Assembly (NCBI GenBank): GCA_016868665.1 | Contig: VGGK01000009.1 | Coordinates: 1-64,000 of the forward strand | DNA: 64,000 nt | Source of the DNA: Chlorobiota bacterium | GTDB lineage: Bacteria; Bacteroidota; Chlorobiia; Chlorobiales; Chlorobiaceae | Reading direction: 5' to 3' | Part shown: positions 1 through 64,000 of the stretch, in pieces | How the letters are laid out: every line of letters begins with the position of its first letter | Position numbering within the stretch: the first letter of the stretch is position 1 | Translations under genes and position numbers: made by a program | Notes under the pieces: model-generated | What the model was told of the DNA's origin: nothing | Database searches by the model: none | What the model saw: only the letters and a program-made list of their open reading frames with translations

Positions 1-168
1 TAACGTGGCCGCGGATGAGCAGCGCTCCGCGGCGGAAAATTTATTTGACGACGCGGAGTGTCTGCTCCAGCCGCTTGTTCGCCCGCCTGCGGGCGGACAG
101 GCGGATGCCCGATCCGCGGCCACGTTCACCCGACCGCAGGGCGGGTGAACAATGTTTAGACTGATCTG
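1..168. repeat. nested inverted-repeat structure, attC-like
   Basis: No gene is visible in positions 1-302. Bases 2-16 pair perfectly with 112-126 (15 bp). Inside this, 17-31 pair with 52-67 with one extra unpaired base and one mismatch, and 80-86 pair with 89-95. A further 9-bp hairpin (124-132 with 142-150) follows. Left arm starting in TAAC and right arm ending in GTT, an extrahelical base, and the neighbouring integron integrase all recall an integron attC recombination site. The folding is three-way rather than one long stem, and the GTTRRRY core is not matched strictly, so this is a structural suggestion only. The left edge of the window may cut it. Confidence 0.4.
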
Positions 169-313
169 CCTAATTCTGGAAATGCAGAAAGCTGCTTTCT
201 GTATAAGACAATTTCACATTCACACTCACAGACCAGCCAATTAATTATTTATATACAACTTATAAATATTAACAATGATGTAAACCGACCGGCTTATACA
301 GATCAGTCTAAAC
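154..313. repeat. 15-bp perfect inverted repeat pair flanking the integrase 3' end
   Basis: GTTTAGACTGATCTG at 154-168 is the exact reverse complement of 299-313. The right copy overlaps the stop codon and the last codons of the integrase gene (stop at 303-305). The 130 bp between the copies are AT-rich with no gene. Such a pair could be recombinase-related ends, a transcription terminator too wide to be efficient, or a chance leftover of a cassette boundary. Confidence 0.55.
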
Positions 314-1403
314 CGGCAACAAACAGGTCAACAGGGCTTTTTACTCCATGACCGCCCTTGTTTAAAACATGCGTATAAATCATCGTGGTGCTTACATCTT
401 TATGACCCATCAATTCCTGAATGGTTCGAATATCATACCCAGCCTCGAGTAAATGAGTCGCAAAAGAGTGCCTGAACGTATGACAGCCGGCATGTTTGAG
501 AATGCCCGCCCTGCCAACAGCTTCTTTTACTGCACGTTGAATAATTGTTTCGTGCATGTGATGCCGCCCTTCTTCACCGGTCTGCGTGTTCTTCCATCGG
601 TGCTCCTGGGGAAAAACCCACTGCCATCGCCATTCGGCAGGAGCGTTGGGATACTTGCGATCCAATGCTCCTGGCAGAAGTACACGTCCCCAACCTTCAG
701 CAATATCTTTATCGTGAAGGCTTTTGACCTTTTTCAGATGTTCGGCGAGAGGCTTTTTCAGGGATTCCGGCAACATCGTGATCCGGTCTTTTGCCCCCTT
801 GCCATCGCGAACCAGAATTTCATTGCGGGAGAAATCAATATCCTGCACACGCAATCGCAGACACTCCATCAGCCTCAACCCCGCACCATACATGAGTGAT
901 GCCATTAACCATTTGTCGCCTGAAAGTTGGGCAAGAAGAGCTTTCACCTCCTCACGAGTCAGCACAACCGGTAACCGGACAGGTTTTCGGGCACGGATAA
1001 CGTCTCCAGGATCACCTATTTCTTTGCCTATCACATGCCGGTAAAGAAATAACAGTGCGCTCAATGCCTGATTCTGCGTCGATGCGCTGACCTTTTCCTT
1101 CACGGCGAGATGCGTCAGAAAAGCATTGATCTCCGGTTCACTCATATCCTTCGGATGCCTCAGCTTGTGGAAATGGACAAAACGCCTGACCCAGGTACAG
1201 TAGGTATCTTCTGTTCTCTTGCTGTAGTGACGGACACGCATGGCTTCCCGAAATAACTCCAATAATTTCGGGCTGTGTTGCAATGGCTGAGCATGTAGAG
1301 CCGACGGTAACACTGTATGAGAATCAGCAACCATTTCCATGTTTTCCCATGCTTGCTTCTGCCGCAATAATCGCTTACAGCAAATATAGCGAAACAACAT
1401 CAA
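303..1403 (-). CDS. intI: integron-type tyrosine recombinase (IntI)
   Basis: This 366-residue tyrosine recombinase probably integrates and excises gene cassettes at attI/attC sites. An N-terminal SAM-like core-binding domain covers about residues 45-130. The catalytic domain has R177 (in GAGLR), K205, H308-x2-R311, H334 (in LMGH) and the nucleophile Y343 (in MIYTH), so all catalytic residues are present. Between K205 and H308 lies the extra segment typical of IntI rather than XerC/D (about residues 245-290, with [10 protein letters not shown] and [10 protein letters not shown]). IntI genes are known in several Chlorobiaceae. The gene stands alone: serB lies to the right and no cassette-like small genes are visible, though an array could lie beyond the left edge. 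The first residues are uncertain because several in-frame Met codons follow. Confidence 0.9.
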
Positions 1404-1593
1404 GTCATCAACATATTACCGAATAAAGGAAGGATAAAATACACCACAGGACACCTGCGTTAAAGCAGCTCACGATTCCTGCATGGAAAGTCCTGTTTTT
1501 GAAGGTTCCTGAAACTGCACTATCTTGAGTAACACTATTTCAGGGCACCTTCCTGCCTGACCCATTGAGGAATAACCGTTATCGCCCCACTCC

Positions 1594-2817
1594 ATGCGCG
1601 AACTGCTGCTTGTCAATATTACCGGCCCTGACAAACCGGGGCTTACTGCGAAAATTACCGCGATCCTTGCCATCTATGATATTCCGGTGCTCGATATCGG
1701 CCAGGCGGTGATTCATAATCATCTGAGTCTCGGCATGCTGATCGAGGTTCCCAAGGAGTCGGCTTCGTCGCCGGTGCTGAAGGAGCTGCTGTTCTGCGCC
1801 CATACGCTCGGCATCCAGATCAGTTTCACTCCTGTATCGGACGATGAGTATGACCGGTGGGTGGGCGAGCAGGGCAAGCACCGCTATCTCTTGACGCTGC
1901 TGTCGCGGAAAATCACGGCGGAACAGCTTGAACGGGTTTCGTCGATCGTTGCGGCGCACCATCTGAACATTGACGATATCAGCCGTCTTTCAGGGCGCAT
2001 TCCGCTCGAAAACGGCGATAACGACAACCATACGAGAGCCTGCGTTGAGTTTTCGGTACGGGGTACCCTGCTGGATGAGGCGCTGTTCCGGGAGCAGCTT
2101 CTGGCCATTACCGACAGTCTCGGCATCGATATCGCGTTTCAGGAGGATAATATTTTCCGGCGGAACCGGCGGATGGTGGTGTTCGATATGGATTCGACGC
2201 TGATAACTTCGGAGGTGATCGATGAACTTGCTCTTGAAGCGGGGGTTGGCAAAGAGGTTGCGGCCATCACCGAACAGGCGATGCGGGGGGAACTGGAATT
2301 CAACGAGAGCCTGCAGCGGCGGGTGGCTCAGCTTAAAGGCCTTGACGAACATCTAATGGAAACAATTGCCGCGCGGCTGCAGCTGACCGAAGGAGCCGAA
2401 CGGCTGTTCGGTAACCTGAAACGGCTCGGCTTCAAGACTGCGATTCTCTCGGGCGGGTTCACCTATTTCGGCCATTACCTGCAGAAGAAGCTTTCGATTG
2501 ATTACGTGTACGCCAACACCCTCGAAATCGAGAACGGAAAACTGACGGGCAGGGTGCTCGGCAAAGTTGTGGACGGCGCGAGAAAAGCCGAACTGCTCGG
2601 CATCCTTGCCGAAAAGGAGAATATCCGCCTCGAACAGACCGTTGCAGTGGGAGACGGGGCAAACGACCTGCCGATGCTCGGCAAGGCGGGACTCGGCATT
2701 GCCTTCAGGGCCAAGCCCATCGTGCGCGAACGGGCCAAACAGGCGATCTCGACCCTCGGCCTCGACGCCATCCTCTACCTGATGGGGTTCAGGGATCGCG
2801 ACGAGCTGGCAGAGTAG
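1594..2817 (+). CDS. serB: phosphoserine phosphatase
   Basis: This enzyme dephosphorylates O-phospho-L-serine in the last step of serine synthesis. The 407 residues hold two N-terminal ACT-like regulatory regions (about 1-80 and 95-180, starting with LVNITGPDKPGL) and a C-terminal HAD phosphatase domain. The catalytic motif FDMDST has nucleophile D198 and acid/base D200; the SGGF and GDGANDLPML motifs complete the site. The length fits the ACT-bearing SerB class. It is a single gene, preceded by 190 bp that hold an imperfect hairpin (about 1501-1552) but no clear promoter. Ligand binding to the ACT domains, probably serine, is inferred from the family. Confidence 0.95.
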   Translation: MRELLLVNITGPDKPGLTAKITAILAIYDIPVLDIGQAVIHNHLSLGMLIEVPKESASSPVLKELLFCAHTLGIQISFTPVSDDEYDRWVGEQGKHRYLLTLLSRKITAEQLERVSSIVAAHHLNIDDISRLSGRIPLENGDNDNHTRACVEFSVRGTLLDEALFREQLLAITDSLGIDIAFQEDNIFRRNRRMVVFDMDSTLITSEVIDELALEAGVGKEVAAITEQAMRGELEFNESLQRRVAQLKGLDEHLMETIAARLQLTEGAERLFGNLKRLGFKTAILSGGFTYFGHYLQKKLSIDYVYANTLEIENGKLTGRVLGKVVDGARKAELLGILAEKENIRLEQTVAVGDGANDLPMLGKAGLGIAFRAKPIVRERAKQAISTLGLDAILYLMGFRDRDELAE

Positions 2818-3001
2818 GGGCTCCTGTCGCATCTTTCTCTATCAACGTGCACGTGGGTACAACGGAGCAATTCAGGCGCGTGATAACCGGCAACTCCGCT
2901 TATCATCGATGCAGAGCCACACCCGACAGGACAACCTTGCTGTCGCCACAGCACTGTGCGCCATTGCCGTTTGCCAGGAAACGATGGGAATGCTTCTCTC
3001 G

Positions 3002-4306
3002 TTACTCCCGTCTTGTGGCAGTAAAGGTGCTGTAGAGCGGCAGAAACCTGATCTTTTGCTCAGGGAGGTCTGCATACGGGCGGTCGGAAAAGACAAACGC
3101 TTTGCCACACTCCGGGTACGTGGCAAGAAAGAGATGAAGACTCCTCAAACTGCCTGCAACTCCGCTTTTCACCTCGACAGGATGGATCCTGCCGTTCAGA
3201 ACCGCCAGATAATCAACTTCCGCTGAACTGCTTTTAGCCTGTCTGTCCCAGTAATAAAGGTCACCCTGCTGGGATACCATCATCTCCTGTCCGACAAACT
3301 GCTCGGCCATTGCTCCCCGGTAGATGGCGAGAAGGTCGTTTCTTGCATACTCGATATCACTGGACATACCGGACAAATGACGCATCAATCCGATATCGAG
3401 CACAAGCGCCTTGAATAATTTTGCCGAGGCTGTAGCTCCCAATGGAAGCCCCGAAGGATCAACCGACGGGATTCTTCGGGCTACCTGGGCCAGGCATAAT
3501 GCATCAAATGCCTTTTTCAGCGTCGGGTTGCTGTATCCCTCGCCAAGACGTGCATATTTGATCTGTTTTCCGATATGCTGCGACAGGGAGATAAAGACGG
3601 CGTCGAGACAGAAGCGGTCAACCCTCGGCGTATATTTGGCAAAGTCCATCCTGAATGACTCTGCAATTTCTTTTTGTACGTCAAAGGCATCGCGCAGTGA
3701 GTTTTTCTCAAGGTACGCATTGACGGCCGCAGGCATTCCCCCGATAAAGAAATAGCGCTTCAGTTCCTCGCGCAGCAGGTCATGCACGACAGGCGATATG
3801 TCAGCAGGATTGCCGAGAACTGCAGCCACCGCAGGGGCGTTGCCGATTGCCTCCAGATATTCGGCAAAACAGAGCGGATAGAGCGTGAGAAACTGAACCC
3901 TGCCAACGGGAAAGGCGTTCTCATCAAGCGCGAATTCAAGGAGCGACCCGGCGGCAACAACATGCAGTTCCGGCATCTCTTCATAAAAATAGCGCAGGGC
4001 GGTTATAGCCCGGGGGCATGCCTGAATTTCGTCAAAAAAGAGCAGGGTTTTGCCGGGAGTGATTTTTTGCTGCAGGATGACCTCAAGATCCGAGATGATG
4101 CGCGAGGTCTTGAGATCGCCGTCGAAAACCCTGCATATGGACTGATTCCGCTCAAAATCCACAAGAGCAAGCGATTCAAATCGCTTGTTTCCGAACTCTT
4201 TGAGCGACCAGGTTTTACCGACCTGACGCGCTCCCCGCAGGATGAGGGGCTTGCGACGTGTCCCTTCCTGCCAGAGCCGCAGATCGTTCTCGATAAATCG
4301 AAGCAT
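3002..4306 (-). CDS. AAA ATPase with DUF4143 C-terminus
   Basis: This 434-residue protein belongs to the large AAA_14/DUF4143 family, scattered through bacterial and archaeal accessory DNA and without a settled function. The Walker A motif GARQVGKT is at residues 25-32 and Walker B LLFFDEIQ at 88-95; a sensor-like AAGS follows. The C-terminal half (about 200-400) matches the DUF4143 layout, ending in a PD-(D/E)XK-like segment (VDYLAV then PVEVKSG). That nuclease-like pattern is common in the family, but catalysis is unproven. It stands alone, facing serB, in the accessory end of the window close to the HipBST module, which suggests horizontal acquisition. Confidence 0.85.
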   Translation of the reverse strand: MLRFIENDLRLWQEGTRRKPLILRGARQVGKTWSLKEFGNKRFESLALVDFERNQSICRVFDGDLKTSRIISDLEVILQQKITPGKTLLFFDEIQACPRAITALRYFYEEMPELHVVAAGSLLEFALDENAFPVGRVQFLTLYPLCFAEYLEAIGNAPAVAAVLGNPADISPVVHDLLREELKRYFFIGGMPAAVNAYLEKNSLRDAFDVQKEIAESFRMDFAKYTPRVDRFCLDAVFISLSQHIGKQIKYARLGEGYSNPTLKKAFDALCLAQVARRIPSVDPSGLPLGATASAKLFKALVLDIGLMRHLSGMSSDIEYARNDLLAIYRGAMAEQFVGQEMMVSQQGDLYYWDRQAKSSSAEVDYLAVLNGRIHPVEVKSGVAGSLRSLHLFLATYPECGKAFVFSDRPYADLPEQKIRFLPLYSTFTATRRE

Positions 4307-4518
4307 GGGTGCTGGTTATGATGAGGAAAACAAGCTATTTTAATTATAAGGTGTATTTTATATAGCATTGATTTAAATATACAAGGCTTTTTATGTTTTC
4401 GTGCGATAGAAAACCTCTCCACAGCTATTTTCGCAGGAAAGCCTTTGCGGAAATTGTTGCCGGTTATGAATCGGCTCGTTGACCGGAAATACCGGCAAAG
4501 AGAAACCGGGGTAAGGCG

Positions 4519-4583
4519 CTTAATCGACGTACTCGACAAACCTTTCGAAATCCTCGCTGGGGGGAAGGATGATGGCTCCGGAG
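4519..4583 (-). pseudogene. 3' remnant of a third 2[4Fe-4S] ferredoxin gene
   Basis: On the minus strand these bases encode [20 protein letters not shown] followed by a TAA stop. That is the exact C-terminal pattern of the two intact ferredoxins to the right (…[15 protein letters not shown] and …[15 protein letters not shown]). The conserved upstream part, including all cluster-binding cysteines, is missing. Homology stops at about 4583, just before the first toxin-antitoxin operator at 4588. The differences from both neighbours indicate a distinct paralogue and not a fresh copy. The simplest reading is that arrival of the HipBST module removed its 5' part. Confidence 0.75.
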
Positions 4584-4587
4584 GATT

Positions 4588-4605
4588 TATACCTGAAAGG
4601 GTATA
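4588..4605. promoter_or_regulatory. HipB-type operator O1
   Basis: TATACC-N6-GGTATA, a perfect 18-bp palindrome. The layout (TATAC-N8-GTATA) is the same as the E. coli HipB operator TATCC-N8-GGATA. It is the first of three sites at a 41-bp period upstream of the HTH gene. Confidence 0.75.
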
Positions 4606-4628
4606 AATTTATTGTTTTTACTTGTTGT

Positions 4629-4646
4629 TATACCCGAAAAGGTATA
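4629..4646. promoter_or_regulatory. HipB-type operator O2
   Basis: TATACC-N6-GGTATA, the second perfect 18-bp palindrome, exactly 41 bp after the first. Only the six central bases differ from O1. Confidence 0.75.
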
Positions 4647-4669
4647 GATTAGCTATAAACCATACACGG

Positions 4670-4687
4670 TATACCCGATCAGGTACA
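4670..4687. promoter_or_regulatory. HipB-type operator O3, overlapping the leader
   Basis: TATACC-N6-GGTACA, 41 bp after O2, with one mismatch in the right half-site. It ends 9 bp before the HTH gene start codon, where bound repressor would block transcription start or early elongation. Confidence 0.7.
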
Positions 4688-4696
4688 ACAGGAATC

Positions 4697-4903
4697 ATGA
4701 AGGATATCGCTGAATTTGTCCGCGACAGGCGAAAAGCCCTGGGCATGACCCAGCCGGAACTGGCAGAAAAGGCCGGTACGGGTCTTCGTTTTATCCGTGA
4801 TCTTGAACAGGGAAAAAAAACATTGCGGATGGACAAGGTGAACCAGGTGCTTGCCCTGTTCGGGTTTGTACTTGCGCCTGTCAGGCCGGAGAGGGAGGCA
4901 TAG
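4697..4903 (+). CDS. hipB: HipB-like HTH repressor/antitoxin
   Basis: A 68-residue Xre/HTH_3 DNA-binding protein, the likely autorepressor of the toxin-antitoxin operon. The helix-turn-helix covers about residues 14-38 (MTQPELAEKAGTG then FIRDLEQGK). I start it at the ATG at 4697 because it directly precedes the domain and lies just after the third operator; an upstream TTG at 4622 in the same frame would put the operators inside the gene. The stop is 3 bp before the next gene, so translation is probably coupled. By family, HipB proteins dimerise and bind 18-bp palindromes like the three upstream. Confidence 0.88.
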   Translation: MKDIAEFVRDRRKALGMTQPELAEKAGTGLRFIRDLEQGKKTLRMDKVNQVLALFGFVLAPVRPEREA

Positions 4904-4906
4904 CGT

Positions 4907-5230
4907 ATGCAAAAAGCCGAAATACGGTACCTTGACCGAACTGCGGGCTGGTTGATTCAGGATGAAGAGGGCTATCATTTTCTGTATGATCAGCCATACC
5001 TGGATTCGAAGGAAGCCAGACCGGTAAGTCTGACGCTCCCGTTGCGGGCTGCTGCATATTCGAGCAGAACCATGTTTCCTTTTTTTGACGGATTGATACC
5101 CGAAGGGTGGCTGCTTGCCGTTGCCGAAAGGAACTGGAAGCTCGATCCGCGGGATCGTATGGGCCTCTTGCTGAACTGCTGCAGGGATTGCATCGGGGCG
5201 GTGAGTGTACATCCTGTAATCATGGAGTGA
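4907..5230 (+). CDS. hipS: HipS-like antitoxin (HipA N-terminal subdomain as a separate protein)
   Basis: This 107-residue protein matches the N-subdomain 1 that opens HipA kinases (Couple_hipA), here as its own gene. It carries the family signature FFDGLIPEGW at 59-68. In the HipBST system of enteropathogenic E. coli, HipS is the neutralising antitoxin and inserts a Trp (W65) into the kinase pocket; W68 sits at the equivalent place, which I infer from the shared PEGW motif. It lies 3 bp after hipB and 4 bp before the kinase gene, giving the order B-S-T. It could also be read as a hipA split by frameshift, but both open frames are clean and the kinase starts with its own conserved N-terminus. 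Confidence 0.87.
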   Translation: MQKAEIRYLDRTAGWLIQDEEGYHFLYDQPYLDSKEARPVSLTLPLRAAAYSSRTMFPFFDGLIPEGWLLAVAERNWKLDPRDRMGLLLNCCRDCIGAVSVHPVIME

Positions 5231-5234
5231 GCCG

Positions 5235-6191
5235 ATGGATCGTCGCTGTCTTTATTGCTATGAGCCTCTGGCCTCCGGAGAGGGTGATTTCCATCGGAAG
5301 TGCAGCCGGAAAATGTTCGGAACGCCTCTCCCTCCAGAGTTACCCTATGATGAAAACCAGCTCGACGAGCTCGCTCTGGAGGTCATCCGGAGCCAGACCG
5401 CCATTACCGGAGTGCAGCCGAAACTGTCGCTGCATCTGGAACCGGCCGGAAAGGCTCATGCTCCACAGCGATTCACCATTGTCGGCCTGTGGGGAGGGTA
5501 CATACTCAAACCCCCTTCGCAGCGATTCCGGCAGTTGCCGGAAATAGAGGACCTGACGATGCGCATGGCTGAAGCGGCGCGTATCGATACGGTTCCGCAC
5601 ACCCTGATTCGCATGCGGTCGGGAGCCCTTGCATACGTGACGCGCCGTATTGATCGTACAGGGAAAGGCAAGCTGCACATGGAGGATATGTGCCAGATCA
5701 CCGGACGTCTCACGGAGAATAAATATCACGGTTCATATGAACAGATAGCGAAAGCCATACATCGTTACTCTGCAAATCCGGGTCTCGATGTCATCAATTT
5801 TTTTGAGGTGGTGCTGTTCTGCTTTCTTTCCGGAAATGCGGATATGCATCTGAAGAATTTTTCACTGATCGATATCGAAGCAAAAGGTGGCTACAGCCTT
5901 GCCCCGGCCTATGATCTCGTCTCGACAGGACTGGTTATGCCTTCCGATAAGGAAGACCTGGCCTTGACGCTTGACGGAAAGAAAAAAAAGATCACGCTGA
6001 ACGATTTCAGAGCGGCTTTCGGCGTCTTGACGATTGACGAGGTGGTTCAGGAACGAATGTTCAGGAAGTTCAGAAATGTTCTGCCTCTTTGGGATCTGTT
6101 GATAGAAAAGAGTTTTCTTGACCATGAAAATCAGGCGGCCTACAAGGAGCTGATCAGGAAAAAATGTCACCAGATCCGGCTGGATGCGTGA
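5235..6191 (+). CDS. hipT: HipT-like serine/threonine kinase toxin
   Basis: A 318-residue HipA-type kinase lacking N-subdomain 1, the hallmark of HipT. E. coli HipT phosphorylates tryptophanyl-tRNA synthetase; the target here is unknown. Visible motifs are the Gly-rich loop AITGVQPK (56-63), ATP lysine K92 (YILKPPS), catalytic D203 in GNADMHLKN, and metal-binding D227 in LAPAYDLVS, so the kinase looks active. The two autophosphorylated serines of E. coli HipT correspond to A56 and T58, leaving one phosphorylatable position. The N-terminus has C5-x2-C8 and H20-x2-C23, a zinc-knuckle-like arrangement. It is the last gene of the operon, and the minus-strand ferredoxin gene ends 55 bp beyond it. 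Confidence 0.9.
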   Translation: MDRRCLYCYEPLASGEGDFHRKCSRKMFGTPLPPELPYDENQLDELALEVIRSQTAITGVQPKLSLHLEPAGKAHAPQRFTIVGLWGGYILKPPSQRFRQLPEIEDLTMRMAEAARIDTVPHTLIRMRSGALAYVTRRIDRTGKGKLHMEDMCQITGRLTENKYHGSYEQIAKAIHRYSANPGLDVINFFEVVLFCFLSGNADMHLKNFSLIDIEAKGGYSLAPAYDLVSTGLVMPSDKEDLALTLDGKKKKITLNDFRAAFGVLTIDEVVQERMFRKFRNVLPLWDLLIEKSFLDHENQAAYKELIRKKCHQIRLDA

Positions 6192-6246
6192 ACAGCTGAA
6201 ATGGAAACCACATTGACGACAGAATCACGCCAGTCTGATCTGCCGC

Positions 6247-6561
6247 TCAATCGACGTATTCGACGAACCTTTCGAAATCTTCCGGGCGGGGCAGAGTGAT
6301 GGCTCCGGAGGGGCACACCGGTTCGCAGCGGGTGCAGAGCACGAGGCAGTTGTACGGGTTGGCCACGGTCATTTTCGGGCGGCGCACCACGCCGTCGCTC
6401 TCGTAAGCCGCTCCGGGTTCGAAGACACCGGGACGACAGAGGTCGGCGCAGGCTTCGCATCCGTTGCAGAGTTCCGCATCGATAACGGGAAACCAGGCTA
6501 TCTCTTCGCGCGGCGCAAGCAGGCGCTTCTTTTTCTTTGAGGGTGAGGGGGAATTGCTCAT
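6247..6561 (-). CDS. 2[4Fe-4S] ferredoxin-like protein
   Basis: A 104-residue electron-transfer protein. Cluster-binding cysteines are C32, C35, C38, C42 and C72, C76, C79, C83. The second motif has the unusual spacing CX3CX2CX3C. The pieces RLLAPREEI before the clusters and [11 protein letters not shown] at the end are shared with the next gene and with the remnant at 4519. It is much longer than the classic 61-residue Chlorobium ferredoxins, so it is a separate family. It follows its paralogue by 27 bp and both lie downstream of alaS on the same strand. The redox partner is unknown. Confidence 0.88.
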
Positions 6562-6588
6562 GAGTCGCTCCGTTCAATATTCATTCTA

Positions 6589-7092
6589 TCAGTCAACATA
6601 CTCGACATACTTCTCGAAATCCTCTTTCGGCGGAAGTTTTATGGCGCCGGAGGTGCAGATGGGTACGCAGCGGTCGCAGAGCACAAGGCAGTTGTAGGGA
6701 TGGGCGACGAGGAATTTTGGCCGGTGAATGCCTTCGGGATCGGGTGGGCCGGGCTCGAAAACGCCCGGCTTGCAGAGTACCTTGCAGTCGGCGCAGCCGT
6801 TGCAGAGGTCGGGATTGATGGTGGGAAACCACGGTATCTCTTCGCGCGGCGCAAGCAGCCGTTTTTTTCGTTTGAGCGCAGGCGGCTGCTGGCTCTTTTC
6901 GGGCGCCTTGTGGTGGACAAGCACGCTTTCCACCTCTTTTTTCCATACTCCTTCGGTATCAACCGATTCGTCCTGGCATTTCTGCATGGCGCGGGACTTC
7001 AGCGCGAGCCGCAATGAACGAACCGGCCTGAAGAGGCATCCGTCGCACGAGGGCTTTTCGCAACGCCCGAAAAAACAGTCAAAAACAAGCAT
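6589..7092 (-). CDS. 2[4Fe-4S] ferredoxin-like protein with Cys-rich N-terminal extension
   Basis: This 167-residue paralogue of the downstream gene has clusters bound by C97, C100, C103, C107 and C135, C139, C142, C146. It carries about 70 extra N-terminal residues, opening with C6-x4-C11-x4-C16-x2-C19 ([14 protein letters not shown]). That could hold another metal site or be a structural zinc knuckle. A charged linker (about 40-80) joins it to the ferredoxin core. The gene starts 21 bp after the alaS stop, so cotranscription with alaS is likely. The start is supported by the conserved-looking Cys segment, but internal Met36 is an alternative. Confidence 0.82.
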
Positions 7093-7113
7093 AACAAATC
7101 AACCGATAGTGCT

Positions 7114-9777
7114 TCATTGCTTTATGGAGGCTTTCACGAGAGTCCCGAACGCCTCGAGCGCCGCTGCCATCCCCGACGGATTCCTGCCTCCGGCAGTGGC
7201 GTATTCGGCTTTGCCGCCTCCGCCTCCCTGCACGCGCTTTGCCACCTCGCGCACGAGCTTTGCGGCATCGAGGCCGAAATCCCGGACCGCCCGGTCTCCG
7301 GCAAACGCCGTCAGCGACACCTTGCCTCCATCTTCCGAGCAGAAAAGCCCCACCGATGCGGGGTGCCGTTCACGCACCCCTGCCACCGCCAGGCGCAGGG
7401 ATTCCGCATCGACCGGCTCGATCACACGGGTAACGATGCGCAGTTCCCCTGCTGCTGCGGCACCGTCGAGTGAACGTTCCAGCGTTTCGGCAATCGCGGC
7501 AATTCTGAACTCCTGCAGCTGTTTTTCCAGCTCCTTTCTGGCATCGAGCAGCTCGGCAACCCTGTCCTTCACGGGCTCTTCGGCCTTGAGTTTGAGCATC
7601 TGGCGGATCTCCTGCAGCTCCCGGTACTCTTTCCACATGAGCTGCTCGGCTGCCTTTCCGGTGAGCGCCTCGATGCGTCGCACGCCGGATGCGACAGACG
7701 ATTCGCCGACGATCTTGAAGAGGCCGATCTGCCCGATGCTGTCAACATGGGTTCCGCCACACAGCTCTATTGAAACGCCGGGAATTTCGACCATTCTCAC
7801 GCGGTCGGCATATTTGTCGCCGAAAAAGGCGAGCGCGCCTTTCTCAATGGCCTCTTCGTATGGAATATCTTCGTGTTTCACTACCGTCTCGGCGCTTCTG
7901 ATCGCTTCGTTCACCCCGGCTTCGACGCGTTCAAGCTCTTCTGCGCTGAGTTTTGAAAAGTGGCTGAAGTCGAAGCGGAGCCTGTCGGCACTGACAAAGG
8001 AGCCCTTCTGCTGTACATGCTCGCCGAGAATCCTGCGCAGCGCAGCATGCATGAGATGCGTGGCGGTATGATTACGCTCAGCCCCTTCCCGATTCTCTCG
8101 ATTGACCGAGGCACGGCAGGAGGTCACTGAGGCATCGAATTCCACATCGGCCGCATCGACGACACAATCACGCGCAGTATCATAGGCACCGGTCACGACA
8201 TGCACAACAGCATCGCCATCCTTGCGGGTATCCGTCACCTGCAGGCGATACTCTCCGGTCTCGATCCACCCCGAGTCGCCTGCCTGTCCACCGCTTTCGG
8301 CGTAGAAGGGTGTCCGGTCGAGCACGACAAGCACTCTGTCCGCCGTGACGCTGTAGCCGGTAATCAGACACTCCTCTTCAAGCGTGCTATAGCCGGTAAA
8401 CAGCGAAGCATGGTTATCGGAAAACCAGACCCACTCGCTTTCGCCCGCCTGCAATTGCTGCTTTTCCCTGCGATCCTGACGAGCCCGCGATTTCTGTTCA
8501 TGCATGGCATGCTCGAAGCCTTCCTCATCGACGCTGAGGCCGGATTCCGCAGCCATGAGCCGGGTAAGATCGATGGGAAAGCCGTAGGTATCGTACAGGC
8601 GGAATGCATCGGCTCCGGCTATCTGCGAACCCCCCGCCTGTTTTACTGAAGTGACCACGTCGTTGAAGATTTCGATGCCGCGGTCAAGCGTGGCAAGAAA
8701 GCTCTCCTCTTCAGCCCTGATGATTTTCGATACGGTCTCCCTGTGCTCCCGAAGCTCGGGAAAAACGTCGCCCATCGATCCGGCGAGCGTATCAACAAGC
8801 CTGTAGAGGATCGGCTCGTTGCAGCCGAGCGTTCTCGCGTAACGGAGCGCACGGCGCAGAATCCTGCGAAGCACGTAACCGCGTCCTTCGTTGGAGGGCA
8901 TGGCTCCATCGGCGAGCGCGAAGGTCAGCGTTCTCGAATGATCGGCCAGTACCCGCATGGCGATATCTTCCTGGCCGTCAAGAGTTCCCTTATACGTAAC
9001 GCCTGTAATTTCGGTTATACGATCGAAAATCGGAAGGAAAACGTCGCTGTCATAGTTCGAGCCTTTGCCCTGCAATACGGCTGCAACGCGCTCGAAGCCC
9101 ATGCCGGTGTCGACATGCTTCTGCGGCAGTGATTCGAGCCGTCCGTCGGGCTGCCGGTTATACTGGATGAAAACAAGGTTCCAGAGTTCCATGACCCGGT
9201 AGTCGCCGGCATTGACAAGCGTTTTTCCGGAGCCGTCGGCTGTAAGATCGATATGGATTTCCGAGCAGGGACCGCATGGACCGGTTTCGCCCATCTCCCA
9301 GAAATTGTCTTTTTCGCCGAAACGCAGGATGTGGTCGTGCTCGATGTCGGTCTCCTGCTGCCAAAGATGAAAGCTTTCGTCGTCGTCTTTGTAGACCGTG
9401 GCATAGAGACGATCCTTCGGCAGCTTCCAGACAGAGGTCAGGAGTTCCCAGGCCCAGGAAATGGCTTCTTTTTTGTAGTAGTCGCCGAACGACCAGTTGC
9501 CGAGCATCTCGAAGAACGTGTGATGATAGGTGTCGCGGCCTACGTCTTCGAGGTCGTTGTGTTTTCCTGAAGCCCTTATGCATTTCTGGGTATCGGCCGC
9601 CCTGTTGTAGGGTCGCGTTCCTTTTCCGAGAAAAACATCCTTGAACTGGTTCATGCCTGCATTGGTAAAAAGCAGTGTCGGATCGTCTGCTGGAATTACC
9701 GGGGCTGAACGCACGATATTATGACCTTTTGCGGCAAAAAAATCTAAAAAAGACTGCCTGATTGCGCTGGATTTCAT
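7114..9777 (-). CDS. alaS: alanyl-tRNA synthetase
   Basis: Charges tRNA-Ala with alanine in the cytoplasm. At 887 residues it has the full bacterial domain set: class II catalytic core (1-250, with [10 protein letters not shown]), tRNA-recognition domain (about 250-460), editing domain with zinc-type residues H570-x3-H574 and C673-x3-H677 (CGGTH), and a C-terminal C-Ala domain with a Gly-rich stretch ([10 protein letters not shown], about 851-860). It heads an apparent minus-strand unit with the two ferredoxin genes. Confidence 0.98.
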
Positions 9778-10030
9778 AGAGCTTGTAATCTTGTTGCGGT
9801 GATCTCCCCTATACTGCGGCGATACATCGGGAGTGGCTCTTACGGGCTCAAAGTTAACCTTTTTTCAAGCTCGATTCCAACTTAATTTTCCCCGCGCCTG
9901 CGCTGCCGACAACGCTGCCTGCCGAGCCGGTCAAGCTGATTTCGCAGGATCTTTATGAAAAAGATTTATATTAAAATGAGGTTGTTCTCTGCTTTTCTTT
10001 TTTATCTGCTTAACAAAAAGGAATCGGTCT

Positions 10031-10294
10031 ATGAGCTGGGGCGTTGAAGATGAAAAAAGACGCAAGGATATTCTGGAACTCATGAAAATATCCGAAAAAA
10101 TCGTCAGGGAGAATCCCAACCACGTCAATGAGGTCAGCAGAAGCGCAAACGGTTGCTGGATGGAGCAGATGTACGGTATGATGAGATGCGATTTCTGCGA
10201 CCTCTCGCCAGACTGTCCGGTCAGGGAAGAGTACGAATGGCAGGAATATCTCAGGGCTAACAATATCGTTATAGCAAAGGACGACGAAAAATAA
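10031..10294 (+). CDS. small Cys-containing protein, function unknown
   Basis: I do not recognise this 87-residue acidic, probably cytosolic protein. Four cysteines form C42-x10-C53-x2-C56-x5-C62, a spacing that could bind zinc or an iron-sulfur cluster. The rest is charged and helical. The start ATG follows AAAAGGAATCGGTCT, with a plausible ribosome-binding AAGGA. It lies 211 bp upstream of korA in the same direction. A run of T follows the stop, so it may be a separate transcript. The open frame and start signal support a real gene. Confidence 0.7.
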   Translation: MSWGVEDEKRRKDILELMKISEKIVRENPNHVNEVSRSANGCWMEQMYGMMRCDFCDLSPDCPVREEYEWQEYLRANNIVIAKDDEK

Positions 10295-10505
10295 TTTTTT
10301 TTGTATTTGGTTTTCAGCTCCGCCCGACATATCTTTACTCCTTTGCGGAAAACCGTCGTTAGATCTTTCTGACCGTTTCCAACCCTCCGTATCTATTTTT
10401 TCTTTTCACAGACAGCCAACATCTCCACCACAATGAACCTCTGGTTCGTTCACATGGGGTTTTTATTGGTTTGTGTTTTTTTTAACGCAGCAGGAAAACG
10501 AACGA

Positions 10506-12389
10506 ATGAACGAAACAACAATCTTAAACAAAAAAGATATGGTAACAGCTAAAACCAGCGTGTCCGTACTTTTCGCCGGAGATTCAGGCGACGGCATGCA
10601 GCTAACGGGAACCCAGTTTGCAAATACGGTCGCCGTTTATGGCTCGGATCTCAATACGTTTCCGAACTTCCCCTCCGAAATCCGCCCGCCTGCAGGCACC
10701 ATTTCCGGCGTATCGGGATTCCAGCTGCAGTTCGGCACCAGCGGCGTCTACACTCCGGGAGCGAAGTTCGACGTCATGATCGCCATGAACGCGGCGGCCC
10801 TCAAGGCAAACCTGAAAAACCTGCACTACGGCGGCATCATTCTTGCCGATACGGACGGTTTTGATGCGAAGAACCTTAACCTTTCAGGATACGGAGAGGC
10901 AAACAACCCGCTTGAAGACGGCACACTGAAGGACTATACCGTTTTCAAGATACCGGTATTGAGCCTGACCCGCAAGGCGCTTGCCGATACCGGTCTCAGC
11001 ACGAAATTCATCGACCGATGCAAGAACATGTTCGTGCTCGGCGTACTCTACTGGCTTTACAGTCTGCCTATCGAAACCACTATCGAAACCCTGCAGACGA
11101 AGTTCCACAACAAGCAGGACATTGCCGATGCCAATATCAAGGCCGTTCAGGCCGGGTACAACTTCGGCGACGAAACCGAAATGTTCTCGCAGCACGGACG
11201 TTTCTCGGTTGCGCCTGCCGATAAAAAACCTGGCGTCTACCGCCGCGTAACCGGTAACGAGGCATCGGCTATCGGTCTTGCAGCTGCGGCTAAAAAAGCC
11301 GGGCTGAAGCTTTTCCTCGGTTCTTACCCCATCACCCCGGCATCGGAGATCCTGCAGACCCTTGCCGATATGAAGAAGTTTGACGTCAAGACCTTCCAGG
11401 CAGAAGATGAAATTGCCGGCGTGCTTACCAGCATAGGCGCGGCATATGCCGGAGCGCTGGCTGCCACCAACACCTCCGGACCCGGACTCGCCCTGAAATC
11501 GGAAGGTCTCGGATTGGCCGTCATTCTTGAAATTCCGCTGGTCATCGTAAACGTCATGAGAGGCGGCCCTTCAACCGGTCTGCCCACGAAGCCCGAACAG
11601 TCCGACCTGCTGATGGCCATGTACGGACGGCATGGCGATGCGCCAATGCCGGTTATCGCCGCGAAATCGCCGGTCGACTGTTTCTACGCCGCTTACGAAG
11701 CCTCAAAAATAGCGGTAGAGTACATGACCCCCGTTCTCTGCCTGACCGACGGCTACCTCGCGCTCAGCTCCGAACCGATGCTGGTGCCTTCGCCGGACGA
11801 CCTGGCTTCGATCACGCCGATCTTTTCGCCTGCAAGGAACGCCGATGATCCGCCTTATCTCCCCTACAAGCGGGATGAAAAAGGAGTCCGTCAGTGGGCA
11901 ATCCCCGGGACTAAAGGGCTCGAACACCGTATCGGCGGACTTGAAAAACACCACGAAACCGGCAACGTTTCGCACGATCCGGAAAACCATGCGCTCATGA
12001 CGAAAATGCGGGCCGAAAAAGTCGCGCGAGTAGCGGAGATCGTTCCCGATCTTACCATCGACAACGGCCCGGAACAGGGCGATCTGCTTGTGCTCGGCTG
12101 GGGTTCAACTTACGGCGCCATCAAAAAAGCCGTGGAGCAGGTGCTTGAAGGAGGCTGCAGCGTCGCCCACGCCCATTTGCGCTATATCAATCCGTTCCCG
12201 AAAAATCTTGGCCAGCTCATGAGCAATTACAAAAAGGTGCTGATTCCGGAGAACAATGCCGGACAGATGCTCTCCCTGATAAGGGACAAATACCTTATCG
12301 AGCCTGTCGGATTCAGCAAGGTACAGGGCCTGCCATTCAATGAAATGGAAATCGAAGCAAAAATCACCGATATCTTAAAGGAGCTTTAA
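10506..12389 (+). CDS. korA: 2-oxoglutarate:ferredoxin oxidoreductase, alpha (fused gamma-alpha) subunit
   Basis: With KorB, this protein carboxylates succinyl-CoA to 2-oxoglutarate using reduced ferredoxin, a CO2-fixing step of the reductive TCA cycle. The 627 residues contain an N-terminal gamma domain ([13 protein letters not shown], about 23-35) fused to the alpha pyrimidine-binding domain ([10 protein letters not shown], then QAEDEIAGV) and a C-terminal transketolase-like domain. I start at ATG 10506, preceded by AGGA; an earlier in-frame start would add 11 residues. The korB start is 2 bp after the stop. Substrate choice (2-oxoglutarate rather than another 2-oxoacid) rests on the two-gene KorAB layout and known Chlorobium genes. 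Confidence 0.93.
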
Positions 12390-12391
12390 TC

Positions 12392-13420
12392 ATGACCGAT
12401 ACACTTGCACAACTGACTGCAAAGGATTTCACTTCCCACCAGGAGCCGAAATGGTGTCCCGGATGCGGCGACTTCGCCGTCCTGCAGCAACTGAAAAATG
12501 CCATGGCCGAACTCGGCCTGAAAACTGAAGAAGTTGTCGTAGTTTCAGGTATAGGATGCTCTTCGAGACTGCCCTATTACCTGGCAACCTACGGCGTTCA
12601 CGGCATCCACGGAAGAGCCATGGCCATGGCTTCCGGCATCAAGACCGCACGCCCGGATCTCAGCGTATGGGTTGGAACCGGCGACGGCGATGCGCTCTCC
12701 ATCGGCGGCAACCATTACATTCATACCGTTCGGAGAAACATCGACATGAATGTCATCCTCTTCAACAACGAAATCTACGGGCTGACCAAGGGACAGTACT
12801 CGCCGACTTCGAAAGTGGGACTCAAAACCGTAACATCTCCGAATGGCGTGGTTGACCATCCCATCAATACCGTTGCTCTGACGCTCGGCTCCGGAGGCAC
12901 ATTTGTTGCACGAGTCATGGATCGCGACGGCAAGTTCATGCGCGATATCTTCAAACGCGCTGCAGAGCACAAGGGTACATCGGTTGTGGAAATTTACCAG
13001 AACTGTCCAATCTTCAACGATGGCGCATTCGATGCCTTCAGTAACAAGGATCGGAAGGCTGACACCACCCTTTATCTCGAGCAGGGAAAGCCGCTGGTTT
13101 TCGGCAGCGACAACCGGAAGGGAATCAAACTCGATGGATTCACTCCGGTCGTTGTTGATCTCAGCGATCCGTCGGTTTCGAAGGATGACCTCTGGATCCA
13201 TGACGAAAAGGATTTCATCAAGGCAAATATGCTCGCGCGCTTCTTCGACGATCCCGACACGACTCCAAACGCTCTGCCAAGGCCGTTCGGCATTTTCTAT
13301 GTGGAAGATCGAATCACATACGAAGAAGCTCTCGATGCCCAGATCGAAAAAGCCCAGGAAAAGGGAGAAGGCTCATTCGAGGAACTGCTCTCCGGCAGCA
13401 GCACCTGGACGATCAACTGA
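12392..13420 (+). CDS. korB: 2-oxoglutarate:ferredoxin oxidoreductase, beta subunit
   Basis: The thiamine-diphosphate subunit of KorAB. In 342 residues it shows WCPGCGD (21-27), C56 in GIGCSSRLP and C205, the expected cysteines for one [4Fe-4S] cluster, and the ThDP motif beginning [14 protein letters not shown] (about 95-108). The start is preceded by AGGAG at 8 bp spacing. It forms a two-gene operon with korA, closed by a strong terminator at 13454. No dedicated ferredoxin subunit gene follows, so electrons come from soluble ferredoxins. Confidence 0.95.
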
Positions 13421-13453
13421 GTCTCCTGTCTCCAGTACTGAAACATGACCACA

Positions 13454-13481
13454 AAAAAGCCGGCAGCAATGCCGGCTTTTT
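13454..13481. terminator. bidirectional terminator between korB and accA
   Basis: AAAAAGCCGGC and GCCGGCTTTTT form an 11-bp stem with a 6-nt loop, with T-runs on both strands. It separates the convergent korB and accA genes. Confidence 0.88.
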
Positions 13482-13527
13482 GTGTCAACACACGAAAGAA
13501 TTGAATTCAGATACAACCTCTTCGAAG

Positions 13528-14532
13528 CTACTGCTCGATCCATTCACCCATTGACGAGAACTTCTGTATCCTTTCGCTGACCAGCAGATCGGAGGGTTTC
13601 GTCATAAGCGTCTGAAGCTCCTCGACAAGCATGGTCTTCAGGGTGCCGGCCATCGTTTCCGGATCGGTGTGCGCACCGCCAAGCGGTTCCGGGATGATCC
13701 TGTCGATGATTCCCTGGCGGAGCAGGTCATCGGCTGTGAGCTTGAGCGCTTCGGCAGCCTGTTCCTTGAAGTTCCAGCTTCTCCAGAGTATTGATGAACA
13801 GCTCTCTGGCGAGATTACCGAATACCAGCCGTTCTCGGCCATGAGAATCCTGTCTCCGACGCCGATACCAATAGCTCCGCCGCTTGCCCCTTCGCCGATG
13901 ATAACACAGATAACCGGAACGGTAAGACGCGCCATTTCAAAGAGATTTCTGGCAATGGCTTCAGCCTGACCGCGCTCTTCGGCTTCGATGCCCGGAAACG
14001 CCCCGGGAGTATCGATCAGGGTAATGACCGGTTTGCGGAATTTTTCGGCAAGCTTCATCAGGCGCAGGGCCTTGCGGTACCCTTCGGGTTGCGCCATGCC
14101 GAAATTCCTGTAGAGATTCGACTTGGTGTCGCGTCCTTTCTGATGCCCGATAATCATCACTGTTTCCGAAAAGCCCGATTCGTTCTCTTCGAGACGCGCA
14201 AAACCGCCGACAATCGCCTTGTCGTCTCCGAAATGACGGTCCCCGGCAAGCTCTGTAAAATCGCGGGTCATCATATAGATGTAGTCGAGCGTGTAGGGCC
14301 GTTCGGAATGCCGGGCCAGCTGGACTTTCTGCCAGCGGGTGAGATTGCGGTATATCGATCTTCTCAGTGCGTCCACCTTCTGTTCGAGCAGTTCGATGTC
14401 CCTGTTGAGGGTATCAGCCTCCTGCAGGCTCTGCTCTTTTGCGCTGCCTCTGAGATAAACCCGCATTTCATTGAGCTTGGCTTCGAGTTCGAACAGCGGT
14501 TTTTCAAAATCAAGAACAACCTTGGATGCCAT
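13528..14532 (-). CDS. accA: acetyl-CoA carboxylase carboxyltransferase subunit alpha
   Basis: Transfers carboxyl from biotin to acetyl-CoA to give malonyl-CoA, together with AccD (not in this window). The 334 residues have an N-terminal helical region and the crotonase-like fold, with [16 protein letters not shown] and [15 protein letters not shown] as typical motifs. I start at MASKVV (14532), not the MMDFF start 12 codons upstream, because that region is the stem and T-run of the HU gene terminator. Its partner genes accB and accC lie 1.2 kb away on the other strand. Confidence 0.95.
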
Positions 14533-14552
14533 GTCAGAAAAATAGTATTGAT

Positions 14553-14588
14553 AAAAAAAGTCCATCATGCCGAAGCCGATGATGGACT
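14553..14588 (-). terminator. rho-independent terminator of the HU gene
   Basis: On the minus strand a perfect 10-bp stem (14579-14588 with 14559-14568) with a 10-nt loop is followed by seven T. It lies between the HU stop and the accA start and argues against the longer accA start. Confidence 0.85.
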
Positions 14589-14620
14589 CTTCATGAATTC
14601 AGGATTCCCGCTCTTTCCGC

Positions 14621-14896
14621 TCAGGCGCCAACTTCGTCTTTCAGCGCTTTTCCCGGCTTGAACTTGACGACTTTCTTGGCCGCAATGGTAATGGACTCGC
14701 CTGTCTGAGGATTTCTGCCCTGTCTTTCCGCTCTGTCACCGGTTGAAAACGTGCCGAAACCGACAAGCGTCACGTCTTCGCCGCTTTTCAACGATGCTGT
14801 GACAGCATTGATAAAGGCATTCACTGCACGCTCCGCATCGGCTTTAGTCAATCCTGCCTGTGAGGCTATTTTTTCTACTAACTCAGCTTTTGACAT
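14621..14896 (-). CDS. hup: HU family DNA-binding protein
   Basis: A 91-residue nucleoid protein that bends DNA as a dimer. It begins [16 protein letters not shown], has the HU signature GFGTFS and the DNA-binding arm [13 protein letters not shown], and ends in the usual [12 protein letters not shown]. Length and motifs are standard. It is monocistronic with its own terminator. Confidence 0.96.
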
Positions 14897-15088
14897 ATGG
14901 CATGTTGTTATTGTTAAAAAAACTTTTTTACAAGAGCTACTAATTGAGTGAATTTAAACAGCCACCCATTAAGTTGCAATGACTTTTTCAGCAAACAGCC
15001 TCATTACTCCTGCGACATTTGAAATCGTCCCCGCCCGGTGTTATATTTCAAGTTCTTTTTGCAAACAGTAATCCGCTTCATCGAGCTT

Positions 15089-15655
15089 ATGACGTCCATC
15101 AGCAATGTTTCGAAAGGCTCCATCATCCGTTTCAAGGGAGAGCCCCATATTATCGAAAGTCTCGTCCATCGTACCCCTGGAAACCTGCGCGCGTTTTATC
15201 AGGCGAGCATGAAGAACCTGAAAAGCGGCAGAAACGTCGAATACCGGTTCAGCGCTTCGGAATCGGTCGACCTGATTGTGACCGAACGGAAGCAGTACCA
15301 GTACCTCTACCGCGACGGCGATGATTATGTCATGATGGATACCGATACCTTTGATCAGATCAATGTGCCGGAACTGACCATTGGTTCATCAGCCCGTTTT
15401 CTCAAGGACGGCATTACAATGTTTATTATTTTTTCCGATGACGGTTCGATTCTGGATGTCGAATTGCCGACCTTCGTGGAAGTAGAGGTCATTGAAACCA
15501 GTCCCGCTACGAAAGATGACAGGGCAACAAGCGGGACGAAACCCGCCACAGTTGAAACAGGTGCCGAGGTGAGCGTTCCCATGTTCATCACGAGCGGCAG
15601 CATAATCCGCGTCGATACCCGCACAGGGGAGTACATCGAACGCGTTAAAAAATAG
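15089..15655 (+). CDS. efp: translation elongation factor P
   Basis: Binds stalled ribosomes at polyproline stretches and helps peptide bond formation. The 188 residues show the three EF-P beta-barrel domains, ending in the signature [20 protein letters not shown] start at [10 protein letters not shown] (15089); the upstream extension is not EF-P-like. Aligned without gaps to E. coli EF-P from GEP to the following AF, the modified tip lysine K34 corresponds to Asn32 (TPGNLRAF against KPGKGQAF), so neither lysyl-lysine nor Arg-rhamnose modification can occur there. It lies 52 bp before accB. Confidence 0.95.
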
Positions 15656-15707
15656 CATCTCAAAAAACTTCCAGCCCGAGTGTTCACTATTCCAAGGAAA
15701 CATCACC

Positions 15708-16187
15708 ATGAACCTGAATGAAATCAAACAGCTGATTGACATCGTCAACAGCTCTGACCTGCAGGAAACCATCATTGAAGAGGGGGCTTTTAAAATAACC
15801 CTTCGCAAGTATTCCACAGGTACGACCACCCAGATGATACCAACCGTTCCTGCAACTCCGGCAGCTCCGGCCGAAACCTCGGCTCCAGCCCAGGCTTCTG
15901 CAATCGGTCTCAGTGCCGAAGCGGATCAACCGTCCCCGGCGGCTTCCGGGCTTATCGAAATATGCTCGCCGATTGTCGGCACGTTTTACCGGTCCGCTTC
16001 GCCTGATGCGGCGCCTTTCATCAACGTGAACGACAGCATCCAGAAAGGCGATGTGCTCTGTATTATCGAAGCCATGAAGCTGATGAACGAAATAGAGGCC
16101 GAGATGTCGGGTACTGTTGTTGAAATTCTTGTCGAAAACGGACAGCCTGTCGAATACAACCAGCCGCTGTTCCGAGTAAAACCATAA
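15708..16187 (+). CDS. accB: biotin carboxyl carrier protein of acetyl-CoA carboxylase
   Basis: Carries CO2 on biotin between AccC and AccAD. The 159 residues consist of an N-terminal dimerisation segment (1-40), an Ala/Pro-rich linker (about 45-80) and the biotinyl domain (82-158), with biotinylated K124 in EAMKLM. It is followed by accC after 21 bp; the efp-accB-accC order is common in bacteria. Confidence 0.96.
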
Positions 16188-16208
16188 CGTCTCGCTACCT
16201 AAGAAAAC

Positions 16209-17552
16209 GTGTTTAACAAAATACTTGTAGCCAATCGCGGCGAAATAGCATTGCGTGTCATGCAGACCTGCAGGGAACTCGGCATCAGCACCGTTGCGGT
16301 CTATTCTACTGCAGATGCCGATTCCATTCATGTAAAATATGCCGATGAAGCCGTCTGCATCGGGCCTCCTTCATCGCGCGAGAGTTACCTGAACATATCG
16401 AGAATCATTGCCGCCGCCGAACTGACCAATGCAGACGCCATCCATCCGGGATATGGCTTTCTGGCTGAAAATGCGGACTTTGCCGAAGTCTGTTCGTCTG
16501 TAAACATAAAGTTCATCGGACCGACAGCACGCATGATCAACCTGATGGGCGACAAAAACACTGCGAAATCCACCATGATCGCAGCAGGCGTACCGGTAGT
16601 TCCCGGAAGTCCGGGACTTGTCATCGACCCGAAAGAAGCTCTTGAAACCGCAAAAAAAATCGGTTTCCCGGTCATTATCAAGCCTACTGCGGGAGGCGGT
16701 GGAAAGGGAATGCGGGTAGTACACGAAGAAGGGCAGCTTGAAAAGGCGCTGATGACTGCGAGAAACGAAGCCGAGCAGGCTTTCGGCAATAGCGGAGTGT
16801 ACATTGAAAAGTTTCTTGAAAAACCTCGCCATGTCGAAATTCAGATACTCTCGGACCAGCATGGCAATACCATACACCTTGGTGAACGGGATTGCACGGT
16901 ACAGCGACGCCATCAGAAGCTCATCGAAGAGACCCCTTCTCCGGCAATTGACGATGCTTTGCGCATGGAAATGGGAGAAGCTGCAGTTGCCGCCGCAAAG
17001 GCAATCAATTACGAAGGCGCAGGAACCATCGAGTTTCTGCTCGACAAGCACAAGCGTTTTTATTTCATGGAGATGAACACCCGTATCCAGGTAGAGCACC
17101 CGGTTACGGAGGAGCGGTACGATGTCGATATCGTAAAGGAACAGATTATGATTGCTGCCGGCGGATCCATTGCCGGGCGCACCTTTACTCCGAAAGGGCA
17201 CTCCATCGAGTGCCGCATCAATGCCGAGGATCCGGAACATCTGTTCAGGCCATCCCCGGGAAAACTTCAGGTATTCCATACTCCGGGCGGACATGGCGTC
17301 AGGGTGGATTCGCATGCCTATGCCGGGTATGTAGTCCCGCCTTACTACGACTCGATGGTTGCAAAGCTCATTGTCACCGCGCAAACCCGCGAAGAGGCTA
17401 TTGCAAGAATGTCAAGGGCCCTTGACGAATTCATCGTGAGCGGCGTCAAAACGACCATTCCTTTTCATAAGCAGGTCATGCACTCTCCTGTGTTTATCAG
17501 CGGCGACTTCGACACCAGCTTCCTCGACTCTTTCAGGTACGAAAAAAAATAG
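16209..17552 (+). CDS. accC: biotin carboxylase subunit of acetyl-CoA carboxylase
   Basis: ATP- and bicarbonate-dependent carboxylation of biotin on AccB. The 447 residues form the three ATP-grasp-related domains; K158 and GGGGKG (162-167) mark the ATP site, and the [14 protein letters not shown] motif is intact. The start codon is GTG. The length matches the stand-alone bacterial subunit (about 450). It is the last gene of the efp-accBC unit, ended by a very long palindromic terminator. Confidence 0.97.
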
Positions 17553-17571
17553 CCTGACTGGCAATCTTTCA

Positions 17572-17622
17572 CAGAAAGCAGAAAGGGCTGTCCTGATTCA
17601 GGACAGCCCTTTCTGCTTTCTG
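17572..17622. terminator. 25-bp perfect palindromic terminator after accC
   Basis: Bases 17572-17596 are the exact reverse complement of 17598-17622, with one base at the centre. The stem is unusually long for a terminator and has no long T-run, so it may work by structure or serve both strands. Confidence 0.7.
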
Positions 17623-17746
17623 ACAGCAATACAAGGACACCTCGAAAAAGTGGTTCAACACCTCGCTTGCTTCGTTGGTCAGCGCTCCGCTCCGTGCGCC
17701 GTGCACTCAGGGTGCTCACGACACGTTTTCGGGATGCCCACAAGTG

Positions 17747-17789
17747 AAAAGGGTGAACTGCCATCGACATGATGACAACTCACCCTTTT
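17747..17789. terminator. terminator hairpin downstream of rpoC
   Basis: AAAAGGGTGA (17747-17756) pairs with TCACCCTTTT (17780-17789) across a 23-nt loop. T-runs occur on both strands, so it may serve rpoC and stop readthrough from accC. Confidence 0.65.
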
Positions 17790-17812
17790 TACACCGGATC
17801 CGGACAGTGCGT

Positions 17813-20800
17813 TTACATTGCTGATTCCTCGCCTTCCCCTTCAGTCGTCGTCACCGGCTCTTCGACGCGTTCTGCAGCTTTCTGGGCTTCGCCGCTCAAC
17901 CTGATACTGCGATAACGCTTCAGACCCGTACCTGCAGGAATGAGCTTGCCGACAATAACGTTTTCCTTGAGTCCGAGAAGATTGTCGATCTTTCCTGAAA
18001 CGGCTGCATCGGTCAGAACTTTTGTGGTCTCCTGGAATGATGCGGCAGAAATAACGCTCTCGGTCTGCAGGGCGGCACTGGTGATTCCAAGCAGAACGGG
18101 GTGTGAGGTTGCCTGAAGCGCAGGTTCGAACACCACCATCTTCTTGCTGTTTTTACGAAGCTCGCGATTGAGCTTGGTAATATCGCGCATTTTGTACAGC
18201 TGGCCGTCCTGTATCCTTGCCGGAGCATCACCCCGATCGGTTACCCTGACCTTTTCAGCAACATTCTCGTTGGCCTCCATGAAAACGCTCCTGTCGATAA
18301 GGTCGCCGGGAAGCAGATCGGTGTCGCCCGGTTCTTCAACGCGGACTTTCTGAAGCATCTGACGGACAATGACCTCAAGGTGCTTGTCGTTGATCTCTAC
18401 GCCGGCGTTGATCTGGTAGACCTTCTGAATTTCGTTGACGAGATATTGCTGAACGGCATTAGGACCCTGAATCCTGAGAATATCCTGAGGGGAAACTGCT
18501 CCATCCGTCATCGGATCACCTGCCTTGACCTCATCTCCCTCGTTGGCAAGTACATGCTTGCCGACCTGGACATAATAGATCTTTTCTTCGCCAAAATCGT
18601 TTTTAACCTTGATCTCCTTGCTGCTCCTGCGCTGCGAACCGAAACTGACGTATCCGTCGATCTCGGAAACAATAGCAGGATCGGACGGAATGCGAGCTTC
18701 AAACAACTCGGTCACTTTGGGAAGACCAGCCGTAATGTCACCGCCGACACGATCGAGGTTTCTGGGAACTTTCGCCACAACATCGCCCGGAAGAACCTTC
18801 TGACCGTCCTCGACATAGAGGTTGGACTTGATCGGCACAGGATAGGTCTTCCTTATCTCGCCTGCCGTATCAATAATCATGATACGCGGTTCGCGCGTCT
18901 CGTTCGCACGCAGCTTCGATCGCCAGTTGATGATGGTATGCTGCGCGAAACCGGTCTGCGGATCGACCTCCTCTTTGTAGGTAACGCCTTTTTCAATATC
19001 GGCAAACCGCACCGTTCCCGGAATTTCGGCAATGATCTGGGTATTGTTGGGCTCGCTGCTGAAAAGCACCTGATCCTTTCTCACCATGTCGCCGTGCTTG
19101 CAGGCAAGATGGGCGCCATGAGGAATCACGTAGCGCTTAAGAATCTTTCCGGAATCGGGATCGACGATATTGATCTTGCCGTTCTTCTGGATCACAATAG
19201 TGCGCATCTCTTCAATTCCGTCCTCGTTGATGCTGCTGTGTTCGACGCTCTTGACGTCCTCGAATTCGACGACGCCTTCGTTGAATGCCTTGGTTTCGGT
19301 TTCGGAAATACCGCCCTGGGCTGTACCGCCCTGATGGAAGGTGCGAAGCGTCAGCTGGGTACCCGGCTCGCCAATGGACTGGGCGGCAATGACGCCGACA
19401 GCTTCACCGATTTCCACAAGCTTGTGGACGGCAAGGTTCGTTCCATAGCATTTCGAACAGATGCCGATTTTTGATTCACAGGTAAGCACCGAACGGATTT
19501 CCGCCTCTTCGACTCCCGCAGTCTCCTGAATGAGATCGGCAAGCTCGTCGGTTATGATCTCTCCGGCTTTGACGACCACAATATTGTTAAGCGTATCGTA
19601 TATATCGCGCGCGGCTACACGTCCGCGGATCTTCTCGCGGAACTTGATCTGTCCGCTGGTTTCTTCTTCGATGTTACGATGCACATGCAATCCTCTTGTC
19701 GTTCCGCAGTCGTCGATGGTGACGATGACATCCTGAGCAACATCGTGCAGCCTTCTGGTAAGGTATCCCGCATCTGCGGTTTTCAGCGAGGTATCGGAAA
19801 GACCTTTACGGGCACCGTGTGTCGAAATGAAGTATTCGAGCACCGTAAGACCCTCCTTGAGGTTCGAGATAATCGGGTTTTCGATGATCTCACCGGGCTG
19901 GCCGGACATGGATTTCTGCGGTCGGGCAATAAGACCTCGCATACCGGTCAGCTGGCGCACCTGTTCCCTCGAGCCTCGGGCGCCGGAATCGAGCATCATG
20001 TAGAGCGGATTGAATCCCTCGCGATCCCTCTTGAGTTTCTGGTAGGACTCTTCGGCAACGATATTGGATGTTTTCTGCCAGACGTCGACAATCTGGTTGT
20101 AACGCTCGTTATCGGTCAGCGTGCCGCGATTGTACTCCTTGACGACCTTGGTACTGTCCTTCTGGGCACTCTTGATGTGTCTGACTTTGGTTTCGGGCAC
20201 GATGGCGTCCGAAAGACCGACAGAAAGACCGCCTTTCATGGCATAATGGAATCCAACCTCCTTGATATTATCGAGGAACCGCGCTGTTTCCACGTTGCCG
20301 ACATCGCTGCTCAACCGGCCGATAAGCTCTTTGGCCACTTTTTTATCGATAACCCGATTGATGAAGCCGATGGATGCCGGAACATGCTGGTTGAAAATGA
20401 CCCTGCCGACTGTCGTAAGCAGCATTTTCTTCGCTTCGAGCTGCGAACGCAGCCATGCGTATTTTTCGCTCCCGGTATCGACGATAGTATCGAGCACTCT
20501 GAGCGGATCGAACTTCTGGTCGATCAGTCCGCTGTAGCTTACAAAAATCTGCGCATGCAGCCCCAAACGCTGTTCGTTATAGGCGATCAGCACGTCTTCC
20601 GTACTGTAGAAGAGTCGGCCTTCGCCCTCTTCGCCGGAGCGCGATTTGGTGAGGTAGTACATGCCGAGAACCATATCCTGTGAAGGAACGGTAACCGGCT
20701 TGCCCGACTGCGGCAGGATGAGGTTATGCGACGACAGCATCAGGAGCGACGCTTCAAGCTGCGCTTCCTGCGAGAGCGGAACGTGCACAGCCATCTGGTC

Positions 20801-22312
20801 ACCGTCGAAGTCGGCGTTGAACGCGGTACAGACCAGCGGATGAATCTGGATAGCCTTGCCTTCGATAAGCACCGGCTGGAAAGCCTGGATACCGAGACGG
20901 TGCAGCGTCGGGGCGCGGTTCAGGAGAACAGGACGTCCGTCGATCACTTTCTCGAGCACATCCCAGACAACGGGGTCTTTCTTGTCGATAAGCTTTTTGG
21001 CGGATTTTACCGATTTTGCTATGCCGCGTTCGACAAGACGGCGGATAACGAAAGGCTGAAACAGTTCGATGGCCATGCTTTTCGGAAGACCGCATTCGTG
21101 CAGCTTAAGTTCGGGTCCGACAACGATGACGGAACGGCCGGAGTAGTCAACCCTTTTTCCAAGCAGGTTCTGTCGGAAGCGGCCCTGTTTTCCCTTGAGT
21201 GCATCTGAAAGCGACTTCAAGGGTCTGTTCGACTCGCCGGTCTTGACCGCATTGGCTTTCCTGGAGTTATCGAACAACGCGTCGACCGCTTCCTGCAGCA
21301 TTCGCTTTTCGTTTCGGAGAATCACCTCCGGAGCACGGATATCGATCAGTTTTTTCAGGCGGTTGTTGCGAATGATCACCCGGCGGTAAAGATCGTTAAG
21401 ATCCGAAGTGGCAAAACGTCCTCCCTCGAGCGGAACCAGCGGCCTCAGCTCGGGCGGAATGACCGGAACGACCTCCATAACCATGTACTCGGGCTTGTTG
21501 CCTTCATAGACATAGGGTTCTGGAAGTTCATCCTCGGGAAAGAGCGCAACGCTCTTTCTGCGGGTTTTCTTCTGGGGTTCATAGCTTTTCCTGAACGACT
21601 CGACGACCTTGAGGCGCTTGAGCGCATCGGCCCGTTTCTGCTCCGAGCTGCTCTCGCGGAGCACTTTGCGCAGCATAACAGCGGTTTCGTTCAGATCGAT
21701 GTTTCTCAGGAGCAGATGAATGGCCTCCCCTCCCATCTTTGCGACGAACTTGGCAGGATCTGTATCATCGAGATCCTGATTATCTTCGTACTCGGTGATG
21801 ATCTGGAAATACTGTTCCTCGGTCAGGCGGTCAAGCTTTTTGATGCCCTGTTTTTCGCCGGGCTCTCCCGGATTGATGACCACATAGACTTCATAGTATA
21901 TGATTCTCTCGAGTTCCTTGGTTGAAAGATCGAGCAGTGCCCCTATCTTGCTGGGTACGGATCGGAAAAACCAGGTGTGCACGACCGGTACAGCCAGCGA
22001 TATATGGCCCATGCGCTCGCGCCTGACGCTTTTCGTGGTAACCTCCACACCGCATCGATCGCAAATGATGCCCTTGTAGCGAACTCGCTTGTATTTGCCG
22101 CAGTAACACTCCCAGTCCTTTGTAGGACCGAATATTTTTTCGCACATCAGGCCGTCGCGCTCCGGCTTGAACGTACGGTAGTTGATGGTCTCCGGTTTGA
22201 GCACCTCGCCCCGCGAATGGGCGAGAATGCTTTCAGGAGACGCTATGCTGAATTTTATCTTTGAAAAATCACCTTTTAACGGCGATGCTCCCTGTGAAAA
22301 AATCATAGTCAA
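17813..22312 (-). CDS. rpoC: RNA polymerase beta' subunit
   Basis: Catalytic subunit of RNA polymerase, 1499 residues. It has the N-terminal zinc-binding cysteines (around CYCGKYKR then CDRCG), the absolutely conserved [12 protein letters not shown] holding the active-site Mg, the trigger loop and a second zinc site (CGTTRG, then [13 protein letters not shown]). The C-terminus ends in an acidic Glu-rich tail. It is cotranscribed with rpoB, 64 bp upstream. Confidence 0.98.
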
Positions 22313-22376
22313 TATCCTTCGTTAAACGACCGTTGTTATATCCCGTTATTGATCATACCGTTTTACAGCAGCTTTG

Positions 22377-25300
22377 CTAAGGGACTCTGTCATCGATACG
22401 GATTTCAAGCCCGAGACCCTGAAGCTCGCGAACCAGCACGTTGAATGATTCGGGAGTGCCGGGTTCCGGCAGGTTCTGACCCTTGACGATGGCTTCATAG
22501 GTCTTGTTGCGGCCGATAACGTCATCCGATTTGACCGTCAGCATCTCCCTGAGAATATTGGCCGCGCCGTAAGCTTCGAGCGCCCAGACTTCCATTTCAC
22601 CGAACCTCTGGCCGCCGAACTGGGCTTTACCTCCAAGCGGCTGCTGGGTGATGAGCGAGTAGGGACCCGTTGAACGGGCATGGATCTTGTCATCGACCAG
22701 GTGACTCAGCTTCAGCATGTAGATGTATCCTACCGTCACCTCGTCATCGAACTTCTCGCCGGTACGTCCGTCAAACAGACGGACCTTTCCGTGTACAGGC
22801 AGTCCGGCTTTTTCAAGCTCCTGCTGCACTTCTTCATAGGTCGCCCCGTTGAAAATCGGCGTTTTGAACTTGACGCCGAGCTTTTTGGCGGCCCATCCGA
22901 GCGACGTTTCATACAACTGACCGATGTTCATACGGCTCGGCACACCAAGCGGATTGAGCACGATATCGACCGGAGTGCCGTCTTCCATGAACGGCATATC
23001 TTCGATGGGCAGTATTTTGCCGACAACGCCCTTGTTGCCGTGACGACCGGCCATCTTGTCGCCGACCTGAATCTTGCGCTTCTGGGCAATGTATACCTTG
23101 GCAAGCTCCTCGATGCCGGGTGGCAGTTCGTCTCCTACGTTGAGTTTGTATTTTTCGTTTTCTCTCTCGTCGGCTATGTCTTTCAGCTTGAAACGGAACT
23201 CCTTGACAAGGCGGACAAGATTGTCGTTCGCCTTCTTCGATTCGACAATGCCTTTTGAGAAATCGATCGATTCGAGGAAGGGCAGGCCGCTGAAACGCGC
23301 AAGGATACTCTCATCGAAAATCGTGCCCTCAGGTACCAGCACCTTGCCTTTTTCATTGTATATGCCTGAACACTTCTTGCCTTCGAGAATCTGGCCGAGC
23401 CATTTGGCAAAACGCTTGCGCAGATCATACTCTTTCTGATCGTAACGCTTGTCGACGGCTTCGATTCGCTCCCTGACATCGAGGCCGATCTTTTTCTTTC
23501 GGCTGAACAGCTTGGTTTTGATAACGATCCCCTTCATGCCTGCGGGAACATGCATCGAGGCATCCTTTACGTCGCTGGATTTATCGCCGAAAATCGCGCG
23601 AAGCAGCTTTTCTTCAGGGGTTGGATCGCTCTCGCCTTTCGGTGTGATCTTGCCGACAAGTATATCGCGCTCTTTCACCTCGGCGCCAATACGAACGATA
23701 CCGTTTTCGTCGAGGTTCCTGAGTGCATCCTCGCTGACGTTGTAGATATCGCGGGTAAACTGTTCTTCTCCTCGCTTGGTGTCGCGCACATTGGCTTCGA
23801 ACTCGTGAATATGGATCGATGTGAACACGTCATCGTAAACAAGCCGTTCGCTGAGGATAATTGCATCCTCGAAGTTGTATCCTCTCCATGGCATGAACGC
23901 CACCAGAACGTTTTTTCCGAGAGCCAGTTCGCCCTCTTCCGTCGATGAACTGTCGGCAAGCACATCGCCTTTCTGAACTCTCTGGCCAATACGCACGAGC
24001 GGCTTCTGGGTTATGCACGTATCCTGGTTCGAACGCTTGAACTTGATGAGCTTGTAGGCTTTCAGACCCTCATCGGGATCGAGCATCGATATATGGCCAC
24101 CGTTTTCGGCATCGATATCGTACCTGACCATGATACAGTCTGCGGTTACTTCTTCAACGATACCGGACTCTTCGGCAACAATGACCGAACGCGAATCCCT
24201 GGCTACTTTAGCCTCCATGCCGGTACCGACGACCGGTGACTCTGAGGTAAGCAGCGGTACTGCCTGGCGCTGCATGTTCGCGCCCATGAGCGCGCGGTTG
24301 CCGTCATCGTGTTCGAGGAAGGGAATAAGCGCCGCCGCCGCACTGACGATCTGTACCGGAGAAACGTCCATGTAGTTTACATCCTCGGCAGGCACAAGCG
24401 GATAGTCGCCTTTGGTCCTGGCCTGGACCGACTCGACTGCGATTTTCTGCCCGTCGTCGAGCGGAATGCTGACCGGTACGGTAATCTTGTTCTCCTCATC
24501 CTCTGCGGAAAGCATCAGCACCGTATCAGTAACCTGCCCGTTTTCCACCACCCTGTAAGGCGTCTGGATAAAACCCTTGTCGTTGATTTCAGCATAAACA
24601 GACAAGGACGAGATCAGACCGATATTCGGACCTTCCGGCGTCTCGATAGGACAAAGCCTGCCGTAATGGGTATAGTGAACGTCGCGAACCTCAAATCCGG
24701 CGCGTTCACGCGTAAGACCGCCGGGTCCGAGCGCAGAAACCCTCCGCTTGTTGGTCATTTCGGCAAGCGGATTGGTCTGGTCCATGAACTGTGAAAGCTG
24801 GCTTGTGGCAAAGAAGCTCGATACGACGCTCGATACCGTGCGCGCGTTGATGAGGTCTGCCGGTGCGATCTTGTCGGAATCGCGGGAATTCAGCTTTTCA
24901 CGGACATTCTTTCCCATCCTTGCAAGCCCGACAACAAACTGGGCTGCAAGCTGCTCGCCAACTGAACGGACACGTCGGTTTGCAAGGTGATCAACATCAT
25001 CCACCTCCGCCTGACCATTGACCAGCTTGATAAGGTAGTTGATGACGGCAATGATGTCATAGTGCGTCAGTACAAGGATATCCTCTCCCAGCGGCTCTTC
25101 GGAAAATGACTGGATGGTCTGCAGTATTTTCTCATAAATTCTGTCCGACAGCTCTTTGAGTTCGGATTTGCCGTCAAGATATGACCGAAGCTCATCGAAC
25201 TCTGTTCCGAGCTTCTTGCGGATACGGTAACGTCCGACATCTCCGAGATCATACTTCTTCTGATTGAAAAAGGTTCTTTCAAGGAAACTTCTCGCCGCAT

Positions 25301-26294
25301 CGATATCAGGTGCCTCATTGGCACGCAGCTCCTCGTAAACTATTTCAAGCGCTTCCTCTTCGGTTGCCGAGCTGTCGTTGAGAATGGTATTGATGATGAT
25401 CGACTTGTCCTGGCCTTTGTCGTTGCCGGCATAATTCTTCATGACCTTGACGGTCTTGTAGCCGGCTGCGAGGATCTGCTCGAAAATATCTTCGGTAATG
25501 GCGGTCCTTGCGCTGACGACCTCTCCGGTCTGCATATCGACGATGTCTGAAGCAAGATACTGTCCGATCAGCTGTTCTCTCTTTCCGGCGCTCATCTTCA
25601 CCTCATCTACGAGGTCGAAAAGAGCGAGAATGTCCTCATCCCTCGCAAAACCGATCGCACGAAGAAGGGCGCTGACCAGAAAGTTCTTTTTCTGGTCGAT
25701 ATAGACGAAAATCTGGTTATTGATGTCGGTCTGAAACTCGATCCATGAGCCTCTGGTAGGAACAATCTTGGCCGAATACATCTTCTTGCCGTTCGGATGT
25801 ATAGCTTCACTGAACACGACACCCGGAGAACGGTGAAGCTGGGCAACCACCACCCGCTCTGCACCATTGACAATAAAGGTGCCTCGCTCGGTCATATATG
25901 GTATCCGTCCGAGATAGACTTCCTGCTGGATGGTCTCCTTCCAGTCGGCTTCATCCGGCTCGTCTTTGTAAGAAAGCTTGAGCTTTACCTTGAGCGAGAC
26001 GTCATAGGTGAGCCCTCGCTCGATACAATCCTCAACGGTATATTTGGGTTTATCGAAACTGTATGAGATATATTCAAGCAGATAGAGTCCGCGCGTGTCG
26101 GTTATCGGAAAAGCGCTGCGAAGCACTCTTTCCAGACCCTGATCGCGACGCTTTGCGAGAGGAACACTGTCTTGAATGAAATTATGAAATGAGTCCAACT
26201 GGACTTTTAATAAATCGGGAGGATCAATAATGCTTTGAATTTTCGAAAAGTCAATGGACGGTGTAGTTGTTGCATCAGCCACTTTCACATGCAC
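22377..26294 (-). CDS. rpoB: RNA polymerase beta subunit
   Basis: Second catalytic subunit, 1305 residues. The rifampicin region is intact ([20 protein letters not shown] and [10 protein letters not shown]), as are RPQKxx-type and C-terminal motifs such as [20 protein letters not shown]. The listed start is GTG at 26294; a second GTG two codons later is equally possible. The gap to rplL is about 200 bp and contains a hairpin that could trim or attenuate the transcript. Confidence 0.97.
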
Positions 26295-26441
26295 CTCGCT
26301 TTTATCAATTGCATGAATTTCTTACAGATTTAAATCATAACAAAGAACCATAAAGACTTTGCCGGAGAACAGCATCCGGCGGAGCCTCACACACATCACA
26401 ACTGGAACTGTCATCCGGGCGAAACTAATACAAACGGACAA

Positions 26442-26470
26442 AGCTCCGTCTCTCTGGGAGACGGAGCTTG
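26442..26470 (-). terminator. hairpin between rplL and rpoB (attenuator or processing site)
   Basis: A perfect 12-bp stem (26459-26470 with 26442-26453) with a 5-nt loop. On the minus strand only short T groups follow, so partial termination or RNase III cleavage fits better than full termination. The same place in E. coli has an attenuator and an RNase III site. Confidence 0.65.
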
Positions 26471-26495
26471 TTGTGGAAATGAGACGATTGAAAGA

Positions 26496-26873
26496 TCACT
26501 TCAGCTCTACGGCTGCACCTGCATCTTTCAATTCTTTGGCGATTTTTTCCGCTTCATCCTTGGATACGGCTTCTTTTACCGTTTTCGGCGCGCCGTCAAC
26601 AAGATCCTTCGCTTCTTTCAGTCCAAGACCGGTAAGGGCACGAACAACCTTGATCACGTTGATTTTGCTCTCGCCAGCAGCGGTCAGCACAACGTCGAAT
26701 TCGGTTTTCTCTTCAACCGCAGGAGCGTCACCTGCAGGAGCCGCAGCGGCAACACCTGCAACGATCGCGGGAGCCGCGCTGACGCCGAATTTTTCTTCCA
26801 GTGCTTTTACGAGTTCAGATGCTTCTGTAAGGGTAAGCTTACCAATTTCCTCTACAAGTGTTTCGATAGACAT
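26496..26873 (-). CDS. rplL: 50S ribosomal protein L7/L12
   Basis: A 125-residue stalk protein that recruits translation GTPases. It has the N-terminal dimerisation helices, an Ala/Gly-rich hinge (about 38-52) and the C-terminal domain with [16 protein letters not shown]. It follows rplJ by 68 bp and is standard for the family. Confidence 0.98.
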
Positions 26874-26941
26874 TATTTCCCTCTCTTGTTTGTTATATAA
26901 TAAAGTAAAATCTTGAGTGCGTAATAGACTTTTTCTTCGGA

Positions 26942-27460
26942 CTACTGCTTCTGTTTGGCAATCTGATCGAGAACCGAAACGAGATTCCGTGCCACCGCAT
27001 TGATAACCATCGGCACAGAACTGACGACGTTGTTGATGATGCCTGCTGAACGTCCGATGTTTTCGGTTTTTCCGAGCATCTCCGAAAGCAGATTGAGCTT
27101 ATCCTCACCGTAGACGACGCCGTCGATCGAAGCCATCTTGAACTTCAGCGCATCATTTGTTTTGCTGAACTTCTTTATGATTTTCGCCGGAGCGATCGGA
27201 TCATCGTACCCGAAAGCAACTGCGGTGGTACTCTTCAATCCGTCATCAAGCCGATCGCCTCGCGAAATCTCCTGAAGAGCTTTCCTGACAAGGGTATTTT
27301 TGATAACCTTATACTCGATGCCCGCTTTTCTGAACTCATTGCGAAGCTCGGCCATCTTTGCGACATTCAGACCCTGGTACTGCGTCAAATATATGCCCTG
27401 GGCCCTGCCGATCTTTTCGGCTACCTCCTGGACAATCTGCTCTTTTTTATCCCTTTTCAT
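26942..27460 (-). CDS. rplJ: 50S ribosomal protein L10
   Basis: A 172-residue protein anchoring L7/L12 to the ribosome. It begins [17 protein letters not shown], with the [21 protein letters not shown] region typical of L10. It starts 17 bp after rplA, inside the rplKAJL unit. Confidence 0.97.
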
Positions 27461-27477
27461 CGTATAAACCGTTTATG

Positions 27478-28167
27478 TTAGGCAACAAATTTTTCTTTCC
27501 TGACCTTAACGCTCGGAGACATCGTACTTGATACCGCAATACCTTGCAGGTACTGTCCCTTGGCGGCAGAAGGCTTCAGACGCACCACCTCTCTGACGAA
27601 ACTGGTAATATTCTCCACCAGGTGTTCGGGCTGGAAGGAAATCTTCCCTACCGGAGCATGAACGTTTCCAGCTTTATCGACTCTGAATTCGATTTTTCCG
27701 GCTTTCACCTCTTTAACGGCTTTAGCGACATCCACGGTTACCGTCCCGGATTTCGGGTTCGGCATAAGGCCACGAGGGCCAAGAATTTTTGCAACCTTGC
27801 CAAGCTGTCCCATCACATCGGGAGTGGCAATGATCACATCGACACCGGTCCATCCTGACTGGATTTTTTCGATATAATCCTCGAAACCGACAAAATCCGC
27901 ACCGGCATCTCTTGCCTCTTCAGCCTTGGCATCCTTGCACACAACCAGAACAGAAACGGTTTTACCCGTACCGTGAGGCAGCATTACCGTACCGCGGACA
28001 ACCTGATCGGCATGACGAGGATCAACGCCAAGTTTCAAGGCGACATCAACCGTCGCATCGAACTTCACGTTGGTGATTTCAACAATTTTACCGACGGCTT
28101 CAGCAAGATCGTACTCCTGCGTCCTGTCAAGCTTAGCCAAAGCTTCCCTGTATTTTTTTCCAGCCAT
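27478..28167 (-). CDS. rplA: 50S ribosomal protein L1
   Basis: A 229-residue L1-stalk protein; in many bacteria it also represses its own operon mRNA. It shows the motif [16 protein letters not shown] and ends normally. It lies 66 bp after rplK. Confidence 0.98.
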
Positions 28168-28233
28168 TCTTTATTTATGATATAGTGGTTAAAAAAGCGG
28201 CCAAAGGCCTCCCACATCTGCGCATACAGTCAA

Positions 28234-28659
28234 TCAATCCTGTACGACAATCCCCATGCTTCTTGCAGTACCCATAACCATCTGTTCGGCACCGGCAAGA
28301 TCGACCGCATTGAGATCCTGCATTTTAAGCTCTGCGATTTTACGAACCTGCTCTGACGTAACGGTTCCGACCTTGTTCCGGTTCGGCTCGCTGGAGCCTT
28401 TCTGAAGCTTGGCCTCTTTCAGAAGCAGCACTGCAGCAGGCGGCGTTTTGGTGACGAACGTGAATGATTTGTCGGAATAAACGGTAATCACGACAGGAGT
28501 GATCATACCGGCCTCAGACTGGGTCTTCGCATTGAACTGCTTGCAGAACTCCATGATATTGACACCTTTCTGACCGAGAGCCGGACCGACCGGAGGAGCA
28601 GGATTAGCTCCGCCGGCAGGAATCTGAAGCTTGATAAAACCGATTACCTTTTTTGCCAT
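28234..28659 (-). CDS. rplK: 50S ribosomal protein L11
   Basis: A 141-residue protein of the GTPase-associated centre. It has the N-terminal proline-rich [17 protein letters not shown] and the C-terminal rRNA-binding domain. It lies between nusG and rplA in the usual order. Confidence 0.98.
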
Positions 28660-28703
28660 AACCTCTTTCTATTCGGAAGCCTAAAGAAACTCAAGCTCCT
28701 TTA

Positions 28704-29279
28704 TTATTGTGAAACTGACTTAACCTGTGAAAAATCCAATTCGGTAGGAGTGCTGCGACCGAAAAAACTGATCATGACCTTTACCTTCATGCGTTCCGTA
28801 CAGACTTCGTGAACAATGCCGGTAAGAGAGCTGAACGGACCGTCGATAACCTTGACAGAGTCGCCGACCCTGAAAGGTGCCTCGATGACAGAGCGATGCT
28901 CAACAGCACTTTCGGGGACGAGTATCTTCTCAACCTCTTCGGGACGAAGCGGGGTAGGATTATCATCGACACCAAGAAACCCCATGACGGAGGGTATGTC
29001 GAGGATAAGATTTCTCGTCTGTTTGTCAAGAACCGCCTCTATGAGCACATAACCCGGAAAGGCATTTTTGGTCAGGCTCCGCTTTTTGCCGTTTTTCACC
29101 TCAACGAACCGCTCGTAAGGAACATAAACCTGAAGAATTTTATCCTCGAGACCGCACCGCTGCACCTCGGCCTCGATCCCCTCCTTAACCTTGCGCTCGT
29201 GACCGGAATAAATCCTGAGCGCATACCATCTCGGGACCGGAATCACCTGCTCGTCATCACTTTTTTTTCTCACACCCAT
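28704..29279 (-). CDS. nusG: transcription elongation/termination factor NusG
   Basis: A 191-residue factor that binds RNA polymerase and couples it to ribosomes or Rho. The NGN domain (WYALRIYSGHERKVKEGIE) covers about 18-130 and the KOW domain (FRVGDSVKVIDGPF) lies near 135-190. It starts 22 bp after secE. Confidence 0.97.
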   Translation of the reverse strand: MGVRKKSDDEQVIPVPRWYALRIYSGHERKVKEGIEAEVQRCGLEDKILQVYVPYERFVEVKNGKKRSLTKNAFPGYVLIEAVLDKQTRNLILDIPSVMGFLGVDDNPTPLRPEEVEKILVPESAVEHRSVIEAPFRVGDSVKVIDGPFSSLTGIVHEVCTERMKVKVMISFFGRSTPTELDFSQVKSVSQ

Positions 29280-29301
29280 CTCGACACCTCAACAGTGGTT
29301 A

Positions 29302-29493
29302 TTATAATAACCGGCCCATAACAGAATTTATTACCCAATCGACAACAAACGTAAACAAGGCCAGAATACCCGAAACCGTCAAGACCACTACGGTAAGATC
29401 TTTAGTCTCGTCCTTGGTCGGCCAGGTAACCTTGCGCATCTCACTCACAACATCACTATAGTACCGACCGATCTTTCCAGTAATTTTACCCAT
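29302..29493 (-). CDS. secE: preprotein translocase subunit SecE
   Basis: A 63-residue single-span membrane protein of the SecYEG channel. It has the conserved amphipathic motif MRKVTWPTKDE followed by one hydrophobic segment (about 34-56). I start at MGKITGK; an upstream TTG adds six residues. It is followed by nusG, the usual pair. Confidence 0.93.
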   Translation of the reverse strand: MGKITGKIGRYYSDVVSEMRKVTWPTKDETKDLTVVVLTVSGILALFTFVVDWVINSVMGRLL

Positions 29494-29539
29494 ATACAAG
29501 GCCCGCAACAAGAATCGTGAAAATATTCATGATAACCGG

Positions 29540-29612
29540 CACGTCAGGAGGGACTCGAACCCCCAACCTGCGGTTTTGGAGACCGCTGCTCTACCAATTA
29601 AGCTACTGACGT
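29540..29612 (-). tRNA. tRNA-Trp (anticodon CCA)
   Basis: A 73-nt cloverleaf with 7-bp acceptor stem (ACGTCAG/CTGACGT), anticodon loop CTCCAAA and T-loop GTTCGAGTCC. The 3' CCA is not encoded. It is the last of four tRNAs upstream of secE. Confidence 0.96.
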
Positions 29613-29638
29613 CTGTCAAACAACGCGAAACAGCGTGG

Positions 29639-29711
<73 letters not shown>

Positions 29712-29740
29712 CTCTCTGGAATCAACCTATAAAACATCTG

Positions 29741-29823
29741 TGGGTAGAGGAGGATTCGAACCTCCGAAGACATATGTCGACAGATTTACAGTCTGTTGCG
29801 TTTGGCCACTTCGCTATCTACCC
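29741..29823 (-). tRNA. tRNA-Tyr (anticodon GTA)
   Basis: An 83-nt class II tRNA with a long variable arm, acceptor stem GGGTAGA/TCTACCC and anticodon loop CTGTAAA. Confidence 0.96.
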
Positions 29824-29834
29824 GTTATGATCAG

Positions 29835-29907
29835 AGCTGGTGATGGGACTCGAACCCGCAACCTGCTGATTACAAGTCAGCTGCTCTACCAATTGAGCTA
29901 CACCAGC
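29835..29907 (-). tRNA. tRNA-Thr (anticodon TGT)
   Basis: A 73-nt cloverleaf with acceptor stem GCTGGTG/CACCAGC and anticodon loop CTTGTAA. It is the first of the Thr-Tyr-Thr-Trp cluster before secE. Confidence 0.96.
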
Positions 29908-29976
29908 AGCTCGTGTAAAAAACAGGGCAGGTAATATACCCTTCGTTTTTTTAAATACAAAGAAAAAAGAAACAAT

Positions 29977-30780
29977 TCATCGGTTCCCTTTTGCAGCCGC
30001 AAAAAACCCGGATATCCTGACAGCTGTTTTACGAGAAGCGAAACGCTGCAAAAAAACCAGAAAAAAGTCAAGAAGAGTCGGGTAAACCAGCATTCGCGGT
30101 TTTTCGAGGCTGCGTAAGACCGCACGCACGACCAACGAAACCGCGTATACCGGTAACTTTATGCCATGGCGGCCGTGTTGCGCCTTTTCGAGAAAACCGG
30201 TATCGACGAATCCCGGGCAGACCGCGATAACGTTTATGCCGGTTCCGTCAAGTTCTGCATGAAGTGCTTCGGTGAGCGTTATCATGAATGATTTCGTAGC
30301 AGAGTAGAGGGCAAGTCCGGGAACTCCCTGCGCGCCCCCAAGGGAAGCCATATTGATAACTGTTCCTTTTCTCTCGGCGAGCATCTCCGGGAGAAACAGA
30401 CGGATCAGTTTTGCTGAAGCTATGACATTGACCGACACGATTGTGTCGAGATCATGAAAAGGCAGATCGCTGAAAACGCCGGCACGGGATATTCCTGCGC
30501 AATTGACCAGAATTCTTACCGCGAGATCATGCTGTGCAGCAAAGCGGAATACCCGTTCAGGCCCATTGTGTTCAGCGAGATCCGAGGCACAGCAGAACAC
30601 CCGGCCGCCGTAACCTTCACGAAGTTCCTCAGCTAACGCCTCAAGCAGATCTCCGGACCGGGCAACAAGCAGGAGATGATGGCCTTTTCGGGCAAATGCT
30701 TCGGCAAGCGCCCTGCCGATTCCCATCGACGCTCCTGTAACAAGCGTAACCGGCAGACGTTTCAGTTCTTCGGAATTCAT
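29977..30780 (-). CDS. short-chain dehydrogenase/reductase
   Basis: A 267-residue classical SDR that reduces or oxidises an unknown substrate with NAD(P)H. The nucleotide-binding TGASMGIG is at 15-22, NCAG at 93-96, and the catalytic triad is S146, Y159, K163. The last 40 residues are hydrophobic and basic (LLDFFLVFLQRF), which may attach it to the membrane as in lipid-acting SDRs. It starts 28 bp after ispG on the same strand, so cotranscription is likely, but no pathway link is clear. Confidence 0.88.
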   Translation of the reverse strand: MNSEELKRLPVTLVTGASMGIGRALAEAFARKGHHLLLVARSGDLLEALAEELREGYGGRVFCCASDLAEHNGPERVFRFAAQHDLAVRILVNCAGISRAGVFSDLPFHDLDTIVSVNVIASAKLIRLFLPEMLAERKGTVINMASLGGAQGVPGLALYSATKSFMITLTEALHAELDGTGINVIAVCPGFVDTGFLEKAQHGRHGIKLPVYAVSLVVRAVLRSLEKPRMLVYPTLLDFFLVFLQRFASRKTAVRISGFFAAAKGNR

Positions 30781-30808
30781 CGTGAAATTACAGACTCCGC
30801 CGTTGCGG

Positions 30809-32845
30809 TTATTCAGGATCGACCCATCTGTCCCGCTCTTTTATGAGACCAATAAGCCGTTCAACAGCTCCGGTTTCGGGAATGTTATCCTCGACACAAT
30901 CCTTTCCGACATAAAGACTGATTCGTCCTTTTCCTGATCCGACATAGCCGAAATCGGCATCTGCCATCTCGCCCGGACCGTTGACGATACAGCCCATGAT
31001 GCCGATTTTCAATCCTTTGAGATGCGAAAGCCTCTGCTTGATGGCGGCAGTCGCTTTCTCAAGTTCGAAATAGGTTCTGCCGCAGCCCGGGCAAGAAATG
31101 AATTCTGTTTTCGACATGCGGGTTCTGGCCCCCTGCAGAATATTGGCACAAAGATCGATCTCCCCGGAAACCGGCAGGGCTGTTTCCAGGGCAAGAATAT
31201 CGCCGATGCCGTCGCAGAACAGCGTTCCGGTCTGGATCGAAGCTTCGATGATCGTATCCAGCCGCTCTGCAGCTGTGCTCCTGAACCGGACGACGAGCGG
31301 ATAGTCGATGCCTTTCGCATTGAGCTCCCGCACAAGATGCCGGTATACATAAACCGTCGAACACGAACGTATGGAAAAAAAGACTCGATCGAAACCTCGC
31401 TCCCGAAGCTTTTCGGCAAGACGTGCAAGAACCGCGGCAGGCACCCTCTCTCCGGTTTGTTCATGAATGAAACAGAATTCAAGGGCAGCTGGAGAAAGCG
31501 GATCAAGTTTTGCAATAAAACCGGGATCGAGTGATTCTCCCTCCCGGATATCGAGCCTGACCTTGAAGGCCTTTTCGGTCAGGACAGAAAACAGCTCGAT
31601 GTTTTCCGTAGAGACCGCGACATGCCGGGAAACATCCCCGAGTCGGGCAGACAGCGCATCGAGCAGAACAAGTTCTTCCTCACTGCGAAGATGAAGGCTT
31701 ACCAGCTCCGAACGAATCGCGTCCATGGATTTTTCCGGGGCCAATCGCTGCAGGACTTCCCTGCATGCCCCGTCAGTATCCGCAAGATCAGCGCTGACAT
31801 CGGTTTCAATCCTCGGAACGTTATCTCCACCGGTGCCGATATCAGCTACAAACACCGTTTTTGAACGGCGCCTGTTGTACCGGAACGGGTCGAATGGAGG
31901 GGCTTGTTCCGGCGTTGTCCCCAATCGACTCTCAACCACATGCTTGACCGGCAGATGGCCCCGTTCCCCTTTTACAAGATGATAGTCGTTGTATTTTTTT
32001 ACGATTGCAAAGCCGACCGGCACTTCGTTGACAGGATCTTCAGTCAGGGAAACCCTGATGGTATCTCCCAGACCGTCTTCGAGCAGGGCGCCGATACCCA
32101 TTGCGGACTTGACTCGCCCTTCATCGCCGTCTCCGGCCTCCGTTACACCAAGATGCAGCGGATAGGCGTGACGCAGTTGGCCGTCGGCTTTTTCGACAAG
32201 CAGCCGGTATGCCTGAATCATCACCCGGACATTGGATGCCTTCATGGAAAAAAGCAGGTCGTAATAACTGCTCTCTTCGCAAATCCGGGCAAATTCAAGC
32301 GCGGCTTCGACCATTCCTTCCGGCGAATTCCCGTAACGGCTCACTATCCTGTCGGAGAGCGACCCATGGTTGGTGCCGATCCGCATGGAAACGCCAAGCT
32401 CTTTGGCCCTCCTGACAAGCGGAAGAAACTCGTTCCTGACTTTCTCCAGCTCCATCCGGTACTCGTCATCGGTATATCCTTCGCTCGAAAATTTTTTCCG
32501 GTTCGCATAATTACCCGGATTGATCCGTATGTTCTCGACATGCTCGACGGCCTTCATGGCTGCTCGTGCGGAAAAATGAATATCGGCGACAAGCGGAGTA
32601 TCGATGCCGTCGCGACGGAGCTGCGCTCTGATTTCACGAAGATTTTCAGCATCCCGCTCGGCAGGAACGGTCAGCCTTATAATTTCACAGCCCGCTTCGT
32701 AGAGCTTTCTGCACTGCTCGACTGAAGCCGCGGTATCCATAGTATGGGTGTTGGTCATCGACTCTACCCGGATAGGCTGATATCCTCCAAGCGCTATCGG
32801 ACCAAAACTGACCTCTCTGGTAAAACGGCGACGGTAATGATACAT
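30809..32845 (-). CDS. ispG: 4-hydroxy-3-methylbut-2-enyl diphosphate synthase, long form
   Basis: Converts methylerythritol cyclodiphosphate to HMBPP in the MEP isoprenoid pathway, which feeds carotenoids, quinones and the bacteriochlorophyll tail. At 678 residues it is the long three-domain form seen in plants, Chlamydia and Bacteroidetes/Chlorobi, with an extra domain (about 290-560) between the TIM barrel and the iron-sulfur domain. Cluster ligands are C585, C588, C619 and E626 (CPGCGR, then MGCIVNGPGE). It lies between the SDR gene and the DivIC-like gene. Confidence 0.97.
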   Translation of the reverse strand: MYHYRRRFTREVSFGPIALGGYQPIRVESMTNTHTMDTAASVEQCRKLYEAGCEIIRLTVPAERDAENLREIRAQLRRDGIDTPLVADIHFSARAAMKAVEHVENIRINPGNYANRKKFSSEGYTDDEYRMELEKVRNEFLPLVRRAKELGVSMRIGTNHGSLSDRIVSRYGNSPEGMVEAALEFARICEESSYYDLLFSMKASNVRVMIQAYRLLVEKADGQLRHAYPLHLGVTEAGDGDEGRVKSAMGIGALLEDGLGDTIRVSLTEDPVNEVPVGFAIVKKYNDYHLVKGERGHLPVKHVVESRLGTTPEQAPPFDPFRYNRRRSKTVFVADIGTGGDNVPRIETDVSADLADTDGACREVLQRLAPEKSMDAIRSELVSLHLRSEEELVLLDALSARLGDVSRHVAVSTENIELFSVLTEKAFKVRLDIREGESLDPGFIAKLDPLSPAALEFCFIHEQTGERVPAAVLARLAEKLRERGFDRVFFSIRSCSTVYVYRHLVRELNAKGIDYPLVVRFRSTAAERLDTIIEASIQTGTLFCDGIGDILALETALPVSGEIDLCANILQGARTRMSKTEFISCPGCGRTYFELEKATAAIKQRLSHLKGLKIGIMGCIVNGPGEMADADFGYVGSGKGRISLYVGKDCVEDNIPETGAVERLIGLIKERDRWVDPE

Positions 32846-32883
32846 GGAAAAGAAATTATTGAAACGATGATATGATTAGTGAT

Positions 32884-33192
32884 TCATTCTTTGCCGCGAA
32901 TTATGTAGAGAGTCTCTCCCTCCCTGCGGAAATTGTACCTTTCCCTCGCAGCTTTTTCAATGCTGTCTTTGTGAAAAGCGTTTCTGATGCGCTGCTCGTT
33001 TACGATAATGCGCTGCTGCTCTTCCCTGTGACGCTCAAGCAGCGTGCGATGCTCCGCTTCCATCCTGATTCTCTTCAGAAGACCGTAGTCATCGAAGATG
33101 AACCAGATAATCATGAAAGCGGACACAACCAGAAACAGAAATTTTTTTGGATTGGAACTGATAACATCCCATAAACCATGAAAAATCCGCAT
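32884..33192 (-). CDS. septum formation initiator family protein (DivIC/FtsB-like)
   Basis: A 102-residue bitopic membrane protein, probably part of the FtsL/FtsB/FtsQ divisome complex. A short cytoplasmic N-terminus is followed by one membrane span (about 17-36), a coiled coil (about 38-72) and a conserved end (DSIEKAARERYNFRREGE) typical of DivIC/FtsB. I start at MRIFHGLW (33192). It follows eno by about 105 bp, a pairing also seen in E. coli and many other bacteria. Confidence 0.85.
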   Translation of the reverse strand: MRIFHGLWDVISSNPKKFLFLVVSAFMIIWFIFDDYGLLKRIRMEAEHRTLLERHREEQQRIIVNEQRIRNAFHKDSIEKAARERYNFRREGETLYIIRGKE

Positions 33193-33298
33193 TGCCTTGG
33201 ATCCGATAACGTGAAAAACAGTTGACGATGTGTTCCGGAAAAGCGAAAATCTCCTGAAAATGCAGAAGGAATCCGTGTCACCGGATTCCTTCGCTGCA

Positions 33299-34630
<1,332 letters not shown>

Positions 34631-34864
34631 TTATGATAAGGCGATAGCAGGCCGGAGTCAACGGCATCGTTAAAATATGGGTTAATTCAATGAATTTATC
34701 CAATTTCCATACGATTTCATTGTCGTCGCATCTCCTAATAAAGCTTTTTTTTGTTTATTGAAACAATGAGCTGTTTTCTACCGGAGAATATCCCGCAGCA
34801 GCCCGCCGCTCTTTTTAATACTGGCCCGTCAGACCGCAATTCAATTCAACCAAGGAGTCCTGCC

Positions 34865-36940
34865 ATGCAAGCCGTCCGACCAGAACAACTGCGCAACATT
34901 GTCATCACCGGCCATGCCGGATCGGGTAAAACCATGCTTTGTGAATCGCTTGCCCTTACAATGGGTGTTATCAACCGACTGGGAAACAGTGACGACGGAA
35001 ACACGATTTCCGATTATGCCGCAGACGAAATCCAGCGAAAACACAGCCTCAACACCAGTCTCATACACGGCTTCTGGAATGACTGCAAAATAAATACCCT
35101 CGATACCCCCGGCCTGCTCGATTTCCATGGCGATGTTAAATCGGCCATGCGGGTTGCCGATACCGTACTTATTGCCGTTAACGCATCGACAGGCGTTGAG
35201 GTCGGTACCGACTCGGTCTGGGAATACACCCGTGAATATTACAAACCGACATTGTTCGTGCTCACCAAGCTCGATGCCGACAGAACCAGCTTCAAAAACA
35301 CTATAGATGAGCTCAGAGACCATTTCGGTCATCTGGTAACGCCGATACAGTTTCCTGCTGAAGAGGGACTCGGCCATCATATTCTGATCGACGTGCTGAT
35401 GATGAAACAACTGGAGTTCAGTCCCGACAAGCCAGGCAGCATGAAAATATCTACCATTCCCGATCTTTACCTGAAACAAGCCGAAGAGCTTCATCAGCAG
35501 CTTGTCGAGGCCGTTGCGGAGACCGACGAAGAGCTTATGAACCGATTCTTCGAAGTCGGGACGCTCACCGAGGAGGAACTGCGTGCGGGAATAAAATCAG
35601 CATTGGTATCCAGAACATTATTCCCGGTTTTCTGCACCTCGCCGTTGCATCTTATCGGCACTGAACGCCTGCTGAACGGGATCGTAAATCTTTGTCCGTC
35701 TCCGATTGAACGAGGCCCCGAACATTCTGTCTGTGCAGTCGATGAAACAGAAAAACTTCTCCAGCCGGACCCTGACGGACCAACGGTTGCATTTATCTTC
35801 AAAACCATGTCTGAACCCAGAGTAGGTGAAATTTCCTATCTGCGGGTCTACTCGGGACACATAGAGAGCGGTCACGAACTGATCGACGTTCAGACAGGAC
35901 AGATTGAAAAAATAGGTCAGGTGTATACCATGCTCGGGCAGAAAAAAAACCCCGTTGAGAAACTCCTTGCCGGGGATATCGGTATGGTGGTGAAGCTCAA
36001 GGATGCGCATACCAATGATACTCTTGCCGACAAGGGAAGCAATTGCCGCATCACGCCGATAACGTTTCCGGAACCCGTTTTAGCGTCCGCCATCATACCT
36101 GTATCCCAGGGAGACGAAGAAAAAATCTCTTCCGGTCTGCACCATCTCCACGAAGAGGATCCGAGTTTCGCCATTTCCCACGACATCGAGTTCAATCAGA
36201 CCATCATCAAAACGCTCGGTGAAACGCATCTTGAAATCATCATCAGTCGACTGCAGAATAAATTCAATGTTCAGGTAGAAACGGCACCCATCAGAATTCC
36301 TTACCGCGAAACCATCCGCCTCAGCGCAATGGCACAGGGCAAGTATAAAAAGCAATCCGGCGGCAGGGGGCAATACGGTGATGTCTGGCTCAGACTCGAA
36401 CCTGCAGAAAGAGACACTGGTTTTGTTTTCTCCAGTGAGGTGGTGGGAGGAGTTGTCCCGACGCGTTACCTCCCCGCAGTTGAAAAGGGAGTCCGAGAAG
36501 CCATCGCAAACGGCGTGCTTGCGGGTTTCCCGGTTATCGACCTCAAGGCTATCGCCTATGATGGTTCCTATCACCCTGTGGACAGTTCGGAATTCGCTTT
36601 TAAAATAGCCGCGAGCATGGCATTCAAAGCGGCTTTCGATAAAGCCAAGCCGCTTCTGCTTGAGCCGTTCTACGATCTTACGGTTTATGCACCGGAACAG
36701 TATACGGGTGAAATTGTCGGTGATATATCCAGCAGAAGAGGTAAAATTCTCGGTATGGATACCGATGCGCGCTTTCAGGTTGTAAAAGCCCTGATACCAC
36801 AGGCATCTCTCGCATCGTTCCATCAGTCACTGACGAGGCTGACGCAAAGCAGAGCGAAATACACCTACAGCTTCAGTCATTACGAGGAAGCGCCGCAGGA
36901 TGTCATGCAACAGGTAATTGCTGAAAACAAGCAGCACTGA
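34865..36940 (+). CDS. elongation factor G-2 type GTPase (EF-G paralogue)
   Basis: A 691-residue EF-G homologue of the divergent EF-G-2 class (compare Thermus EF-G-2), not the main translocase. G1 is GHAGSGKT (16-23), not the canonical AHIDAGKT; G3 is DTPG (80-83); G4 is TKLD (134-137) in place of NKxD; the switch I Thr motif is not conserved. Domains II-V are present (QGKYKKQSGGRGQYGDVWLR, then SSRRGKILGM). I start at 34865, preceded by AAGGAG at 8 bp. Thermus EF-G-2 binds ribosomes and hydrolyses GTP; the cellular role is unclear. The gene stands alone. Confidence 0.9.
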   Translation: MQAVRPEQLRNIVITGHAGSGKTMLCESLALTMGVINRLGNSDDGNTISDYAADEIQRKHSLNTSLIHGFWNDCKINTLDTPGLLDFHGDVKSAMRVADTVLIAVNASTGVEVGTDSVWEYTREYYKPTLFVLTKLDADRTSFKNTIDELRDHFGHLVTPIQFPAEEGLGHHILIDVLMMKQLEFSPDKPGSMKISTIPDLYLKQAEELHQQLVEAVAETDEELMNRFFEVGTLTEEELRAGIKSALVSRTLFPVFCTSPLHLIGTERLLNGIVNLCPSPIERGPEHSVCAVDETEKLLQPDPDGPTVAFIFKTMSEPRVGEISYLRVYSGHIESGHELIDVQTGQIEKIGQVYTMLGQKKNPVEKLLAGDIGMVVKLKDAHTNDTLADKGSNCRITPITFPEPVLASAIIPVSQGDEEKISSGLHHLHEEDPSFAISHDIEFNQTIIKTLGETHLEIIISRLQNKFNVQVETAPIRIPYRETIRLSAMAQGKYKKQSGGRGQYGDVWLRLEPAERDTGFVFSSEVVGGVVPTRYLPAVEKGVREAIANGVLAGFPVIDLKAIAYDGSYHPVDSSEFAFKIAASMAFKAAFDKAKPLLLEPFYDLTVYAPEQYTGEIVGDISSRRGKILGMDTDARFQVVKALIPQASLASFHQSLTRLTQSRAKYTYSFSHYEEAPQDVMQQVIAENKQH

Positions 36941-36971
36941 CGTTCTTCAGAAAGAGAAAAGCGGTTCAGAA

Positions 36972-37009
36972 CAAGTGAATGGGTTCGCATGGGCAAACCC
37001 GTTCACTTG
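36972..37009. terminator. hairpin between the convergent EF-G-2 and glycosyltransferase genes
   Basis: CAAGTGAATGGGTT (36972-36985) pairs with 36996-37009, giving a 14-bp stem with one G-U wobble and a 10-nt loop. There is no T-run, so termination may be weak. Confidence 0.5.
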
Positions 37010-37017
37010 CTCATTTC

Positions 37018-37809
37018 TCAGAGGACACCTGCAACAGATTTGATTTTAAGCCACCACACAATCCATACGGCTTCCCGAATATTTCTTTTCGTCATTTTAG
37101 ATTTACCGACAGTCCTGTCGGTAAAGACTATCGGTACTTCGCTGATCAGAAATCCTTTTTTCCAGGCCCTGAAATTCATTTCGATCTGAAAGGAATACCC
37201 TTGCGAATTGATTCGATCAAGATCGAGTACCTCAAGAACTCCGCGGCTGATGCATTTGAATCCGCTGGTAGGATCTGAAACCGGCATACCGGTTATCAGA
37301 CGAGTATAGACGCTTGCAACTTTCGACAGTATAAGACGGCTCAGCGGCCAGTTGACGACGTTGACCGTATTGTTCATGTAACGCGATCCTATCACAAGAT
37401 CCGAACGTCTTGCAGCATCAAGCAATAGAGATATCATTTCGGGATCGTGGGACAGATCGGCATCCATCTCTATGATATAGTTGTAATCGTTCTGCAGCGC
37501 ATACCTGAAACCCGAAATATAAGCCCTGCCGAGCCCCTGCTTGCCCTCTCTCTGCATAAGCAGGAGACCGGGATAACTTTTCTGCAGATCCATGACAATC
37601 CCTGCTGTGCCGTCGGGAGAATTGTCGTCGATGACAAGCACATCCAGTCCGGCGGGATAGAGGGTAAACACCCTTTCAATAATTCGCTGTATATTCTCCG
37701 ACTCGTTATAGGTAGGGACGATGACAAGCGCATCCGAACGGATACCGCCTCCAGGCACCAACCCGCGATTTTCCGGCAGTTCATCCGGGCGATTTGTTGT
37801 TTCGGTCAT
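37018..37809 (-). CDS. family 2 glycosyltransferase, polyprenyl-phosphate mannose synthase-like
   Basis: Transfers a sugar from a nucleotide sugar, probably to polyprenyl phosphate, at the membrane face. The 263 residues show a GT-A fold: IVPTYNESENI (30-40), DDNSPDGT (61-68) and the metal motif DADLSHDP (116-123), followed by GSRY and TDRTVGKSKM, as in DPM1-type synthases. No C-terminal membrane helices follow, so it is the soluble short class. I start at MTETTNR (37809), because a longer start would overlap the pscB terminator. Confidence 0.88.
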   Translation of the reverse strand: MTETTNRPDELPENRGLVPGGGIRSDALVIVPTYNESENIQRIIERVFTLYPAGLDVLVIDDNSPDGTAGIVMDLQKSYPGLLLMQREGKQGLGRAYISGFRYALQNDYNYIIEMDADLSHDPEMISLLLDAARRSDLVIGSRYMNNTVNVVNWPLSRLILSKVASVYTRLITGMPVSDPTSGFKCISRGVLEVLDLDRINSQGYSFQIEMNFRAWKKGFLISEVPIVFTDRTVGKSKMTKRNIREAVWIVWWLKIKSVAGVL

Positions 37810-37834
37810 AAAGCAATTGCATCTCTTGAAATAA

Positions 37835-37867
37835 AAAAGCATTGCCTTTTTCGGGGGCAATGCTTTT
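37835..37867 (-). terminator. rho-independent terminator of pscB
   Basis: AAAAGCATTGCC (37835-37846) pairs with GGCAATGCTTTT (37856-37867): a 12-bp stem with 9-nt loop and T-rich tail on the minus strand, about 30 bp after the pscB stop. Confidence 0.85.
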
Positions 37868-37898
37868 CATGTTCTCATTCAGTATCAGGCAGACCTCA

Positions 37899-38597
37899 TC
37901 AGCGAACCTCTCGATGGAACCGGTGCAGAAACCGAAGATCGAAATCAAGCCGTTCCGGAGGCGTATAGGAAAAATCGAGCACTGCTCCATCCGGAAGCAC
38001 CTCTATCAATGCGCCTGAAGGACACTCATCTCCGGAAAAACATGCCGAGCAGGATATACACGCATCCTGATCGATATAGCATCTGAATCCGCCCTCCTGA
38101 ACGTCGCCGTAGAACTTGTAGCCTATGGCATTCACTTTCGGAGGACATTTGTCCAGACACAAACCGCATCCGACGCAGAGATTTTCAATGATGAAATAAT
38201 GCTTTTTTGCTCTTGGTGCCGCTTTTGCCACAGGTGCCCCCTTGGAAGCGGGAGCTGCGCCTGGCGCAGGAGCAGTTTTTGCCGCAGGCGCGCCTTTGGC
38301 CGCAGGTGCTGCGGGTGCGGGCTTGGCACCGCCGGGAGCAGGCTTGGGGGCCGGTTTGGGAGCGGCCTTTTTAACCGGAAGCGCAGATTCCTGAGGGAGT
38401 CCGGTTCTTCCGAGATTGACATTCAAAGGCTCAAGGCGAGGCTTTCCGGAGGTCTGCTTTGGTGCTGACTCCTTTGGTTTCGACTGAACCTGCTGCTTGG
38501 CTGCCGGTGCGGGTGTTTTCGGAGCGGCAGGCGCCGCTTTGGCTGCTGGCGCGGCAGGCTTTGGAGATATATCTGGCTGTTTGACAGGCTCGGCCAT
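37899..38597 (-). CDS. pscB: P840 reaction centre iron-sulfur protein (FA/FB)
   Basis: Carries terminal clusters FA and FB that pass electrons from the homodimeric reaction centre to ferredoxin. The 232 residues have a long Ala/Pro/Lys-rich N-terminal half (about 1-132) and a C-terminal 2[4Fe-4S] domain with C141, C144, C147, C151 and C180, C183, C186, C192. The second motif is CX2CX2CX5C, with a longer last gap than usual. The order pscA-pscB matches known Chlorobium operons. The start is 89 bp after the pscA stop, beyond a terminator-like hairpin. Confidence 0.96.
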   Translation of the reverse strand: MAEPVKQPDISPKPAAPAAKAAPAAPKTPAPAAKQQVQSKPKESAPKQTSGKPRLEPLNVNLGRTGLPQESALPVKKAAPKPAPKPAPGGAKPAPAAPAAKGAPAAKTAPAPGAAPASKGAPVAKAAPRAKKHYFIIENLCVGCGLCLDKCPPKVNAIGYKFYGDVQEGGFRCYIDQDACISCSACFSGDECPSGALIEVLPDGAVLDFSYTPPERLDFDLRFLHRFHREVR

Positions 38598-38644
38598 AAA
38601 AACCCTCCTCTTAAATTGACAAATGGAATAAGCGTTAACGGGCC

Positions 38645-38676
38645 AAAAAAACCCGGAGGAGCGGAGGCTCCTCCGG
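38645..38676 (-). terminator. intergenic terminator/attenuator between pscA and pscB
   Basis: A perfect 10-bp GC-rich stem (38667-38676 with 38653-38662), 4-nt loop, then seven T on the minus strand. It has the full form of an intrinsic terminator yet lies inside the operon, 10 bp after the pscA stop. Confidence 0.8.
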
Positions 38677-38686
38677 AATGGACAAC

Positions 38687-40882
38687 TCAGGCGACAAGCT
38701 TGATCAGGAAGTCAACGACCTGGGTCAGCATCTGCTGTCCCGACACAGTAGCATCAGCTACAGGAGGAGGCAGCGGCTTGTCAGTCTGATAGAACCCGTT
38801 ACCGATAAAGAGGAACACCAGCATGAATGTGCCGCCGAAATACAGGAACGTTCCTGCAAGCTTCGAATCGGAAATCGTCAGAACCGGGAAGCGGAACGAT
38901 ACATCCCTGTTGAGGAACTTCTTTCCAAGCCAGCGGATCGTACGGGTCTGAATATCGGCACCTTCAAGACGGGATCCGCGATCTTCAAACCACACAGCGA
39001 AGCTGATGAACCATACGAGATGACCGATCATAAGAATCACGGAGAGATGGGAACTCGAGAAAATCGTCACCGTTTCCGTCCAGAAATAATAGAAGATTCC
39101 GGATGTATAGTGATGAGCAAGACCTGCAACGGAATCCCATGCCTTCGCATCGGCAACAGGTACGCCATACATCATAGAAGCAATCCATGCGCCGTCGATG
39201 TACCAGCAGACGGCCGAAAGACCTTTGACTCCCCAGAGCATGGCGAACCACAGCTGATCCTGGATGGAGACACCGCAGGTACCGCCGTAAACCGGGCCTA
39301 GGCAGGGGAATGAGTAGGAGTTCTTCTTCAGTCCGAGATCATCCCACAGCGGAGATGTATGAGAGAAAAACGCTATGCGTACAAGAGCGATAAGGGAGAA
39401 CAGCGAACCCGCAGTGATGACGTGAGCCATTACCCAGTCGTTGATGCTCGGATCGGCAAACATCCACTGGAACATCGGAAGCGGTTTCAGCCAGTAGAAC
39501 GACATCATGATATTGGTGCCGAAGATGTTCAGCTCGCAGATCGTATTCCAAACGATAACTGCATATACTGAAAGCATTGTGGCAAAGCAAAGTGCCATGA
39601 CGGTACCGAGAATCTTGACCTGAACCTCCTGATCGCGGCCTTTGGTGATCCAGATGGACTTGATCTGGCTGTAGAGGCCGTTCAGCTGAATCTTGAGCAG
39701 GTACTGACCACCATGATAGACACCGGCGAATACATAGAGAACGCCGCAGATGATGTGGTTGAATGTTATAAGGTTGATAACAACCCTCGACATGCCGAAA
39801 GCTTCGCCGTTTTTCGGAAGAATAGCGTATGGCGCAAATTCGGCAAACTCCTTTTTACCGGATATGATCCTGCCGCCTTCCTGAACAAAATCGTAGCTGA
39901 CACGGTTGAACGGTTCGCCATAGAGATAAAAAACAAGACTGTCGAGCTCTTTGTAGTAGGCATGGAAGGAAGGCTGCTGGAATGCTACGAAAGCAATCAC
40001 GCCGAGAGCGATATTGATGTACCCTATCGCGGTCAGGTGTACCGAAAAAGCTGCCTTCATATCATCGTTGAGATGAATGGCCGCATTGGGCGGGTTGTTC
40101 CACCAGTAGATGCCGAGCGCGAAGAAAATGACGGCAAACACGAAAGACATGAAGGTTTCCGAATTGATCGTCTGGAAATCGGGAATCGGAGGAATTCCGA
40201 GAGCAAACCACATCATCAGACCCCAACCGAGAAAAAGCAGCGACATGTAGACAGTGTGCGGTCCAAGAGCATCCTTGTAGGTCTTTGCGCTTGTGCCGTT
40301 GAAAACCATATCGCCGAACTTGCCGAGAAAACGGAAGTCACGGAAGTTTCCTGCCCGTCCCGTGAAGGGATTCGTAAGATTGTGCGTCCAGTGGCGCCAG
40401 CCGCCGAAAAGCAGAATCGAACCGGAAATCACATGCAGGAGAGCCCACCCGAGCAGATTGGTGGCCGCCTGCTGAAGATCGGCGGTCTGGGTGCTGTAAG
40501 TATCGATACCGAGAGAAACCATCCTTGGTTTGATGGTAAGATAGAACCAGTTATCGTGAAAACCCGGCGAACCCCACGGGAAAACCTGGATACCGGAGAT
40601 GTAATAAATCGCCATAAGAAAACCCATAACGCCGAGAAGGGCGAGATGACCGCCGACAACCTGCTCGTCGTCAAGTTTGTCGGTATCGAAAACCTGGTAC
40701 CACTTCGTGGTTCTCGTCTCTGTCCTCTGGAACAGAAATCTCCTCATTTTGGCGGCATCCTGCTCCTTGATAACGGACGGGCCGCCTGGCGCGCCATTTC
40801 CCTTGGGGGATGGAGCATTCCCCTTGGGAGGTGGGACAGATCCCTTTGGCTTGACTCCTGCAGGATTCACTTGTTCAGCCAT
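38687..40882 (-). CDS. pscA: P840 photosynthetic reaction centre large subunit
   Basis: Core of the type I homodimeric reaction centre; it binds the P840 special pair, antenna bacteriochlorophyll and the interpolypeptide FX cluster. The 731 residues have a Pro/Gly/Lys-rich N-terminal tail (1-40) and many hydrophobic membrane segments from about residue 80 to 700. The FX motif PCLGPVYGGTC supplies C527 and C536 from each monomer. His-rich helices (for example LAHHYTSGIFYYFWTETV) are in place. Length and content match the Chlorobium protein. It is the first gene of the pscAB unit. Confidence 0.98.
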   Translation of the reverse strand: MAEQVNPAGVKPKGSVPPPKGNAPSPKGNGAPGGPSVIKEQDAAKMRRFLFQRTETRTTKWYQVFDTDKLDDEQVVGGHLALLGVMGFLMAIYYISGIQVFPWGSPGFHDNWFYLTIKPRMVSLGIDTYSTQTADLQQAATNLLGWALLHVISGSILLFGGWRHWTHNLTNPFTGRAGNFRDFRFLGKFGDMVFNGTSAKTYKDALGPHTVYMSLLFLGWGLMMWFALGIPPIPDFQTINSETFMSFVFAVIFFALGIYWWNNPPNAAIHLNDDMKAAFSVHLTAIGYINIALGVIAFVAFQQPSFHAYYKELDSLVFYLYGEPFNRVSYDFVQEGGRIISGKKEFAEFAPYAILPKNGEAFGMSRVVINLITFNHIICGVLYVFAGVYHGGQYLLKIQLNGLYSQIKSIWITKGRDQEVQVKILGTVMALCFATMLSVYAVIVWNTICELNIFGTNIMMSFYWLKPLPMFQWMFADPSINDWVMAHVITAGSLFSLIALVRIAFFSHTSPLWDDLGLKKNSYSFPCLGPVYGGTCGVSIQDQLWFAMLWGVKGLSAVCWYIDGAWIASMMYGVPVADAKAWDSVAGLAHHYTSGIFYYFWTETVTIFSSSHLSVILMIGHLVWFISFAVWFEDRGSRLEGADIQTRTIRWLGKKFLNRDVSFRFPVLTISDSKLAGTFLYFGGTFMLVFLFIGNGFYQTDKPLPPPVADATVSGQQMLTQVVDFLIKLVA

Positions 40883-41281
40883 TGTATTCTCTCCTTTGTT
40901 TGGTCGTATTTCAGGTTGAAGAAACCGAAAAGAAAATCTTTGCGTTATACCTTGAGCCTCCGGTCCGTTTTCAGATTCAGAGTAAATCGCCGCATGAAGA
41001 ATGCCGGTCTTTCAGGCAGTCGTGATATGCGCTTCATGAAAAACAGACAAGGAATACAGAACAGATCTACTGATTTCGATAGGCCGTACGCCCGATAAGT
41101 CACTTGACACAGTAGCAAATAAAATAAGAAAAATTATTTAATAATAAATTTTTTTGCCGCGGCTTTCCGTGTGAGCATCTGTATTTTAGCACGTCTAAGT
41201 CATTGAAAACCATGGTATTCACTCATGCGCCAATGAGAGATACACCATCAATACGCCACAAGAGAACTCAACCATTGCGCA
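40883..41281. other. spacer between divergent pscA and dapF
   Basis: No convincing gene in these 399 bp, although an antisense frame of pscA runs into it to 41098. An AT-rich block (about 41115-41157) sits in the middle. Promoters for both genes must lie here. On the minus strand TATAAC at 40951-40956 could be a -10 for pscA, but I see no good -35 at the right distance. Confidence 0.5.
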
Positions 41282-42100
41282 ATGCAGATCGATTTCATAA
41301 AACTCTCGGGAGCAGGAAACGATTTTATCGTTATCGACAACAGAAGCTTGTCGCTGAGGCTCTCTGCCGAGCTGATAAGGTCACTTTGCGCAAGAAGAAC
41401 GGGAATCGGTGCAGACGGACTTATACTGATTGAAAAGTCGGATCTGTTCGATTTCTGCATGAAGTATTATAACGCTGACGGCCTGCCTGGTTCCATGTGC
41501 GGCAATGGAGGAAGATGCGCAGTCTATTTCGCGCACTCGATCGGAGTTCCTTCGGCAGATCATAACGTTTACGTTTTCGAAGCGAACGGCAACCGTTACG
41601 ATGCATCGGTTACAGACCGGGAGATGGTAAAACTGCATATGCTTGACCCGCATGATTTCCGTGACAGTCTTGCCGTTGAAGGATTCAACTGCCATTTTGT
41701 TGACACCGGATCTCCGCATGCCGTCATATTTTCTCCACAGGGTGAACTCGAACGGCTCAACGTCTGCGGCGAAGGCCGCGCAGTGAGACACAGAACGGAT
41801 ATGTTCCCTGGCGGCACCAATGTCAACTTTCTTGAAGTGATCTCTCCGGACAGCATAAACGTCAGAACATTCGAAAGAGGAGTCGAGGACGAAACCCTGG
41901 CCTGCGGAACCGGTGCGGTAGCATCTGCGGTCATGAGCTATCGGCTCGGCAGAATATCGAGCCGGACTGTCAGCGTCAGGGTCAGGAGCGGCGATACCCT
42001 TGTAGTTTCATTCAATGATAATCTTAAATCCGTAACGCTGACAGGCCCGGCTAAAATCATCTACCGGGGCACCCTGGAACTGCCTTTGTCCGGAACATGA
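41282..42100 (+). CDS. dapF: diaminopimelate epimerase
   Basis: Epimerises LL- to meso-diaminopimelate for lysine and peptidoglycan. The 272 residues show two homologous halves with active-site cysteines C73 (MCGNGGRC) and C208 (ACGTGA), plus the N-terminal KLSGAGNDF. No partner dap gene is adjacent. Confidence 0.97.
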   Translation: MQIDFIKLSGAGNDFIVIDNRSLSLRLSAELIRSLCARRTGIGADGLILIEKSDLFDFCMKYYNADGLPGSMCGNGGRCAVYFAHSIGVPSADHNVYVFEANGNRYDASVTDREMVKLHMLDPHDFRDSLAVEGFNCHFVDTGSPHAVIFSPQGELERLNVCGEGRAVRHRTDMFPGGTNVNFLEVISPDSINVRTFERGVEDETLACGTGAVASAVMSYRLGRISSRTVSVRVRSGDTLVVSFNDNLKSVTLTGPAKIIYRGTLELPLSGT

Positions 42101-42122
42101 GCCATAAGCTCACCTTTTTTTT
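42098..42122 (+). terminator. weak terminator after dapF
   Basis: A 5-bp stem TGAGC/GCTCA overlapping the dapF stop, with a 5-nt loop, followed by CC and eight T. The stem is short but the T-run is long. Confidence 0.45.
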
Positions 42123-42390
42123 CAATCATATCTCCGTGCTCCAGAAAACCCGAACCGGAATCGTCGTCCTTCCGCTTCGAACCCGACGGAGCCCTTCATT
42201 TTCATATTACTCCCCGGTTTACCAGATAATGACACTGCTTACAAGCCCTTAACGGGCCATCAGAAACCCGATTATTTATTTCTACATTTGCGTATATTCC
42301 CGATTACTTATTTGAGCAGCATTCGCCCCCCTCTGTTCTCATGAGCTTATGTCGTCTTTATATTTTCATTTCATTTAAAAAACGCCGCCA

Positions 42391-43701
42391 ATGAATGAAA
42401 GAAACGAATCGTCGCAATGCACCTGCCCTGACATGATCATCGAAACAGACAGCTTTTCAGACAACAATCCATTCCGGATTGCACGAAAACAGCTGGATGA
42501 AGCCGCAGCGATCATGAACCTCGACCCCGCATCGCATGAAATCCTCCGCTGGCCGCTCCGGGAACTGCATGTAGCTATGCCGGTAAAAATGGATAACGGA
42601 ACCACCAGAATATTTCATGGCTTCCGTGTTCAGTACAACGACGCCCGTGGGCCAAACAAGGGAGGAATCCGTTTTCATCCGGATGAAACGATCGATACCG
42701 TAAGGGCTCTGGCTGCATGGATGACCTGGAAAACAGCAGTACTGGACCTTCCTCTCGGAGGCGGAAAAGGCGGTGTGATCTGCGATCCGAAATCCATGTC
42801 GTGCGGTGAACTCGAACGGTTATCCCGTGCCTATATCCGTCAGGTTGGCCGCATGCTCGGTCTTGAAAAAGACGTTCCTGCTCCCGACGTCTACACAACA
42901 CCCCAGATTATGGCATGGATGGCAGACGAGTATTCGTTTATGCAGGGAAACAACGAGTTCGGCGTCATTACCGGCAAGCCTATCGCACTTGGCGGTTCTG
43001 CCGGAAGGACTGACGCCACTGCCCGAGGAGGAATCTACTGCGTTCGTGATGCTGCGGAAGTTATCGGCATGAACCTTGCCGGAAAAAAAGCAGCGATCCA
43101 GGGATACGGTAATGCAGGCTATTATGCGCATAAACTTGCCGTAGAACTGCTCGGCATGAAGGTCGTTGCCGTTTCGGACTCAAAAGGAGGCATCCATAAT
43201 CCCGACGGCCTTGATTATATGGAGGTCATCGCCCATAAACAGGAGACCGGCTCGGTAAAGGATTTTCCCGGAAGTGAAGCCATGTCGAACAAAGAACTGC
43301 TTGAACTCGATGTCGACGTTCTTTTTCCTTCGGCACTCGAATCGGTGATCACGAGCTCGAATGCAGCAAATATAAAAGCCCGGATCGTGGCAGAACTTGC
43401 CAATGGCCCGACAACTCCCGAAGCCGACAACATCCTGTACAATAACGAAGTATACGTCATTCCCGATTTTCTCTGCAATGCCGGAGGCGTAACCGTGTCG
43501 TACTTCGAAATGGTGCAGAATACCTATGGTTTCTACTGGGAGGAGGAGGAAATTCACAGGCTGCTCGATAAAAAAATGACAGCGGCATTTCTGAAAGTTC
43601 ATGAATCCGCAGGAAAATACCGTGTCCACAATCGCCTTGCCGCTTATATCGTCGCCATTGAACGGGTAGTAGAAGCAATGAAGCTTCGGGGATGGGTATA
43701 A
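42391..43701 (+). CDS. gdhA: glutamate dehydrogenase (Glu/Leu/Phe/Val family)
   Basis: Probably interconverts glutamate and 2-oxoglutarate plus ammonia; the product of KorAB would be its substrate. The 436 residues have [11 protein letters not shown] (K90), K114 and catalytic K126 in PLGGGKGG, then a Rossmann domain with [13 protein letters not shown]. Length and sequence resemble the hexameric small GDH class of about 420-440 residues. Coenzyme choice cannot be read safely. The gene stands alone, with 290 bp of upstream spacer. Confidence 0.92.
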
Positions 43702-43916
43702 GGGCAATTACGAATCGGGAATGATACATGAGAGGCCCCGTTGTCGGACGGCACAGTCAATTGACGGGAATATTTTATGGGCAATTCCGCAAGAACTTTT
43801 TGGCACCGACTCTGCGTTATGATTCCCGTTCGTGAACACAGCCATGCCGGTGGCATTACCTGCATGGCATCTGAACACAGGAACAACAAACAGCAACTTA
43901 AACGGAGGTGAACAAT

Positions 43917-44093
43917 ATGCAGAAATGGATCTGTACTCCTTGCGGATATGTTTACGATCCTGAAGTCGGTGATATCGACAGCGGCGTAGAACCCGGAACG
44001 CCTTTCGAGGATCTTCCCGATGACTGGGTCTGCCCGGTTTGCGGTGTGGACAAAACACTTTTTGAACCCTACGACGAGCGCCGTGGCAGATAA
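43917..44093 (+). CDS. rubredoxin
   Basis: A 58-residue one-iron electron carrier. C6-x2-C9 and C39-x2-C42 bind the iron. The start is the ATG at 43917, after a strong GGAGGTG ribosome-binding site. In anaerobes such rubredoxins often feed oxygen- or peroxide-reducing enzymes, but no such gene is adjacent. It is followed by its own terminator. Confidence 0.96.
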
Positions 44094-44105
44094 CCGCAGA
44101 TACAA

Positions 44106-44142
44106 AAGAGACAGTGCCGTTTCAGGAGCTGTCTCTTTTTTT
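44106..44142 (+). terminator. rubredoxin terminator
   Basis: AAGAGACAG pairs with CTGTCTCTT (44129-44137) across a 14-nt loop, followed by more T. Confidence 0.85.
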
Positions 44143-44164
44143 CTTCATGAAAACAGCTTGCAGA

Positions 44165-44533
44165 TCATTGAAGCAACATCCCTATTCTGTCTGCGAACTC
44201 CTCGAGATTGAATGGTTTGGTAATATAATCCACAGCGCCGAGCTGCAGTCCTTTCTCGCGGTCTTCGCTGCTGTCCTTTGCCGTCAGCATAACAAGGGGC
44301 ACAGCACAATAATCCGGGTTGCCTTTGATGAGAGAAGTCAGTGAAAATCCATCCATGCCGGGCATGGAGATATCCACGACGATGAGATCCGGTTTTTCGC
44401 CGCTATCGAGCATCTCAAGTGCAGCTGCGGCATCGCCTGCCGTCAATACGGTGAACTTCCTTCCGAGGTTATGGGCCAGCAGCCGCCGTATGTTTGCGGA
44501 ATCATCGACAATAAGTATGACGTGTCGTTTCAT
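44165..44533 (-). CDS. single-domain response regulator (CheY-like)
   Basis: A 122-residue receiver domain with no output domain. The acidic pocket is D10/D11, the phospho-acceptor is D54 (VVDISMPGMDG) and the conserved lysine is in YITKPF. It starts 16 bp after the hybrid kinase gene stop, so the two form an operon and probably a phosphotransfer pair. I start at MKRHVILIVDD. Confidence 0.92.
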   Translation of the reverse strand: MKRHVILIVDDSANIRRLLAHNLGRKFTVLTAGDAAAALEMLDSGEKPDLIVVDISMPGMDGFSLTSLIKGNPDYCAVPLVMLTAKDSSEDREKGLQLGAVDYITKPFNLEEFADRIGMLLQ

Positions 44534-44549
44534 GTCAGCATTTGATTTG

Positions 44550-46757
44550 TCAGGGGTTGTCAGATTGCCTGAGTAAAGGAAGACGAACAAGAAACTCCGC
44601 ACCTTCCGATACTCTGCTTTTTACCGTTACAGTACCGCCATGGGCTTCAATGATTTCCCTGGCTATGGAAAGACCCAGACCCGTGCCATCAACAGCGGTT
44701 TCCGCATGTTCGACCCTGTAGAACTTTTCGAAAACCTTTTCGAGATCCTCTTCCGGAATACCCGGCCCGTTATCCTTTACGCTGAAATACATCGAATCTT
44801 CATCACATGACAACGACACATCAACCCTGCCGCCTGAAGGCGTGAATTTCAGCGCATTGCCGATAATATTGATGGCGACCTGTTTCAGGGCATCCGGATC
44901 TGCATGGAGATGCTTTGAAGGAACATGTCCCTTCAAATGCAGTTCGATCTTTAATTCATCGGCCCTGATTTTCAGGTTCCTGCAAACCTCCGAAATCGTA
45001 ACGGACGGATCTATTTCACTTTTTTTGTAGGATACCCTTCCGGAATCTATGCGTGAAATCATCAGTACATCCTCTATAAGAGAAGAAAGCCTTTTACTTT
45101 CATCATGAATGATGGAAAGAAATTCCATTCTTGTCACCCGGTCGAGTTCGTCCTGCTCCCTGAGTAACGTACCGGTAAACCCGAGTATCGAGAAAAGCGG
45201 CGTTCTCAACTCATGGGATACCGTTGAAATAAAATCGTTTTTCATCCTGATATTCTCTCTGACAAGCCGCTCCGAACGCTTTTGTTCGGTAATATCCCTG
45301 AAAATACCGACAAACCACAGAGTCCCCTCTGTCATGAACATTGCCGAAGTCAGATGGACATCGATTCGGAGTCCATGACCGGTCACTATCTGGGTTTCAA
45401 GCATCCGTGGCTGACTCAGGCTTTCGCTGATGAACGATGCCGCAGCTTCTTCCCGCAATTCCTCCGGGTAAAGATCGCGGACATGCAGTCGGGAAAGATC
45501 TTCAGGAGAATAGTCGAAAAACCGCTCTGCCCTGGTGTTCCATTCGACAAGAGTTCCGCTTTCGGCATCTGCGACAATAATGGCGTCAGGAATAGCGCGA
45601 AACAGATTCAGGTATTTTTTCCGATTTTCGTCAAGCTTCTGCTCGGCCTCTTTAAGTTCGGTAATATCGACAACGATACCCCTGAAACCGGAGACCCCTA
45701 TTCTGTCGGATATTGGCGCAGCGTACACAAGCGCCGGAAAGCAGGAGCCGTCCCTTTTGAATACCCTGAATTCATGACTGCCAAGCCGGCCTGTTATTTT
45801 TTTTGCATTCAGACCCCGCAGCACCCTGGCTCTGTCTCCCTGATCGAAAAAAGCGAGCGCATGAAGCCCTTTTTTCATCTCTTCCCTGCTGTACCCGAAG
45901 GTGACGAACCCCGCCCGGTTAGAATAGGTGATGAAGCCTTTTCTGTCCGTTTCAAAAACCGGCTGAGGCAGGAGATCGGCAAGATCCCTGAAACGGCGCA
46001 TACTCCGAAGCAGAGCTTCCTTGTTTTTTCTGACGTCTGTTATATCCTGTATCAGCGCAAGAACATGAGACGAAATCCTGCCCTTATTGCCGACAGGGCT
46101 GATTATGGCATGCGCCCAGCAATGTCCGCCAACTGAATTTCTGTTACAGAAATCGCCCTGCCAGACCTTTCCGGCAACCATGGCCTTTCTGATATTTGAA
46201 GGAAGTTCTGCCGAATCGCATCGACCAGACGCCATATCGGCATCAGGGGCAAGAGCGCCGAACACAGAAGAAAAGGAGCGGTTGGCATATTCGACGTTTC
46301 CATCGGCATCGGTAATGACAACAGCTACCGGGCTCTGGTCAACAGCAGCCGACAACAGCCTGACCTGCTGACGGAGAGCACATTCGGAAAATGCATTTTT
46401 CAGAACAACCGCCAGCCGGTTGGAATCGACAGGCTTGGTGAGGTAATCGTATGCGCCCATTTTAATGCACTGCACAACAAGATCGATATCGCCGGAACCC
46501 GATATCATGATAACCGGCATTACATCATTGCTCTCCATGAGATAGCGCAATACATCCATACCGCTTTTGCCCGGCATATGGACATCAAGAAGCATCGCGT
46601 TGAAAGAAGAAGTACGCAAAAGCGCAATTGCCTCGTCGCCTTCAGAAACCATAACGGGACGATAACCGAGATGCGACACGATCATGGATATTTCCTGCCG
46701 GACAAGCGCACTGTCATCGGCAATAAGAACCGTTGTCCCGTCCCGCTTTTTCGGCAT
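44550..46757 (-). CDS. hybrid histidine kinase, REC-PAS-PAS-PAS-HisKA-HATPase
   Basis: A 735-residue sensor kinase with an N-terminal receiver (about 8-120, D58), three PAS domains (about 135-245, 258-368, 384-495), HisKA with H515 in STVSHELRTP and an ATPase domain with N634, DNGPGIP (662-668) and GTGLGLS (691-697). No membrane span is visible, so it senses a cytoplasmic or small permeant signal. The input receiver suggests another kinase acts above it. It is followed by a receiver-only gene. The stimulus is unknown. Confidence 0.93.
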   Translation of the reverse strand: MPKKRDGTTVLIADDSALVRQEISMIVSHLGYRPVMVSEGDEAIALLRTSSFNAMLLDVHMPGKSGMDVLRYLMESNDVMPVIMISGSGDIDLVVQCIKMGAYDYLTKPVDSNRLAVVLKNAFSECALRQQVRLLSAAVDQSPVAVVITDADGNVEYANRSFSSVFGALAPDADMASGRCDSAELPSNIRKAMVAGKVWQGDFCNRNSVGGHCWAHAIISPVGNKGRISSHVLALIQDITDVRKNKEALLRSMRRFRDLADLLPQPVFETDRKGFITYSNRAGFVTFGYSREEMKKGLHALAFFDQGDRARVLRGLNAKKITGRLGSHEFRVFKRDGSCFPALVYAAPISDRIGVSGFRGIVVDITELKEAEQKLDENRKKYLNLFRAIPDAIIVADAESGTLVEWNTRAERFFDYSPEDLSRLHVRDLYPEELREEAAASFISESLSQPRMLETQIVTGHGLRIDVHLTSAMFMTEGTLWFVGIFRDITEQKRSERLVRENIRMKNDFISTVSHELRTPLFSILGFTGTLLREQDELDRVTRMEFLSIIHDESKRLSSLIEDVLMISRIDSGRVSYKKSEIDPSVTISEVCRNLKIRADELKIELHLKGHVPSKHLHADPDALKQVAINIIGNALKFTPSGGRVDVSLSCDEDSMYFSVKDNGPGIPEEDLEKVFEKFYRVEHAETAVDGTGLGLSIAREIIEAHGGTVTVKSRVSEGAEFLVRLPLLRQSDNP

Positions 46758-46857
46758 AGGAAAACAAATTTATGGCTTGAATGATACCCGGCTTATCGAC
46801 GGGAAACGGATCTGCCGGAACCGACAGTTCAGTTTCAGGAACAGTCAGTCCCCTGGT

Positions 46858-47517
46858 TCAATCACAGAAAAGCACCTTGTATTCCCGGCTGACAAACGTA
46901 TTGGCAAGACGCCTGAGCTTCAGTGCGCTCTGGTGTTCTTTTTCAAGTACCTGCCAGCGATGCTCATCGGTCGACTCCTTGCCCCTGAGCAACTGATTCT
47001 TTTTTGTCTCGTGGTAGGTCAGTTCGATATATACCCCAAGATCGATACCGTCCGTCGCAATTGCATAAAGACCGTCAATGACAAGCATATCGATAGAAGA
47101 AAAATCGGTAATTAGCAGATCCACATCTTCGGTGATGATATCGACACAAGGCATGCTGGCCTTACGGCCCCTCCTGAAATCCTCGATATTTCGGTTAAGC
47201 CATGCATGGTCATATTCGTCAGGACCTACCGACTCGAAATTGTTCCTCTCACGCTCGGCACGACGCAACTGAGGCTCAATCCTGTAGTAGTTATCCGTGT
47301 GCAGAATCTTGACCCTTATCCCTTCTTTTTTCAGGACAAGAGCAAGGGAATGCGCAAGTTCGGATTTACCTGCGCCGGACTCCCCTGAAATAGCCACAAT
47401 GAAGCGATATCCCGCAAACTCCTCCTCTTTCGCCTGCTTTTCGACAAGGACTCGTTCAGAAATCACCTCTGCGGCTTTTTTATGTTTTTCGCTGATGAGA
47501 AGAATATCGCTAAGCAC
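46858..47517 (-). CDS. uridine kinase/phosphoribulokinase-family P-loop protein
   Basis: A 219-residue P-loop kinase with Walker A GESGAGKS at 45-52, an HTDNYYR segment following strand 2 and IDGLYAI as the Walker B-like strand. It resembles uridine kinase-like proteins, but an N-terminal helical extension (1-38) is present. The phosphorylated substrate cannot be read from the sequence. It is separated by 100 bp from the kinase gene downstream. Confidence 0.8.
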
Positions 47518-47700
47518 GGCACCTGGGGGTTACAAGTTGCTTGATAACGACACCACGGAAGCATAACCGACAAAGCACGGGAATCATAATAACCGGCTTT
47601 CTCATTCTTGTCAATATAATAAAAACGTAATGCCATTCAGCAAACTGCAAGTATCATAAAATGCCATGAACACGCTCATTACTGAACAAAACGACGGGCA

Positions 47701-48000
47701 TCAACGCTTTTCGACGATATCATGCTCAAAGGGGGGCATATCAAAACCCGCATCCCGACAGGTCGGAGCAGCCTCCGCCGCAACGGCACGCTGACCGCTG
47801 TCAGTTTTTCGATCATCGCTCGCCGTTTCCGGATCTGCTTTCAGCTTCTCGGGCGGAAACGCGTGACGCATACTGCCTTTCGACTGCCCGCGGCTATTGG
47901 CGATAAAGATGGCGATAACTTTGCTCCTGTCTGTTGTGGAGAGGGCGTTCGGAATCGGAGCAAAAAAAATGGCAGCAGGATCGGATACTGCTTCGAACAT
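47701..48000 (-). CDS. possible small hypothetical protein
   Basis: The stretch 47518-48075 holds no recognised gene. This frame would encode a 99-residue hydrophilic protein starting at ATG 48000; an open frame of similar length lies on the plus strand (47722-48015), so at most one is real. It has no recognisable domain. It begins just beyond the tRNA-Asn terminator on the same strand. Confidence 0.25.
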   Translation of the reverse strand: MFEAVSDPAAIFFAPIPNALSTTDRSKVIAIFIANSRGQSKGSMRHAFPPEKLKADPETASDDRKTDSGQRAVAAEAAPTCRDAGFDMPPFEHDIVEKR

Positions 48001-48031
48001 CAAGATCCCGGCTGATTCGAGGTGATGCTGT

Positions 48032-48071
48032 AAAAAAAATGCAGAAACACCTTTCGGTACTTCTGCATTTT
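48032..48071 (-). terminator. terminator of tRNA-Asn
   Basis: AAAATGCAGAA (48036-48046) pairs with TTCTGCATTTT (48061-48071) across 14 nt, with a run of eight T on the minus strand, 5 bp after the tRNA. Confidence 0.85.
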
Positions 48072-48075
48072 CGTG

Positions 48076-48147
<72 letters not shown>

Positions 48148-48308
48148 GTATATCACTGCTGAATGGGCTGATAATATACAATCAGTTTCTTTTTTTCCAA
48201 AGATCAATCGTCTTTTTTTTACCTTTTCATCCCGATTGCGCATGCAGACGCTTTCATTTTCCATATTAATTTTCGTACATTGGTGTTCTTTTATTGAAAA
48301 GAGGGCAT

Positions 48309-48836
48309 ATGCGAAAAGAAAAAGCACTCATAGAGATCCGGATAGCGGGTCTTATGCAGGGGTCCCATACGTTCGACTTCACCTGCAGGGCTGAGGATTT
48401 CATGGATAAGGGGCTGAACAACGAGGTTTTTTCGCGAGACATTTCAGTACACGTAATCGCAGAAAAAACCGAAAACGAACTGACGGTTATCATAAAAACC
48501 GCAACAACAGCCGATTTCACCTGCGATATCTGTCTTGCTCCGCTTCAACGGAAACTCACGGGAGAGTATCGCATTGATTATCTTTTCGACACCGAACCGG
48601 ATATTCCGGAAAGCAGCGACGAAGATTACCGCATAATCGACAGGAACGCCATATCGATCGATCTTACAGAAGATGTGCGCGAGACAATCCTGCTATCTGT
48701 GCCGATGAAAGTTACCTGTACGGACAATCCCGACTGCAGGCTGTTCGTCGGAAACACGGAACCGGATGACGCGCCTGAAAATGAAAAAAGTTCCTGGCGG
48801 GACTCTCTTGAAAAGCTGAAAAAAAAGTATCGTTAA
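48309..48836 (+). CDS. DUF177/YceD family protein
   Basis: A 175-residue protein of the YceD family, which sits before rpmF in most bacteria and is implicated in 23S rRNA accumulation. Cysteine pairs C72-x2-C75 and C137-x5-C143 may bind zinc. I start at ATG 48309, preceded by GAGGG; an upstream in-frame ATG adds five residues. It is the first gene of the rpmF-plsX-fab operon. Confidence 0.9.
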   Translation: MRKEKALIEIRIAGLMQGSHTFDFTCRAEDFMDKGLNNEVFSRDISVHVIAEKTENELTVIIKTATTADFTCDICLAPLQRKLTGEYRIDYLFDTEPDIPESSDEDYRIIDRNAISIDLTEDVRETILLSVPMKVTCTDNPDCRLFVGNTEPDDAPENEKSSWRDSLEKLKKKYR

Positions 48837-48861
48837 CCGACTATAAAATCAGAGGACAACC

Positions 48862-49053
48862 ATGGCAAATCCGAAAGCCAAAATGTCGAAATCCAGAAGG
48901 GATAAAAGACGCGCCCAGTTCAATGCCCGCACCAAAGCAGCGATGACTGTCGTCTGCCCTAACTGCGGTGAGCCGACCCTTCCGCACCGCGCCTGCCGTC
49001 ATTGTGGCCATTACCGCGGCAGAGCCGTCGTAACCAGATCCACAAACAGCTGA
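48862..49053 (+). CDS. rpmF: 50S ribosomal protein L32
   Basis: A 63-residue ribosomal protein. The zinc ribbon C32-x2-C35/C45-x2-C48 is complete, so this is the zinc-binding form. It lies between yceD and plsX as usual. Confidence 0.97.
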
Positions 49054-49081
49054 TATAAAACAAATACAGGATTACCCCGTC

Positions 49082-50107
49082 ATGCTGACCATCGCCGTTG
49101 ATGCCATGGGCGGAGATAACGCTCCGGCCTGCGTAATTGAAGGAACCATTCAGGCTCTTCGGGAAAGCGGCAACCGGTTTTCCGTCGTACTGATCGGACA
49201 GGCAGAAAAAGTCGAACCATTGCTTGCCGAACAGGATACTGAAGGATTGAACCTCAGGTTTGTGCATGCTCCTGAAGTGGTTACCATGGATGACATTCCT
49301 GCGATTGCCGTTAAGACCAAACAGGAATCATCTCTGGTAAGGGGACTTAAAATGTGCAAGGCAAAAGAAGCTGATGCCTATGTGAGCGCCGGAAACACCG
49401 GAGCGCAGATGGCCGCATCCCTTTTTGTTCTCGGCAGGCTACCTGGAGTTCTGCGCCCTACGATCTACGCTTATTTCCCGAGAATACAGGAAGGACTGAC
49501 CAATATTGTCGATGTCGGGGCAAACATGGACTGCAAACCGGAACATCTTGTGCAGTTTGCTGAAATGCTCACCATATACCAGCGTTTCGCTGCAGGCATC
49601 GAAAAACCGGTTACAGGACTGCTCAATATCGGTGAAGAAGAAGGAAAAGGCTCGGAGGTGCTCAAGCAGGCATACAAAATGCTGAAAGAGGCTGACAGTC
49701 AGGGAAAAATCTGTTTTGCAGGTAATATCGAGGGACATGACATTCTCAAAGGCAACGTCAGCATCGTTGTCTGTGACGGCCTTGTTGGAAACACCATCCT
49801 GAAGTTCGGCGAAAGCATTCCCGAATTTCTCGGCTCCCTGCTCAAACCCGCCCTGCAGAAACTTGTCGCTTCCGGAGATCTTGACGCGACATCCGCAGCG
49901 CTGGCTTCGTCCGTATTTAAAAGCATGTTCGAGCCTTTCGATGTCGAGAAGTTCGGAGGCGTCCCTTTCCTGGGGGTTGACGGCATCTCGATTGTCGGTC
50001 ATGGCCGGTCATCGTCGCGCGCCATTAAAAACATGATATTCATGGCTGAGCATATGATTGAAAAAAAGGTCAACGCCCATATTGCGGAAATGCTCTCCGA
50101 AGAGTAG
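49082..50107 (+). CDS. plsX: phosphate acyltransferase PlsX
   Basis: Makes acyl-phosphate from acyl-ACP for phospholipid synthesis. The 341 residues begin with [15 protein letters not shown] and show the family motifs [12 protein letters not shown] and [13 protein letters not shown]. It starts 28 bp after rpmF and couples the ribosomal gene to the fatty acid operon. Confidence 0.97.
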
Positions 50108-50199
50108 CGGTCTTTCCCGTCATCGAATCAACTGCGCATGAATCAGCATTCATGCGGAAGAACATGACAACCCTGTACAGAAATAACCTCTTAGAACGC

Positions 50200-51186
50200 A
50201 TGAAAGCTGCAATAACGGCTACAGCCAAATACCTTCCCTCCGGCGTCATCACCAATACCGACCTTGAAAAGCTTCTTGAAACCAACGACGAATGGATCCG
50301 CAGCAGAACGGGAATCAGCGAACGTCGAATAGAAAAAGATCCTGCCAGAGCGACATCGTTTCTCTGCGGCGAGGTAGCAGGACAGCTTCTCGAAAAGCGT
50401 GGTATTTCAGCAGCAGAAATCGAACTCATCATTGTTGCAACAATGACCCCGGATATGCTGTTTCCTTCAACGGCATGTCTCGTGCAAAGCATTATCGGAG
50501 CATCGAACGCCTGGGCGTTCGATCTGAACGCTGCCTGTTCGGGTTTTATTTTCGCGCTCAGCACCGGTGCCAGTTTCATTGAATCGGGAGCTCATAAAAA
50601 AGTCATGGTAATCGGAGGCGATAAAATGTCTTCGGTCGTCGATTATTCGGACCGTTCGACGGCGATTCTTTTCGGCGACGGTGCAGCCGGCGTGATTCTT
50701 GAACCTGCAGAAAACGGTTACGGCATTCTCGATACGAAACTTTACTCTGACGGAACAAACGGAAAAGATCACCTGCTTATGACCGGCGGAGGAAGCCTGC
50801 ATCCCGCAACGCACGAAACCGTGGACAAGCGTATGCACTTCATCCATCAGGATGGCAGGCAGGTATTCAAATCAGCTGTTACGGCCATGGCGGATACAGC
50901 TGCTGAAATCATGCATCGCAACAACCTCGATGCCGAAAACATCGCATGGCTGGTACCTCATCAGGCAAATCAGCGCATTATTCATGCCACAGCCGAACGT
51001 ATGGGCCTGAGTGACGAAAAGGTCATGTCCAATATTGCTCATTACGGCAATACCACAGCAGGCACCATACCGATCTGTCTGGCAGAACTTGAAGAGCAGG
51101 GAAAACTGCACAAGGGATCGAATCTCGTGCTTGTCAGCTTTGGAGCGGGCTATACCTGGGGTGGAATGTACGTCCGGTGGCAGTAA
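50200..51186 (+). CDS. fabH: beta-ketoacyl-ACP synthase III
   Basis: Condenses acetyl-CoA with malonyl-ACP to start fatty acid synthesis. The 328 residues have the catalytic triad C113 (NAACSGF), H254 (LVPHQAN) and N284 (HYGNTT). I start at [13 protein letters not shown] (50200), the usual family start; upstream Met codons would add up to 16 residues. It lies 92 bp after plsX and 32 bp before fabD. Confidence 0.96.
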
Positions 51187-51218
51187 TCCATTTTCTTACT
51201 CATCAGAACCAGCCATAA

Positions 51219-52133
51219 ATGAAAGCATTTGTATTTCCGGGGCAGGGGTCCCAGTATTGCGGCATGGGCAGGGATATTTTCGAAGCGTTTCCTGCAGCGG
51301 AAGAGCTTATGAAAAAAGCCGACGCTATCCTCGGGTTTTCCATGACCGGCATCATGTTCAAAGGAAGCGAAGAGGATCTCCGCCAGACGAGGTATACCCA
51401 GCCGGCCATTTTCCTGCACAGCATGGCAATAGCCTCACTGATAGGCAACGACGGCATTGCTATGGCTGCCGGACACAGCCTCGGCGAATACAGCGCACTC
51501 TGTTTTGCCGGCGCCATATCTTTTGAGGATGCCATTCGTATTGTCGCCAGAAGAGGAGAACTGATGCAGAAAGCCGGAGAGGAAAATCCCGGTTCCATGG
51601 CTGCGCTTATCGGCATGCAGGACTGCTCCGTCGAAGCACTTCTGACCGAAGCGTCCCTGTCGGGAACGGTTCAGGCGGCTAACTTCAACTCCCCCGGTCA
51701 GGTGGTCATATCAGGAGATATTGCCGCTGTCAGAAAAGCGGTCGAACTTGCCCCTTCGCACGGAGCAAGAATGGCAAAGGAACTCGTTGTATCCGGAGCG
51801 TTCCATTCTCCGCTCATGAAACCGGCAGAGCAGGAACTTGCCGAAGCTCTCGAACATGTCGATATTCATGATGCAAAAATTCCCGTGTGCATGAATGCTG
51901 TTGCAGTTCCCGTCACTTCTGCCCCGGAGATCAGAAAAAACCTGATCAGGCAGCTTACAAGTCCGGTATTGTGGACCCAGTCGATCGAAGCGATGGTTAA
52001 AAACGGAGTAACAGACTTCATAGAAGTCGGCCCTCAGAAAGTACTGCAGGGACTCATCAAAAGAATCGATAAATCGGTTACAACTGCAGGCGTCGATACG
52101 GCAGACGATGTCAGCAGGCATATAACGGTTTGA
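51219..52133 (+). CDS. fabD: malonyl-CoA:ACP transacylase
   Basis: Loads malonyl groups onto ACP. The 304 residues show FPGQGSQ at 6-12, nucleophile S87 in GHSLGE, R112, and a GAFHSPLM segment with the catalytic His. The fabG start follows 41 bp later. Confidence 0.97.
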
Positions 52134-52174
52134 CAGAATCGGATTCTAAACTAAAAACAGAAGAGACAGGAAAC

Positions 52175-52912
52175 ATGCTTGAAGGAAAAATTGCAGTAGT
52201 GACCGGCGCAGCCAGAGGAATCGGACAGGCGATTGCTTTTGATCTTGCCGCAAAAGGTGCAGGAGTGGTCGTATGCGATATCAGGGAGGAGTGGCTTGCG
52301 GAGACAGCAGAAGGAGTTCGGAATCTTGGTCGCGACGTCTGGTGCCGGGAACTCGATGTTACCAATACGGAAGCGGTGCAGAAGGTTTTCAGCGAAATTG
52401 CCGAAACGACAGGAAGAATCGATATTCTCGTCAACAACGCAGGCATCACCCGTGACGGCCTTCTTATGAGAATGAGCGAGGAGGATTGGGATGCGGTTCT
52501 GACGGTAAACCTGAAAGGGACTTTTGCCTGTACAAAAGCCGTTACCAGGATCATGATGAAACAGCGCTCCGGAGCAATCGTCAACATCGCTTCGGTCATC
52601 GGACTCATGGGAAATGCCGGACAGGCGAACTACGCGGCATCGAAAGGAGGCGTCATCTCTTTCACAAAATCGGTCGCCAAAGAGTTTGCGTCCCGCAATA
52701 TCCGCGTCAACGCAGTCGCTCCGGGGTTCATCGCATCAAAAATGACCGATGCGCTCTCCGAAGATGTAAGAAACAAGATGCTCGATGTTATTCCGCTTGC
52801 CAGATTCGGTCAGCCGGAAGATGTGGCAAGGGTAGTATCATTCCTTGCGGGCAATGATGCGGCTTACATTACCGGGGAGGTGATAAACATCAGCGGCGGC
52901 ATGGTCATGTAG
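52175..52912 (+). CDS. fabG: 3-oxoacyl-ACP reductase
   Basis: NADPH-dependent reduction of 3-oxoacyl-ACP. The 245-residue SDR has TGAARGIG (10-17), NNAG, and the triad S140, Y153, K157. I start at [11 protein letters not shown]; an in-frame upstream start overlapping fabD by four bases is possible but adds non-family residues. Confidence 0.97.
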
Positions 52913-53006
52913 AATGCGCTGTTTGAGTAAGCTTTTTTTCTTTGTATATTTATAGACACTTTCATTTTTTTATCCACAACAAACCATCAAACAGGAGAAC
53001 AGAGCA

Positions 53007-53243
53007 ATGAGCGAAGCTGAAATTAAAGACAAGGTGTACGATATTATTGTCAGTAAAATGGGCGTCAATAAAGACCAGATCAAACCCGAATCGAAGTTTT
53101 CCGATGACCTTGGCGCAGACTCTCTCGATACCGTTGAACTGATCATGGAACTCGAGAACGAATTCGGCGTTCAGATCCCGGATGAAGATGCGGAGAAAAT
53201 CAGCACCGTACAGCAGGCAATAGATTACATCGCCAAAAAGTAA
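53007..53243 (+). CDS. acpP: acyl carrier protein
   Basis: A 78-residue acidic carrier of growing acyl chains. The phosphopantetheine attachment site is S39 in [13 protein letters not shown]. It is preceded by AGGAGAA and by a 94-bp spacer rich in T, which may hold an extra promoter for this highly expressed gene. Confidence 0.98.
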
Positions 53244-53262
53244 TTACTCCACCAGGGATCAT

Positions 53263-54546
53263 TTGAGTACCCGGAACAACGAAACGAACACACAACAGAT
53301 GGGTCAGGAACGCAAAAGAGTTGTCGTTACAGGAATCGGGGTACTGTCTCCGATAGGCCTCAGCAAAGAAGAGTTCTGGACCTCCCTGGTTCATGGCAGA
53401 AGCGGAGCTGCACCGATAACCTATTTCGACACTGCCGGCTTTGCCACAACCTTTGCATGCGAGTTGAAAAACTTTTCTGCGGCCGATTACATGGACAGGA
53501 AATCAGCCGATCGCATGGATCCATACTGTCAATATGCCGTTATTGCCGCAGAACAGGCCCTGAACGATTCGGGGCTTGACCTGCAGGCAATCGATCCGCT
53601 CCGGATCGGTGTTGTTCATGGCTCAGGCATCGGAGGAATGACAACCTATGACCAGCAGTTCAGAGCCTATCTCGAACGCGGACCCAGAAGGATCAGCCCG
53701 TTCTTCATTCCGATGCTTATCCCGGACATCGCAGCAGGGCAGATTTCCATGAAATTCGGCCTGATGGGTCCGAACCATGCGACGGCATCCGCCTGCGCGA
53801 CGTCTCTGCACGCCATAATCGACGCATGGATGATACTTCAGCTCGGCATGGCAGACTATATGATCTGCGGAGGCTCGGAAGCACCCATCACGCAGATGAG
53901 CGTCGGAGGCTTCAATGCGGCGCGTGCCCTTTCGACGGCAAATGAACATCCCGAGACAGCGTCACGACCTTACGACCGCGATCGTGACGGATTCGTCATG
54001 GGAGAAGGTGCTGGTTCTCTTGTGCTTGAAACTTACGAATCCGCAGTAGCGCGCGGCGCGAAAATCTATTGCGAAATCGCCGGTGTCGGAGCAACTGCCG
54101 ATGCTTACCACCTGACTGCCCCCCACCCGGAAGGGGCCGGCGCGGTCAATGCGATGAAGGCTGCGCTATCCGTTGCCGGAATCGGACCTGAAGGAATCGA
54201 CTATATCAACACCCACGGTACCGCTACGCCGCTTGGCGACATTGCCGAAATCACGGCAATCAAGAAAGTTTTCGGCGAACATGCAGCCAAACTCAGCATC
54301 AGCTCGTCGAAATCCATGACAGGCCACCTGCTCGGCGCAGCAGGCGTCGTAGAGTCCATTGTGTGCATTCTTGCAATGCAGAATGCAATGGTGCCGCCGA
54401 CAATCAACAACGAAAATCTCGATCCGGAAATCGATCTCGATGTAACGCCGAACCATCCGAAACAGCGAATCATCAACTATGCGCTCAATAACGGGTTCGG
54501 ATTCGGGGGTCATAATGCCACACTTATTTTCAAAAATAAGTCATAG
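53263..54546 (+). CDS. fabF: beta-ketoacyl-ACP synthase II
   Basis: Elongates acyl-ACP with malonyl-ACP. From the TTG start at 53263 (preceded by AGGGA) the protein has 427 residues; the first ATG (53299) would remove 12. The active-site cysteine is C178 (TASACATS); the two histidines are in [11 protein letters not shown] and [10 protein letters not shown]. It is 19 bp after acpP and 23 bp before rnc. Confidence 0.96.
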
Positions 54547-54569
54547 TATCCTAATGTGACACTCCGCTT

Positions 54570-55403
54570 ATGGAGCAGTTCTGGCAGAAACTGACCGGAT
54601 TCGCCTTCAACCGTGCTCAATCTTCCGAAAATGGCGAAGCTGATTCCTATCGGAACAGAACAAATCTGCTGCCGGAAAACCTTCGTACGTTAATCGACAG
54701 TGTTGCCGGAGGAACCGGCAATAATCCGGAAATCTATCTGACAGCGTTTACTCACCGCTCCGTTACCCACGATCCCCGAACTGCCGACACTCAGTCCAAT
54801 CAGCGACTGGAATTTCTCGGCGATGCGGTGCTCGATCTCGTCATTTCGGAATATCTCTACCGCCTTTTTCCGGAAAGCTCCGAAGGTGAACTTTCGAACA
54901 ACCGGGCAAAAATCGTCAATCGAAAATCCCTCGCCGGATTCGCCGGAAGCATGGGACTCGCCGAATACCTCGTTATCGGAGAGTCCGCTGACAACGAAAA
55001 AATCAGAACCAGCGAATCGGCTCTGGCAGACGTTTTCGAATCGCTGACCGGAGCTATTTATCTCGACAAAGGGCTTGAGGCCGCTCGTTCCTTCGTCATG
55101 CAACAGGTGATCGGACATGTGAATTTCCAGACAATCGTTGCTGCAGAACACAATTATAAAAGCCGCCTGATAGAATATACCCAGTCCCGTCACATGGCTC
55201 CTCCCGTTTATACCGTCATTGCCGCAGAAGGTGCTGAACACGAGAAAATTTTCACTGTGGAGGTTACCTGCGAAGGCCGTACGTACGGAAAGGGTACCGC
55301 ACAGAGAAAAAAGGATGCCGAACAGTTCGCGGCAAAAGAAACCATGGAGCTATTGGCAAACGAGGAACACGAAGCAGATACACGGAAAGCATCCGATATC
55401 TGA
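54570..55403 (+). CDS. rnc: ribonuclease III
   Basis: Cleaves double-stranded RNA in rRNA and mRNA processing. The 277 residues have an N-terminal extension (1-35), the endonuclease domain with signature RLEFLGDAVLDL (79-90) and a C-terminal dsRNA-binding domain (about 190-262). The acpP-fabF-rnc order is widespread; it closes the lipid operon here. Confidence 0.97.
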   Translation: MEQFWQKLTGFAFNRAQSSENGEADSYRNRTNLLPENLRTLIDSVAGGTGNNPEIYLTAFTHRSVTHDPRTADTQSNQRLEFLGDAVLDLVISEYLYRLFPESSEGELSNNRAKIVNRKSLAGFAGSMGLAEYLVIGESADNEKIRTSESALADVFESLTGAIYLDKGLEAARSFVMQQVIGHVNFQTIVAAEHNYKSRLIEYTQSRHMAPPVYTVIAAEGAEHEKIFTVEVTCEGRTYGKGTAQRKKDAEQFAAKETMELLANEEHEADTRKASDI

Positions 55404-55506
55404 AGCAATCTTCCATGACAACCTCCCGCAAGTTTGAGCATTTCGCCGCCGTGATCTATATTGCTTATCATTTCAAGCCTCAGACCACTTCACGACGCTG
55501 CGCACC

Positions 55507-56967
55507 ATGAGAGAACAACTGATTTTCAACTTGTCCAGAGAGGGCCGTAAAGGATACAGCCTCGCACCGAACGACATTCGGGAACTGACACCGGAAGAGA
55601 CCTTGCCGGCCGAATTCCTGAGAAAAGAGCCCGCAGACCTTCCCGAAATCCCGGAAAGCGAGGTAGTCAGGCATTTTATCCGGCTTTCCAATCTGAACTA
55701 CCATGTCGATAAAAACATGTACCCTCTCGGCAGCTGCACAATGAAGTACAATCCGAAAGTGAACGATGCAGCTTGCGATCTTGCAGGCTTCAGCGAACTT
55801 CACCCGCTTCAGCCTGAAAAAACTGTTCAGGGTGCCCTGCAGATGATGTACGAGCTAAGCGGCATGCTTGCCGAAATCGCCGGAATGGCAGCCGTCAGCC
55901 TGCAGCCGGCCGCTGGCGCCCATGGAGAACTTGCCGGAATACTCCTGATAAGAAAATATCATGAGGCAAGAGGCTCGAAACGCACGAAACTTCTCGTCGT
56001 AGACTCGGCTCACGGTACCAACCCGGCATCTGCAGCAATTGCAGGTTACTCGATCGTATCTGTAAAAAGCGCTTCAGACGGAAGGACCGACCTCGCCGAC
56101 CTCAGGGAAAAACTTGACGACGATGTAGCGGCCATCATGCTCACCAATCCTAATACCATAGGGCTGTTTGAAAAGGAAATCCTCGAAATAGAACGCATGG
56201 TGCATGAAAACGGCAGCCTGCTCTACATGGACGGCGCGAACATGAATGCGCTGCTCGGCATTACCCGCCCAGGCGACATGGGATTTGACGTCGTGCACTA
56301 CAATCTCCATAAATCCTTTTCGGCGCCGCACGGAGGAGGAGGACCCGGAAGCGGACCGGTCGGTGTCAGCGAAAAACTGATTCCCTATCTTCCCGTACCG
56401 ATTGTCGAAAAAATCGTCGGCCCTGAAGGAACCGTTTACCGGCTCAATAGCGAATGCTCCGGGAGTATAGGAAGAATGATGAACTTCTACGGCAATTTCG
56501 CTGTACTCATCAGGGCATATACGTACATCAGAATGCTGGGCTCAGAAGGGCTCAGAAGGGTTTCTGAAAACGCCATCATCAATGCGAACTATCTCCTCGG
56601 GCGTCTTGACGAGAGGTACGAGCTGCCCTATCCGAAACCGGTCATGCACGAGTTCTGCCTTTCAGGTGACCGTCAGAAAAAGCAGCACGGGGTCAGAACG
56701 CTTGATATTGCCAAAAGGATTCTCGACTACGGCTTTCATGCCCCTACCATCTATTTCCCGCTGATCGTAAGTGAGGCGCTTATGATCGAACCGACGGAAA
56801 CAGAGACGAGGGAAAGTCTCGACATGTTTGCAGATGCCCTTCTGAGCATTGCCGACGAGGCCGAAACATCTCCGGAACTGGTGCTTTCAGCGCCTGTATC
56901 TACGCCGGTCAAACGCCTCGATGAAGCACAGGCCTCCCGCCAGCTGAACATCTGCTGCCCGGGATAA
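55507..56967 (+). CDS. gcvPB: glycine dehydrogenase (decarboxylating) subunit 2
   Basis: P-protein beta half of the glycine cleavage system. The 486 residues carry the PLP lysine K269 in [16 protein letters not shown] and the glycine-rich loop after it. The two-subunit form of the P-protein is used; the partner gcvPA and other gcv genes are not in this window. Confidence 0.96.
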
Positions 56968-57092
56968 ATCACTCTCCGCTGCCTTGACGGGTCGGAAATA
57001 ATCGCGTCAGGAGTGGAGATGTAACGAAAAGTTCACAGAGGGCATTTTGCTGCGGCAGTATCCGGAGGTATACTCTAACAAAAACCGGGAAA

Positions 57093-57605
57093 ATGTCCTT
57101 GCTCAGTTCAAAAGTTCTGATACTGAACAGCAGTTACGAACCCTTGAGCATCTGCGATGCCCAGAAGGCCGTTCTGCTGCTGTTCTGCGGAAAAGCCGTA
57201 CCTGTTGCGGACCATCCTGAACATGTGGTCTGTACGGTCTCCCGCCGTTTCCCGCTTCCGAGCATCGTGCGCCTTAACGTATTTGTGCGGGTTCCGTTCA
57301 AACGCATAATGCTGAACAGGAAAAATGTGCTCCGGCGGGATGCTTTCCGATGCCAATACTGCGGACGCGGTGATCTTGACCTGACGGTCGATCATATGCT
57401 CCCGCGATCCCGAGGCGGTGAGGACTCCTGGGAAAATCTCATTACCGCCTGCTATCGCTGCAATACGAAAAAAGGAAACAGAACACCGGCAGAAGCCGGG
57501 ATGACTCCACTCTCCAGACCGGTTCGGCCAAACCACATCATCTTCATGCAGCAGTTCACAGCTGCGGTTTCGGAGGATTGGAAACCCTATCTGTTCATGA
57601 GCTGA
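57093..57605 (+). CDS. HNH endonuclease family protein
   Basis: A 170-residue protein with a C-terminal HNH domain: C87-x2-C90, D100-H101, N115 and C120-x2-C123, so both zinc pairs and the catalytic His are present. The N-terminal half ([18 protein letters not shown]) is the conserved region of a widely distributed chromosomal HNH family of unknown role, often found outside mobile elements. It ends 27 bp before the deaminase gene on the same strand. Confidence 0.85.
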
Positions 57606-57631
57606 ACGCCCCGATCGAAATACGAGCATTT

Positions 57632-58213
57632 ATGATCTTCTGCAATACCATCGGCATACTGCCCCGTCCTGTCAGGACTTTTCTTGAAACGCTGCCTGAA
57701 TGCATAGCGGAAGAACGGCAACGCATGCTTGCAGTGGTCGAACTATCCCGATTGAACGCCGTTCATCGAACGGGAGGGCCATTCGGCGCCGCAGTCTTTG
57801 AATCGGCAACCGGCCGGCTGATTGCTGCAGGCGTCAACCTCGTGGTCGAAAGCCGCTGCTCCCACGCCCATGCGGAAATGGTTGCGCTGGCCGCCGCAGA
57901 GCAACGATTCGAGACCTTCGATCTCGGAAAACATCACACCACTCTTGAGCTGGTCACATCAACCGAACCCTGCGCAATGTGTTTCGGTGCGATCATCTGG
58001 TCGGGAATCAGGAGGATCGTAACGGGAGCAACCGGCAGCGACGCAGAAGAAGCCGGGTTCGACGAAGGTCCGAAACCGGCAGACTGGAAAGCGTGTCTCG
58101 AACATCGCGGAATCTCCGTAATGACGGAACATTGCAGAACCGAAGCACGCGAGGTACTCATGAGTTACCGCGATACCGGAGGCATCATCTATAATCCGCA
58201 GCGAACCATGTAG
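57632..58213 (+). CDS. nucleoside/guanine deaminase family protein
   Basis: A 193-residue zinc deaminase of the cytidine/guanine-deaminase superfamily. The zinc site is H80-A81-E82 with P113-C114-x2-C117. The ending of the protein (ISVMTEHCRTEAREVL) is closer to guanine deaminase than to tRNA adenosine deaminase, but the substrate is not certain. I start at 57632; an in-frame ATG at 57578 would overlap the HNH gene. Confidence 0.85.
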   Translation: MIFCNTIGILPRPVRTFLETLPECIAEERQRMLAVVELSRLNAVHRTGGPFGAAVFESATGRLIAAGVNLVVESRCSHAHAEMVALAAAEQRFETFDLGKHHTTLELVTSTEPCAMCFGAIIWSGIRRIVTGATGSDAEEAGFDEGPKPADWKACLEHRGISVMTEHCRTEAREVLMSYRDTGGIIYNPQRTM

Positions 58214-58225
58214 CACGGCTTTGTC

Positions 58226-59320
58226 TCACAGGGTCATTTCGCCGCAGATGAGCGTCTCGATACCCTTTTCCACGTAATCCGTCCCGCGCCCTTCGACAAG
58301 AGCCTTTCCCGTAAGACAGATAAGTTTGGCAAGAGCTGCTTCCGCAGTAAGATCGTGACCGCAGACAGCATGCGCACGTTGCTGCAGCAGGTAACCGGTT
58401 TCATAGTTCTTCATCCGAACTGTGCCCGAAAGCACCTGTGTAGCATCAACTACGACGACACCCTGCTCACGGGCCCGTGCAAGCGCATCGATAAAACCAC
58501 CTGATACCGGAGCATTACCCGAACCGAACGATTTCAGCACGATCCCCCTCAACCTGGGCGAAAGGGAAAGCAAAGCGTCGATCATACCGGCAGGTATTCC
58601 CGGAAAAAGCGTCAACGCAACGACGCAATAGTCCGCCATCACCTGCCGAAGCAGAGAGAGTTCCTTAAGCCGGGCAATCCTGTTCAGAGGATCGTCAAGC
58701 GATACAGCAGAAGCCGGCGGATCAAGATGCAGTGAACGGTTGATGACAATCTCCGTGCCGGCTCGTCCCAGCTCGGGATAATTCGGAGATGCAAATGCTG
58801 TGAATGAACGGGCATCGACTTTCACTGACCGGTTTCCCCTCAACAGCAGGTGATCGAAAAACAGCGAGACCTCGGGAATATCGAAGGTGGCCGCAAGAAT
58901 GACGGAAGTCAGAAGGTTCTGTGCGGCATCGCTCCTCTCCTGAAAGAGAGGCAGCTGTGAACCGGTAAAAACAACAGGCCTGGAGAGGCCTTGCAGCAGG
59001 AAAGAGAGTGCCGAAGTGCTCCACGACATGGTATCGGTCCCATGAAGGATCACGAAACCGTCATATCGTTCATAACGTTCGAGGACCCAGGAGGCCATAG
59101 CAAGCCAGTCGATCGGAACAAGATCGGAACTGTCTGCCGGCCGGCTTATCCATTCGATGCGGCAGACTATCTCATTACCTCCCACGCGCAATGCTCCGCC
59201 GCTGTACCACGGAATCGCATTGAACCTCTCCCTGAATATTTCGCCGGGCACCGGAGCAAGCGGAAAGCCATCACATCCGATAGTGCCCCCGGTATAGAGC
59301 AATGCCACTTTTTTGCGCAT
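58226..59320 (-). CDS. ansA: type I L-asparaginase
   Basis: Hydrolyses asparagine to aspartate and ammonia in the cytoplasm. The 364 residues have the N-terminal nucleophile motif LLYTGGTIG (T13) and the second signature ILHGTDTMSWS. I start at MRKKVALL; the upstream extension looks non-coding. No signal peptide is seen, which fits the type I form. The N-terminal half may also act on other amides. Confidence 0.9.
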   Translation of the reverse strand: MRKKVALLYTGGTIGCDGFPLAPVPGEIFRERFNAIPWYSGGALRVGGNEIVCRIEWISRPADSSDLVPIDWLAMASWVLERYERYDGFVILHGTDTMSWSTSALSFLLQGLSRPVVFTGSQLPLFQERSDAAQNLLTSVILAATFDIPEVSLFFDHLLLRGNRSVKVDARSFTAFASPNYPELGRAGTEIVINRSLHLDPPASAVSLDDPLNRIARLKELSLLRQVMADYCVVALTLFPGIPAGMIDALLSLSPRLRGIVLKSFGSGNAPVSGGFIDALARAREQGVVVVDATQVLSGTVRMKNYETGYLLQQRAHAVCGHDLTAEAALAKLICLTGKALVEGRGTDYVEKGIETLICGEMTL

Positions 59321-59535
59321 AAAGATTTTAATTCCTGTTACAAAAAAGTCGGAACGATCCCGTCCCGATAAACAGCTGAAGCGCTTTCGATTCCGGACTA
59401 CACCCGGCAATATAGACAGAAACACAGCGCACTGAAAACGCATCCGCCTGCATGAAAAAAAACCGCATGTACCGATTCATCCCTTTTTTTTGTATTCTTT
59501 TCAAAACAGAATCGACAACCGGCAAACTCCGCATC

Positions 59536-61290
59536 ATGACCATTGCAACCCGAATAACCTCTGCCCTGCTTTCAATTGCACTGATGTTTTCCGTTGCAGC
59601 AATGCCTTCGGATGCGAAGCCGAAACCTTCTCTAAAAAAATGGCAGGCCCAGTACATTTTCAATCGAAAGGATTCCGGCATCGAAAAAGAGCTTGATCGG
59701 ATGACGATCGAAGAAAAAACAGGCCAGATGATCATTGCGCAGACCGAAAGCCGATACAACAGCGCTGGAGATGCAAATTACCTGCAGCTGCAGCGGCTTG
59801 TAAGAGAAGGAAAGGTTGGCGGCATCATGTTCATGAAAGGCGAGGCGTTCAGCGCTGCCATGATGGCAAACAGTTTCCAGGCCATAGCTCCTCGACCGCT
59901 GCTTATGAGCGCAGACATGGAACGAGGCCTTGCAATGCGGCTTTCCGGCGCAACGGAATTTCCTCCGAATATGGCCCTGGCCGCCGCTAACGACCCGAAA
60001 CTCGCCTTCTCCATGGCAAAAGCCATTTCCAGCGAAGCCCGCACTGTCGGCATTCACCAGAGTTATTCTCCGAATGTCGATCTCAACATCAATCCTGCAA
60101 ATCCCGTCATCAACACCCGCTCGTTCGGTGACAATATCGAACAGGCAGTAACCATGAGCAATGCCATGATCGAAGGGCTGCAATCCCATGGCATGATTGC
60201 GACAGCAAAACATTTTCCCGGACATGGAGACGTCACGGTTGACAGTCATCTGGCGCTCCCCGTCCTCAGTGCCGGCAGACAGCGGCTCTTCGACTACGAA
60301 CTCAAGCCCTTCAAAGCCGCTATCGATCATGGAGTCATCAGCATCATGACCGGACATCTTGCCGTTCCCGGACTGACCGGCACCATGGAACCTGCATCGG
60401 TTTCCAGAACCATCGTTACCGGCCTTCTGCGTAACGAACTCGGTTTTCAGGGCCTCATCATCACCGACGCGCTGAACATGAAAGCGCTCTACAATGGCAA
60501 TAACGTGCAGGAAATATCCGTCAAAGCCGTACAGGCGGGCAACGACCTGCTGCTTTTTTCTCCGGACCCCGAGCAGACACATTCGGCAATCGTCCAGGCC
60601 GTAAGAGAAAACAAAATTCCGGAGGAGCAGATCAATGCGTCGGTCAGACGCATTCTCAAGATCAAAAAATGGCTCAATCTTGAAGGGAACAAGCTGATCG
60701 ATCTCAACAGGGTGCCGTTTGCCATAAGTCCCGAATCGCACAGGAACCTTGCAAAAGAAATATCCTCCCGTTCCGTAACCCTGATAAGGCAGGATCCTCG
60801 TCACCTCCCTCTGAGAACCAATGGAGGAGCAAGCCGGATGCTCAACATCATCCTGCAGGATAAAAACAATCCTGAAACCGGCAGACAGTATGCTGAAATG
60901 CTGGGGCGCACATTCCCGGCTACGACAGTAAGAATCGATCCCAAAACCGATTCGGTCTCCTATACAGCGATCAGGGAAGCAGCAACAGGCGCCGATGCCG
61001 TTATCATTTCCTCATATGTCCAGGTCTTTTCAGGATCCGGGACACTCCGGATCAGCGGTGAACAACAACGGTTCCTGCAGACGCTCTCCCGCTCGCTTCC
61101 TCCTGAAAAACCTCTGATCTTCGTATCATTCGGAACGCCATACCTCATCAGCGCATTCCCTGACATACGGACTGCAGTAAGCACCTACTCATCGAACTCC
61201 GCAAGCGAGGATGCGGTTATCCGGCTGCTCAAGGGAGAACTTGGCGCTACGGGAAAACTTCCCGTTTCGCTTTACGGGACAATGCAGTAA
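59536..61290 (+). CDS. secreted family 3 beta-N-acetylglucosaminidase-like hydrolase
   Basis: Probably cleaves GlcNAc from peptidoglycan fragments in the periplasm. The 584 residues start with a signal peptide (1-27; ITSALLSIALMFSVAA hydrophobic core). The GH3 N-terminal domain has KHFPGHGDVTVDSH (225-238) and likely nucleophile D311 in IITDALNM; a GH3 C-terminal domain follows (about 400-580). The KHFPGHG loop is the NagZ signature, with His acting in acid/base catalysis. I chose the start that gives a good signal sequence. It stands before bchZ without a functional link. Confidence 0.9.
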   Translation: MTIATRITSALLSIALMFSVAAMPSDAKPKPSLKKWQAQYIFNRKDSGIEKELDRMTIEEKTGQMIIAQTESRYNSAGDANYLQLQRLVREGKVGGIMFMKGEAFSAAMMANSFQAIAPRPLLMSADMERGLAMRLSGATEFPPNMALAAANDPKLAFSMAKAISSEARTVGIHQSYSPNVDLNINPANPVINTRSFGDNIEQAVTMSNAMIEGLQSHGMIATAKHFPGHGDVTVDSHLALPVLSAGRQRLFDYELKPFKAAIDHGVISIMTGHLAVPGLTGTMEPASVSRTIVTGLLRNELGFQGLIITDALNMKALYNGNNVQEISVKAVQAGNDLLLFSPDPEQTHSAIVQAVRENKIPEEQINASVRRILKIKKWLNLEGNKLIDLNRVPFAISPESHRNLAKEISSRSVTLIRQDPRHLPLRTNGGASRMLNIILQDKNNPETGRQYAEMLGRTFPATTVRIDPKTDSVSYTAIREAATGADAVIISSYVQVFSGSGTLRISGEQQRFLQTLSRSLPPEKPLIFVSFGTPYLISAFPDIRTAVSTYSSNSASEDAVIRLLKGELGATGKLPVSLYGTMQ

Positions 61291-61335
61291 ATGGCCCCCT
61301 GCATCTGATCAAGGAATACATACACAACTGGAACA

Positions 61336-62745
61336 ATGGGAAAAACCGTTCGTGACGAATCGACTGCAAGCGCATACTGGGCTGCGGTCAATACCTTCTG
61401 CTCACTCCGCGACATTCACGTCGTAGCCGACGCTCCGGTGGGCTGTTATAATCTGGTCGGGGTTGCCGTGATGGACTACACTGACGCAATTCCCTACCTT
61501 GAGAATTTTACGCCAACGAGTCTGACCGAAAAAGAGATATCCTCGTCAGGAAGCGCTGAATCCGTGCGAGATATCCTTGACAGACTATCAGCTGCCGACA
61601 GGCACATTGTCCTTGTTTCCAGCGCTGAAAGCGAAATGATCGGCAGCGATCATGAGCGCATGCTTCAAATGCAGTTCCCTGGCGTAACCTTCTTCCCTTC
61701 CAACTCCCTCGGAGAGAATGAATGGCAGGGCAGGGACAGGGCTCTGCAGTGGCTGTTCGGGAAATTCGATGACGGAAAACCGGCCGAAATCGAGAAAGGA
61801 ACTGTCAGCATCATCGGTCCGACTTACGGATGCTTCAACAGTCCTTCGGATCTCGCCGAGATCAAGAGAATCATACAAGGCTGCGGAGCGCGCGTCAACC
61901 TCGTCTATCCGTTTGAAAGCGGACTCTCCGACATTTCTCGCCTGAAAAACTCCGAGGTCATTGTTGTCCTCTATCGCGAATTCGGCAGCACACTTGCCGA
62001 ATCTCTGGGACGTCCGATACTTTTCGCGCCGTTCGGTATCGATGAGACCAGGCAATTCATTGAAGATATCGGCAGACTCACAGGCAATACAGAAAAAGCC
62101 GCATCGTTTCTGCAGGAGGAAAAAAGCGGCACGCTCAAGCCGGTGTGGGACCTCTGGAGAGGTCCGCAGGCTGAATGGTTCCCTACCGTACGTTTCGGCG
62201 TAACCGCAGCAAAAAGCTATGCTCGCGGACTCGAAAAATTTCTTTCCGGAGAGATGGGCATGCAGTGTATCTTCAGCCACGACACACCGACAACCGACAA
62301 TACTCTGCTGCGCGACGAAATAAAGGAAAAACAGCCGCAGTTTCTCTTCGGTCGCATGGCAGACAAGATCTATCTTGCCGAACTCGACTTAAAGACGAAA
62401 TTCATTCCCGCAGGCTTCCCCGGCCCAATTGTCCGCAGGGCTCTTGGTACCCCGTTCATGGGGCACAGCGGCGCGGTTTACCTGCTGCAGGAAATCGTGA
62501 ACGCTCTCTACGACATGCTCTTCAACTTCCTTCCCATACAGAAAAGAAGCATCTCCGCCGAAGAACCGCTGAGGAAAATCGCCTGGACCGGAGAAGCAGA
62601 AGCGCTGCTCAACGATTTGGTGAAAAATGCCCCGTTCATCAGCCAGATATCGTTCGGACGCGAACTTAAAATAAAAGCCGAAACTCTGGCAAGGAAAACC
62701 GGAAAAGAAACCGTAACCGCTGAACTGCTCCGGCACATAGGCTGA
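61336..62745 (+). CDS. bchZ: chlorophyllide a reductase subunit Z
   Basis: With BchX and BchY it reduces the C7-C8 bond of chlorophyllide a on the way to bacteriochlorophyll a. The 469 residues are nitrogenase-like; C37 in APVGCYNL matches the single cluster-ligand Cys of BchZ, and IIGPTYGCFN marks the middle domain. The C-terminal 65 residues form the PCP_red domain shared by BchB and BchZ; the overall length fits BchZ, not BchB (about 525). bchX and bchY are not adjacent in this window. Confidence 0.92.
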   Translation: MGKTVRDESTASAYWAAVNTFCSLRDIHVVADAPVGCYNLVGVAVMDYTDAIPYLENFTPTSLTEKEISSSGSAESVRDILDRLSAADRHIVLVSSAESEMIGSDHERMLQMQFPGVTFFPSNSLGENEWQGRDRALQWLFGKFDDGKPAEIEKGTVSIIGPTYGCFNSPSDLAEIKRIIQGCGARVNLVYPFESGLSDISRLKNSEVIVVLYREFGSTLAESLGRPILFAPFGIDETRQFIEDIGRLTGNTEKAASFLQEEKSGTLKPVWDLWRGPQAEWFPTVRFGVTAAKSYARGLEKFLSGEMGMQCIFSHDTPTTDNTLLRDEIKEKQPQFLFGRMADKIYLAELDLKTKFIPAGFPGPIVRRALGTPFMGHSGAVYLLQEIVNALYDMLFNFLPIQKRSISAEEPLRKIAWTGEAEALLNDLVKNAPFISQISFGRELKIKAETLARKTGKETVTAELLRHIG

Positions 62746-62880
62746 ATTTGCTTTTTCGATATTTTATTCGTATAGTTGAAATCCACTTAACGGTAACGGG
62801 AATTGTCGTGCATAACGACCCGCTCAGCCCTCCCGGCCGTGCAGTACTGACATAAAGAGGCTGGACACAATATTTTTATT

Positions 62881-62895
62881 CTCTCCATCGGAGAG
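62881..62895 (+). other. short hairpin in the thrS leader
   Basis: CTCTCC-ATC-GGAGAG, a perfect 6-bp stem 61 nt before the thrS start. It is too small to call a riboswitch or T-box. The rest of the 211-bp spacer shows no other feature. Confidence 0.35.
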
Positions 62896-62956
62896 ATATT
62901 GCGCTGTATCGGAAAAGCCATCCGGCTGCGCAGCATGACGAAACGACAACAACAGC

Positions 62957-64000
62957 ATGTCCGACATACAGGAACAGCAGGCTTCCATAGCCATCACCCT
63001 GCCTGACGGGACGGTTCGCACCGTTCCCTCCGGAAGTACCGGTTTTGATATAGCGCTCTCTATCGGCAAGCGACTTGCCGAAGATGCACTTGCCGTGACC
63101 GTCAACGGCAGACCGACAGATCTTCATGCGCCGATCCACAGCGACGCGCGAATAGAGATCGTCACGTTCGACTCGCCGCTCGGGCACGATATATTCTGGC
63201 ACAGCGCGAGTCATATCATGGCCCAGGCCATCGAGGAACTCTTCCCGGGAAGCCGCTTCGGTGCGGGACCGGCGACTGAACAGGGTTTCTATTACGACGT
63301 GGCTTCTGAGCATCGGTTCCGCGAAGAGGATCTCCGCCTGATCGAGCAGAAAATGCTGGAAATCGGAAAACGTGATATCCGCCTGAAGCGCGAAGAGATG
63401 AAACGGTCCGATGCCATAGCGTATTTCACCAGCGTGCGCAACGACCCTTACAAGGTTGAAATCCTCAATGATACCCTGAAAGAGGTCGAAACGGTATCGC
63501 TCTATCACCAGGGATCGTTCACCGATCTCTGCTCAGGGCCGCACCTGCCCACGACAGCGAAACTCAAGGCCGTCCTCCTTACCAATATCTCGTCATCCTA
63601 CTGGCGCGGCGACTCCTCGAGGGAGAGCATGCAGCGTATCTACGGCATCGCTTTTCCGTCCGAGAAACTGCTCAGGGAGCACGTCGCAAGACTTGAGGAA
63701 GCCAAACGAAGGGACCATCGCAAACTCGGCGCCGAGCTCGATCTGTTCATGCTTTCTCCTGAAATCGGCAGCGGCCTGCCGGTCTGGCTGCCCAAAGGCG
63801 CCATCATCCGCAGCGAACTTGAAACGTTCCTGAAAGAAGAACAGCGCAAACGTGGCTACCTGCCGGTCTACACGCCCCATATCGGCAATATCGGCCTCTA
63901 TAAGCGATCGGGTCATTATCCCTATTACAGCGATTCGCAGTTTCCTCCTTTGACCTATCATGACGAGGACGGAAAGCAGGAGCAGTATCTGCTCAAACCT
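62957..64000 (+). CDS. thrS: threonyl-tRNA synthetase (5' part)
   Basis: Charges tRNA-Thr. The first 348 residues are present, and the gene runs off the right edge. A TGS domain (about 12-72) is followed by the editing domain with H82-x3-H86 and C192-x3-H196 (CSGPH), then the start of the class II catalytic core (MLSPEIGSGLPVWLPKGA). I place the start at ATG 62957, giving MSDIQEQQAS. The tail, including most of the catalytic and anticodon-binding domains, lies outside the window. Confidence 0.96.
   Translation, partial: MSDIQEQQASIAITLPDGTVRTVPSGSTGFDIALSIGKRLAEDALAVTVNGRPTDLHAPIHSDARIEIVTFDSPLGHDIFWHSASHIMAQAIEELFPGSRFGAGPATEQGFYYDVASEHRFREEDLRLIEQKMLEIGKRDIRLKREEMKRSDAIAYFTSVRNDPYKVEILNDTLKEVETVSLYHQGSFTDLCSGPHLPTTAKLKAVLLTNISSSYWRGDSSRESMQRIYGIAFPSEKLLREHVARLEEAKRRDHRKLGAELDLFMLSPEIGSGLPVWLPKGAIIRSELETFLKEEQRKRGYLPVYTPHIGNIGLYKRSGHYPYYSDSQFPPLTYHDEDGKQEQYLLKP

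Follow-up and report, generated by a model that had tools for sequence, protein, structure and literature searches.

A predicted HipB operator array with 40/41-bp spacing upstream of hipBST in Chlorobia and Bacteroidota, and similar site pairs in viral contigs

The hipBA module of E. coli K-12 encodes a full-length HipA toxin together with its repressor HipB, and is preceded by four palindromic sites of the form TATCC-N8-GGATA at spacings of 28, 39 and 28 bp. HipA molecules on neighbouring operators reportedly dimerise in such a way that the active site is blocked. In HipBST modules HipA is split, and the small Couple_hipA protein HipS is the equivalent of HipA N-subdomain 1 and serves as the antitoxin in the characterised systems. 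HipB is necessary and sufficient for repression of the E. coli O127 hipBST promoter; low-level expression of hipBST or hipBT represses it, and hipB alone needs high expression. In the Legionella hipBST module the DNA ahead of hipB holds three HipB-bound sites of 18 nt at even distances, with inverted repeats of 6 nt and two of the sites asymmetric, and this operator motif is reported to be absent from the E. coli O127 hipBST promoter (PMC10653801). Homologues of the Legionella type are reported to be widespread in Chlorobiota and Bacteroidota (PMC10653801).

The window, that is, the whole stretch of 64,000 nucleotides from a Chlorobiota bacterium analysed here, carries hipB, hipS and hipT consecutively and separated by gaps of 3-4 bp (Table 1), and its HipT lacks N-subdomain 1, as is typical of a three-gene HipBST system. 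The closest solved relative of HipT is the Legionella protein (2e-49), the E. coli O127 type being a much poorer match (4e-16), and HipS likewise finds its best match in Legionella HipS, HipS(Lp). Since both proteins are nearest to Legionella and HipB scores above the TIGR03070 cut-off, the module is, judging from its protein sequences, a HipBST of the Legionella type and not of the E. coli type, and HipT is predicted to act in the window organism as a toxic kinase that is neutralised by HipS. The matches returned by PADLOC were all weak. The DNA is Chlorobium-like, and the closest named contigs belong to metagenome-assembled genomes of Chlorobium sp. and Pelodictyon luteolum.

Table 1. Coordinates of the hipBST genes, the predicted operators and the E. 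coli-type pairs
Feature	Position	Strand	Sequence	Remarks
Distal HipB operator (predicted)	4588-4605	+	TATACCTGAAAGGGTATA	exact TATACC-N6-GGTATA, 0 mismatches; slot -109 also occupied in closest relatives
Middle HipB operator (predicted)	4629-4646	+	TATACCCGAAAAGGTATA	0 mismatches to TATACC-N6-GGTATA
Overlapping fourth match	4656-4673	+	TAAACCATACACGGTATA	1 mismatch; 27 bp past the middle site, 14 bp ahead of the proximal site
Proximal HipB operator (predicted)	4670-4687	+	TATACCCGATCAGGTACA	1 mismatch
hipB	4697-4903	+		68-aa helix-turn-helix repressor; TIGR03070, above family cut-off
hipS	4907-5230	+		107-aa Couple_hipA protein
hipT	5235-6191	+		318-aa HipA_C-type kinase toxin (by family)
E. 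coli HipB-type pairs, 27/28 bp, usually without hipB	L382-L501 (viral contigs); L502:4418-4463 and L503:4040-4085 (E. coli prophages)			

The 3' end of a ferredoxin-like gene is duplicated just ahead of the operator array (4516-4584), with the corresponding stretches at 6247-6310 and also at 6589-6653, and an intact ferredoxin-like gene follows hipBST at 6247-6561 on the - strand. Contig L032 has the same ferredoxin-like arrangement around hipBST, and the module looks as if it had been inserted into, or had replaced part of, a tandem ferredoxin array.

The DNA ahead of hipB is AT-rich and contains three copies of the palindrome TATACC-N6-GGTATA, which an earlier note on this DNA had placed at 4588, 4629 and 4670, the third with one mismatch. 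Re-derivation yields the same positions and mismatch count, an exact 41-bp period and, as that note had stated, nine bases between the end of the third site (4687) and the ATG at 4697-4699. The fourth, overlapping match was not in its list; in the upstream scan of hipB homologues this match is confined to the window genome and its two closest relatives, which makes it doubtful as an operator. The window holds five matches with at most two mismatches where 0.46 are expected, a number that none of 100 shuffles reaches. Across the entire 2.38-Mb genome six places match with no more than one mismatch, four of them in the array upstream of hipB.

The decisive argument against chance is comparative, and comes from the homologous hipB loci. 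About 100 loci with hipB homologues were fetched and their upstream DNA was scanned for sites with at most two mismatches in 12 positions; 66 of them, from Chlorobia, Bacteroidota and a few other groups, form a non-redundant set in which the HipB proteins are less than 90% identical. Two to four sites are present at 64 of the 66 loci (three in 37, two in 16 and four in 11, with one site in 2), and 112 of the 123 adjacent spacings measure 40 or 41 bp (51 and 61 times, respectively), while dinucleotide shuffles of the same loci yield 0.036 sites per locus, with no locus reaching two. Even among 15 loci whose HipB proteins are less than 70% identical, the spacing is 40 or 41 bp in 26 of 30 cases, and the DNA between the sites is near random there (41% identical versus about 35% for shuffled gaps). 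The spacer inside the operator is non-random, with a preference for C-G-A-W-A-R that mostly keeps the same orientation toward hipB (100 versus 25). The search of other genomes that the earlier note had proposed as a check, with absence from close homologues as an outcome that would speak against it, thus finds the arrays ahead of close and distant homologues alike, in agreement with its prediction that the sites are operators of the hipB that follows; its spacing of about four helical turns is conserved as well. The location of the proximal site 9 bp from the start codon is usual in relatives without being universal, and in several of them the nearest good site lies at about -62 to -67. The best conserved slot in Chlorobia is the middle one, at about -59 to -70.

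A scan of 296 genomes of the phylum points the same way. Pairs of period 41 with at most three mismatches occur in 34 genomes, directly upstream of hipB in 33 and upstream of a hipT fragment in one (G132), and the reversed pattern gives 0 pairs at period 41 in the same 296 genomes. When exact pairs are sought with the gap free between 15 and 31, all ten places found are at hipB and all have a period of 40 or 41. In G132 (L225:1157-1808) a degraded hipBST has left its operators and the hipT fragment behind, and hipB is no longer recognisable.

Because every pair in these genomes lies at hipB or at a hipBST remnant, the array is very probably the autoregulatory operator of a Legionella-type hipBST toxin-antitoxin module, at which HipB dimers would bind, touch their neighbours and block the promoter. 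Each 18-bp palindrome would be occupied by one HipB dimer, which HipS-HipT is expected to join, and the 40/41-bp period would hold neighbouring complexes at a fixed distance and roughly on one face of the DNA, where contact is possible; the bound dimers may loop or stack, as the earlier note proposed. The combination of even spacing with drifting inter-site DNA argues for such contact, and a dimerisation of the toxin at neighbouring operators like that of HipA could apply to the window module by analogy.

An alternative that we regard as rather improbable is that the sites bind HipB independently, the even spacing being inherited and without any cooperative role. Intermediate occupancy was thought possible from the Legionella gel shifts (PMC10653801) and the spacing does vary between HipB clades, both of which would fit independent binding, but the 40/41-bp distance has persisted between strongly diverged HipB proteins across near-random DNA and recurs in viral pairs that were scanned with a free gap. 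That the palindromes are RNA or DNA hairpins (terminators or attenuators) rather than protein sites is highly improbable: a 6-bp stem is possible at each site, but the arm sequence is fixed and not merely its pairing, the 40/41-bp period would have no explanation and the linkage in bacterial genomes is to hipB only. Chance repeats, for which the AT-richness of the intergenic region might speak, are refuted by the shuffles, the 66 loci and the 296-genome scan, and their probability is negligible.

If the array is an autoregulatory operator, its proximal sites would cover the core promoter and exclude RNA polymerase. The -7 element of Bacteroidota is TAnnTTTG. At 31 of 55 loci from Bacteroidota and a few other non-Chlorobia a -7-like TAnnTTT[A/G] contains the start of the proximal operator, a position that, counting outward from hipB, only 1 of 53 second and 2 of 43 third operators share at non-Chlorobia loci. 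Operator base 2 is changed to G, completing TAnnTTTG, in 11 of 55 proximal sites but in only 1 of 53 and 2 of 53 of those lying farther out. The proximal operator therefore overlaps the promoter in Bacteroidota. The same -7 overlap is absent as a pattern in Chlorobia (1 of 11 loci), and a scan of the window for a sigma-70 consensus promoter found none; both results count against the promoter-block model, the former in Chlorobia specifically. In this group the right arm of the well-conserved middle operator could instead form part of a -10 element, for which TATAGA at 4643-4648, made up of that arm and the bases next to it, is a weak and tentative candidate.

How, then, does the array compare with the operators described so far? 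The earlier note had seen a parallel to the E. coli HipB operator, which does not hold for the layout: the two share only the location upstream of a repressor gene hipB, palindromes of 18 bp and a TATNC core, and an operator of the E. coli hipBA type was rejected on account of the TATAC core and the 41/41 spacing, in contrast to the four TATCC sites and the full-length HipA toxin of K-12. Legionella hipBST is the closer parallel, with the same module and three even sites, although its gaps of 53 bp (71-bp period) compare with 22-23 bp in the TATACC arrays and the likeness rests on the published description rather than on a motif alignment (PMC10653801). Y4mF-type hipBA loci encode a HipB of the same family and also have two to three evenly spaced palindromes, yet these differ in motif and period, TTTCCC-N4-GGGAAA at 48-49 bp in five alphaproteobacterial plasmid loci (L229-L232 and L234), and most of these modules have a full HipA toxin. 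Position 34 in the recognition helix of HipB is arginine in the TATACC type and valine in three aligned HipBs of the TTTCCC type, and R34/V34 is a candidate specificity residue for the choice of operator. Spacing is constant within a HipB clade and differs between clades, and since the other values (49, 71 and 28/39/28) are not all whole helical turns, an arrangement on the same face is no general rule. Given that Legionella hipBST already has three even HipB-bound sites, the principle is known; the TATACC motif, the 40/41-bp spacing and the depth of conservation appear to be unreported, a search of the available literature having found no description of the TATACC array or its spacing.

The same motif occurs in viral DNA. 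When 2.9 million viral contigs are scanned blind for two exact sites, 68 contigs turn up at gaps of 20-26 and 89 at gaps of 1-31; the reversed motif, the one control motif scanned in this collection, yields 0 pairs. Periods of 41, 40 and 42 are found in 49, 18 and 1 contigs, respectively, and a separate 27-bp class in 16. Of the 68 contigs with period 40-42, 67 have no hipB in the stretch examined, and the remaining one, L153, is bacterial-looking and carries hipB followed by hipS and hipT. The pair is present in 43 of 43 whole records, and most of these contain no other site with at most one mismatch. Its spacer and flank preferences resemble those of the hipB arrays. The adjacent genes are diverse, including those for a head maturation protease, a guanylate kinase, a helicase, an exonuclease and a distal tail protein. 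Host links come from a few named relatives: those nearest to four phage groups infect Nonlabens, Flavobacterium or Cellulophaga, and a weak comparison for a fifth group pointed to Bacillus. The pair is missing from the Nonlabens phage P12024S, which is related to one of the pair-bearing phages, and a short-query search of named phages with the pair gave no usable match.

In two families the pair is present in some members and absent from others. In a terminase-linked contig family identified by protein similarity the pair directly follows the terminase stop codon and is present or absent among close relatives; in its most diverged members, L365 and L373, which were not selected by motif, 11-12% of arm positions and 38-43% of other positions differ from the remaining members (p = 0.04 and 0.02 as single comparisons). 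In the L122 family, substitutions within the 3' end of a reading frame create the pair; since it is lacking in most relatives, the pair is not universally kept. Only 13 of 216 viral site-strands start in a -7-like element, unlike the proximal hipB operators, and repression of a phage gene promoter is therefore not favoured. Pairs of the form TATACC-(CTATAG-like)-GGTATA with a 27-bp period in the viral contigs L196-L216 do not have the CGAWAA spacer, and this class is perhaps made up of sites for a different regulator. Viral pairs of TTTCCC-N4-GGGAAA, found in three contigs of one identical sequence, are uninformative.

Pairs of the E. coli-type motif are present in at least 120 viral contigs; among the matches listed there are 103 distinct pairs, and the period is 28 in 85 and 27 in 26. 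The 27/28-bp pairs (at least 111 contigs) are mostly of enterobacterial prophage type, and 28 bp is also the distance between the two sites in either half of the K-12 hipBA array. A HipB search among the listed contigs found an E. coli-type HipB in L499 only and a weak match to the window HipB in L390, and L418 resembles a hipBA promoter that has lost its hipB. Several pairs adjoin genes for a terminase small subunit or an HNH protein. Flanking DNA, and not the motif, led to the loci in two complete E. coli genomes, where the pair has lysis genes on one side and terminase on the other. Compared with L464, 20 of 20 arm bases are kept there, against 11-12 differences among the 26 other bases.

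The assignment of the viral pairs as HipB-type sites is well supported, whereas binding of host HipB and action as a decoy can be proposed from the sequences more cautiously. It is possible, and we put it forward tentatively, that phages carry orphan pairs whose sequence and spacing correspond to the host's type of HipB, and that these, acting as a DNA decoy or holding platform, bind the complex of host HipB and toxin and so blunt or reprogram the toxin-antitoxin system; the TATACC pairs at 40/41 bp would correspond to phages whose named relatives mostly infect Bacteroidota, and the TATCC pairs at 27/28 bp to enterobacterial prophages. Alternatively, the pairs may not bind host HipB and may instead serve packaging, or a regulator with the same specificity that the phage itself encodes. 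Many viral records are fragments and the regulator search spanned TIGR03070 and HTH_3, which leaves some room for such a regulator, and the enterobacterial prophage pairs examined lie near lysis and terminase genes, where cos signals can lie. We consider this somewhat unlikely, as 3 of 44 whole records contain a TIGR03070 match (including L153, which carries hipBST) and 4 of 30 an HTH_3 match, the genes beside the viral pairs are unrelated to each other, and arms and spacing match the host hipB arrays of two different HipB types.

While the window array is itself a variant of a known principle, it belongs to an operator array common to the HipBST modules of Chlorobia and Bacteroidota, and for part of the HipB family it provides a predictable operator code, made up of motif and spacing, together with R34/V34 as the candidate specificity residue. 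The orphan viral pairs, if confirmed, would be the new element, a DNA-level counterpart of the phage mimicry of toxin-antitoxin parts, and with them it becomes possible to test directly, also in laboratory strains of E. coli, whether Hip kinases act against phages.
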